DNA of 64,000 nt. It comes from Thunnus maccoyii. Its lineage: Eukaryota; Chordata; Actinopteri; Scombriformes; Scombridae. The notes below the pieces were generated by a model. The model saw only the letters and a program-made list of their open reading frames with translations. It had not been told where the DNA came from and ran no database searches. This document shows, piece by piece, positions 1 through 64,000 of the stretch. Numbering within the stretch: position 1 is the stretch's first letter; every line of letters starts with the position of its first letter. Position numbers and translations under genes: made by a program. Location of the stretch: contig NC_056552.1 of the NCBI RefSeq assembly GCF_910596095.1, positions 17,495,111 through 17,559,110 on the forward strand. Reading direction: 5' to 3'.

Positions 1-3000
1 ACACGTGAAAGGCCGCTCTTCTTTATTTGGGGACATATTTGTTTGTACCTCACTACTGCCTGACGGTCCATCACAGGCATGGGCTTCCAGTTGGTCAACA
101 GACAGAAAGGCCTGCTTGCATTGCTTGCACTTAAAGGCTCTAGATTTAAAGCCTCTCCTGCCTGCAGCCCCATCCTTCCTGAGGTCTGCACAGACGTGGG
201 CTAACAGCTGCTTCTTTCCCCTAAAGCCTTTTCCACAGTTTTGGCAAGAGTGCTTTTTATATGCAAAGTGGGTGCGTAAGTGGTTCTTTAGTGCCAGTTG
301 ATTGGAGTAAGTGTTGTTACAAACAGAGCAGTAATATTCACCTGTTTTATGAGAGTTTCTGTGGTTGACCAGACTGCCTGCGTGGCGGTATGTACGCCCA
401 CACTGGTCACAAGCGAAAGGTCGTTGGTCGCCTGTGTCCTCTGATTTGACTGAAGTCTCAGATTTTGTTTGTACCATCTTTTCTTCAGACAGCTGCTTAC
501 AGCGCCGGACTGAGGTAAAAGCCTGACTGGGGTTTTCAGTTGAGGACTGCATTCCTTCATCTGACCTTGTCCCATTCATCTGCATGAGGGCCTGGATCTG
601 GTTGTTGAGTTCCTGGATTTTGGCTTGGTTTTCTTTGTGCCTTCTCAGGTGGTTCAATAGCTGCTTCTGAATTTTGAAGGCTTTCCCACACTCATGGCAA
701 GTATGCCTGGGGGAGGAGACAAAGGCATGTGGTTAATTCTGTGTTTGCACAACAAGGACTACACAAGGAATAGAGCCACAGTGAAAAAAACACATCTGCA
801 ACACAAAAAAATGCTTTTTTTGTTTAACAATTACAAATAATTTCCAACAAGAATTGACAACTGGCGACACAACATATGAGAATTTTGTGAGAATTCATGA
901 TATGCACTCTTGTTGGAACTAACCTCTTAATATCAAAGTGGGACCTCTGATGGTTTTTAAGGGCCAACAGGTTGTAGAAACGTTTCTGGCAGACGAGACA
1001 TCTGAACACACCTGTTTTATGGGATTTTTTGTGGTTAAGGAGGGAGCCAGCATGTCTGTATGATCGCCCACACTGATCACATTTATACTGACGATCCTCT
1101 GTATCCACAGTGTCTTTGACGTGACTTGTTTCTTCATGCTGGGTGACATCGTTTACTTTTATTTCCACTTTACCGTTTGTTGACTCATCTTTCTTTCCAG
1201 CCGTGCAGCCATGGTTTTCAAGATGATGGTAGCTGGTGCAAAAGATGCCACAGCTGCCGCAGATGATACTCTGCGCTTCCTCCTTGCTTCCAGAGCCAGC
1301 GCTGTTGTTCACATGTAAATTAGTACTGTTATTTACCTGGTCTGTGTTGTGTAGAAGCTGATGAGTAATCAAGTCCTGCCTATTGGCAAAACTTTCCCCA
1401 CATGTACTACAGATAATCATCTCCCCCGGCTCTTCGTCTTTCACCTCTTCATGGGAGGACATGGAAGAAGGCCCTGAGCTTGCAGGAGTGTTGTGGGACT
1501 GTGTGTGTCCTCGGAGGTGGCTCCTGAGAGCCCTCATGCTGGTGTAGCTGTTTCCACATATAGAGCACTGATAAAGATCACCATCATCATCCTCCTCGTC
1601 AGCATTATCACCTTCTCCGCCACCGTTCAGCTGATCACTGCTCATATTTTCATGGAAACTCTGTTCAAAGTAACTTTGGTCATGGCTACCGTTCAGACCA
1701 TGAAACTCTACATTACTCGCTGGATTTCCAATGGCACAGTGGCCATTGCTGTCCTGGAAGTTAATACTACTGTCATAGTCACTGCTAGTAGTGTCATGTT
1801 GCTGCTGTAGCAGTGGACAACTGTGAGACTTAATACCTGCAATATCTGCAAATGTCTCACCACAGTCTGCACACATGTGCCTCTGCATCAGGTGTTCATT
1901 GTGAGGTAGATGCACAGTCATGTCTTGGGAAAAGTCCTGATTAAACTGCTCATGGTACAACGCTCCATTGCTGTGGTCAAGTCCATTCTCCTGGTCGATA
2001 CCAAGTGCAAGGTGAGTGCTGTCCTCTTCCTCCACTTGGGAAGAGAAGCAGCCCTGCTGGTTATCCAGAGTCAGAGGCTCTGAGGAGAGCCAATCTCCCT
2101 CATTGGTGAGGCTAAAAGATGACGGCTGAGCTTTGTGGAGGCGAAGATGACTTTTGAGGGCGGCCAGGTGAGGATAACTCTTTCTGCAGATGGAACACTG
2201 GTAAATCCCGACCTGATGTGACCTTTTGTGGTTGATGAGGCTTCCAGAGTGGCGGTAGCTTTTCCCGCAGATTTGACACTTGAAGGGACGCTCATCAGAA
2301 TCTACAGTAGTCTCTTCAGTTTTGTTTTCATTGTCAGTGTTTTGTGTATGCACCAGAGCAGGATTGAGAATGTTCACGTCTATGATTGGGGGTTCTCCCT
2401 GAGTGCTATTGGAAGATGGTGTTCGATTATTAGAACAGTCCGAGTACACGTGACCGTTGCTTCTAATCTGCTCCTGTGGCTGATCAAAACCTCCAAGATT
2501 ATCTACTGATGACACGGAAGGAACATTATTTATAGGAGATGCATAAAAATTTGACTCAGGTGAAGCAATGCTATTGTCGTATGAAATATTATGGTTTTCT
2601 GAAAAGTTGTCTTGAAGCCCAAATGACACAGATGAGGAGTTGTGCATTTGGATGTGTTCCTGGAACTCTTCATCATTGGGAAATAGTACCTGACACAAAT
2701 GGCAAAAATTAACTGGAGCATCCTGGCTCTGAGGTGAAAACTGGTCCAGTGATGTGCCTGTGTATGACCCGCCCATCGAACTGGGGTCTGCCCCGCTTCT
2801 TGCCTTGTGAGTTCTCTGGTGGCTGTAGAGGGCAGCCATGTTATTGAACAGTTTGAAACACACCGTGCACTCAAACATTCCAACTTGGTGAGTCTTTTTA
2901 TGATTGGTCAGGCTTCGATGGTGTATATATGACTTATCACACAAATCACATCTGAAAGGTCGATCTGCGGCATCATCAGAGGTCTCAGATTGTGCATTAT

Positions 3001-3532
3001 AAACAACCCCCACCTTGTCCTCAGCTGGGCTGTTTTCTGTAGAAATCCCAATGCTGGTCGACTGCTCGTTCAAATGATGCGGGTGATTATTTTCAAATTC
3101 ATGTTTATTTTCATGTGTGGCATACTCCATATCTACTTTCCTATATGACTGCTCCTTTACTCTCCTTGTGAGATGAACCCTCTCATGTGTAGCAAGTTGT
3201 GTTGCCAGACGAAAAGCCTTCCCACATTCTGCGCAGGAATACTTTTTCTGAGAGGTATGGCTCCGTAGATGACTTTTCAGGGCCAAAGCGTTAGAGTTTT
3301 CTTTACCACAGATGTTACATTGAAAGGAACCCACATCGTGAGTCTTTTTGTGGTTAGCTAGGCTACCGGCATGCCTGTAACCACGTCCACATTCATCACA
3401 TTTAAATTTGCGTTCTTCCTCTTGTTGAAGGTGAGCATCCATGTGTTCAAGCAGACTGGGCATACTGGGACATACCATGCCACACTGTTTGCAAGGAAAC
3501 CCTGTTGTCCTGCCAGGGTCTTGCACAGCCAT
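1..3532 (-). CDS. znf646: ZNF646-like C2H2 zinc-finger protein (3' end cut by window edge)
   Basis: Two coding exons are visible: 924-3,532 (start ATG at 3,530-3,532) and 1-706, separated by a 217-bp GT-AG intron. The frame is still open at the left edge, where another finger begins. The protein is built from repeated pairs of C2H2 fingers of the form CxxCGxxYRHxGSLxNH followed by a short HxxGxFxC link and a second finger containing ALxxHxRxH. At least five such pairs are present, with acidic, Ser- and Asn-rich spacers between them. This paired layout, together with the divergent neighbour znf668, matches vertebrate ZNF646, a probable nuclear DNA-binding protein of poorly known function. Fingers are seen directly; the orthology call rests on layout and synteny. 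A 5' untranslated exon is likely near 4.4-4.6 kb, because the minus strand has CAG|GT donors at about 4,467 and 4,369. Confidence 0.88.
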
Positions 3533-5709
3533 GACAATATAATGATTGAAATAAGTGCACCAGACACAGAGTGTATGAATATGCAGGGGGGAAATGCATT
3601 AGATGCCTTTCTTGTCCTTATAAAAAGAAGACAGTTCTTTACAATAAAAGGTCCAAGGAGCATCCAGGGAGGGGACACTGCAGATGATTTTGATAACTGG
3701 ATCCACTGGACTTGGGTTTAGGAGAGGCAGGTGAATCAAGCTGTTGGCGACAGAAGAGACATGAGTTTGAGATATACATTAACAACTCATGTAACTTATT
3801 TTTCACAAGATTGCTCAGTATTCAATCTGTTTTATATAATACTCTACACATGATAAAGGGTACAACAAAAAATAACTGAAATATTTATATATATATATAT
3901 ATAATTATTATATAAACATTTATAAATATTTTGTATTCATACAATCATTCTACAATACAAAGTAACAACTTAACCAATACAACACACCCATGTCAGTTCT
4001 GTACATGAACATCTCATAATTTAGATTGAGATTCTCTGATCTACATTTGTCAAAGTCGACAATAAAAAATAAAAAAAAACGCCAAGAAATTTTAATTTAA
4101 ATGCGTGTTTAGCAGCATGTAAGCAGCATCATGGACAGGCTGCATCTCTGCACGAGCAGGCTAATTTGGACTAGCTATGTCAATAAACCGGGACACCAAC
4201 GCCTCTCTCTACAAATTTATCGCCACAGCAAATGGCCATATTCTCCGACTTTTTAAAAATGATTCAACTTGAAGGCGCTCATCCTCATCTTACTAAAACG
4301 ACGAGCAAACAAACGAATCACAGTTGAATTTGTACACCAGAGCAGTGAGCTAACGTTAGCGCCCTACCTGCTAGCTAAACAAACATTGCACCAAAAAAGC
4401 CAAGAAGTCGTTTTTTTTTTTTTAAAAATGCGGGATCACAGCGGCAACAAATGCGTCAAATTAAATACCTGCAACAGTACTCGTTCAATGCACGCTCCTG
4501 ATGATATATATTCATTCATTATTTTAAAGACATCATTTTTATCTAAAGGGCAACCCCCCCTTTTTAAACAATTGCCTTTTTTTCTTCCATCCGTATTTCC
4601 ACATTGCTCTTGTTGCTAGGGAACAGGAAATGTGCAGCAGTGAAATACTTCCCCCTCCAAAGTCGCTAAAAGTTGATGACATAAAACGGCACCCAGCGCT
4701 GTGTTAAAGTTATCATGAAGAACAAATCAAACACAAATAAAAAATTGATATATCAGTTTCATTATACTGCACTTGGTTTTATCACACGTAGCTGAGCTAT
4801 TGACTGACACTAACTTTTTTTGTACAGTAATAATTTTATCTCCAGCTTAATAAGCCATTATTGTCACAAAACGTGTTAAATTTATTAAAAACAACCTGGT
4901 TTTATCAGGTGGTTTCTAGTAAATTTATATAGTGCTCTTTTCGATATATATATTTTTTTACATTATACGTATTAAAATGTTGCACACTTGGCTTGCCGGG
5001 AGCTGTCGTCATCATGGTCCTAGAGCCGTCCTACTTCATTCTGCAGCCAGTCAACACGGATCATCGTGTCTTCACAAGAAATGCAGTCGTGTACCGAGAC
5101 GCTTCTCCAGGCATTATCGACCAACTATTAATGTCCTGATTCAGGTAAGAAAGACCCTTTGAGTCTAAAAATACAGACACGGTGCAAAGACAGAGCTGAT
5201 GATGCCACTATCGAGTGAGTTGGTGCCGCCGGTCCTAAAGCCAGCCATTTTGAGTTTGTGAAAAAAACAAATTAGCAAGCAAGCTAACGAGGATGAATAC
5301 GTACATGTTGTCACCGGTTGTTAACGCTGTCGCATCGACGCATGATTGATCGATCCGTGTCTCTGGCCGGACACATATCAGTCATTCACACACTCAGTGA
5401 TCTTTGTCATTGCATCGCCAACTTCCTCTGGCATCAAAGCGGTTAGCTTATTGTCCCTGAGGTCCTAATGCCAGCCATTTTGTGACTTAATGCACACCCA
5501 CATATTTCTGTTATTATGTTATAATACAGATTTTTCCTGGTGCAGCATCAGTCACTGTCACTGATTATCATCTCTGCTAATTCATACCTGACAGGAGTGT
5601 GTCTATGGAACAAACTTATCTTACAGTCTCCTAATGCTGCTAATAATCTATTTATAGAATTATTGCAGTGAGGATTTTTTTTTTATATCATCCCTTTGCA
5701 GATATAAAG
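3533..5709. promoter_or_regulatory. Divergent promoter region of znf646 and znf668
   Basis: This 2.2-kb spacer separates two head-to-head genes. On the plus strand a consensus donor (CAG|GTAAGA) at 5,142-5,147 would end a noncoding first exon of znf668, joining to the acceptor TTTGCAG at 5,695-5,701 just before the znf668 start codon. On the minus strand, donors near 4,467 and 4,369 could serve znf646. A TA-rich stretch (about 3,886-3,960) lies close to znf646. No TATA box is obvious at either inferred start. The precise transcription starts are inference. Confidence 0.55.
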
Positions 5710-7047
5710 ATGACCTCTCCCCAGCCTGGCAGCCCACCTCTTGCAGAGCAGTACACCCCTCCTTCACAGGATGAGGAGAGCCCACAAGAGGAAGAGGTGG
5801 TGAGAGATCAGCCTGCAAAAAAACGTGGCAGAGGCCGGCCTCCGAAAGCCAAACTGTCATTCAAATGCTCTTCATGCACAGAGGCTTTCAGAAGTCTGTC
5901 AGCTCTGCGGAGTCACAAGCTTTCAGCCCATGTAAAGGACCGTCAGCAGCAACACTCGTGTTCTCAGTGTACTAAAACATTCTCAAGCAAGGCTCAACTC
6001 TCCAAACATGAGCGCACGCACTCAGCCCAGCGCCCCTTTCAGTGTCCTGACTGTCACAAGGCTTACAAGACGCCCACAGAGCTGCGCAACCATAGCCGCT
6101 CTCACACTGGGGAGAAACCTTTCGTATGCACAGAGTGTGGCAAGGCCTTCATGCAGGCTATATGTCTGAGGATCCATATGACACAGCATAGTGGAGAGCG
6201 TCCGTATTCTTGTCGTCAGTGCTCCAAGAGCTACCCCACCCTGTCTAAACTGAAGGTGCACATGCGCTCTCACACTGGAGAGAAGCCATATTTCTGTGCT
6301 GAGTGTGGTAAGAGTTTTGCCGACCCCTCCGTGTTCAGAAAACACAGGAGGAACCACCAGGGCCATAGGCCGTACGCCTGCGTCGAGTGTGGGAAAACTT
6401 ACACAGAGCTGAAGGACCTGAAAAACCACGAGCGCTCCCACACTGGAGAGAAACCGTACCTGTGCTCAGACTGCGGCAAGGCCTTCTCTCGCTCCTCCTC
6501 TCTGGCCTGCCATCAGCGCATTCACTCCCAGAATAAACCCTATCAGTGCGAGCAGTGTGGTAAAGGCTTCACCCAGCTGTCCTCCTACCAGTCTCATCTC
6601 CGCACTCACTCCGGAGAGAAGCCGTTCCTCTGTCCACAGTGTGGCAAGATGTTTTCTGATCCTTCCAGTTTCCGTCGCCACCAGCGAGCCCACTTGGGTT
6701 TCAAGCCCTACCCTTGCGATAAGTGCTCCAAGAGGTTCCGGCAGCCGGCCGATCTGGCCGTGCACGAACGTGTTCACTCTGGAGAGCGGCCTTACAAATG
6801 TCAGAGCTGTGACAAGGCCTTTGTAGCATCCTGGGATTTGCGGCGCCACATGCTCGTCCACACAGGTCTTAGACCCTTTTCGTGCACTGAGTGCGACAAG
6901 TCATTTGCGGAGCGCTCCAGCCTCAACAAGCACCGCCGTGTGCACTCCGGAGAGCGGCCGTTCAAATGCGAGGAGTGTTTGAAGTCATTCGTTGTGTCCT
7001 CAAGCCTGCGCAAACACGAGAGAACTCACCTGGCTGAACAGTCTGAA

Positions 7048-7109
<62 letters not shown>

Positions 7110-7719
7110 GGAGACAGAGGCCGGGTCAGCCTCAGGCTTTACCGGCCACACAACTCTCCCTCAGTTCTCCTGTACTCACTGTGATGCTACATTTGGTACC
7201 TGGGATGAAGTTCAGGCCCATGAAAATCTTCACTCCATTGACTCCACTCCTCCAACTGTTACCAAAATTGTGCCCCTGGGCTCACATGTATGCGAAACCT
7301 GCCAGGCGGAGTTTGCACAGCTGGCAGACTTGCAGGAGCACGAGAAGCAGCATCCCAAGCCGAGGCCCCACCTCTGCAACAGCTGTGGGAAAGGCTTCCT
7401 CAACAAATCTGGACTGCGTAAACACCAGAAGATCCACTCCACCAGCAAACCTCACAGCTGTCCCCACTGTGGCAAAGCTTTTCTGTTTGCTGCCTATCTT
7501 CGTAAGCACTTACGGACTCACGCAGACGCTGTCCCAGCCACTTCACTCACAGACATAAACATTATTCATACGGACCCACTCCCCTCTCCTCAACCCCCCA
7601 GTGAGGTTACCCCCACCACTGTTGAACCCAGCAGCATATCCCTGACTGTTCCAGTGACTGTACCTGTGACTGCTTTTCAGGCTCTGCCGGAGTATTTGGT
7701 CAAGGAAGAAGGACTTTAA
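5710..7719 (+). CDS. znf668: ZNF668-like protein, 18 C2H2 fingers plus polyglutamine
   Basis: A single coding exon of 669 codons. An acceptor (TTTGCAG) ends at 5,701, and the first ATG after it, at 5,710, opens the frame with [10 protein letters not shown]; the open frame upstream of it is intronic. I count 18 C2H2 fingers. Fourteen run from about 5,860 to 7,030, many joined by TGEKP-type linkers. A glutamine run and a linker follow, then four more fingers up to about 7,530 and a Pro/Thr-rich tail. A basic AT-hook-like patch (RGRGRPPK) precedes the first finger. The architecture and its position beside znf646 match vertebrate ZNF668, a nuclear protein implicated in p53 stabilisation and chromatin or DNA-damage responses in mammals. 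Function in fish is inferred. The finger array is intact, with no stops. Confidence 0.9.
7048..7110 (+). repeat. In-frame CAG/CAA repeat in znf668 (21 Gln)
   Basis: Twenty-one consecutive glutamine codons lie between fingers 14 and 15 of znf668. The first part is mostly CAG and the second mostly CAA, so the DNA repeat is interrupted and less prone to slippage than pure CAG. Confidence 0.97.
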
Positions 7720-9208
7720 GCTTCTTTTTTTTTTTTTTTACTGCTGTGGAATTTTCATCCCACAAATATTTAGCCAGAGGCCTTAAATCTTTTTAGATGA
7801 TGGGTCTGATTTCAACAAAAAAAAAAAAAGTGTTATTTTTCGCAGTAACTCCCTTCAAACCTTCAAAAAAGTTCAAAATGGAGTTCCCTTCATGTTAATT
7901 GTTAGAGCTTTGTCATTGTTTTGTACTGTCATGATATTTGAAAGATGTTACCTATGATGTTGTTGATGTTTTAAAATATATGCTGTACTATCAGTCGCCT
8001 ACTATGAAATTGTCTTATTTGTTGTAATCTCTTCATAAATATGTGGTGTTGCGAACATATATGCCGATCAATGTAAAATCTCACTTAAAAATGTTGTGAT
8101 GTCAGGTAAATGTTTTATAATACATTTTAAGTCCAGCTTCTCTTAAATCCTTTGCATTCATTCAACTTACATTTTGTTGGGAAAAAAAATATTTGTAACT
8201 GTTTTACTGTGTAATTATTAGTAATAACCATCATCTAATTATTAAAAGAGTTTAAAAAAAAACAACAAATTCAGTGGCATTCCAAAATGTTCAAGAAGAG
8301 GAATTAAATTTTTTAATATAAACAAAAAATGTGTCTTTGTTTGTTTCTTCATGTTCAAAACCAACTTGTGTTCATGTTGAACCAGTTTCAGTGTTGGTGC
8401 AGTTTTTCCAATGCATGAAGATCTTAAATGTTAAAGAGAGAGATGCTTCCAAGTAAAGTGAGGTCAAGTCAACACATCATCATGGTAAGAAGCTGTATCA
8501 CATCTGGTGATGACTGACATTTCTTGAACCCATAAAAGACAGAATGCAGAGCGAGTGATAGTATTCCATTAGCAGGCTGCTATTTAAAGGTAAGCTCACT
8601 TATCTGCTACACTTTATTCCCATTAATGACAGTTTTACCTTGAAGTACATTAAGAACCACTTAAATCCAGACGCACAAACAGACGTGTGTATATTTGCTG
8701 TGACATTTGAGAATGCTGAAATGAACAGTTTTCATGCTTAATGCTTTCACGCTTCCTTAAAGTCGACTTGTGAGCTGCTGGAGCTTTGTTGGTTCGACAA
8801 ATGAGAACACGTGTACTGGTAAGGCTTTCTTTTGTGTGTTTGCATTGCAATTCATAGGTACTTTACATTTAAAGATGGACATTTTTTGAAGGATTATACA
8901 GAGAAACTCAAAATGATAAGACTTCTGAGCCAAATATCTAAAAAATGTTCATTATATTCTGTTCCATTTCTGCACTGACTTGACTGTCGTTTTGTTAGTT
9001 TTATACTCTGATCCTGAAGAAACAACATTTGACTGTAACTTTATTTTTTACGGTTGAAATGACAAACTTAAAACTGAAACCTGAGATTAAATTTCTTCAT
9101 CCATTGAAAGGATTTCTCGTGATAAATAAGCAGAACTGAAAGTGAAACAGTCTGTCATAAATATGGATAACTTCCCTACTGTTAGATACCCAACAAAAGC
9201 CAGGAGTG
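7720..9208. other. znf668 3' UTR and spacer
   Basis: AT-rich sequence with poly-T and poly-A runs just after the znf668 stop. No canonical AATAAA was found close to the stop; ATTAAA variants occur near 8,240 and 8,303. No coding region, RNA gene or transposon was recognised. The upstream exon or promoter of the connexin-like sequence could lie near the right end, since CCAG occurs at 9,200-9,203 as a possible acceptor. Confidence 0.5.
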
Positions 9209-9949
9209 ATGATGGCAGCCATAGTAACAGGTCTCATCCCCATCCAGCAGACGGCGGTGGATGCCACCATCATCTACAAGTGCCGCTCCCTGTGGTTCGG
9301 CCTCCTGTGCATCCGCCTGGTGATGCTCTTCCTGGCTGAGCTGCCATTTACAAAACTGGACGCTGACATTGCCTGCGACGGCACCACGCAGGGTCAGCAT
9401 CTGCACCCGAGCCTGTTTTAACAAACACCTCCATAAGGCTATGATGGTGGTCTGGAACTTCACCTATATCTTGGTTATCCTTTCTGTCCTGCTCATGGAG
9501 CTGTTTGCCTCCCACCTGCCCTCCCCAGCCCAGAAGAGGAGCTCTCAGATGAAGATTGATTGGGAGCTGGAGGCTCAGGGGAAAGAGGAGGCTCAGGTTG
9601 TGCGCAAAGACACCAGAGGCAAGACGGTCATATAGATCTCCACAGAGACAGAGGCACTGTGGGCTTCTACCTGTTGAGCATCACTCTGCATATTCTGGTC
9701 GAAACCTGGTGTGTGTATGTTCTGCTTCCTTGGAACCTGCCCGAATTCAATAATTGTCCATACAAATGCTCGACAGACATCTGCTCTAAATTACATGTTT
9801 GTGTTGTGATGGCTGCACCAGAGAAACGCATGTTTATTTATGCTTTGGCTTCCATCTCTGGCATGATTATTGTTTGTTCAGTCCTATGCTCACTACCTTT
9901 GCAACTTTTAAGTACTGACAGTTTTTTTCTCTGCAATATTCTGATGTAG
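9209..9949 (+). pseudogene. Connexin-like gene with two frame breaks
   Basis: Three overlapping frames together give a connexin layout. An N-terminal segment and first membrane helix (SLWFGLLCIRLVML) lead to a first loop beginning ACDGTTQ. After a shift near 9,392 the loop continues as ICTRACF and a second helix (WNFTYILVILSVLLMELF). The cytoplasmic loop then ends in a stop at 9,633-9,635. A second shift at that point restores a third helix (GFYLLSITLHILVETW) and a second loop with cysteines spaced C-x4-C-x5-C (CSTDICSKLHVC). This is followed by APEKRMF, matching the connexin loop-2 hallmark before helix four, and a very short tail. The two shifts together restore frame, but as written no single protein is possible. 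Loop one has eight residues between its first two cysteines rather than the usual six. Connexins form gap-junction channels; the subfamily could not be placed. Assembly error is the alternative. Confidence 0.72.
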
Positions 9950-10344
9950 TCTTAATGGATATGAACACATTTTGATTGCGTAATCCTAATCAGAATTATG
10001 TTAACTGTTGTGTTGGAGGTTCATATATGTTGTTGTGAGATGTATTTTGCTGACACAAAAGGATCTAAGTGTTAGCTGCATGATGGTGTTTCTGAGTCAG
10101 GTTTTTCCTGTGTTTTGGTCAGCGTGAAAACACAAACTGCCACATGGATGGTGTGAAATACACACCCATGTTCACTGTATACTACCTCAGCAGTTTTGAT
10201 ATGCTTAGAAGTGTTTTTCTGGATACAGATTAACATGTTTTAAACTGATATAATTTACATTGTGAGATATTTCAACAGACTTTATTCAGCCAGATAATCA
10301 AACAGCGGTATTTATCTTCTAGTGAGGTGGCGGCTGACAGTTGG
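9950..10344. other. Convergent spacer with 3' UTR of the vWA gene
   Basis: Spacer between the connexin-like sequence (plus) and the Sec23/24-like vWA gene (minus). The minus strand has AATAAA at 10,281-10,286, about 60 nt past that gene's stop codon, which suits a short 3' UTR. Confidence 0.6.
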
Positions 10345-13300
10345 CTAGAGTTTATGTTTATCCTTCAAAGAGATAGACTTCCTGTTGCTGTGCTTCATGG
10401 TGTAGAGCAGCGCTGCACCAGCATCTGTTAGAGACTGGTGGGAGGAGAAATAAAGAAGAAATATCAGACAAGTTAAGTGATAGGGGCAAATTATAAACAG
10501 GTTCTAGTACAGAGTTATATCTAAAGTGAAGGATGTTATGACACAACGTGCATTACCTGTGAGTCTGAAACGACAGATTTTCTCTGGAAAAACAGAAGAG
10601 TGAAATGTTTAAGTGAGGTGATTCTAACCAATGTCAGGCACTAAACCTGATACCAAGAAGACTGAGAAAAACTCACCCGTGTGAAGTTATGTATGTTGTT
10701 GTATATTGGCTCCATGGTTTTAACCCATTCTTGATATGTCTGTTTGTCTTCTGCACTGCGGTTATGCTCTCTGCAAACAAAAACAGACACACTTTATGGA
10801 GTATCTGCCAAGCCTTAGAAACACTGTACATCTAATAAACAGAATGCTCTCTACCAATAACATGAAGTTGATTGTAAGGAACACAAAAGAAAAGAATGCC
10901 AGACAAACAAAACTATCTTTTTAAATGAGCTAAAGGCCTTGGGATCCCTGAACCAGGAAGGAATGTTCATAGATAAAATGTGAATGCTCTCAGTGGCATA
11001 AAAAAAACAAGAGTTCATCAGGTTAAGATGTGTTTCAACATTTTTATGACTATCCTCTACTGAGGAACACATCCAGTTGATCTGATTTTCATTTACCTTT
11101 AAACTCACTTTTTATTTTTGCATCTGGTTTCGCTCTCAGTGTCTGTTTCCAAAGCAGTCATCCGATCTCATATTTCTGCTCATGTTATTTGATGCAAAAC
11201 GTTCTTACACTTATTTTTATTTCACCTGCACAATTACTGGACTTACTGGACATAATCAGTTCTGTAATTTTTCCATCTTTTGGCTTTTTTCTGTGTGTTA
11301 AATATGCACAGACATAGAAAATTAAACCAATTTGTCAGACCACACACTAATGTCAGTCACAGTCCCTCCATCCCTCCTGTTACCCACATCGCTCTCTCGA
11401 TCAGCTTCCTCTGCAGCTCGCCTTCCCTCCTGGCGTCGAGGAAGCGTCCTCTGACAGCCAAAGCAGCGCTGGCCTGTGACGAGTTGAGCTGAATGATGGC
11501 CAGAGACAGAGAGGACAGGACCGTCGAGCTGAGAAGGAGGGCCACACTTTTATCAGAAGAGTGCTTCTTAACATTTACAGCTTCAGCCTTGCCATTATGT
11601 TATTGTGCTATACAACACAGGAGCCATTTTGTAACTGCTCAGACAATGAATCGCATGACCTTCATTCAGCATATGAAGCAGGTAGACTGAGTCGAGAGGT
11701 TCAGCTACTGTGTGACTAAACGTTAGAAAGGAGTAGAAATGTGATTTATATGGTGTGATAATTTCTGCACGATGTGAAGGCTCCTGTATCTCAGCAACAG
11801 CCAGTCTCCTTGGATTTTCAAATATACTTTGCATAAAGGTTTACTGAAAATGGTGTAAAATAATACATCTAATCAGTCCTGAGGGTGAGAACGCCTCGTT
11901 GATGAGAGACGTAAGAGGATAATGACTTGTTTAAGCTTACAAGGAGGACACAAGGATGCAAATAGCTCAGCGCAACAGTGATGTGTGTGTGTGAGGCAAT
12001 CTCAGAGCACCAAAGTAATTATGGAAACAACATCATCACCTGTCATCAGTAACATCTCGTTCTGTAGTGAACACTCTGAGCATTGTCTGTCCGTTCCTCC
12101 GTCTGTACCTGATCTGCAGCTGGATGGACACACGGCTACCAGAAGCCAGCGCTGACACTAAAAAGAAGCCCAGAATTAACTTACGACAGTTTAACTTTGG
12201 AGCAGAGGGGAATTGTAACTAAAATCCAGGAAATATACTGTACGCTAAGGTGATTATGGGAATCAGACAACCCACTGGCTTGTATGAGGAGTCAGTGGTC
12301 AGACAGGAAAAACCACCACTGACTCCTCTAATGCCCCCCACTCACAGCACAGTTACTCCGCTCAAGCAAGTGTTCAGCAACCCCAAATTTGTTTTAAAGG
12401 ACAGGTTCACATATTTTCAACTCTTTCTTAAAAATACAGTCAGGTGTCCATGTGAACATTGAAAGAGGTTTTGCTCACTGTAATCATTCGTCCTGTTCAT
12501 ACTGACCATTAGAAGTTCCATTCTTAATGTGCTTTCAGTATAAGTGATGGACAAAACCCACAGTCCTTGCTTTGTGCAAGATTATATTCAAAAGTTTAAA
12601 GCTTGAGATAAAGCTAAAGCTTGAGTGATTGACTAATTTGGACAACTGAGGCCTCATGTAAACTTTAGATAAACTACTAAATACATTTTTGCACAAAAAG
12701 AGGACTGTGGATTTTATTTTGCAAACATCTCTGTAATAAAATACAGGGAATGTGTAACGTTTTAAATGTTTATTTCTCACACACATCTGTTGTAAAAACA
12801 TGGAACTACTTACATTTTGAGAATTAGCTGTTTTTAACTGTCTTGTCAGGGAAGTGAGGAAGCAAGAATCAAAGGAGAATCCATCTTTTAGCCATGAGTT
12901 TGTAAATGTTAATGACCTTGTTATGATCAACCGGGATGTCCCTCTTAATGGGCAACAGCAGAAGATCTGAGAGCCTTCCTTCTCCACATCTGTTTCTAAG
13001 CTGAGTCTTAATCAACTTCAATGATTGCTCGACAGATGCCGTTGTCACTGGCAGCTTAGATTGCACTGACCCAAACATAATAAAACAATCTAAAGCGGGT
13101 GTGGCTGAACAAACTAGTGAGTAGTACTGTACCAAAATCAACTGAATGGAATAATGTCAACTACAACAACTACAACATGTTTTAAGGGCGCTTTACTTTC
13201 CTAATGGTCAGCCTACATAAAGGATAAAATAATTTCTACCATAATGGCCAGTTTACTCCATGGTAAGGGCATCTCATAGAGCACAGTATCTCATGTTCTT

Positions 13301-16300
13301 CACTGGAAGGCCACTTCAAAATGTTTTTCTCCCCTACAGTGCACCCTATAGGGCACTTCACCATGTTTTTTGTTCATCAAAAGAGCACTCATCATGGCAT
13401 CATGTTCTCTCACATGTGGGGGCACCCTAGAGGGCACTTAATCCCTCTTTTTTCAATGAAAGGGATTGCAACTCTGCACTTCAGTATGTTAGACTTAGGG
13501 GAATCCTAAACTGCACTTTTCCCACTATTTGTTCACTAGAAGGGCACCCATACAGAACCTCTAGCTCACCCCATTACAACGGTATCATAGGGCACTGCAT
13601 TACATCTTGTGGGGGTACTTTACAGGGCACTATCACATTTTCTTCCACTGAAAGGGCCCATGAGGGCACTTCATTCCAGATTGTCACATATAGAGGCCCT
13701 CTTTGGGCATTTCATCCTGATTTACCCATAACTTAGACAGCCATTACAGAACTTTGGCATGTTTTCTCCTTTGTACGGGCACCTTAGAGGGCATTTTATC
13801 ATGTTCACTGTATTTTTTTGTCCTCTGGGCCACCAGCCAATATGTTTGTAACAGCCAGTATGAACAGGAGGACTAATTACAGCAAGCAAAACCTATTTCA
13901 GTGTTCATTGGGCTCCTGGCTAGACTTGAAAAATGGTGAACCCATTGTTTAAATTATTAAGACAAACTTATTGACAGACAAGTAACAGTTCTTTGTTTAC
14001 CTCAACAGTTTCTGTCGCTGTCACTCTTTCTCAGACACTTAACAGGCAGTGGTATGACATCCAGATATACATATTCTTGTTTTACCAGAGATGGCAAAAC
14101 ATGGACTTATGTTGTTGCCCAGCAGCTTTTTTACTGGGCCTATTTTCTTATTTTTCCTCTATCTAGGTCTGTTGTTCTCAGATGTAATGATTCTGTCTCC
14201 TTTCATAATGTTGTCTCTCTTGCAGTGATCTGAGATTAAGACTTTTCTTGGCAGCAACAAAAATCACAATTTTGCAATGTTCATCAAGACCTGGCAGCAC
14301 ATATCACACTACCACCTGTGATATTCATGAGAAAGGCAGAAGAACATCAACTGAAACTACCAAAGTAAACAAACTAACAGTGTCAGTCTGGCAGCGATAA
14401 TGTACCAGTTTTTTCTCACCTTCTGCATCATGTTCACTGGCTCCAAACTGGAAAGTGATCTCTGTTTTTGGGTCCACATTCCCCACCTCTCTGGTCCCTT
14501 TATGTCCTGCCTCCTTCTCTCCTCTCACACGCCTGGAGCAAAAGAGAACATCAGGAAACCAGACCAGTCCATGAAGCATTCAGAAATACTAGTATTTAAC
14601 ATACACATATTAATAAACACATATAAATATTCTCACAGTGCTTTGGGCAGCAGTAATGTGACAGTACAGTGTGTCGCTGTTGTCCTGTTCTCAATAATCT
14701 GCTCAAACTCTGGATGCAACCTACTGGGACTTGCTATTACCACCTAGGGGACAAGAGACAACATATACAGTCAACATGAGAAATGCAAGATTTGATGTGT
14801 TATGTACATAATAAAAATAATGGCACTCTCTTACTGTTCCTCCAGTGCGATCAGCGAGCGTTCCCAGCTCATCCAGCCGGCAGTCTGTTCCCTCTATAGA
14901 CAGCACAGACACTGTCACGCTACAAAAGAAGGATATTTCAGTGTAAACTTTATTACAACACATCTAGACCAGTCTAGTCAAAAAAAGACCACTCCCATCC
15001 TCATTAGTGCTAGTAAGTCTTCGTATTACATGATATATTTAAACACTTGTTTCCATTCTTGATGTTGATTTGCAGATGTGTACTAACCCCTGATTGGCAG
15101 CATATTCTCCCAGCTCCTGGTAGAAGATGGTGGATGAGAGGAGGGTGCGAGCATCGTTATCCTCCACCTCTAGATTCCCTAAGTCTGTGTTTGCCTTCCC
15201 GTCTGTACAGATGATCACCTTCAGGATCAGCAGGGATAGATTGGATTGTTTAGAGCGTAGCAAAATCAAAAAAGCTGAAATATGATTACTAGAACTAAGA
15301 ACTAAGAACCACAGCAAGGTTTTTGCATGTTTTTGCCTAATTACTTCAAAGCATGTATTTTTTACATTACAGGAAACCCCTATCCATTCAATGTGTAGAC
15401 TTATAATGTGACTTAGGCAAAAACAACAGCTGACATGAAGTTGTATCTTTCCCAGGTAAGTTTCAAGTTTAAGCTGAACTAAAATGAAGGGACATTAATG
15501 CAACCCTGGAATGCATGAAAAATACTTTAAAATATCAAATTTGGTAACTGAGAAGAAAAGAAAAATTATAGAAAAACTGTCTACCAGACAAAACAGTGTT
15601 ATTAAATAAAATAAGTACAAGTGACAAACAATGTGTGACATGTGACATGTTAAGTACATACGACCTGTAAATGGGCTGAAACATTCAACTACACTGAACT
15701 GGTCATGCAAAGACTGAGCAGTCAAACCTACCTTGGACCCTGGCTGTCTGGAAGCCATTGCAATGGCCAGGAGAGCAGCTGGACCCAGAGCTGTGGTCCC
15801 ACTTTCAGTTAATCTTTCAAAAAAAGAAAAAAAAAGCAGAAAAGAAACAGAAAAGATACATCTGTCATTTAACATAACATTACTATGATGTGATAAAAGA
15901 CAAAAGTAATCACTGTTTTCCCTCTTACCCCAGAACTTGTCTCTGTAAGAAGTCCTTGGTCTGTGACAGTGGAGGTGGACTGGGGAAACTGGCAGCAGCC
16001 GCTTTCAGATAGTCACTGTCAGTCAGCTCTGCGCCGCTCAGGAAATGTGATGTGAAATTGTCGTATCCATGCATTGTCACCTGATACAAACATCAGGTGA
16101 TGAAGAAAAGCAATAGTAATAACCTGCATGTTGTGTCTATATGAGAAAATTATGGTAATTCTTTATTTAATAGACCCTTTAATTTTATACTAATTTCCTG
16201 AGCAATTTGCGGTCGCATAATGGCAAGTTTTAGGACATTTTACAGAGAGGGTGGTGCAATTTGGTACAAATTATAAGAAAATACAGAAAAAAGTGCAGTT

Positions 16301-19300
16301 GGTTAGTGCCAATTTGTTATTATCTTAGTTCATATGTAGTTGTTAATTTGCAAAAAAACTTAATAAATTAGACTCTTTTTTTAAAAAAAAATCTGACAGA
16401 AAATACTTAGTTTTCAGTGTGTAGTTTTGTGTGTTAAACTACATATTAGCATATAAGGCTGTTTCTTAAAAACTCTATAATGAGCACGTTTCCTATAAAC
16501 CACCAAATTACATAACACTGTCAAAAGAAATGTCCAGTAACTACTGTCCATAAAATTACTGAAACAACCTAATATGTTAATATATCATTTGACATACAAA
16601 ACCACACACTAAAAAACCAAATATTTTCGGACAGTTAAAGAATTGTCAAGAGTCTAATTTATTTACAAGTTTTGCAAATTAACAACTACGTAAGACAAAC
16701 ATAATGAGTGGGTTCTTACCCAGTAAACACCCTCTCTGTAAAATGTCCTAAGAATTACCAGTTAAATACCTGCAAATTACTAAAATTTCCAGGAAATTTG
16801 TATGAAATTAAGGGACCTGTAACATAAAGCGTCACTGAAATTATAAACTGCTGGGTTTTTTTTAGGTTTTTAAGATCCAGCCAATGATGATCATGTACCT
16901 GACAGCTGAAGGTGATGAGTCCCACTCGTATGTCAGGTTGTTGTACACTTAGCCTCTCAACACACTGAAACACGGCTTCCTGGACAAACTGGTTTGAATA
17001 CATTCATTTTTAAAATCGCCAACAGCATCTTGATAGCATCTCTGGACAATTGTTACCATTGTGATACACTATATTGTGCATATACACAAAGCAGAAAAAA
17101 TGTAGATTTTCCAGTGAATTGTACAATGTTGTGTCACTTGGGGAGGAAACTCACCTGTAGACGGGATCTGTGGACAACGTGCTCACCGTCTGACACCTTA
17201 AAACAACAGAGACTAATCACTGTCTGCATGTGAAACATCACAAGCTGTATTTGTGAATGTCCGCAGTCACAAATATCCGTCCATTAGCAAGAGTAATCAC
17301 GTGATTTTACCTGGCAGGTGAGGCTCATGGAGCCTGAGGTGTCGATGCAGAAGAGCAGCAATGCGTCAGCAGCACTCAGGGGTTTTTCATCAGGAGTGAG
17401 CAAAAAGAGGCCATCCTGGTAACCATTTGTGGGACACTGTGGTATACTGGCAGGACTGGTCAAGTTACAGGACTGACAGAAGTAACACACATTAACCTGC
17501 AGTAAAGCATAAAGAGAGAACATTATTTAAATTACCACAAACATCACCGACAGCCACCGACTGAGACATACATCTTACAAACCAGTCTGCAGTCTGAATC
17601 AATCAAACTAATCCCAATCATATTTGTTTCATTAAGTCATGATCAATAATACTGATGCTTGAATGCCTCTAAGAATTCATCATGTTCCCTATTCCCCAGT
17701 AATGATTACAAGGTTATTATTCACATTTGAAATCAATGACTCTTAATCATGTCACCACATAGTAGTATTGTGGTTTTAAAATATACTTTAGGTCAAATAG
17801 AAGATTTAATTACCATGTTGTCATAGCCGGAGTCCAACACAGAGCCGCACTGAGAGCAAGAGGTGGGTTCTCCTTGTATGGGCTGCACTGAAAAATACAC
17901 AAACACCATTATAAGCTAATAAGACTGGAAATCAAACCATTGTAAATAGCCAATAATGAATATTTTATGGTGATGATAAAAGTTTACTGACCTCTTTCAT
18001 CTGAGAGCAATTTTCCCAAACTGACAAGCATCACATTGGGATTTCCTTGCAGAGGCCCCTTATCTGCTGATCATGAGTTGCAAACAACAAGTGAGCATTT
18101 TGTGTTACATTAGTGGTTAGAATAACTATAAAAATTATCTTCCCTTTGAGTCATTTGATAGCAGATAGACATTATGTTCATCTTTACCGGTAGTTGATGT
18201 GGTAAGTGACGGGGCTGAAGGTAATTTCTGAGAGGATGAAGAAGCTGAGTGGGTTGAAGGTAACAGCACCAGATACTCTGGTACTGACCTCATGAATGAA
18301 GGTCTTGCTGGGAGAGGTGGGGCTGTGGACTGAGCTGAGAGCAGAAGAAATTGATCTGTACAAGGCTGCGTCAAATATGGCATTCACTATGTTGTATCAA
18401 GTTAGATTTGAGCACAAAGTGGGACAACTGTCTTGTTGGTTTACCTGATGTCTGGCCTGGCACACTGCTAGTAACAGCTGGCAGGTTCACCTCGCCTCCA
18501 GTTCCTTCTGGGATACTGTATGAATAGTTTGGGTCCCAGGGCTGGGCATTTAAATCCGGCTGATCTTTAGGGAGGTCGTAGGTAAATATCTGATTGTTGG
18601 TGTTGGATGAAGGGAGTGGCTGGCTGTAAGGAGGGGACTGGCTGTTTGCTGCAGGTTTCATGTGTGGTGGAAGAAGAGCTGTATGAAATAGACAGAGGCA
18701 AAGTGTTAAAGGAATAATTCACTCCCAAAATTTTAAACTGTCATTAATTTCTAGAGTGAAATTTCTACTCATGTGCATGTGCATATATCACCACCTTCAA
18801 ACTAAAGGTGTAAAGGGCTGCTTCATCTAATCATCTTTCTCTGGGGTGCACAACGGCTCAGTATCAGTGTCAATACTGACCTTATAAAGGAGCATCTGCC
18901 ATGAAATGACTGAATCACATTAACAGTTTTAGTTTCTTTGTCAATGTCACTGACAATAGAAAAATAAAATTCACTGTTTTCTCTATCAGTTACATCCATT
19001 TTGTCTCTGGCCTCATGTTACCTTACATCAAAATGATCCCTTTGAGTTCCATGTGATGAGGTTTACAGATTTTAAAGTTGGGGGAAAAGGGAATATTGGA
19101 TCAGTACATAGTAGATACTGAGATACTGAGCTAAGTTATCGGGAGAGAAAAAGTTGGATCAGTGCATCCCTAACCTCTGGTGGATTCTAATCATGCAGAT
19201 GTAGATTCGATTTTCGAAGTGCTGCCTCTGCGATTTCCTTCTCTACCCCAAATGAAATGCACCTGGGCCCCGGTCAGACAGAGCGCTTTTTAGCAGCCTG

Positions 19301-21542
19301 GGGTGGCTTTTTGTAATTGTTTTCAATGAGAGTGAAGCTTTTTGCTTGCTGCTTTTGCGTTGCTGAGCACCTCATTTTTTTGCAGGAGCACCCTGAATGC
19401 CTCGAGTTGAGTTCTGTGGTGGTGACCACAACAAGTGGAGGCAGCAATCATGAAGGACAAACCAGACTGGTCTGGGAAAACCTAGTGGTGGCTGTTGCTG
19501 GATACCTGGAGCTATATGACTTTACCAACCGTAGTTACCATGATCTGAACAGAAAACAGCAGGCCTAGAGTGAGTTTACTTCACAGCAAAATAGCGGTTA
19601 GTCTAAGGACAGGTGATTTGGTGGTTGCCTAGCAACAATAAAAAAAAAAAGGTTGTAGCAAGCTGCTCTTTTTTTAAATTGTAGGCTTCGACAAAAAAGG
19701 CACCTCACATTTTGCAACCTGCAAAAAGCGCTCTGTCTGATCAGGGTGATATCTCAAAACCTGGACAAATAAATCAAGAACTATCTGCATGATTAGATAC
19801 CACTAGCAGTAGTGAGAAAATATATTTATATGTAATATGTAATTTGACTGAAGCAACCCTATAAAACCCCAACAAAGTAAAAAACATCCTTCAGTTTTCT
19901 CCCAACAGCACGGGCAACTTAAGAGTCAAACAACATCTCTAAAAGTCAAATTTTTCCCCATGATGTCCTGGCCAAAGCCAAACTTTCCCAGTTAAATAAA
20001 AGCTTTTAAAAAATGTGTATTTGAAGGCCCTGTTAATCTCAGCGGAGTTGGTTTATAGAAGTCAACATTGAATTTTGAGGTGAATTACTCCTTTAAGATA
20101 TCAATTGCATCTATTGTATTTGAGATAATACTACAGTACAGACACTGAGCTTGCGCCATTTATTGTTTCTCAAATTCACAGTACCTGTCTTTCGAGGAGA
20201 TGTTGTCTGTTGAGGAGATGTAATGATGGAGGAAGCTGCCCCTGACTTACGGTGAAATTCAGCATTCTCATAGAAGGGAGTGGACTTCACAAGCGTCCTT
20301 ACTCCCTTACTCTTCTCCAACTGTTCAATGATTTGGAGGGGAAAGGGGGGAGATTTTGATGATTTGACTTCTGCAGAGTTTGTCGTTGGAGGAGGAGGAG
20401 GAGGAGTGCGAGGGCGAGTCCGGTTAACGGGAGGTAGAAGTGCTAAAAGGAATGGAAATAAAAGATTATATACATACAGCTAATTTGTGAACCATTTCTT
20501 GCAAGAGAAGCACAGACAACACAACTGGTGCAGTGATGACCTTTGTGCAGTGAAGAAAATGTGACTGAGGTGGCAGATGGCTTTTACTGAAAGGAATATC
20601 TCCTCTAAGATAGACAGGAGAGGTTGTGTGAGTCATTGATTGCATAATACTTAAATGGTGCTTAACCAACTAGTCACTTGGATACTTTTACACAGGTATG
20701 TATAATCTTTGATGATCAAAATAGAGCTGCAACGATTAGTCAATTCAATGGTCAAATAATCATTTTAGTCATTTTTTAAGTAAAAATTAAGACAATTTCA
20801 GCTTCTTAATGTGAAGATTTAATGCTTTTCTTTGTCATACACAATGGCGAAATGAATATGTTTGGTTTTTGGATTGTTAGTCAGACAAAACAAAACATCT
20901 GAAGGCATCACCCATAATTTTTTACTATTTTCCGACACACATTAACCGTTTGGTTAATCAGAGTGAGAAAATAATTGACAGATTAATCAATAATGAAAAT
21001 AATTGTTAGTTGCAGCCTCAGTTCAAAGCACTTTTTCTTTTATGAATTTGTTTCTTTGATTCACTTTCTTTCCTTCAATGTCTAGTCAGTTTAGTGACTT
21101 CATTTCCCAGAAATCCTTTTGAAATCTGTCAGTAGCAGGTGATACTGTAGCGTCAGTGACAGCAGAGTGAACACTTTGTGCTTCTATAAAGGATTTCTTC
21201 AAACTGGTGAATTAACAAGTTCTTTGAATCTGAGACACTAAAATCTGATGTTTCCAGTTTCTTCATGTTTTTTCTTTTCTGGTGTCAAACTCCACATGAG
21301 CTGCACAGAAAATATCTCTGTATTTGGCTGCTGTTCTGTGGGATTGAGAAAAATCCAACCAAACAGCAAAGCGTCTTTTTTTTAAATGAGTGTCAGTGTT
21401 ATAGGTTTGTTTTTTCTTGTCTTGCTTGGAAATGTTTGAGAGAAATCGCACCTGAGCGTTTAACGACATGGGCAATGGGTCGTTGGCCGTCTTTCTGACT
21501 CAGTGCTGGCGGCACATAAACAAACCCACAAGCAAATTCCAT
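10345..21542 (-). CDS. Zinc-ribbon and vWA protein resembling Sec23/Sec24 trunk (cpRas1-like)
   Basis: Twenty exons joined in frame to 773 residues: 21452-21542, 20185-20442, 18445-18648, 18188-18334, 17992-18063, 17814-17887, 17311-17496, 17155-17196, 16899-16988, 15929-16080, 15732-15813, 15088-15218, 14835-14919, 14637-14743, 14420-14532, 12040-12157, 11388-11546, 10677-10770, 10557-10583, 10345-10434. The start codon follows an acceptor at 21,542-21,560. The first 250 residues are Pro/Ser/Thr-rich. A zinc ribbon follows (CSQC, then CYFCQSC, residues about 268-292), then a vWA domain with a full MIDAS: DTSGS at 334-338, a Thr-bearing SGTTALG segment, and CTDGKAN near 470. A beta-sandwich-like and helical C-terminal part follows. 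This order matches the Sec23/Sec24 trunk and, from memory, fish proteins labelled circularly permutated Ras protein 1. No GTPase motif is visible. Its cellular role is unknown. Confidence 0.82.
12869..13141 (-). pseudogene. hAT transposase C-terminal (dimerisation) remnant
   Basis: The minus-strand translation contains LPVTTASVEQSLKLIKTQLR followed by LSDLLLLPIKRDI. This resembles the hAT dimerisation signature LPVTTASxERSFSxLKxIK...RLxxLxxLxIxxD found in ZMYM1-like fish transposases. Only about 90 codons remain, with no upstream catalytic domain, so it is a relic carried inside the 12.4-13.95 kb foldback element. Confidence 0.7.
13255..13825. repeat. Degenerate tandem array of AGGGCACTTCATCATGTT-type units
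   Basis: Ten or so diverged units carry variants of AAGGGCACCC, AGGGCACTTCA and CATGTTTT at irregular 40-60 bp spacing. Units are too diverged for a clean period. The array is internal to the hAT-related foldback element. Confidence 0.6.
16160..16831. mobile_element. Foldback (MITE-like) element in vWA gene intron
   Basis: Long imperfect inverted arms: GTAGTTGTTAATTTGCAAAA and AATTAGACTCTT on the left reappear reverse-complemented on the right near 16,630-16,690. The outer parts AGGACATTTTACAGAGAGGG (left) and its complement (near 16,732) also match. The ends approximate CAGGTCCCTTAATTT. No coding sequence. Confidence 0.65.
18704..20096. mobile_element. TTAA-flanked foldback element with a nested insertion
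   Basis: The left end TTAAAGGAATAATTCACTCC and the right end, reverse-complemented as TTAAAGGAGTAATTCACCTC, are inverted copies. TTAA sits at both tips. It lies in an intron of the vWA gene and is interrupted by a second element at 19,271-19,746. This end sequence is of a type common in fish MITEs. Confidence 0.7.
19271..19746 (+). mobile_element. Nested terminal-inverted-repeat element with MADF-like ORF remnant
   Basis: TIRs share TCAGACAGAGCGCTTTTT on the left and its complement on the right (about 19,725-19,742). Between them the plus strand encodes ENLVVAVAGYLELYDFTNRS and YHDLNRKQQA, which look like a MADF/Myb-type DNA-binding domain as carried by PIF/Harbinger-type elements, ending in a stop at 19,566-19,568. 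The family assignment is inference. Confidence 0.6.
20728..21018. repeat. Interspersed repeat (GAGCTGCAACGATTAGTC family)
   Basis: Begins GAGCTGCAACGATTAGTCAA and ends with ATTGTTAGTTGCAGCCTC, imperfect inverted termini of a repeat familiar from fish genomes. A second, opposite-orientation copy is at 52,540-52,822. Confidence 0.65.
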
Positions 21543-22002
21543 CGTGATTCTACCTGCCTGTGAGAGAAGGGACATTATTTAACAGAGTGAGATATACTTC
21601 ACTCACTTCTTCAACACATAACACACATAATTACAGTCCAATCCAAAGTAATCAAAGTAATTGCTGTCCAATTTTCTTACATGAGCATGTGGACATTCAG
21701 TTTGTAAAATGTTGACACACCTGGAAAGTGCTTTCATTCTAGAAACATGATCCAGACATTGCAGCCAACATCTATCCTCAATATAATATAAAATGGACAA
21801 TTACCTTTTAAAAATAAGCAGTTGAGACGTACTTACGCAGGCAGATCGCTTTCAATTCTGACAATACAGTACAAGTCTCCCAAGTCTCAGAAATGTTTCA
21901 GTTGCAGTATAACAGCTTGTCATTCATTATTTGTGAGTCAGACACCTTGTCCAACAGGTTTATTTGCTTGTGAGCATTCTCTGTTACCAGTTTAGTAGGT
22001 AT

Positions 22003-22081
<79 letters not shown>
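22003..22081. repeat. (GT)n microsatellite
   Basis: About 38 GT units, nearly perfect, just upstream of the first coding exon of the vWA gene. On the minus strand it reads (CA)n. Confidence 0.97.
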
Positions 22082-22086
<5 letters not shown>

Positions 22087-22189
22087 CTGCAAGGTTGGCA
22101 AGGTTAGTCACAGATTTACTCCCTAACTCTGGTTAAACATTTTCATAAATATAAATAAAATGGGTTGAAGAAAAGCTCGATTGAGAAAC

Positions 22190-23460
22190 AGGGAAGCAGA
22201 TTCAGTTCAAGCAGAACTCTAGGTGGGCGGCCATCTGCCTTGACCGGCTGGGTTGAGAGAGAAAGAAGGAGGGAGAGGGAGAGGGGGGAAAGAGACATAG
22301 AGAAGCATAATAATAACAATAATAATGATAGAAGTATCACTAATAATAATAATAGCAGGCATGGGTGTCAAGCAGAACCACGGGGGTCCCTGCAGCCATG
22401 GTCCATGGAAGCCTGTGATCCATAACTAAGGGGTCCATGACCCTGATCCATAGGAACCTGTGAGGCGAGAAAGCACAAAAACTCATGGGAAGTGCCCTGG
22501 CAGTCTAGGCCTAGCAGCATAACTACGAGCTGGTCCAAGGCAAGCCTGGCCGGCCCTAACTATAAGCTTTATCAAAAAGGAAAATTTTAAGCCTATTCTT
22601 AAACGTAGAGAAGGTGTCTGCCTCCTGGACCCAAACTGGAAGATAGTTCCATAGGAGAGGAGCCCGATAGCTGAAGGCTCTGCCTCCCAGTCTACTTTTA
22701 GAGACTCTAGGATCCACAAGTAAGCCTGCATTCTGGGAGTGCAGTGTTCTAGTGGGGTAATAGGGTACTATGAGCTCTAAGATATGACAGAGCCTGACCA
22801 TTAAGGGCTCTGTAGGTGAGGAAAAGGATTTTAAATTCTATTCTGGATTTTACAGGAAGCCAATGCAGAGAGGCTAAAATGGGAAGAATATTATTTCTTT
22901 TTCTAGTTTTTTTCAGTACATGTGCAGCTGGACCAGTGGATGAGGCTTTAGAGACTTGTTAGAGCAGCCTGATAATAAGGAATTGCAATAAACCAGCCTA
23001 GAAGTAACAAATGCGTGGACTAGTTTTTCTGCATCTTTTTGAGACAGGATGTGCCTGATTTTTGCAATGTTACGTAGGTGAAAAAAGGCAGTCCTGGAAA
23101 TTTGTTTTATGTGGGAGTTGAAGGACATATCCTGATCAAAGATAACTCCTAGATTCCTTATGGTGGTGCTGGAGGACAGGGTAATGCCATCCAGAGTAAC
23201 TATATCATTAGATAATGTGTTTCTAAGGTGTTGTGGGCCAAGTACAATAACTTCAGTTTTGTCTGAGTTTAGTAGCAGAAGATTGCAGGTCATCCAGGTC
23301 TTTATGTCCTTAAGGTATGCTTGGAGTTTGGTTAGCTGACTGGTTTCATCTTGGTTCATTGATAAATATAACTGGGTATCATCTGCATAACAGTGTTTCC
23401 GAATAGTATTACCAAAAGGAAGCATAGATAAGGTGAATAGTATTTGGTCCAAGTTTTCTG
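22190..23460 (-). mobile_element. 5'-truncated L2-like LINE, reverse transcriptase fragment
   Basis: The minus strand from about 23,452 reads an RT with the catalytic motif as YADDTQLYLS, then LLLLNSDKTEVIVLG, LGVIFDQDMSF and RLVYCNSLLSG. It continues in another frame (22,560-22,800) as LHSQNAGLLVDP and FSYRAPLLWNYLPV. These are typical of L2/CR1-clade non-LTR elements in fish. Frame breaks near 22,800-22,930 show it is dead. The 3' tail with degenerate AATAAT repeats extends to about 22,190. It sits between the vWA gene and the PACSIN gene. Confidence 0.85.
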
Positions 23461-24263
23461 AGTACTGAGGGACTTGAGGAAATACATGCCAAAACTTAAC
23501 AGCATGTTTTAAACTTAAGGACTTTTGTTCTTGTTGTTTTTGTTCATTTTCTTTCAGTATTTCTGCAGCTGGTGTAATTAAATGTATCTTTATCTGGTCA
23601 TTATATCTTTATGGAAAATACACATTTTTAATATTTAAAAATGAATTTGAAAATTAAATTTTGGAACATTTCCACATTCTGTATGTGAGTGTTTTTGGTT
23701 GTTTGTCTTAATATATGAAAACTTAAAAAAAATGTGTCAACAAAATGGATTAGATGCAAAACAATCATACTTTTATTTTTTGAAAATACACTCCCTCAGT
23801 CAGAATAACTTCTGTCTACCTCTACATGATAGTTATTAAGTAAACATTAACCTTGTGGATGTGCACACATCATTGTAAACCTGTGTCTGGATAAACCTAA
23901 ACTTGGACAAGATGACAGTAAATAAATATCCTCTCTTGTTCTCTTTTGTTTTGTCTTGACATGCACACATGCAAACAAACACATACATACTCACACATAT
24001 ACACATAAAGCTCTGGCACAAATAGTACATTCTCATCTTTGATAAATTAATTCATATTGCAGACATACTCAAACCAGACGGTTAAAATATTAAGGCCTCA
24101 ACAAAATGTTAACATTTCAAAAAAGGCTGGGAACAAATTATATTTTACATGAAGTCAGAATAAGTGTGACAGTATCTTAGACGTTAAATGATAAATGTTA
24201 TTTTCTGCACATTTAAAAACTAACTCTTTAGGTTTAGGATGTAATATTTTGGACAGTGTGATG

Positions 24264-32918
<8,655 letters not shown>

Positions 32919-35640
32919 TATTGGGAACGTGTCTATTTTAGAGAGGGAAAGATAGCTGTTGGTGTTATACAAGAGAGTGGCTAGACTGGTTAACATGCAT
33001 ATCAATCAACAAGCGACAGGTGACACTGATTATCATGCAACAGGTTGGAACTCTACACTGTAACGTGCAGATACAGTGGGCTGACTTACTCATGAGCAGA
33101 GCCGTTCCCCCTGTACTGTATGGCAGGCAGGTCTAATAGGAAATAACTGGAGACTGAAACCTAGCAGTGTGTGTGTTGCTATGCTTATTGCCAACAACTT
33201 AGACAAGCTGTTATTTACACTGTACAGTGCTTGGATACATCCGAGCCCCCCTACGTGAGTAAGGGGAGTGTCGTTCCAGTGGCAGACTGGAATTCACAGG
33301 GGTGGGATCTGCCAGCAGGATTAGAACAGCTGCTCTGGCATTCTTCCTGTTGCCTTCCCAAAATAAACAGCAGGGAAAGGTCATCTTTCCCTTTACTCTG
33401 ACTAACACAAGGCCTTTTAGAACCCACTGTCTCCCACTCTCTCTCTCTCCTCCTGCCATTTGATTCCAGAGATCATGGCTGCAAAAGCGCAACAGGAGCA
33501 GATTTCTTATCTGGCAAACAAATGAGGGTGTAGGATTCAAAAGGAATAAACTGTCCAGATAGCAGACTTTTTTTTTTTGCACTGCATGTAAAGCAATGTG
33601 GCAGATACATTGAAGGGGAAAGGCAAATTGAACAAAAGGAAGGAGATGCATGCACAAACAGGCAAAGGACGCAGTCACATTCAAACCTATTTCTGTCTGG
33701 GTAACACGTTGACACATTGCTGGCTGAGTAATATGAAAGTGACTAACCACACCTCATCACAAGACTGAGCATGACAGAGAGTCAGACTCATCTAGGACGT
33801 TCTTTCCCTCAGCTAGCTGGTCCTCGTGCCATATTGTGATGTTTTTTGTCATTTTTCTCACTTGTTATGAGCTCCTGCAAGTGGAAACACTGCAGAAAGC
33901 CCCTGAAGACTCATGTTTTTGACATAATCCTAATTCTGTTTTTGTCAGTGCAGAGGCAAGGAAGAGAGGGGAGCGTGAACAGGTTTGAAACAGGACTCAA
34001 TAGCTCACTTTATCACACAGAAGCATTCATATGAAAGTATTTTAATGCTACAAAAACTCCATCCACAAGTCAAAAAAGCAAAAGTGGCAGCAGAGCAGTC
34101 ATGCCTGGGAGAAACCAGCACTTACATTTCTCTCTCTGAATCACCAGTGATTACTCAAGTGACCTGTTACTGTAGCTCAAGGGCTGCTGAGGGTTTCTCT
34201 CCATTTCTCTGTGCGTCTCCCCCTCTCCCAGTGTGCCTTTCCTCCTCTAACACATGCTTCTCTCCCTCTCTCCTCTCTCACTGACCCAATTTTCCTTTGG
34301 CACTTAAAGTTACACACACACGTTGTTGATCTGAAAGTGGGCGTGAGTCACAGAGACAATGCAAGCAAGCAGGGGGGGGAAAAAAGTTGAACAAATCAGA
34401 GCATTTGCATGGTAATCACTCCGCAGCTAATTGGCTTCAGGGCAAATAAACAGAGAGGACGAAACTTACCTTTCTTGCTCTCCTCCCCTTGCAGCTGTGA
34501 TATTCTAGTTCACAGTCATTCCAGGGTGAACTCCTCTTCCTCTTTCTCTTTTCTTATTTTAAACCCATCTCTTGCTCCCTTAACCCACTGGCTTCCTCCC
34601 TATCAGACTGTTTAGCTCTTCTGGCCCCTCTTAGACTATCACCCTCTCACTTACTCTCCAGTCTGCTATTAGAAAAAACAGCTGGAAGAAACCCCCTCCT
34701 TCTCTGTCCCTGCCCGTCCCTCCCTCCGTCTCTCTCAATATGGTGCTAATGAGATGCCGAACCTTCATTTTGACCGTTTGCTGGTCACAGAATCATGTCA
34801 GTGTGGCACAGAGTCATGTGAGCTTATTAGTGAGTGCGTGTGACAGCAGGGAGGAGGGGGGTGTCCCATGAACTGCCTCATTAGCCCCGTGCTCCTGTTT
34901 AACCTGCCTTTCTCTCTGGTCAGGCCTAGAAAGACAGTAGAGTATGCAGCATGTTCTCTAGCACATTGTTTACTTATTCCGGTCTATTCTCTTCTGGATA
35001 TTAGCCAGGAGTTAAAGAAAAGCACCAGTGTCATCCAGAGTTACAGTCCATTTACTGCTGTCTAAATCAGGTTTACACTCCCAAATTGTACATATCGGCT
35101 ATTAATTGTTTATTACATTGCCAAACGTAGCCTGAAATTTACAGCTGCCCATATATTTACCACTTTTGTACATTTTGGAGAAACTCATGCCCAGCAGACT
35201 AACTTTAATAACAATATGGGTACTTGTTTTTTTATGTTCTGTGTTGCAAGCAGTTGGAAGAAATAAATTGGCTACCACTACAATTTTTAAGGGTGAAATT
35301 ATAGCTTATGTGAAACAAGCAAACAAAATTGTAAGTTTATTATTCTACACATGAACTTGTAAATCATTTTAAAATGAGTTTTCAAGTAGTTTTATTGAGG
35401 ATAACAAAATTATAATTGATGGTTTGTTGGTAGTATGACGTATTCTAGTCGCCAGGACTTCTGAATTTTTACAATGGAAATAATTATTGTTGCGTCAACC
35501 TTGACAGTTTGTGGTTATGTGTTATGTACAGTAATGTCTCCCATCTCACAGCGCCAAAAACTAGACTAAGCTGAATGTCACATGGTTTTGAGCATTTAAA
35601 TTTCTCCTGGCAGAAATTTTTTATTTCTTCCACTGAATGC
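32919..35640. promoter_or_regulatory. 5' flank of the PACSIN gene
   Basis: Region upstream of the PACSIN start codon, expected to hold 5' untranslated exon(s) and promoter. Stretches at 33,430-33,460 and 34,190-34,290 are CT-rich. I could not identify a specific first exon or core promoter motif. No coding region was recognised. Confidence 0.35.
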
Positions 35641-35650
35641 AAGGTGACAT

Positions 35651-35890
35651 TAAAGGGCAGGTTCATGTGTTTTATCACATATCATTGGTGGTATCTAGTC
35701 ATGCAGATAGCTTACTTAGGTTTCCAGATATCAGTCTGATTCATTTTTGCCTCCACCCAATACATGAGAGGTAAATGGAATTTCATTTGTGGTGCTCACA
35801 GCACTGGAAAATGACATTTTAAAATTTCAAGAGTGACATTGGTGTCCAGAGTAAGTGCCCCCTTTTGCATTGTATATTCCTCAGACCCCA
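35651..35890. repeat. TTAA-type MITE arm
   Basis: Begins TTAAAGGGCAGGTTCATG and includes GGTATCTAGTCATGCAGATA and GTGGTGCTCACAGCACTGG, matching a fish MITE family by memory. A related block reading in the opposite sense appears inside the 18.7-20.1 kb element (CTGCATGATTAGATACCAC). Only one arm was located here; a Tc1 relic follows directly. Confidence 0.5.
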
Positions 35891-35984
35891 CTGTCAACAT
35901 CTCCCACTGAAAATGCAGATGACAAATTAATAGAGAACCCTGATTAAATGAGTAAACAAACACATGCCTCCACATAGGACAGGA

Positions 35985-36270
35985 AGGGCACTGAATGGTT
36001 TCATGAGCATGAAAATTATGTGAATCATATGATATGGTCTTCACAGTCACCAGATCTCACCCAAATTCAACACCTATTTGCGATTTTAGACAAATATGTT
36101 GGACAGTGCTCTATGCCACTTTCATCAAAACACCAAATGAGGGAATATCTTTTGGAAGAGCGGTGTTCATCCCTCATTCAGAGACTAGGAATATCTATTC
36201 CAAGGAGCACTGAAGCTGTTTTGGCAGCTTGTGGTAGGCAAACACTGGTTTCTCCTTTAATTTGTCATCC
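35985..36270 (+). pseudogene. Tc1/mariner transposase C-terminal relic
   Basis: The plus strand reads NHMIWSSQSPDLTQIQHLF, then LLEERCSSLIQRL and IPRSTEAVLAACG. This follows the Tc1 pattern WPSQSPDLNPIEHLW...EEW..IPxxxxxxLIxSMPRRxxAVLxAxGG, with substitutions. Only the third catalytic-residue region and C-terminus remain. Inactive. Confidence 0.8.
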
Positions 36271-36299
36271 AATTCTAGTTTCTACCAATGGAACAAGAA

Positions 36300-39200
36300 T
36301 TACAAGAAGTAACTGGAAATTAGAGAAACTTTGACAAGGTACACTGTAATGAAAAGTGTTTTTATCTATAGAAGAAAAATGGCAGCTAGTGGCTTCATCT
36401 CCACAGAGAAAAACACATCTTGACATCCGGAGTTCTTTCTAACTGTAAGCAGACCTCAGCAAGAGAAATACATGAAGGGGGCAACATGGCACAAACTTTA
36501 AAAAGCCACCAGTATTATATTTACAATTTTCTACCATGAACCTTGTACTGGCCACCATGCTAGCAAACAATCTCATTCATCCTCTTCCAAGCTTTTTTCA
36601 TTGTTTTTGGTGCCTTACAGGCGTCTTTGGGTTTGCCGCATGAATGCAGCCGCTGCTTGCTTTGAATTAAGCCATCTCATCTTCTACCTCCCAGTGAGCT
36701 CTACTCTTTTGTCCTATTAGCTCACCGAGCCTGATGGGAAAATAATCCTGGACCTGAAAACAATGTTGTGTTCAACCACCGCAGGGCTGAGACGAGCTGC
36801 TGCCAAATGGCTCAATTCAAACACAGCACTTTAAATTGGATCATTATGTGAATCTGTCAGAGGGAATCCAAGAAGAAATGAGAATCAAGACAGGGCCATA
36901 GTTTATTTTAGCATTTATTTCAACACCTTAGTTGTACCTCTATCATATTGTTTATCAGTATATACTGTATTTTATTTAAAACAAAACTTTATATATATAT
37001 ATATTTATATATATACCTTTTATCTCTGCATACTTATGCTCATACTGTATGTAGTCATATTCATTATGCATTTCACTAGACCTAAAATACTTTTTAAACC
37101 ATAGTATGTAATGCTTTCTACACTACCGCTCTGTCCTTTCACTTCTCAGAATAGCGTCCATCACGAGATAGCATTGAGGCAACTCAGCATGAGAATACAG
37201 AGTCATAATTTTATACTCACATAGAGAGAATATGCATTAACTAACGTGTGTCAGCTTCACTGGGGTCACCACAGGGCGAGCAGTATAGAAAGCATTTACA
37301 GTAAACTGGAAATGAAACATAAACAAACAAAGCTTTAAAGAATTTGTCCACACTATTTGGAAGACGGAGATTCTTAAAAAGGTTTACATACTTAATGTTA
37401 TCTTTATTATGCTTTATGTTATCGTTGTCATCATCATCAGTACATATAGATCTATAAACGATGGGTTTTTGCCTTACAGTAGAATTCACTGCAGGGAATG
37501 GCTAACTGGCATGTTAAAAAAATCCAGGGCACTCACGTTCACCTCTATGTAACATATACAGTATTTACCTTAAGTTAATCAGTCTGAAAATACCTTTTGT
37601 AAAGTGGGACAGAGTATTTCCTTTCAAGGGTTAATGTGTGGAACAGGGAAACATTAGGATTGTCAACTGGTGAGAAGAAAAACAATGTTTTCTGACCATT
37701 ATAAACAAGTTTTTGGAAAAGGCATTAGAAAGAGAAGGGTGTAGGTCAGGGAAAGCATTTGGCCACCAAGGCAGGCTGACGAACACACACGCACAAAATC
37801 AGACACACAGACTCACAAAGGCTGAAGGTTGAGGGAGTCAGGCAAACAGAGAAGCAGTAAAAAGCCCTTTTTGATCACGGCACCTGCTGTGTGAGAGAGA
37901 GCGGTCAACATTATGGCATCAAAAGAGGATGGATTCATCCCCTGACCTGTGCTATGGCCATGAATGAACACCGATAAAGTCTAAGAAAAGATGATTTGCA
38001 GTTAGAAATGAAATGCAAACCCTTCTCAGTTCCTCTCCAAAATTCCCTCTGCTTTCTATATAATAATCAGGAAAATAATAAAAGGTCATTTCACAACAAT
38101 ATTTTCTCAATATTTGTATATCCTCATTATGCACAACTTGAATTCAACGATTATAAATACCCCGACCAGTTTGAAATGAATGATTGCGATCAGCACTTAG
38201 TACAAAACAAATGGTTCTACTAATAGTGAATCCCGTTTAACATGTAAGATATATTTAGTGCTCGCAAAGTACATACATACAAAGCTTATTGGGGCATCCT
38301 TTGGGGGAATATGGCAAATATATAAAAGAATACTATTTTTCTCTATCATTTTCTTCTATCATCATTTACAAATAAAACATTTTCTCTCATATTCTGACTT
38401 TGGCTCCAGCACTCACAGCCATTAGATACTCTGATCTGCTTAAAGCTACAAACTGATGTCAGGATGTGGTCCTTATGTTTTGTTTTCGCTAGAGTTTCTG
38501 GCTCAGCCACAATCAGTAACATTTTATGGGGGTTTACCCCTTAAGCAGCAACTTTTCAACTTCTCAGTGAACTCAGACTGAAGTTTTCTCAGTGCTGCTA
38601 TGCAGCAGATGGTGTGAGAATCCATCTGTCAGTGTGTGTGTGAGAATATGAGTGTCTATGTGTGTGTATGTGTTTGTCTTTTACAGCACAAAACGGTGTG
38701 TTAATTAAATGCCTGTCCATCAAAAGTTTCAAAGTATATTTTCAGTTGAACAGCGTCATTTTCATGATATTCATCGTGCCCTTTCTCGACCAGTTGTCAT
38801 TTCACAAATTTCAACATTTCTCTACATTTATAACAAATTTTCAAGACAACAATTTTCCCACATATCCAGCCCTTAGTCTAAGTTCATCACAACCTGTTGA
38901 TGTCCACTGTTCTTCTCTTCCACATCTTCTGTTATTGTTCATCTTTGTCAATTTGTTTCTCTCCCTTTCTTTCATCTTTGAATCACCCCATCACTCTCTC
39001 AGTCTGTGTCTCGGGGAGAAGTAGTGACATGCAAAGGAGAGGCGAGTCGCCTGGGGAGAGAAGGAGGGCAAATCAAAGAATAAGAATGGGCAGAAATTAA
39101 AATAAAGATGGAGAAAACTAAATAGGATTGATAAAACACAGGTTAATAAGGAGAAAGAGAAAGAGATGGAGGGAAGATGAGATAACTTATCAAACTCTAT

Positions 39201-39342
39201 GCATCTAATGACGAAAGGGGATGGTCCAGCTAACTTGTATGGAAGGAATGAGACACTTTGACTTTCCTTCACCATCCGGTGCTTCCTTTTTGACCTTGCG
39301 ACCTTGCTGCTTTTAAGTCTTCCAGAGTCTATTAGTCCTCCC
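36300..39342. other. Spacer downstream of shank1
   Basis: Three kilobases including the presumed shank1 3' UTR next to 39,343. A (TA)n-like patch is at about 36,990-37,015. No gene, RNA or recognisable mobile element was found in the rest. Confidence 0.45.
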
Positions 39343-42300
39343 TCACCTGTCAGTGAGTTTCTTCAGCGCCCTCTCGATGTTCATCCGATGTCCAACGCGT
39401 GTCACTCCCAGGTCCAAGAAGTCATCCTTGGTAAGTGAAGGCAGATGAGATCCATCTATCTCATTGTCTATAAAACGCTCTCTGTGTTCACCCAGGTTTA
39501 GGTAAGCCAACCAGTCGGCCACGTCGTACTTGGTCCAGTAGGGTAGGGGCTTGACAGCGAAGGGTTTGGCTGGCGGGGGAGGTGTGAGTTGGGGATAGTT
39601 GAGGCATGATGGGCTGGGGGGCAAGTGCATGGGGGAGGAGGCTCCAGAGAGAAAATGGGTGGGGGAGAGAGAGCGGGAGACGAGTAAGGGGTTTGGACTT
39701 GGCACACCAGATGGGGAGTACAGTGGAGGTGTTGAAGTCTTGTAGGTATCTCCTAGAGGGATGCCAGGAGAAGGGGGAGTGAGGGGCCCAGGGAAGTCAA
39801 AGGGGTTATTGTAGACAGGTGTACTGGGAAGGATGGGGAGGGACGAGGGTCTTGGAGGGGTGGGGTTTGGCTGCTCAGTGTTATAGATAAGAGGGCTAGG
39901 AGCACGGCGTCGGGAGACTGAAGACCGCATCTCCTTAGTGGGACTGCACTGGAAATCAAAAGTCTGTCTACGCATCTTAGATCGATGCTTTGGTGACGTT
40001 GGGTACGGACAGTAGGTTGGCGAATGGGGAGGGTGTGAGTGAACCGGGGAGGAAGGCATCTGTGGAGAAGGGGAGCGGGTCCAATTGCGCTGAACTGGGA
40101 CCTGAGGGGAGGGGGAGACTGAAGGAGTGGCCGACAGATTGGGTGTGAGGATCTGACGGTGCTGTGGGGAGGACGTGGGTAAGGGCGAGGTGGAGCGGCC
40201 ACTGGGGGGGCTGTGAAAAGCATCAGTGAAATCCGCTGAACACCTGAAAGACACACAAAATGAAGCTATTAACTTTAATTCTAACAACAAACTTTAGGTA
40301 AAATAAGCTCATAAGCAAACTTTCATTTAATACCAAGGACAACAAACAAACCTGTGCATGGTGGGTGATTTCGGAGTGTGGCTCCAGTCATCCATGCTCT
40401 TCATGCTACTCATCTGTTGCAGCTTGGAGCTTAGCTCATTGATGATGCTCGCTTTTACACCAGAAAGAGGTGAGTGGAGCCTACGGCCATCCAAAGCAAT
40501 ACTACCTCTCTGGATTACCTCCCCGCCTTCCTCATGCTCCCCGACCTCACCCCAGCCCACCGACCGAGTGTCCATGGGTCTCTCTAAGCAGGCAGCCAAG
40601 GTAGAGCTAAAGCCATCCTCCATTTTGGATCGGCTCAGCTTACGCTTCCTTTCATCTGCCAAAGCTCCGTCTAACCTGGAATCTTCTGGGTTGCTTTGTC
40701 TCTGCAACTGCAAGGGAGCAGGGTTGGTGCTGTTCTGCCTACGTAGTGCTACAGACGGGCCTCTCCCTCCCCCCTCCTTGTAATGAGTCATCTTTGGAAA
40801 CATAGGGTTTGCCAGTTTTGTGCTGTGCACCTCAAATGTTTGCCCACCTGAGTAGGTTGTGCAAGGATCCTGATGCTCATCTCCTTTCTCTCCCTCTTCT
40901 CCTCGCCCGTCTCCACCGATCCCTCCCCTCTCTCCTCTCAGCCCTGTCAATCCCAGCATTTCTAAATGGTGGTCGCTACTGCTGTGACTGTCCAGCTCCT
41001 CAATCCCGGAATCCACCACAGCATCTTGCCAGTCTCCGCTCTTGGTTATAATAGTAGTGTGATGAGTGTAGTCTGAAGCTTTGCCCCCTGTGCTGAAGCC
41101 AGCCTTAGGCCCAGCCATGGTCATGCTGTAGTCAGAGGATGCTGGAGAGGTTGTGGTGGTGGAGGCGGCAGCAGTGGCTGTCATGGTAGTGGTAGCATAG
41201 GTCATCGTGGTGGTGAGGGCAGCTGTGCCTCTGTCCTGGGCCAGGATGTGACCACCCACCATTGGGTCATTAGAGCTGCTGTAATAGGGATGAGAATGGG
41301 ACATGGGTTGGGGTCTATGTAGTGACGTGGGAGGCAGAGCAGCAGTAGAGGTCATGGTGGTGGTGGAGGAAGGGGGAAATATCTGTGGGGACTGAAAAGA
41401 TGGAGAGAGCGCTGACTGTGTGAGGTTAGCCACCTCGCTGTCATAGGAGGTAAGGCTGGAGGCAGCAGAGTCACCACCCTGCGAAGAAGGTTGGGGTGCG
41501 TTTGAGGGCTTGGAAGATGGAAGAGGGGGTGGAGGAGGTGGTGCAACAGCAGCAGACTGTTGACTCGGGTGTTGATGCTGCTGGTGAAACTCCTTGCCTC
41601 TCTCGTTCTTACCATTAGCAAACTGTAAAGGAGGTGGCAAAGGATCTACAAAGACGAACTCGTCATCTGCGTCTATTGAGGGAGCTGGTGGAGGGAGAAC
41701 CATCAATCCTAGACCTCCACCCACTCCTGCTCTTGCCTCTCCCATGGCTTCATGTGCCTGCACTGGGGCTGTGGGGACAGTGTACTGAGGGATGTAGCTG
41801 CTGTTGGGAGTGCTGTCCATCTGCAGAAAGGAAGGTCTGCGGGGGGCAGGCTGAGCCGGTGGTGGAGGAGGCTGTATGGGTGGAGCAGATCTACTGTCGT
41901 ATGTCTCCTTTTCTCTATCTCTCTCTCTGGGGCTTTGTGGGTAATACTGGGTTGAATATTGACTGTTTCTGTCCTCTGAGAAACGAACTCTAAGACCCTC
42001 CCTGGGTCCTCCCTCCTTTTCCCTCTCCGTCCTCTCCCCACCTCCTCCTCCCAAACGTAATATCCTTGGTGACTGTGGCCGGCTCATAGATGCAGGCGAG
42101 GTGGTGGCGGTGGGGGAGCTTAGGTGGAGGGAGACTGGGGAAGTGTAGGCCGATTGTGTAGGGGTTGCAAAAAGGGAAGGAGTTGGGGTCTGAACAGGGG
42201 TGGGGAATGCTCCTACTGTGGACAGCTGCCGACCAAAGTGTCTCTCCTCTCGGCGCGTCCTGCGGTCATCCTTTAGGGCCCTCTCTCTTGCAGCTAGCGC

Positions 42301-45300
42301 CAGGCCAAGTGGGGACGACGGATCTAGAACTTTCCCTGTAAGTGGGTGGATGAAGGTAGTGGCTGGCTGGGAGCCGTACATTGATGGAGCTGACTTGGGT
42401 TGGCCATCCTGACCAAGGACAGGGGAAGAATACTCAGGCAGGCCAAAGGCTGGGGGCATGCTGCTGGAATAGTTCACATAGTTGTCTCCAGAAAACATGC
42501 CCTCATCTATAGACTTAGAGGGCCGCAGTCGAGGAGTAGGTACTTCCATTTGTGAGCCCTGTAAAGGCTGAATTCTTGTCCCTAGTGCTCCTCCTCCCTC
42601 TCCTGCTCCTCCTCCTGCCTCGCCTTGGATGTCCTCCTCAGATGAGAGGAAGAAAGAAGCACTCTTTCTTCTCATATCACGAAAACGTTCCCTTTCCCTG
42701 CGTGCCCCTCCTCCTCCTCCTAAGGCTGTACCGAATGTCGAAGTGTAGTCCAAGTTTTCCAGGTTCTGCTGCGAGGAAACCGAAGTGGCAACAGTTGATG
42801 AAGGCAAGGAGGTGGATGGGGGGAGCTGAGGTGGTAAGGGGGTGAGTGGTGAGGGTAGACTGGTATTGGGGCTGTCTTGGGTTGCATCTGCAGAGGTCTG
42901 GTCCTCTACATCTGGTGAGGGCTCGGCCTCCATACTGCTACCCTGACTGCTTCGGCCACTGCTGCTGGTGGAGGGCGCTTTGACAATGATGGTGGGAATG
43001 GGGATGGAGCTCTTGTCTTTGGCACCACCCCCTTTTCCTCTGTGCTGTCGCAACCCATCTTCTACTTTAGATTGCTTCATCAGAGCTCCTCGACCGCCTC
43101 TCTTGGCACCCCCCCTGCCAACCCCTCCACTCTGCTCCCGGGTGGCCATATGTGGATGATGTGGTGGTGCTTGTTGGGCCTTAGGCTTAGCACTTGTTGG
43201 TGGTGTAGCACTGCTGTAGCCTCTCCTTAACCCTCCCATTTTGCCGCCACCTCTCCTGGGTGCCTCTGTCTCCCTGATGCAAAGTCCATCCGATTGTCTG
43301 CGTAGGGTGGGGACCATGACCTGCTGGTTCATCCCACCAGGTCCTCCCCTCTCCCAGCCTGCTTGAGTAGGATGCCCTGGTTGGGAGTGGAGCTGGTAGT
43401 GAGCTTGAGATACAGGGGGTATGGGCATAGCAGGCCCTCTCCCAGGATGAGGACCTGCGGATAAAGGCGGTTCTGGGGCGGATGTGTTAGGGGGTGGGGG
43501 GATTTCTTCTGGTCCCGGCACTGACAGGCTACGAGCCAGCTTCATAGCAGGTGGGTGAAGGTACTGCCTCTCCTCCTCTGTTACACCTGAGGACAAGGAC
43601 ACAGGCAGTTACAAGCAGACACTTGAAAACAAACTCATATATTGAGCAGGCAGAAATCGTTCCGTGATAATAAGCGTTACCAATAGATTTTTGACGCATC
43701 ATGACTGCATGCTGAGGACCGTGGCCTGGTTGAAAATGAGCTTGGTTGTAGGTAAAACCTGGTCCGGGCTGCACCATATTCACTGATGATTGCTGCTCGT
43801 ACGTTGGCTTCAGGTAATACATTATAGAAGAAGAAAAGGGAGCATTTGAAGAAGAATTTGAAGAGAAAGGGGGAATAAAGAGAATAGAGGAAACATTTAC
43901 TCAGATATAATCGAATAAAATGGATGTTGGCTGATCTGATATACATTATAATGCAATACAGCAGAACCAGTCCAAGTATTAGTGTATCAGCCAACAGAGA
44001 ATACATGAATGGACACAACCTGACTCACACTTAAACAAATGTTTTGGTGTGGGTGGTCAATTGTCAATCATTTTCTGTTAAGTACAGTGAGGGCAGCAGA
44101 ACACACATACAGCTAAGAAAAAGAAAGACCAAGGTGCTTTATAGATAGGAATCGTTTTTTTGCAGGCATTAGTCACTTCCATGACTAAATATGTGCTATA
44201 TTGTAAAGCAGTGTAGAAACTCTCTTATATATGTGAATCTGGTATTGCAGGGCTAAGAGAGAGTTTCACAGCTGTCCAGTATTTCTCAATGTTAATACTT
44301 TGTTGATAATAGGGAAATTGAGTCAAAAAAGCCAGCAGGCCCCCAAATTATGGTAACAACCATAACTAGAACCATTTCCTTTCAATTCCCAACAGTACCT
44401 CATTGGAGACATTGGGAACAATACTCTTGCTCCTGTCCCTCTTGCCCCCGTGACCTCTCTGGCCCTGGTTGTCTGATGTAATAGTGTGTTGGGCAGCAGC
44501 CAAGATTTCATCCAGTTTATCTAAAACAAAGACAGATCAGGGTTAGGGCAGAAAAGAAAGGTAGTGTGAGAGGGAGCATAAAATAAAAGCAGAAACATGA
44601 AACGGAGAATTTCAGTGAGCCCCCTACTGTTCCCCTATGGTTTAAAAACACCCTCTTACAGTATAACAAGAGCCGTGAGTGATTTCTTACTTAGTGCCAT
44701 CTGATAGACTGTCCTTTTCTTATCAGGACCCTGAGAGGACTCGTATTCTGAAAAAAGAGGAGAAAAAAAGAGCATCAAACAGGCTGACTTTTAATTAAAG
44801 CTCAGGGGCTGATAGGGGTAATGATAAAGGCTGATATTCACCTGCTTTCTTTTTCCATGGAGAGGCAGCTGTAGCATACATAATTCGGGAAACAGAAATT
44901 AGGTGTGACTAGAACCGCTGTGTAGTCATATGTATAACGCAGATGAAAGGATGAAATACATACTCAGACACATGTGATGGTGTGAAAGCAGAAGTGATGA
45001 AAGGGATGGTGATGGGGACGGAAATGATAATGAGGGCACACAAATCCATGATTCTCCCACCTTTGTCCACTGTATGCAGCACATGGAGTTCAGAAGAAAA
45101 AGAGACAAAGAGCAGTTTGTTAGCATTTCACAACATGCAACTGCTATCTTAGCGTCGCTGTTTAATTATCACCTTTCTTCTTCCTAAGTAATATCAAAAG
45201 TGCAAAAAAGGCTCCTTCCCTATCAAAACATTGCTAATGTAAAAAGATGAAATTGCACCTATACAGGCAAATTTTCTTGGCTCTCTGCGTTAACTTGGTT

Positions 45301-48300
45301 AATATTTAATGCTGTGTTTCCCTAATACTACTATGATACTGTACCACCACCCTGCAGACAAGGTTCTAACCCACCTAAAAGAAACTATGTAATGCTATTC
45401 CCCTGCATAAAAAGGAAAACTCAATTTATTTTTTTACATTTTCTTTCCAGACATCCCCTTCTCTGTATTCTTTGCATTCAGTCCTTTGTCCCCTCCATCA
45501 TCTTACCCATGTCTTCCAGCTCTGATGTCATTGACTTGGAGCGCAGGGCAATGGCAGGAGGAGTCAGTCTTTTAGTCTGCTGCGGTGCTGCCAAGGGAAG
45601 CCAGCCAAATTCAGACTTAATGTTTAGTATTCTCGTATAAACATGCAGTCACCACCAATGACAACCACATTGCAACAGGCATTTAGGGTGAAGTAAACAT
45701 GCAATCAGCTTTATCATCTCATCATAAACACATGACGGAAATGACATACAAGGAAAATTTGATGCTTACCTTTCTTCCGAGCAGTGTCCTCCAGTTCAGG
45801 GTTTCGAGCGACCATCACAACCTTCACCATGAGACTGTTGCCGCCCTGTCGGATCATGTTGACCACCTGCCGGTGGCCAACCTTCACTACATTCTGGCCG
45901 TTCACCTGACAGAGACAAAAACACAGAAGGACTGAATGCAGAATCAGATGATGTTTTGCATTAATTTCCATTTAAATAAAGAATCAACTCGGGTTACAGG
46001 GGGTGGACACAAAAACAGAAACACCTTACGGTACAGAGTGATATAGCTTTCTTGTGTACGGCATACTTTATGTTTTTTAAGACTTAGCTTCACACTAAGC
46101 ACCAGCAGTTCAGGCAACAGCTACAGTAAATCTCAGTTACAAAGGCTTGGGCTGCTACATAAGTGAGTCATATTAGGTTGAATACCAATTAGCAGTATGT
46201 GTCAGCTTTAATAGAGGTTTGACACCATTTTTAGAAGTGAGCTCTCAAGGCAAAAAAAGTTGCATAACATAACTTTTAAAGGTACAAGGTCAGTGAGGAC
46301 CAGCAGTTAGAAGTACAGCAGACCCTAAACAACTCTGACAAAAAGAAACCAGATAGACAGTACAGTAACAGTCAAAAGTTTGGACACACTTTTGTGTTCA
46401 AACTTTTTACTGGTACTGTATGCTTAACAACACTATAAAAACTATGGCCTGAAAAATACAATTGTTGCATTGAGTGCATGACAGTGAAGAAAACACTTAT
46501 TATAGTACATTTCTTCAGTCTACAAGAAGTTAAACCCCTCGCTCAAAGCATATTATCAATATGTCATGTAGCTTGTTACGCTTGTTGCCTGGTAGTCATT
46601 TGATGATATTATCAGGAGATTTCTGCCTGTTTTACCATGGAGTTGCCTTTATATTCCTGTTGAATCTCCCCTGAGTCTTAAAGGAAACTCTGGATCTGTG
46701 ATTCTGAAGGACTGACACCAAAACCTGGCATTTACTTTAGTGTTCATGTTTCAGATATCTGAGGATTCTGCTGCTATCCAAGTCAACTGTAGCTGCATAG
46801 GAAATATCCTATGATGAGGCCGCACTACTTGCTTGGTTGGAAATCCAAAAAGTATACTCTGAAACATCAACACTGACCCAGAAAGGCAAGGTGCATTTGC
46901 AAAAGGGAATTTATTGTTTTATAAATCTATTGTAACTTCTGAATAAGGCACATTATTGATAAACAGGACCTCTGATTAAATTCCATGATGGGTTCAGTTG
47001 GTGTGTTAGTCCAAATTACAGCTTGTCCATACCTCAATGAGGAAATCCCCCATCCTCAGGCCCGCCCTCCACGCCACACCCCCCTCATCGACAGACTCCA
47101 GGTACTGCAAGGCGGGGAAGGCTGGCGTCGGAGTGAACTCCTCTATGGGAGTCTGAGCTGCAGATAACAAGAACATGGGTTTGAAAATGAGGGAGTGAGA
47201 GATACATTAGATAGAGAGAAAAAGAGCATGAGACTAAGAAAATCTATAGAGACTGAATTTTTGGAGACGAAGCTCACCTTTGGCTCCCCTAAGCACAAAG
47301 CCAAAGCCCTCATTGTCTTTCTTCTGTAGGAGCACTGTCTTCTCCTTAATGATGTAGTCACTTAGAGGGAGTAAAGATGGGGCAGAGAAGAAGAGGAGAG
47401 GAGGATGGAGAGAGACAGGGAGAAAAGGAGAGAGAATTGGAGAAGAGGAGAGCTATATGACTTCTATAGAAACAGAAAAGTCTTATTGTCATGCAAATAA
47501 AGCATTTTCTGAATGTGGAAAACAGCTATACTGCATCACATTATGAAATCACACTGCAGCAAAAGATAGGTTGGCTTGACAATGTCATACAAAAAAAAAA
47601 AAACGCTGGTGAACCAAAGGGTTGATGGCTGGGATATTGTTAATATCACAATGGGAGGAAGTGTACATGAGATGACATTCCATACTATGGACTAATCCAG
47701 CCGAAGCTGACGAGCACTGGGCCGGGGAAACGCCACATTAGAAAAATGTTCACATACACTTCACTGGTAATGGAAACTTCCAAATGCACCTAAATCGCTG
47801 CATTAGCTTTCAACGCCTCTGGCAGCTTTTTGCAAGGATACTGCTTTACCGACTCCAGCGCACCACTACCGGTCATACATGACACTTCAAATTATGTAGA
47901 AGAAGAAGTCAGACAGGCCTCTAATCTCTTTCCACAAACAGCTCCTCTAGCTCAAAGACTGGGAAACAGGGATCACAGTGATGCAATCTTATTACAGTAC
48001 GAGATGGTTGGAGTAGTGTAACGGCTGGCCCAGGAAGCTGCTTCATTATTCTATTACCATGTCTCGGACTTTTGGCCAAGCTGCTTTACAACCTTTTCTC
48101 TAATATAGGGCTGGTTAAATGGACTCCACACTGCCACACAGCCACATCTCATGACTCATTTCTGGACTTGACTTTCTAACAATGTCAATTCACCCTGGTT
48201 CTGTTAGAAAGCCCAGGGCTTGAGCAGCGCTGGATGATTTAAGAGGAATTTCAGATATTTCTTTCCTAAGCAGCTCATTTCTGTGTTAGTTTGTGCTCCT

Positions 48301-50930
48301 CAACTTAACTGAAACTGACACTGCAACTGAAATCAAATCGAAGGATCTGATTTCCTAGAAGAACTGACCTGTGAGCGAATAAGACAAGTAGCCTGGTCAA
48401 AGAGGTCTTTATTTATAGTGATAGCTCGGCTGCCAAAACATTGCAGTATCAATACCCTGGGAATACCCAGGACATAATTTCCAATGTGGGTCCAATTTTT
48501 GTCCCTCCTTTTTTTAAATGTGAAGTTTTTGTGAATTTTGTGTGTTCACACCAGGACTTTCATGGGAAATAGTGACTATAGTTGGGAGTTTTTGTGCCCT
48601 GAATTTAAACCTCTCAAGCAGTGCTTTCTCTCAAGCTGCACACAAATTCGATCAGCAGACCCAAAACCCAACTGTGGCTCTTAACTATCTGTAATCTAAA
48701 CCTAAACACAACCATCTGATTGGCTGCCTGACAACAAGGTCTGCAACCAGGCATTCATCTTGGTAACTTGGTTGTGTAACCACTCAGAAAAAAGCAATAT
48801 ATGATTTACAAATGTCGTCATTTTGATTCACTTTTAGGTTTCAGGCTTAAAGTTTTCGTTTATGTCTTGCAGAGGACCCCATCCCTGCCACTTCTGAAAC
48901 CAAATATACATCCATGTGTATACTGGTACTAAAGTAATAATCACAGTATAATATTATATTCCGCACTGTCTCTTGCGGCACAGACCCAGCGAGTTTGTGT
49001 GTATTTAATCCGGCAGAGCATTGAATAAATGAAGTTTGGCTGTGGAATCACAGAGGTGCAGAAGAGTCATGAGCGTTGGCCTACAGGGATGAAGATCCAG
49101 ACTTCGACACCAAGCCGTAACTTTAGCACTGAGCAGATGATTGCTAGTTTCTCCTACTGAGGTCCATCGCTTGTGTGTTCTCCATCAATGTTACTGTTTC
49201 GCCAACGCACAGCCGCCTTCCAGCCATCTGCTCCTCACACCTCATTCCTTTTTCTCTCACCCTGTCTTCCATCATGCTTTCCCTCTCTGAGGATCAAAGT
49301 AACATGGAGTGGGTGGACGGATCCATCGGGCTCTCAATGTATCCAGTTCTACAAGGGGGGAACATGGCCAGTGTTGGTCCTCCAGGTGGTTCTAACTTGT
49401 GTTGCTGGCTTGCAGTAACACACCTGGTCCCCTGTACACGTATAGCTCGTTCAGCTCTTCAATAACTATATTAACCATCCTGCTCTGGCCAATTAGGGCC
49501 ATAAAAAGCGCAAAAGTCCCTGGTTAATCTCTGATGGCTAGTAGGATATTCTCTCTGAACTGGATCCAATGGAGCTGTAAGCCTACTGGAGACCTGAGTT
49601 ATTATGTACCCTCCTGAGTCATCCTCTCCTCTATCCACAATTACTGAGAAAAAAGGCAGCTTTTTAACCATTCACCTGCTGAATATACATGCAGATAGAC
49701 TGGCTATATGGGGACAATACCCACACACCACAAGTGAAGCACTTGACGGATGTTAATGACACACACTGTGGATGGAGACGTGGTAGATGCGTAAGATGTA
49801 AAGCACATATACATATATATATGTACATACTGTAGGAGATACTCCCACAGCAATCAAGCACTATGACGTATACACTTATATGTGAAAACCCCATATATTT
49901 TATTCAGTGTGTATAGTCGCATGCACACACACATAAACACCAATGCATGCACACACAGACATACACAGAAATGACCGGTATCTCAAATTAGAGCTCGAAA
50001 GGAACTGACTTATGGACTCACTCACTTTCATTCTTTTGTACAGTCAAAATAACACACATTTTTAATCATACAATGAGATAAATTAGAAAAAAAGGGATGT
50101 GACAGTAGCATTTTTAAAGGAACAGAGGTAAATGGGAACTCCCAGTGAATGAAAAACATCTGCTTAAAGAAATCATGACTCAAAGAGAATGAAATACACC
50201 CACACTGTCTGACTGAAATGCATCAATATGTGCTCCCTTTCACGCACTAACACACACGCACACGGCGTTCAGAGACACACGAGAGGAAGACACAGGAATA
50301 AACATGCTGCAGAGTCTCCATTCAATATCCACTTCTGTCCCACAGATATTCACATGCATAGGAAAAAATACAAATTCAAGACACATACACACACGCACAC
50401 TCGGAGACACACACACACACACAAACATACACGCACACAGAATACATAGCTTATTAGTCTGTCTTGAAAAGGCACGGCCTCTCAATAGCATCATCTACCT
50501 CTCCCCTCTCTCCATTGTCCTCTCCTCACATCCATAGCCAGCCAATGAATGAGGAAACAGCCGCTACCTGTAAATGAACCACACGCTCCTGTTTCTGGGG
50601 CCCAGTGACGGCCACGAAGAAGAGAGGGAGAGAGAGAAATCTCTCTCTCCGCATCCCCCCATTGCCATGTCCCCCCCTCCTCTCTCTCGCACGCACTCTC
50701 CACCACCACCACCTCCTCCTCCCTTCTCCCTCCTCCCTCCTCCTCCCGGTCTTCCAGCGAGAGCTCAGGCGGAGAGAGCCGCGAGAGTGGATGAGAGAGA
50801 GCGAGAGAGGTGGGGAGTGAGGAGGGGAGAGAGAGTGTGCTGGTCTGCACCCCGCATACTTCAGACAAGAGGAAGACAATGTTAAAGCATGAGAGAGAGA
50901 GAGAGAAAGAGAATACCAGAGATTATCACA

Positions 50931-50975
<45 letters not shown>

Positions 50976-51065
50976 ATGAGAGGAAGAGGGGTTTGGTTGC
51001 AAAATAGGGGAGACGGAGGGCTGAATTTGCCGGGTGGGGATGCGGGGGATGGGTATAGATGTGTG

Positions 51066-51097
<32 letters not shown>

Positions 51098-52080
51098 CAA
51101 CGCTTGCATTTGCACATCCACTGACTGGTGTATCACAGATTCACTAACAGCTGATTCCCACCCTGGATTTACTCATACACACACATTTGCCAACTTTCCT
51201 CTCGCTCCCTCCTCTCCTCTAAACCGTAACGCAGAGCTGTCATCACCACACAGACTAAAAAACACTCTTCCTCTCTCTATCTCTCACTGAAATAGTAATT
51301 GACATTCTCCCAAATGCCTAGCTGCGGTGAGGGAACATGCACCGGATCACCTTGCTCTTAATTGAGCACCACTTCACCACGGTGCTGCAATTATGCTTAA
51401 CCAACTTAACACAGGTAATATAACCCCAGCGGCTGCTATTTCCATTTAGAACACAACCACAGCTGCATTAAAGTGAATGCCTTTTTGAATGACAGTAAGA
51501 GCTGCTAAGCACAAGGGTAATGTCAGCCACAATGTGTAAGAGGCTGTAAAACCCCGGGGTGGCTACTGGTAAGTCCTTCCCACTAGCCCAGGGACCTAAC
51601 CAACGCTCCAGCCTCCCCATGACTCATCAGCAGGATGAGGTATATATATATATATGCAAAGACACAGGCATATTCACACACACACTAACTCTCAAACAAA
51701 CATGTACAGCTTCATAATACACAACTACAGCTGCCCAGGGCTGGGATGCAGCTTCAGACAGATGCCATGGAGGAGGAGAAGAACCCCCCACCCCCCTCCC
51801 TCCACCATTCATTATGGCATTATTGTGTTCAGTGTAAACAAGCACAAGAGAGGGGAGAGAGTGAGGCGTGTGGATGGAAGTATCAAAGAGACAAGTGCGT
51901 TTGTCTGGTGGAGTCAAAAGGGGCAGAGCTGAAAATGACATGGCTGCTCTTTGTGCTTTCATCGCTGACGTGTTCACACGGCGAAACAATAGAGAACAAG
52001 CGCTGTTCAGGATCAGCAGAAAACAGACGCATGCAGCACTCAGGAAGACATGAAGGCACAGCAGGTCAAACCAGAGGGCT

Positions 52081-52137
<57 letters not shown>

Positions 52138-55100
52138 AAAAAAACAACAACAAGAACATCCCGTTGCTAACAAAACACCAGTGTGTCAACTATTTCAATC
52201 ACCTTGACTGGCCTCACCGTCTTCCCTTACAGCAATAAACCAGAGAGCAGACAGTTCAGTTGCTGCCCACGCTCATGTGACACACCGCAGTTAGAACTAT
52301 ATCAGGGGCTGCAGCCAATCAGGGTTCACCTGGTTTTTATTAGTCCGTCTATTCTCTAAACCGCTATCCTGTTAAGGATCATGAGGGGCTGGAGCCTGTC
52401 CCAGCATGCATTGGGTGAGAGGTCGGGGTGCACTTAGGAACAGGTAATCTGATTAAAGGGCAAAGACAACTCAAACACACCTCTCCAGCAATTTAGACTT
52501 CCCAGTATCGATTAATCTGGTTGGCTTGGTCTATGAAATATCAGATGATAGATGAAAAATGTTAGTTGTCACTTCCTGCTGCCCAGTATGATGACTTGAA
52601 ATTTCTTGTTTTGTCTGACCAACAGTCAGAAACCCAAAAATATTCAGTGTACAGTTATATTAAACAGAGAAAAGCAGCAAATCTTCACATTTGAGAAGGT
52701 GGAACCTGCAAATGTTTGACATTTCTATTTAAAAAGTGACCAAAAACAATTAATAGATTATCAAAATAGTTGCTGACTAATATTCTGTTGATCGACTAAT
52801 CGATTAATTGTTGCAGCTCTACTTTCCAGATCACTGTAATTCTTTCTTAGCCATCTCAAGTTAAAGGCAGCATTCTGACCTCACTGTTGGATTAAAGCTG
52901 ACACGTCATTGTTACTCACTTATTGACTATCTGAATGACTGAATGATCACTGATCGTAAGAACCGCAGCAACTCGTCACTGGACTCTTACCTGGGGCCAT
53001 CAGTGCCATCGTAGGCTCCCACAGTGACGTTACGGAAAAGCTTCCTCTTGGCTTTCTCACTGCGCGTCTCTGCAAGGCACATGATAGCAGAACATATGCT
53101 CAATTTAAACTTCTAGCTTCCGTCTTGACACTTCTGTCTTTTTGTAGACGTGTCGTGTCCTCAGCACAACACACAAATGAATCAAATATATTTACACCCT
53201 GTTTTTTTTTGTGTCCTCTACGTGGCATATGGTTTGCACACTGCGTGAACAGTGCAGCTGTGAAAATAGGAGCAAAGTGAATGTCTTGTTCTGTACATGC
53301 ACAGTACATGCAAAAGGGCCTGCTGGTAAACATGAGTGTGTCATGTGCTGGGTGTTACAGTGACTGAAAGGATAATTCCAGCCTGAGGGGATATGCAACC
53401 TATTTTCTAGCATGCCCTCTCTCTATGTGTGTTTATGATTGCTATGTATATTGTATATGTTTTGTTAACCCATCTCTTGACACTACATTGATCAAAACTG
53501 TCAAATTTCTTTCAATTTAAACATGTCCAACTGATTAAAAAATAAGAAAAAAAGATTCCTATCAGACACAAGACTTATTTCAAAATCTGTAAAATCTAAC
53601 ATATGAAATTCCTCTCTCAATAGGTTACCACAAAATCCAAAGGCACTACAAAACAGGCTCGATAGTTTGCAAGTCCAGAATAATACTTTCAAATACAAGG
53701 TGATGCTCCGGCTAGTCTTGTCTCACCTGGTCGATTGGGAGCTGCCACCTCTTCCACACAGTCTGAAGGAAACCAGCCAGTGCGACCTTTCACTGTTCCC
53801 TCCCAGTATCCCCCCTCTCCTACACTTAACACTGAGATAGACAGACACATAGACAGGTAGAGGTATAGACAGATATATATAAAGAGGGAGATGTACAGTA
53901 AATGTTCTACTCAATTTTCTACAATAACATTGGAGGATCCACTGAGAATGACTAGGAACATGTATTGCTTTGTGATGACTGGATGTGGCTGCAGGTACTT
54001 CACATTTCACTTGTTTACAATTCTCTCTTCCCTAGTGTTTATCTCTTCCTTGCTATTGATGTATTAGATAGCTTAATTTTGTCCGCTTCAAACCTTACTG
54101 CAGCTGCACTGGAAATATATCAACCATACAGAAAATCCGGAGGTTGGATTGGTTAGTGATCAAGATATCGAGAAAAATGCAAAACCGAACAACAAAATGA
54201 TTCCAGTGCCAATAGCTGATCTTTGATAACAATCTTTTGGGGTTGATGTTTCTTATATTTGAGGACACTTTTTGAACATTTTGGCTCTATCTCACCTTTA
54301 ACTTTGTCGCCTTTGTTGAGTGAGAGCTCTCTGTCTCCAGTAGCAGAGTGGGCACGAGTGGCCACATACACCCGGCCTGGCACTGCGCTGTACATACGCT
54401 TCATCTGACCTCCCCCACCGCCCGCCGAGGTCGCGCTACAGAGAGAGGAAGAATGAGAGAGACAGAGAGAGAGAGTCTGTTACAAAAGCGTGAGATAAGA
54501 CTGTGTTCCACACTGTGGAAAAACAAGTGAGACAAAGTGAGACAACATACAGCTTGTTAGGCTGCATCAGAGGCAGTCGGTAGTTGAGTCATAATCAGTC
54601 ACACCAACAACAAGAATAAATGCTGCATTCTTGTATTTGCTAAATGTGTCTGGCATTCATGTCAAGTATTTAGAAAGTACTGACAATGCTAACACAGTTG
54701 GTGTGCCAAATTCTATAAGTATTATATGCTATCCAATGAAATTAATGTCTTTTAGTATACAAGGAATTAATGTAATGTATAATGTATATGATAAACAATG
54801 TGAAGCATGTGCAAGTGGATGTCAATCAAGCTGCGACTTCAGAATGCTATCACTAAATTATTAATTTTGAATAATTTATAATCAGAAGAAGTGACTCTAG
54901 GGATGGCAATATCTCAGCAACTGTTTGATGGATTGCAATGAAATCTTCTAAGTTTTTCTCTAACACCACCGTAAGGTCAAAATTTTCACTTATCCAGTGA
55001 AATAGCTCCACATCTACTTGATGGGTTGGGACCATAGACCCTAAAAAATATGGACGTAGCCACCGTGACATCAGCTATGGGTTTCTGAAAAGTGGTTTTA

Positions 55101-58100
55101 AAGCTCAAAGTGGGCGGCTCCGACTGTCGCCATCTTGGCAGTGCCTGACTCTGCTTAACTCCTGGCTAATCCAAAATGGGCAAAGAAGTGGAGCTGAGGC
55201 GGGCCGAATGAAGCCTGGTTGCTGAAATAAGCCACCTACTGGCTAGCGACCTGTCACTCAAAGCGGCCACATCCTTAATTATGCATAACTTTACGGCTTA
55301 ATAAAGTTTTAACAGGTGAGTTATAGAAAAAAATCACCCCCCGTAAAGTTGTCATGAAAGGGGAAATAAGCTACAGAGACCAAAACAGTTTTTTTTACCA
55401 GGTTGTAAACATGTTTATTTCTGCTGTGAAGTTGGGCATTTTAACATGGGGGTCTATGGGGATTGACTTGCTTTTGGAGCCAGCCTCAAGTGGCCATTTG
55501 AGGAACTGCACTTTTTGGCACTTGCGCATTGGCTTCATTTTTCATCCCCGGAGGTTGCCGCTTGATTAGGACAAAATTTTGTACAGACATTTATGGTTCC
55601 CCCAGGATGAATCTTAATGACTTTGGGGATCACCTGACCTTCACTCAAGCACCACCGTGAGGTTCACATTTGTGAATGTAAAATGCCTTAACAACCATCA
55701 GATGGATTGTCATGAAATTTGATATTCACATTCATCCCCTCAGGGGAATTTTCACCTTTGTGACTTCATCCGGTCAAAATTTGAATTTGTCAAATATTTT
55801 AGTTTATGAAGAAGTACCTGCAAAACTGAAGACATTCCCATCAGCCTCCTCTGTATTTTGTGCTAAATTAAAATGATAAATGGCTGCATTTATATTGCAC
55901 TTTTATCCAGAGCTTTATAATGTTTCTGCTGCTCGTCCACCCATTCACACTCACATTCACACACCGATGGCACGACTATGGAATGCATCAACCATCGGGA
56001 GCATTTTGGGGTTTTGCCCAAGGACACTGCGACATGCAGACAGGAGGGGAACAAACAACCAAACTTCTGATTAGTGGATGACCTCCTGTACCTCCAGAGC
56101 CGCAGACATCCCGGACAGTAACTATTTTTAAAACATTTTTGTCGTGACTAACTCCAACTCTACTGCTGTTGCTTTGCAGGGCAATAATATCCATCAACAC
56201 CACACTCAAAATTTGTGACATTCTTGCAGTTATAATTAGTACACAATATGTAACTGGGACACAAATAGTAACTTCTCTGCATACAGCTAATGGGAACTGG
56301 AGGCCCCTGTTAGTAGATGGCCTTAAAGGACCTGGACAGAATAAGAACACACCACCTTCATCTTGGTGCATCTCCAGATGCTTCTTACCCCTGTCTGCCT
56401 CGTGGCTGCCGGTGCCTCTCCTCTGTGTCGCTCTGGCCTCCTCTCCCTCGGGAAGGGGAACGAGTACGAGTTCTGGGGCTGCTGGAGCTTCTCATACCAA
56501 TGGAGGCCCTGCGCTGGCCCTGCAGAAACACACCAAGTACCATTGACAGAGCATCATCCTGCAACTTACTGTCAGTATAAAACTTAGAAAGCAATGTAAA
56601 ATCAGCAAAAGAGTATTTGATAACAGAGAGATCAGCAGATGAGCATTTAGCTTATGGTCCTCAGTACCTGTCCTGGGTTGGGATTGGTTGCAGCCTTGTT
56701 GGGCATAGCCAGAGGGTCAGACTGGGTCATGGTGTTATCGCTGTTAGCGCGCAGTAAGGGGTGGGAATGGAGTGAGGGGAGAGGCAGGGTGTGGGAGCTC
56801 TCTTTTCGCTTGGGAACATACTTTGGTGATTCCAAAAAGGGCACTAAGGATAAAGGCGTGAGGCGTGATGACGGGGATTACGGTGAAGGGTTAAGAGGTG
56901 AAGAGTGAGGAGTGAGGAAGGGCCGCGGGGTTTAATGTGACAGGATGAAATGGAGGGAGAAATGAAGCAGATTGTTAGGGAAAAAGAAGGGAAATTGTAA
57001 GAGAACATACATGATAGATTCAGGAAAGTGCAAAGAAAGGAAGGTGTTGGGAATTGATTTAACGCTTGACAGCTCCTTCAGAAGAGACAGTTTGGTATAA
57101 AAGCTTACCTACGTCAGAATCTTTGTGGTTTTTGATGATTTCCCCGAGTTCAAAGTTACCAGACAATACAGCTACCTACAAACACAGGAAATAAAATTAT
57201 GTATAATTGTTCTCATAATTGTTTTGTAATTGTTGCTATTCTTGTTTTATTATATTGTTTCTAACATAGGCCATTTATCTGTTTTTTCTTTCAGCTTATG
57301 ACTAAACTGTTGGTCAAAGCTGCTCTACAAATACAATACACTTGGCAAACACAATAAAAATCTCAATAAACAAAAGTATCTGATGGTTGTACCATTTACC
57401 TGAAAAGGAGTCTGACCATGCTTGTTCTTTGCCTCCTTATTTGCTCCCCTGTATAGAAGCACGCGGACGCAGCTTTCCTAATAGGCCAGAGAGGGATAGT
57501 GATTAGTTAACAACTTCAGACAAACCACCAATAATGATTGTTGCAATAATTGTTTCATATAAGGGATCTGTTTCTATACTTGCTTTGTTGTACAGGGCAG
57601 AAATGTGAAGTGCAGTGTTCCCTGAGGCATTTTGAGAAGCGGTGTCTGCCCCATAAAACAGCAGATGCTCCAAGTGCTGGGCAAAGCCATTCTGGCAAGC
57701 CTTTCAATGTCAAGAGTGTGATAGAAAGATTCACAAATTGTCAGTGAGTGAGTGTCAGTGTTAGAAACTATAGGAGAGGACAAGTTAAAGGGAAGATGTG
57801 TGATTTTATATAGGACTGTATGAATGCTTTAGAATGAAGTAGAAAATGAGAGAAAAAGAAAGAAACAGAAAAAAAAAAAAGATACAAAGAGAGAGAAAAG
57901 GAAATATGTCTTACATCTACACTTGCTCTAAAAACAGGTCAGTACCAATTACATTGCACCATGATAGAAAAGAAACAAAAAACATTAAAACAACATAAAT
58001 GAGTCTCCAGCAGCCTGAGAGATAGGTTTCCTCATATTTTTCTGCAGGGACTAAAATATCACATGATACGTACGAAGTAAAGAAAGAAAACACAGAGCAC

Positions 58101-61100
58101 GGCAAATCCAAAATAAAATACCATGACAACCAGCTCGCAGCACAAACGCAAATTTACCAGAATGTCACAGAGACATAATGTAGGCAATGCACCCGCATCT
58201 ACAGTAAGAAAGAGATAATGCTCTTTTTGAACTGGACTCAGCTTGAGATGACTCACATTTGAACAGGTTTAAGGGAACTACTGCATGTCGTGACTTTTTT
58301 CACTTCAGTTTATATATTTTCTATCATATCATAATTGTCAGTGCCTTTGCCTCTGAAAGGCTGAATGGGGATGATGGAGATGGTAGGATGAAGGGTACCT
58401 TATGTATTTCTTCCATTCCAAACTCATCTTCATCCCTGTGCTATGGAAAGAGAGAAGGAGGGGAGGAAGGAGAGAGAATGGAGAGAGGAGTGAATGAAGG
58501 CTGAGAGAGGAGGGGTGTGAAAAAAAAAATGTTGAGAGAGACTGACGGTGATGTTACATGACATCAAATACAGAGATAAGACAGAGAAATGTTGGTGCAT
58601 TGGCTTCATTTGACACGTGATGAGAGACAAAGACAATATTTTACATAAAAATATGAAAGGAAACCATGTGGGAATGGACAGACAGATAAACAGACAGGTA
58701 AGGTAATAATAAATCTATATAGGGAACTGTCCATTGGTACCTGATGGGATTCGTCCCAGCCATTCTCATCCCTCGTCCCCAGTCTTGCCCTGTAGTACAG
58801 CAAGGTCTCGCAGCAGGAAGTGTCGCCACCTGCCAGTACAGTATGGTACAGCGGGGTCAGGCCACAGCGGTCTTTGTAGTCTGGAGATGCTCCTAGTGAC
58901 AAGAGAGCCTGACAAGAGCAGACAAAAGAAAGGCATTGACTTTCTAATGTGTGTGTGGGTGTGTATATTCTGTCTATATGAATATATGAATACATACACA
59001 AGTAATCATACAGTGTGATAATTTAACAGGAGATCTCATATATATGATTGTTGTAAGGGTCGTTAATTTAATCAAAATTAAAGACTTTCTCTATAAGGTG
59101 TTTATGTGAATCATAAAAGAAAATGTAGTTTAGCCTAAACCCTGTAATAATTCCATTAATTTTGTTCACACTACTTGAGCATGCGTGCAACTTTAAGTCC
59201 TTACCAACAGCCCGGTGTGATTGTGAACCCTGACAGCTTTGTGCACCGCTGTCAGGCCATCTCTGCTTCTGAAGTCCAAATGAGCGCCGCCCTGAACCAG
59301 CACCCTGATGCCTTCCACCTGCAGGCCTGTCTGTGCAGCCACAGTGAGGGGGCTCTCTGACACCACAGAGGGAGGCGGGGGTCAGCAACGGGCGGCAGGT
59401 AGAAAGGTGAAAGTGAAAATCCACCCTCAGACACTCTGCATCACTTGATCATCTCTTGCAACATCATTTATTTGAAAGCAAAGAATGAATCTATAGAGTC
59501 AAAAACAGGATTCCCACAGTGAGAGTTAGAGCTCACAGGACTGTGACAAACTCACCTCCACTGTCAGGGTCATGAAAATTTGGATCAAGACCTTTATCAA
59601 GGACTTTTACCATTTTCTCTATTGCTCCAGTCTGAATGTAATCCAGGAACTTCTTTAGACTGGCCTGAGACGGGTAGAAGAGGAAGGAAAAGGATGTCAG
59701 TGAGTGGAAATGAATACTGTGAGCCAGCAATGGTCAGTAGACAAGAAAAGAAATACCTTTGTGCTGAGCTTGGCGAGAGCCTTTTCATCCAGATTTGTCT
59801 GTTTATATACTCTGGTTTTGTACCTAAACTGAGGACCAGAGACAGATACGTGTGAAAAGTGTGATTCATCATTCACAGTTCAGTTTATCACTGACATGGT
59901 GCACAGAAAAAGAAACAAAAGATTACTAGAGTATTTATGGTGCATCTCTGTACTTCCGATTATGTTTTACAATAAGAACAATTATTTTTTAAAAGCAGAG
60001 CAGCTGGGAAGTGAAATAATAAAGTGTTTTTTTTTCCCCCATAGTATGTTGTTTGAGCAAATAATTTAATTTAGTCAATATTCAATATATAACATTCAAT
60101 TAAATATTCAATATTGCAGCTTTAAACCATAAAAAAGCATCATTATAATCTTAACTGCTGCTCAACGCTTTCACTGTTTCCACAAATTCACTCTCCCACT
60201 CGATGTCAGTGGAACAGCTCCATGTTTTATTTCTTCAGGATATTAAGTCAGATTTGGCTCACTGTTCTTTGGGAGAAGCTTGAACACATGTAAGGCTCCA
60301 TTAGTAAATCCAGGCACTAACATTTTAATGGTTAGTGGATTGATTCAGTGCTTGAACTGGAATAAACTAACCGCATGACAGAGAAAGGAGGAGAGACAGC
60401 GAAGGAAAGTATTTTGTCTTTTGTTTGGTTTGGTTAGGTAATACTAAACCAGATGACCTGTGTTACTTGTGGATTACTTCCAGATATGAAATACTCTTTT
60501 TTATTTATTTATATGTAGTTATTTGTGGATAATCTACTTAATAGATTTAATGAAGTGCCTGAAAGTGTATTTATAAAGGGAGAGTTAATGGTAATTATTA
60601 AATCTAATGCTCATTATTTCTATTTCACTGATCAGATAGAGTATCTTTATTTTCTTTCAACCACAGGAAAAACTACATGTCCACAATACACCACAGGAAC
60701 TAACATATAAATTCCTCCCTGACCAGACACTAAAAACAGAGCATTTGTAAGTATGTGCCAGAGTGTTCTTATCTGGGGATCTAAATGTTTTAGAGCCCTC
60801 TACATTGTGCCAGGAACACAATTCAGAGGTGGATATTAAAAACATTGGCCTAAAATATGGAGAAGAGTCTAGAAAACCACACTTCAAAAACCTCATGAGT
60901 CATAAACACAACATGCTTCAAAAGATGAGTAAACTGATCTCGGGTGGGTTTACCTTTCCACTTCCTCTCTGAACGAGAGACCTCGTCAATGAAAACCACC
61001 TGACTGGATGTGCTGTCTCCATATCAGCACTGCACTGTGATGGCAACACATTTACTGGCTGAGGAGCTGCTATCTAGTAGCTGACAGCTGAACTGAATCA

Positions 61101-62231
61101 CATACTACAAGAGAGCAGTATCATGTTTCAAGTATCAGAGGTGTGTTTGGCCAGGATAAAGTAGAACATAGCTTGATAATTACATTAAATAACAGCACCA
61201 TGTGTATTAGTGAGAGGTAGTACGCTGTGTCCAAAAATTGCTCTTAACCAATGAATCAAGTCCAACTGAAGCACTGAATTGATTCAAAATGGCACCACTC
61301 ATGTTATAAATACATGTGGTGCTGTGAGATACATTCTGCTGTGGAGCAGGATTTCATTAAAAGGCCTCATCAGTCCGCAGACATGTCCTCATCTGGAACA
61401 TTGTCAAGAATGTAAACACTCTGGTTCGAAGCCAAACACCGAGTGCAGGATAGATACTCTTTCAGCCCCACCCAGCTCATCAACATTTACATCAGCTGCA
61501 CCACCAGAGGGCACTGTGAGATAATTGTATCACAGCGTGACAACCTGATATTGATGTCATCTCACAACCCACTTCCCAAATAGTGGAGATATAATAGAAT
61601 TTGTAGGTTACATAATATGCAGAAAGCAATTAAAGCCATGATGTTAATATTGTTCTTGCCAAGATTTGGTTAGAATTCATTTACTGTGTTGAACATGGGA
61701 ATCCTAGTTTTTAAAACTCAACTTTGTCTGCAACTGTAGAACATTTCTTGATGATTTTTACTTAGTTATGATGAGTAGTAAAGTTTCCAAAGTATGATGC
61801 AGTACAGTAGTAGTTGAAGTCTTCAAACTACAGAAATTGTAGTAGAAAAAGATGAAAAATTAACAGAAAAAATAAAATATGAAAAATACAAACATCCTTA
61901 TTAAATCATTTTAATTTCAGAGTCTATTTTTAGTGTCTGACTAACACTGTCTAGTGAGTGGGGGTGCTGGTGACTCATGGTTATGGCTCTGAATTCAATC
62001 ACTTTTCTACCGTTTCTACCTCCATACCTCCAGGTAAGGCACCCCTTTCTCAAAGGACTGTGAGTAGTCTCGCAGGGCCCGCTCCTCCTCCAGGAACTTG
62101 GCGTCCCGTCCATCTCCAGCCGGCTGAAAGAGGCCATAGTTGTAGACATCCCACAACGACTCGCTGAGGGAACAGATGATCTGTTGCTTTGCGTTCCACA
62201 CCGTGCAGTCCGGGTCAAACTGGACACACCT
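39343..62231 (-). CDS. shank1: SHANK1 postsynaptic scaffold (amino-terminal exon beyond window)
   Basis: 23 exons join in frame to a stop, 2,163 residues: 62028-62231, 59757-59828, 59556-59664, 59205-59356, 58741-58908, 57584-57700, 57400-57477, 57109-57175, 56668-56843, 56389-56519, 54296-54435, 53727-53831, 52991-53069, 47278-47360, 47033-47157, 45770-45905, 45507-45587, 44842-44868, 44691-44747, 44399-44520, 43681-43807, 40352-43586, 39343-40243. Order: SPN/FERM-like region (FLEEERALRDYSQSFEKGVP), ankyrin repeats (59.7-57.1 kb), SH3 (54.4-53.7 kb), PDZ with GFGF loop (47.3-45.8 kb), a long Pro/Ser-rich region in one 3.2-kb exon, and C-terminal SAM (WTKYDVADWL). A Homer-type site is PLPPPLQF. 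SHANK1 rather than SHANK2/3 is indicated by PPRPSSLPILPS, ASSLTSYDSEVA and LVLPPPAPS-type blocks. It organises excitatory postsynaptic densities via GKAP, Homer and receptors. The open frame lacks its start, which lies past 64,000. Confidence 0.95.
45061..45069 (-). other. shank1: Candidate 9-nt microexon of shank1 (Val-Asp-Lys)
   Basis: On the minus strand TGGACAAAG is flanked by GCATACAG (acceptor) and GTGGGAG (donor). The preceding exon ends ATG G, so inclusion gives Met-Val-Asp-Lys-Ala without changing frame. SHANK2 has ELVDKASVRKK at the equivalent place, which supports the call. Skipping it also leaves an intact frame, so it is probably a cassette. Confidence 0.65.
46361..46420. mobile_element. 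60-bp Tc1-like hairpin made of two TIRs
   Basis: TACAGTAACAGTCAAAAGTT and the inverted AACTTTTTACTGGTACTGTA face each other with about 20 bp between, bounded by TA on both sides. The CAAAAGTTTGGACACAC core is a familiar Tc1-group TIR. It lies in a PDZ-encoding intron of shank1. Confidence 0.7.
50600..50930. repeat. GA/CT-rich tract
   Basis: Strong strand asymmetry: alternating blocks of GAGAGA and CTCCTCC with embedded CG dinucleotides near 50,756-50,790. It is CT-rich overall on the minus strand, the sense strand of shank1, and lies just upstream of a CAG|GTAGCG donor at about 50,567. Confidence 0.7.
50932..50974. repeat. (GT)n microsatellite
   Basis: About 20 GT units in the large shank1 intron. 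Confidence 0.95.
51069..51098. repeat. (GA)n microsatellite
   Basis: About 14 GA units in the large shank1 intron. Confidence 0.95.
52084..52132. repeat. (CA)n microsatellite
   Basis: About 24 CA units in the large shank1 intron. Confidence 0.95.
52335..52465. repeat. Interspersed repeat (CTAAACCGCTATCCTGTTAAG family)
   Basis: Contains TCTCTAAACCGCTATCCTGT, GGGGCTGGAGCCTGTCCCAG and GGTGCACTTAGGAACAGGT, a repeat recognised from many fish genomes. No coding potential. Confidence 0.65.
52540..52822. repeat. Interspersed repeat, second copy of GAGCTGCAACGATTAGTC family
   Basis: Ends in GATCGACTAATCGATTAATT and TGTTGCAGCTCT, the reverse complement of the family start seen at 20,728. Internal TTTTGTCTGACCAACAGTCA matches the complementary part of the other copy. 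Confidence 0.7.
54885..55850. repeat. Fish repeat interrupted by a second repeat
   Basis: The flanks (54,890-55,020 and 55,565-55,800) belong to one family with motifs TGGATTGCAATGAAAT, CCACCGTAAGGTCA and TTTGTACAGACATTTATGG. A separate repeat of about 530 bp (CATAGACCCTAAAAAATATG to GGAGGTTGCCGCTTG), including GGACGTAGCCACCGTGACAT and GTCGCCATCTTGG, sits between them. It lies in the shank1 intron before the SH3 exons. Confidence 0.6.
59829..62027. other. shank1 intron, no recognised content
   Basis: A 2.2-kb AT-rich intron between the FERM-like exon and the exon encoding FRYKTRVYKQTNL. No exon, RNA gene or known repeat was recognised. Confidence 0.5.
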
Positions 62232-64000
62232 CTGACAGACAGAGAGCATAAAGCAGAGTGGAGGTCAGAGGTCAAGTGGAGATGTGCTCACATTTCGCTG
62301 ATCTACACCTGCTCTGGAGGCAGAAATAAAAATAAGTTCAGTTAAGAACTACAGTTTTTCAGAGTGACTCATTGCCACGTTGAAATATTAAAGGGTCGGT
62401 TCACCCAAAAAGGAAAACAAAAGCAAATACATAAATATGTAGTCTTCTGAAAAATGTTCAAGGATATGTGGCTGCTGAACTTTTTATTATATTTTCCATG
62501 TTTTGAGCACCACAAACTAATTTGCATTCACCTCCATATTTGGGGTTTTTGGAGGAGCTCTCAAAGCCGGACCCACCTGCAGGTAATATATCACTTTACA
62601 GGTAAGTGGGTATGTTAAATATACTGTAGGCCTATATTTTTTGTAATTTAATTGGGTGACTAACCTTCAAAAATAATAGGACATCATATTCAAGGCCACA
62701 GAGGCTGGATGGATCCCATCCCAGCAAGCACTTTTAGTCAAGATACAAGTTGAAATACAAATGAAGGTGATTTCTGTCTGACCAGGCTAATCAAGAAGCT
62801 TTTCAACTAGAAGCTATGTGGCGTTTGAACTTGGATGGTCAGTTAGCTAATCTTAAATTACTGTAAACCTATAGTAGAGTCTATAGTGCACTTTAGTCTT
62901 AAATAGTGGGACATAACTACAAAGTATATTCACTCAAATACTGTCCTTGAGTACAATTTTTTACTTTTAGTTGAATTTTAGTTCCATTTCATGCAACTTT
63001 TTACTTCTACTCTCCTGCATTTCAGAAGTATAACTATATAATTTTTACTTGATTAACTAGAGCTGTCAATTTATCTGACAGCTAGTTACTACTTTCTTTC
63101 CAGATTAATATTTCACAAAGAAAAACTATGAGTTAATAAAGTATGATACATGTTATGGACAGTATGAATCGGCTCTGGTTGTGGATAATAAAGTTCTTTC
63201 CGCTCTGCTATAATCAGTTACAGCATTAAAAAGCTGCTTGAATGTTGATTCACCAGCAATAATAATCCAATCATATATGATAATATAACTAACAGGTCAT
63301 TCATGCCTGCATAATGATTACTTTTAGAAAAACCTTGAATGTGGGACTTAAAAAATATTTTTACATTATGGTATTGCTACTTCTACTTACATAAAGAGAA
63401 TACTTCCACGACTGTAAGTAGCAGGAGTGCTAGCATCCATAATAATAATTATAGCCTCTCTTAGCCCTTGCTTTTAGCATTGTGTCGCTGGTCTAAGCTA
63501 ATTGAAGTTTTCCTTGGAAGTAAGATTATTTCTGCCTCTAGCAGTTCTGTCTTTGAAAAATGTTTGTATCATTAAAACAGCAGTTAATTGAATTCAGTGG
63601 TAGTCTGTGTATGAGTGTTTGTGTGTGTTAATCTCTGCATGCACACTTTTGTAATTATGTGTCTCATTAAATTATATTATTATACACAATTTTACACATT
63701 TAGTCACCAGTGGTTGATATGTTTGGCCAATAGTGTTTCATTATTATGGATTTATAATGTAGCATGATGGCTTTAACATCAATTGGTGAATGATGAATTC
63801 ATGAGAAATGTGGTGTGTTCCGAATATGAATGCATCACTTTTAAATAATTAATCATCTGCCTCACTCATGGAAATAAGATGATCTTATACTATCCTTATA
63901 GTCTGTTATCAGGATATTCTGGTCTTTCATGCCACTTTTTTCTCCACACCCCAAATGAAGAAGTAAAGATTCTATATTGAGATAAATATTTCCCTTTGGT
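62232..64000. other. shank1 5' intron with repeats
   Basis: Upstream of the first visible shank1 exon. A single TTAA-type MITE end (TTAAAGGGTCGGTTCACCC) starts near 62,389, and a diverged AAGTAC-family repeat spans about 62,930-63,420. No exon encoding the SHANK1 amino terminus was found, so it lies further right. Confidence 0.5.

Follow-up and report, generated by a model that had tools for sequence, protein, structure and literature searches.

The window, a stretch of 64,000 nucleotides of Thunnus maccoyii DNA, carries on its minus strand a gene whose coding region extends from an ATG at position 21542 to a TAG ending at 10345. All 20 exon seeds of this gene were located in the window, and their joining gave a single open frame of 781 residues (10345..21542). 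The 19 introns are all of the GT-AG type with agreeing phases, and the sole in-frame stop is the terminal one: exons 1-19 are free of stops in the coding frame, while exon 20 holds only the terminal stop. Stops are found in both alternative frames in 13 of the 20 exons, and in at least one of them in 19. Exon boundaries were placed by hand; the less certain ones are the acceptor of exon 5, which shows a tandem CAGCAG, and the junctions of exons 16/17 and 17/18, where the pair of sites that keeps the phase was chosen. The chain of 20 exons proposed in the preliminary description was thus recovered, but not its length of 773 residues, a difference to which the choice of hand-set boundaries may have led. 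Altogether, the locus has the appearance of an intact gene of the fish.

Upstream of this gene and in the same orientation, a gene encoding an F-BAR domain (FCH, 1.7e-13) and an SH3 domain (SH3_1, 1.3e-10) was detected at about 24280-32680 of the minus strand; it presumably resembles PACSIN. The interval between both genes contains a retroelement remnant on the minus strand at 23141-23443 (RVT_1, E 2.9e-4, 21 bits for a cut-off of 29.6). Inspection by eye revealed a long (TG)n microsatellite at about 22008-22081, which precedes the first coding exon by some 470 bases, and a run of imperfect 'agggcac' copies in intron 15 (13270-13830). A connexin-like coding stretch is present on the plus strand at 9160-9640 (Pfam Connexin, 2.7e-5, 24.5 bits for a cut-off of 31.3). 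This match was obtained after joining two overlapping frames, and the stretch is therefore either interrupted or crosses an unseen intron.

The preliminary description had recognised a Sec23/Sec24-like trunk with a vWA fold and proposed a comparison with HMM profiles. When the 781-residue protein was compared to Pfam, Sec23_trunk was recovered as the best match (E 6.7e-8, 32.9 bits, cut-off 27), with its best stretch at residues 453-550, together with VWA_2 (E 5.1e-6) and VWA (E 4.8e-5), both at residues 340-399. These matches delineate a VWA/Sec23-trunk domain encoded by exons 7-13 (14835..17496, minus strand). A Sec23/Sec24-like beta-sandwich follows at residues 593-656 in exons 15-16 (12040..14532, minus strand); the corresponding match to Sec23_BS (E 8.7e-7, 29.9 bits) remains under the cut-off of 33.5. 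Three other Pfam matches to the protein were weak and under their cut-offs. At the sequence level, the matches to the Sec23 and VWA families exceed what is expected by chance, in agreement with the fold assignment made earlier. Since trunk and beta-sandwich occur in exons 7-16 in the order known from Sec23, it is unlikely that these exons are split over two genes.

The segment preceding the trunk domain, encoded by exons 6-7 (17311..17887, minus strand), contains a putative zinc ribbon followed by the first VWA strand with the DTSGS motif at residues 345-349. Two cysteine pairs (C279/C282 and C297/C300) are spaced as in a zinc ribbon, with C303 as an extra candidate; D345 follows C300 after 45 residues and C303 after 42. 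No zinc-ribbon family scored above its cut-off in Pfam, neither with the whole protein nor with the isolated cysteine piece, for which the best matches, also below their cut-offs, were C1_1 (0.011) and Zn_ribbon_LapB (0.033). The zinc ribbon placed directly before the vWA fold in the preliminary description is putative, with four suitably spaced cysteines and no Pfam assignment. NCBIfam holds no matching family for the part from the zinc ribbon to the C-terminus.

Both ends of the protein flank this core without a recognisable family. The N-terminal part (exons 1-5, 17992..21542, minus strand) matched no Pfam family, and these exons may come from a separate gene. Residues 1-265 comprise 16% proline and 14% serine, and the part displays the SH3-ligand-like motifs RTRPRTP, RTPPPPP and PPLPAR, of a kind that is common in proline-rich stretches generally. 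The location of the SH3-encoding neighbour beside a gene with such motifs may be a coincidence. The C-terminal part of about 123-125 residues (exons 17-20, 10345..11546, minus strand), which is presumed to be helical, matched no Pfam family above cut-off.

The residues of a metal-ion-dependent adhesion site (MIDAS) are distributed over three motifs: DTSGS, SGTTALG at residues 451-457 (exon 11, 15732..15813, minus strand) and CTDGKAN at 478-484 (exon 12, 15088..15218, minus strand). In an alignment with three canonical VWA domains of bacterial proteins, D345, S347, S349, T454 and D480 coincide with the MIDAS residues, T453 taking the place of T454 as the MIDAS threonine if the alignment is shifted by one. 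The spatial nearness of these residues was judged from the alignment. The motif set DxSxS, Thr and Asp is complete in the fish domain, as had been claimed initially. The three bacterial proteins used as yardsticks are relatives from Eremiobacterota MAGs, taken out of 353 pattern matches in genome contigs; they are VWA proteins with hydrophobic flanks and share with the fish protein the stretch CIDTSGSM that was used for the search. Pattern searches gave five matches in viral contigs, none of which was a relative, and no match in plasmids.

A profile built from the fish domain and the three bacterial ones retrieved 28 distinct sequences of solved structures at E up to 0.001. As three of the four profile rows are bacterial, this result is better evidence for the fold than for the fish sequence; only two of the rows cover DTSGS. 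BatB-type bacterial VWA proteins came first among the 28, which also included anthrax toxin receptor 2. From the aligned positions, the fish VWA domain is predicted to bind Mg2+ or a similar ion via D345, S347, S349, T454 and D480.

The same positions were inspected in Sec23 and Sec24 chains of solved structure, for which two Sec23 sequences (of eight distinct ones listed) and two Sec24 sequences (of 14) were aligned with the fish domain. The first MIDAS aspartate is kept in all four chains and the full DxSxS in one of them (yeast Sec24). All four have other residues in place of the last aspartate and of the threonine, whichever of the two candidate columns is taken for the latter. The earlier statement that Sec23/Sec24 trunks lack a working MIDAS therefore holds for the chains compared, and Sec23 and Sec24 are probably the side on which the MIDAS was lost. 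Searching the PDB with phmmer using the whole protein gave five sequences at E up to 1, namely one SEC23 (0.43) and four dehydrogenase entries with no relationship to the protein (0.53); with the trunk part, a SEC23 was the single sequence listed, with a non-significant E of 0.15. Neither the Sec23 helical nor the gelsolin family was matched in Pfam by the fish protein. The helical and gelsolin domains of Sec23 and Sec24 need more than about 125 residues. As the roughly 125 residues after the beta-sandwich are too few, a C-terminus of this type is considered absent.

The gene probably belongs to the family known by the name circularly permutated Ras protein 1. The G1 pattern [AG]x4GK[ST] and the G4 pattern [NT]KxD are both absent from the 781 residues, which confirms the preliminary description in that no Walker A or NKxD-like motif is visible in any exon. 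Looser patterns occur in the protein, with three DxxG, one of which is the DTSG of the MIDAS, and two SA[KL]. No Ras family was found among the Pfam matches of the 781-residue protein, nor at E up to 10 in the three minus frames of 10301-24000 when these were read through. The latter revealed Sec23_BS (4e-4), a weak Sec23_trunk (0.2), the RVT_1 remnant and SelP_N at the level of chance, while no match came from one of the frames. In the control frames of 24001-37000, FCH (1.7e-13), SH3_1 (1.3e-10) and a weak DUF were obtained in two frames and the third was empty. The sensitivity of the read-through scan is limited: the exon of the VWA domain went undetected, so that a GTPase exon of divergent sequence might likewise be overlooked. 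By motifs, Pfam and read-through frames alike, the protein shows no circularly permuted Ras domain (order G3-G4-G5-G1-G2) and resembles in this the relatives that lack the cpRAS domain.

The discrepancy between the name and the missing GTPase had first been presented as a surprise. Relatives in which the half with zinc finger and VWA domain is present and the cpRAS GTPase is missing were, however, described in 2008 (Elias and Novotny, 2008; PMC2430557). In the cpRAS-VWA proteins proper, the cpRAS domain is located N-terminal of the VWA half (PMC2430557). The main text of that study mentions neither the MIDAS nor fish or vertebrates (PMC2430557). The fish gene carries a Ras-type name because it was named after the cpRAS-VWA proteins, and the misleading name is thereby cleared up as that of a family member without detectable Ras domain.

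Considering these data together, the protein is likely a relative of the cpRAS-VWA proteins without GTPase which acts as an intracellular, metal-dependent scaffold, and neither as a COPII coat subunit nor as a GTPase. An acidic residue contributed by a partner protein would complete the VWA metal site, in the manner reported for integrin and suggested for midasin and ArnB. SH3 proteins could be recruited by the proline-rich N-terminal part, and the C-terminal part could serve as a surface for docking, comparable to the ArnB helical bundle. The protein, assumed to be located inside the cell, would then serve as an assembly scaffold without the need for a nucleotide. With it, the metal site lost by Sec23/Sec24 would become testable in an animal protein.

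It might be argued that the gene encodes a full cpRAS-VWA protein of which the GTPase exons were missed. Such a reading would explain the annotation name and fits the N-terminal position of the cpRAS domain in the family; an acceptor-like sequence directly before the ATG, moreover, suggests a further exon upstream, and the limited sensitivity of the read-through scan has to be taken into account. However, the SH3 exon of the neighbouring gene at about 24280-24390 leaves only some 2.7 kb of upstream space, no Ras family was detected in the three minus frames of 10301-24000, and the protein is devoid of G1 and G4 motifs, so that missed GTPase exons appear highly improbable. A divergent COPII coat protein, that is a Sec23 or Sec24 paralog acting at ER exit sites, is suggested by the ranking of Sec23_trunk and Sec23_BS as first and second Pfam matches and by SEC23 being the lone PDB sequence found by phmmer with the trunk part, at a non-significant E of 0.15. 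Against it speak the C-terminus, where about 125 residues follow the beta-sandwich and neither the helical nor the gelsolin family of Sec23 is matched, and the MIDAS, which is complete, unlike in the four Sec23/Sec24 chains compared; a coat paralog is accordingly regarded as improbable.

The MIDAS residues could also be retained but idle, the protein acting through its tails alone. The open-licence literature searched yielded no functional study of the family. In the single sequence at hand, though, the five residues have all been kept, while Sec23 and Sec24 demonstrate that the fold can lose them, and an idle site is thus considered unlikely. The likely scaffold reading also has a bolder extension: fish may keep the ancestral metal-dependent core of Sec23/Sec24 as a free ArnB-like signalling scaffold, in which an SH3-binding tail replaces the GTPase of the relatives. 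This extension is doubtful and should be taken as speculation; if true, it would show what role the coat proteins had before they became coats.

In other animals, a gene cpas1 of eel is tabulated among those responsive to infection (PMC5560681), and Cpras1 appears in a pathway table of an abalone study (PMC11764893). By description, rather than by alignment, the closest known proteins are the GTPase-less relatives of Dictyostelium, Entamoeba dispar, Lottia, Capitella, Strongylocentrotus and ciliates (Elias and Novotny, 2008; PMC2430557), which share with the fish protein the VWA/Sec23 trunk, the lack of cpRAS and, possibly, the zinc-finger cysteines before the trunk. The cpRAS-VWA proteins, such as DdiCPRas1 and others, have in common with it a C-terminal half made of zinc finger (putative in the fish) and VWA/Sec23 trunk, but differ by their circularly permuted Ras GTPase, none of which was found in the fish. 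Instead of a member of the GTPase-less group, the fish gene may be an ortholog of the cpRAS-VWA proteins from which the GTPase has been lost. With the COPII proteins Sec23 and Sec24, it shares the order of zinc ribbon (putative in the fish), trunk and beta-sandwich; it lacks a gelsolin match, and its MIDAS is complete where that of the four aligned chains is not.

The best parallel is offered by archaeal ArnB and vWA2, which display a VWA domain with an intact MIDAS, a beta-sandwich and a helical bundle; the site of ArnB is occupied by a sodium ion. An intact MIDAS in ArnB, vWA2 and one bacterial relative is reported in a 2019 paper (PMC6509490). The authors suggest that a partner glutamate may complete the metal site, in analogy to integrin-laminin and midasin (PMC6509490). 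The preliminary description had considered an intact MIDAS as unexpected in a Sec23-like architecture; given this precedent, its novelty for the architecture was rejected. ArnB, vWA2 (ArnE) and the Catenulispora relative resemble the fish protein, according to their description, by a MIDAS-intact VWA domain, a beta-sandwich and a short C-terminal part. They differ in that the zinc finger of the ArnA-ArnB pair sits on the partner ArnA, and they are not known to have a proline-rich N-terminal part. The architecture with a complete MIDAS is thus already known from archaea and bacteria, as are GTPase-less relatives of the cpRAS-VWA proteins from other eukaryotes.
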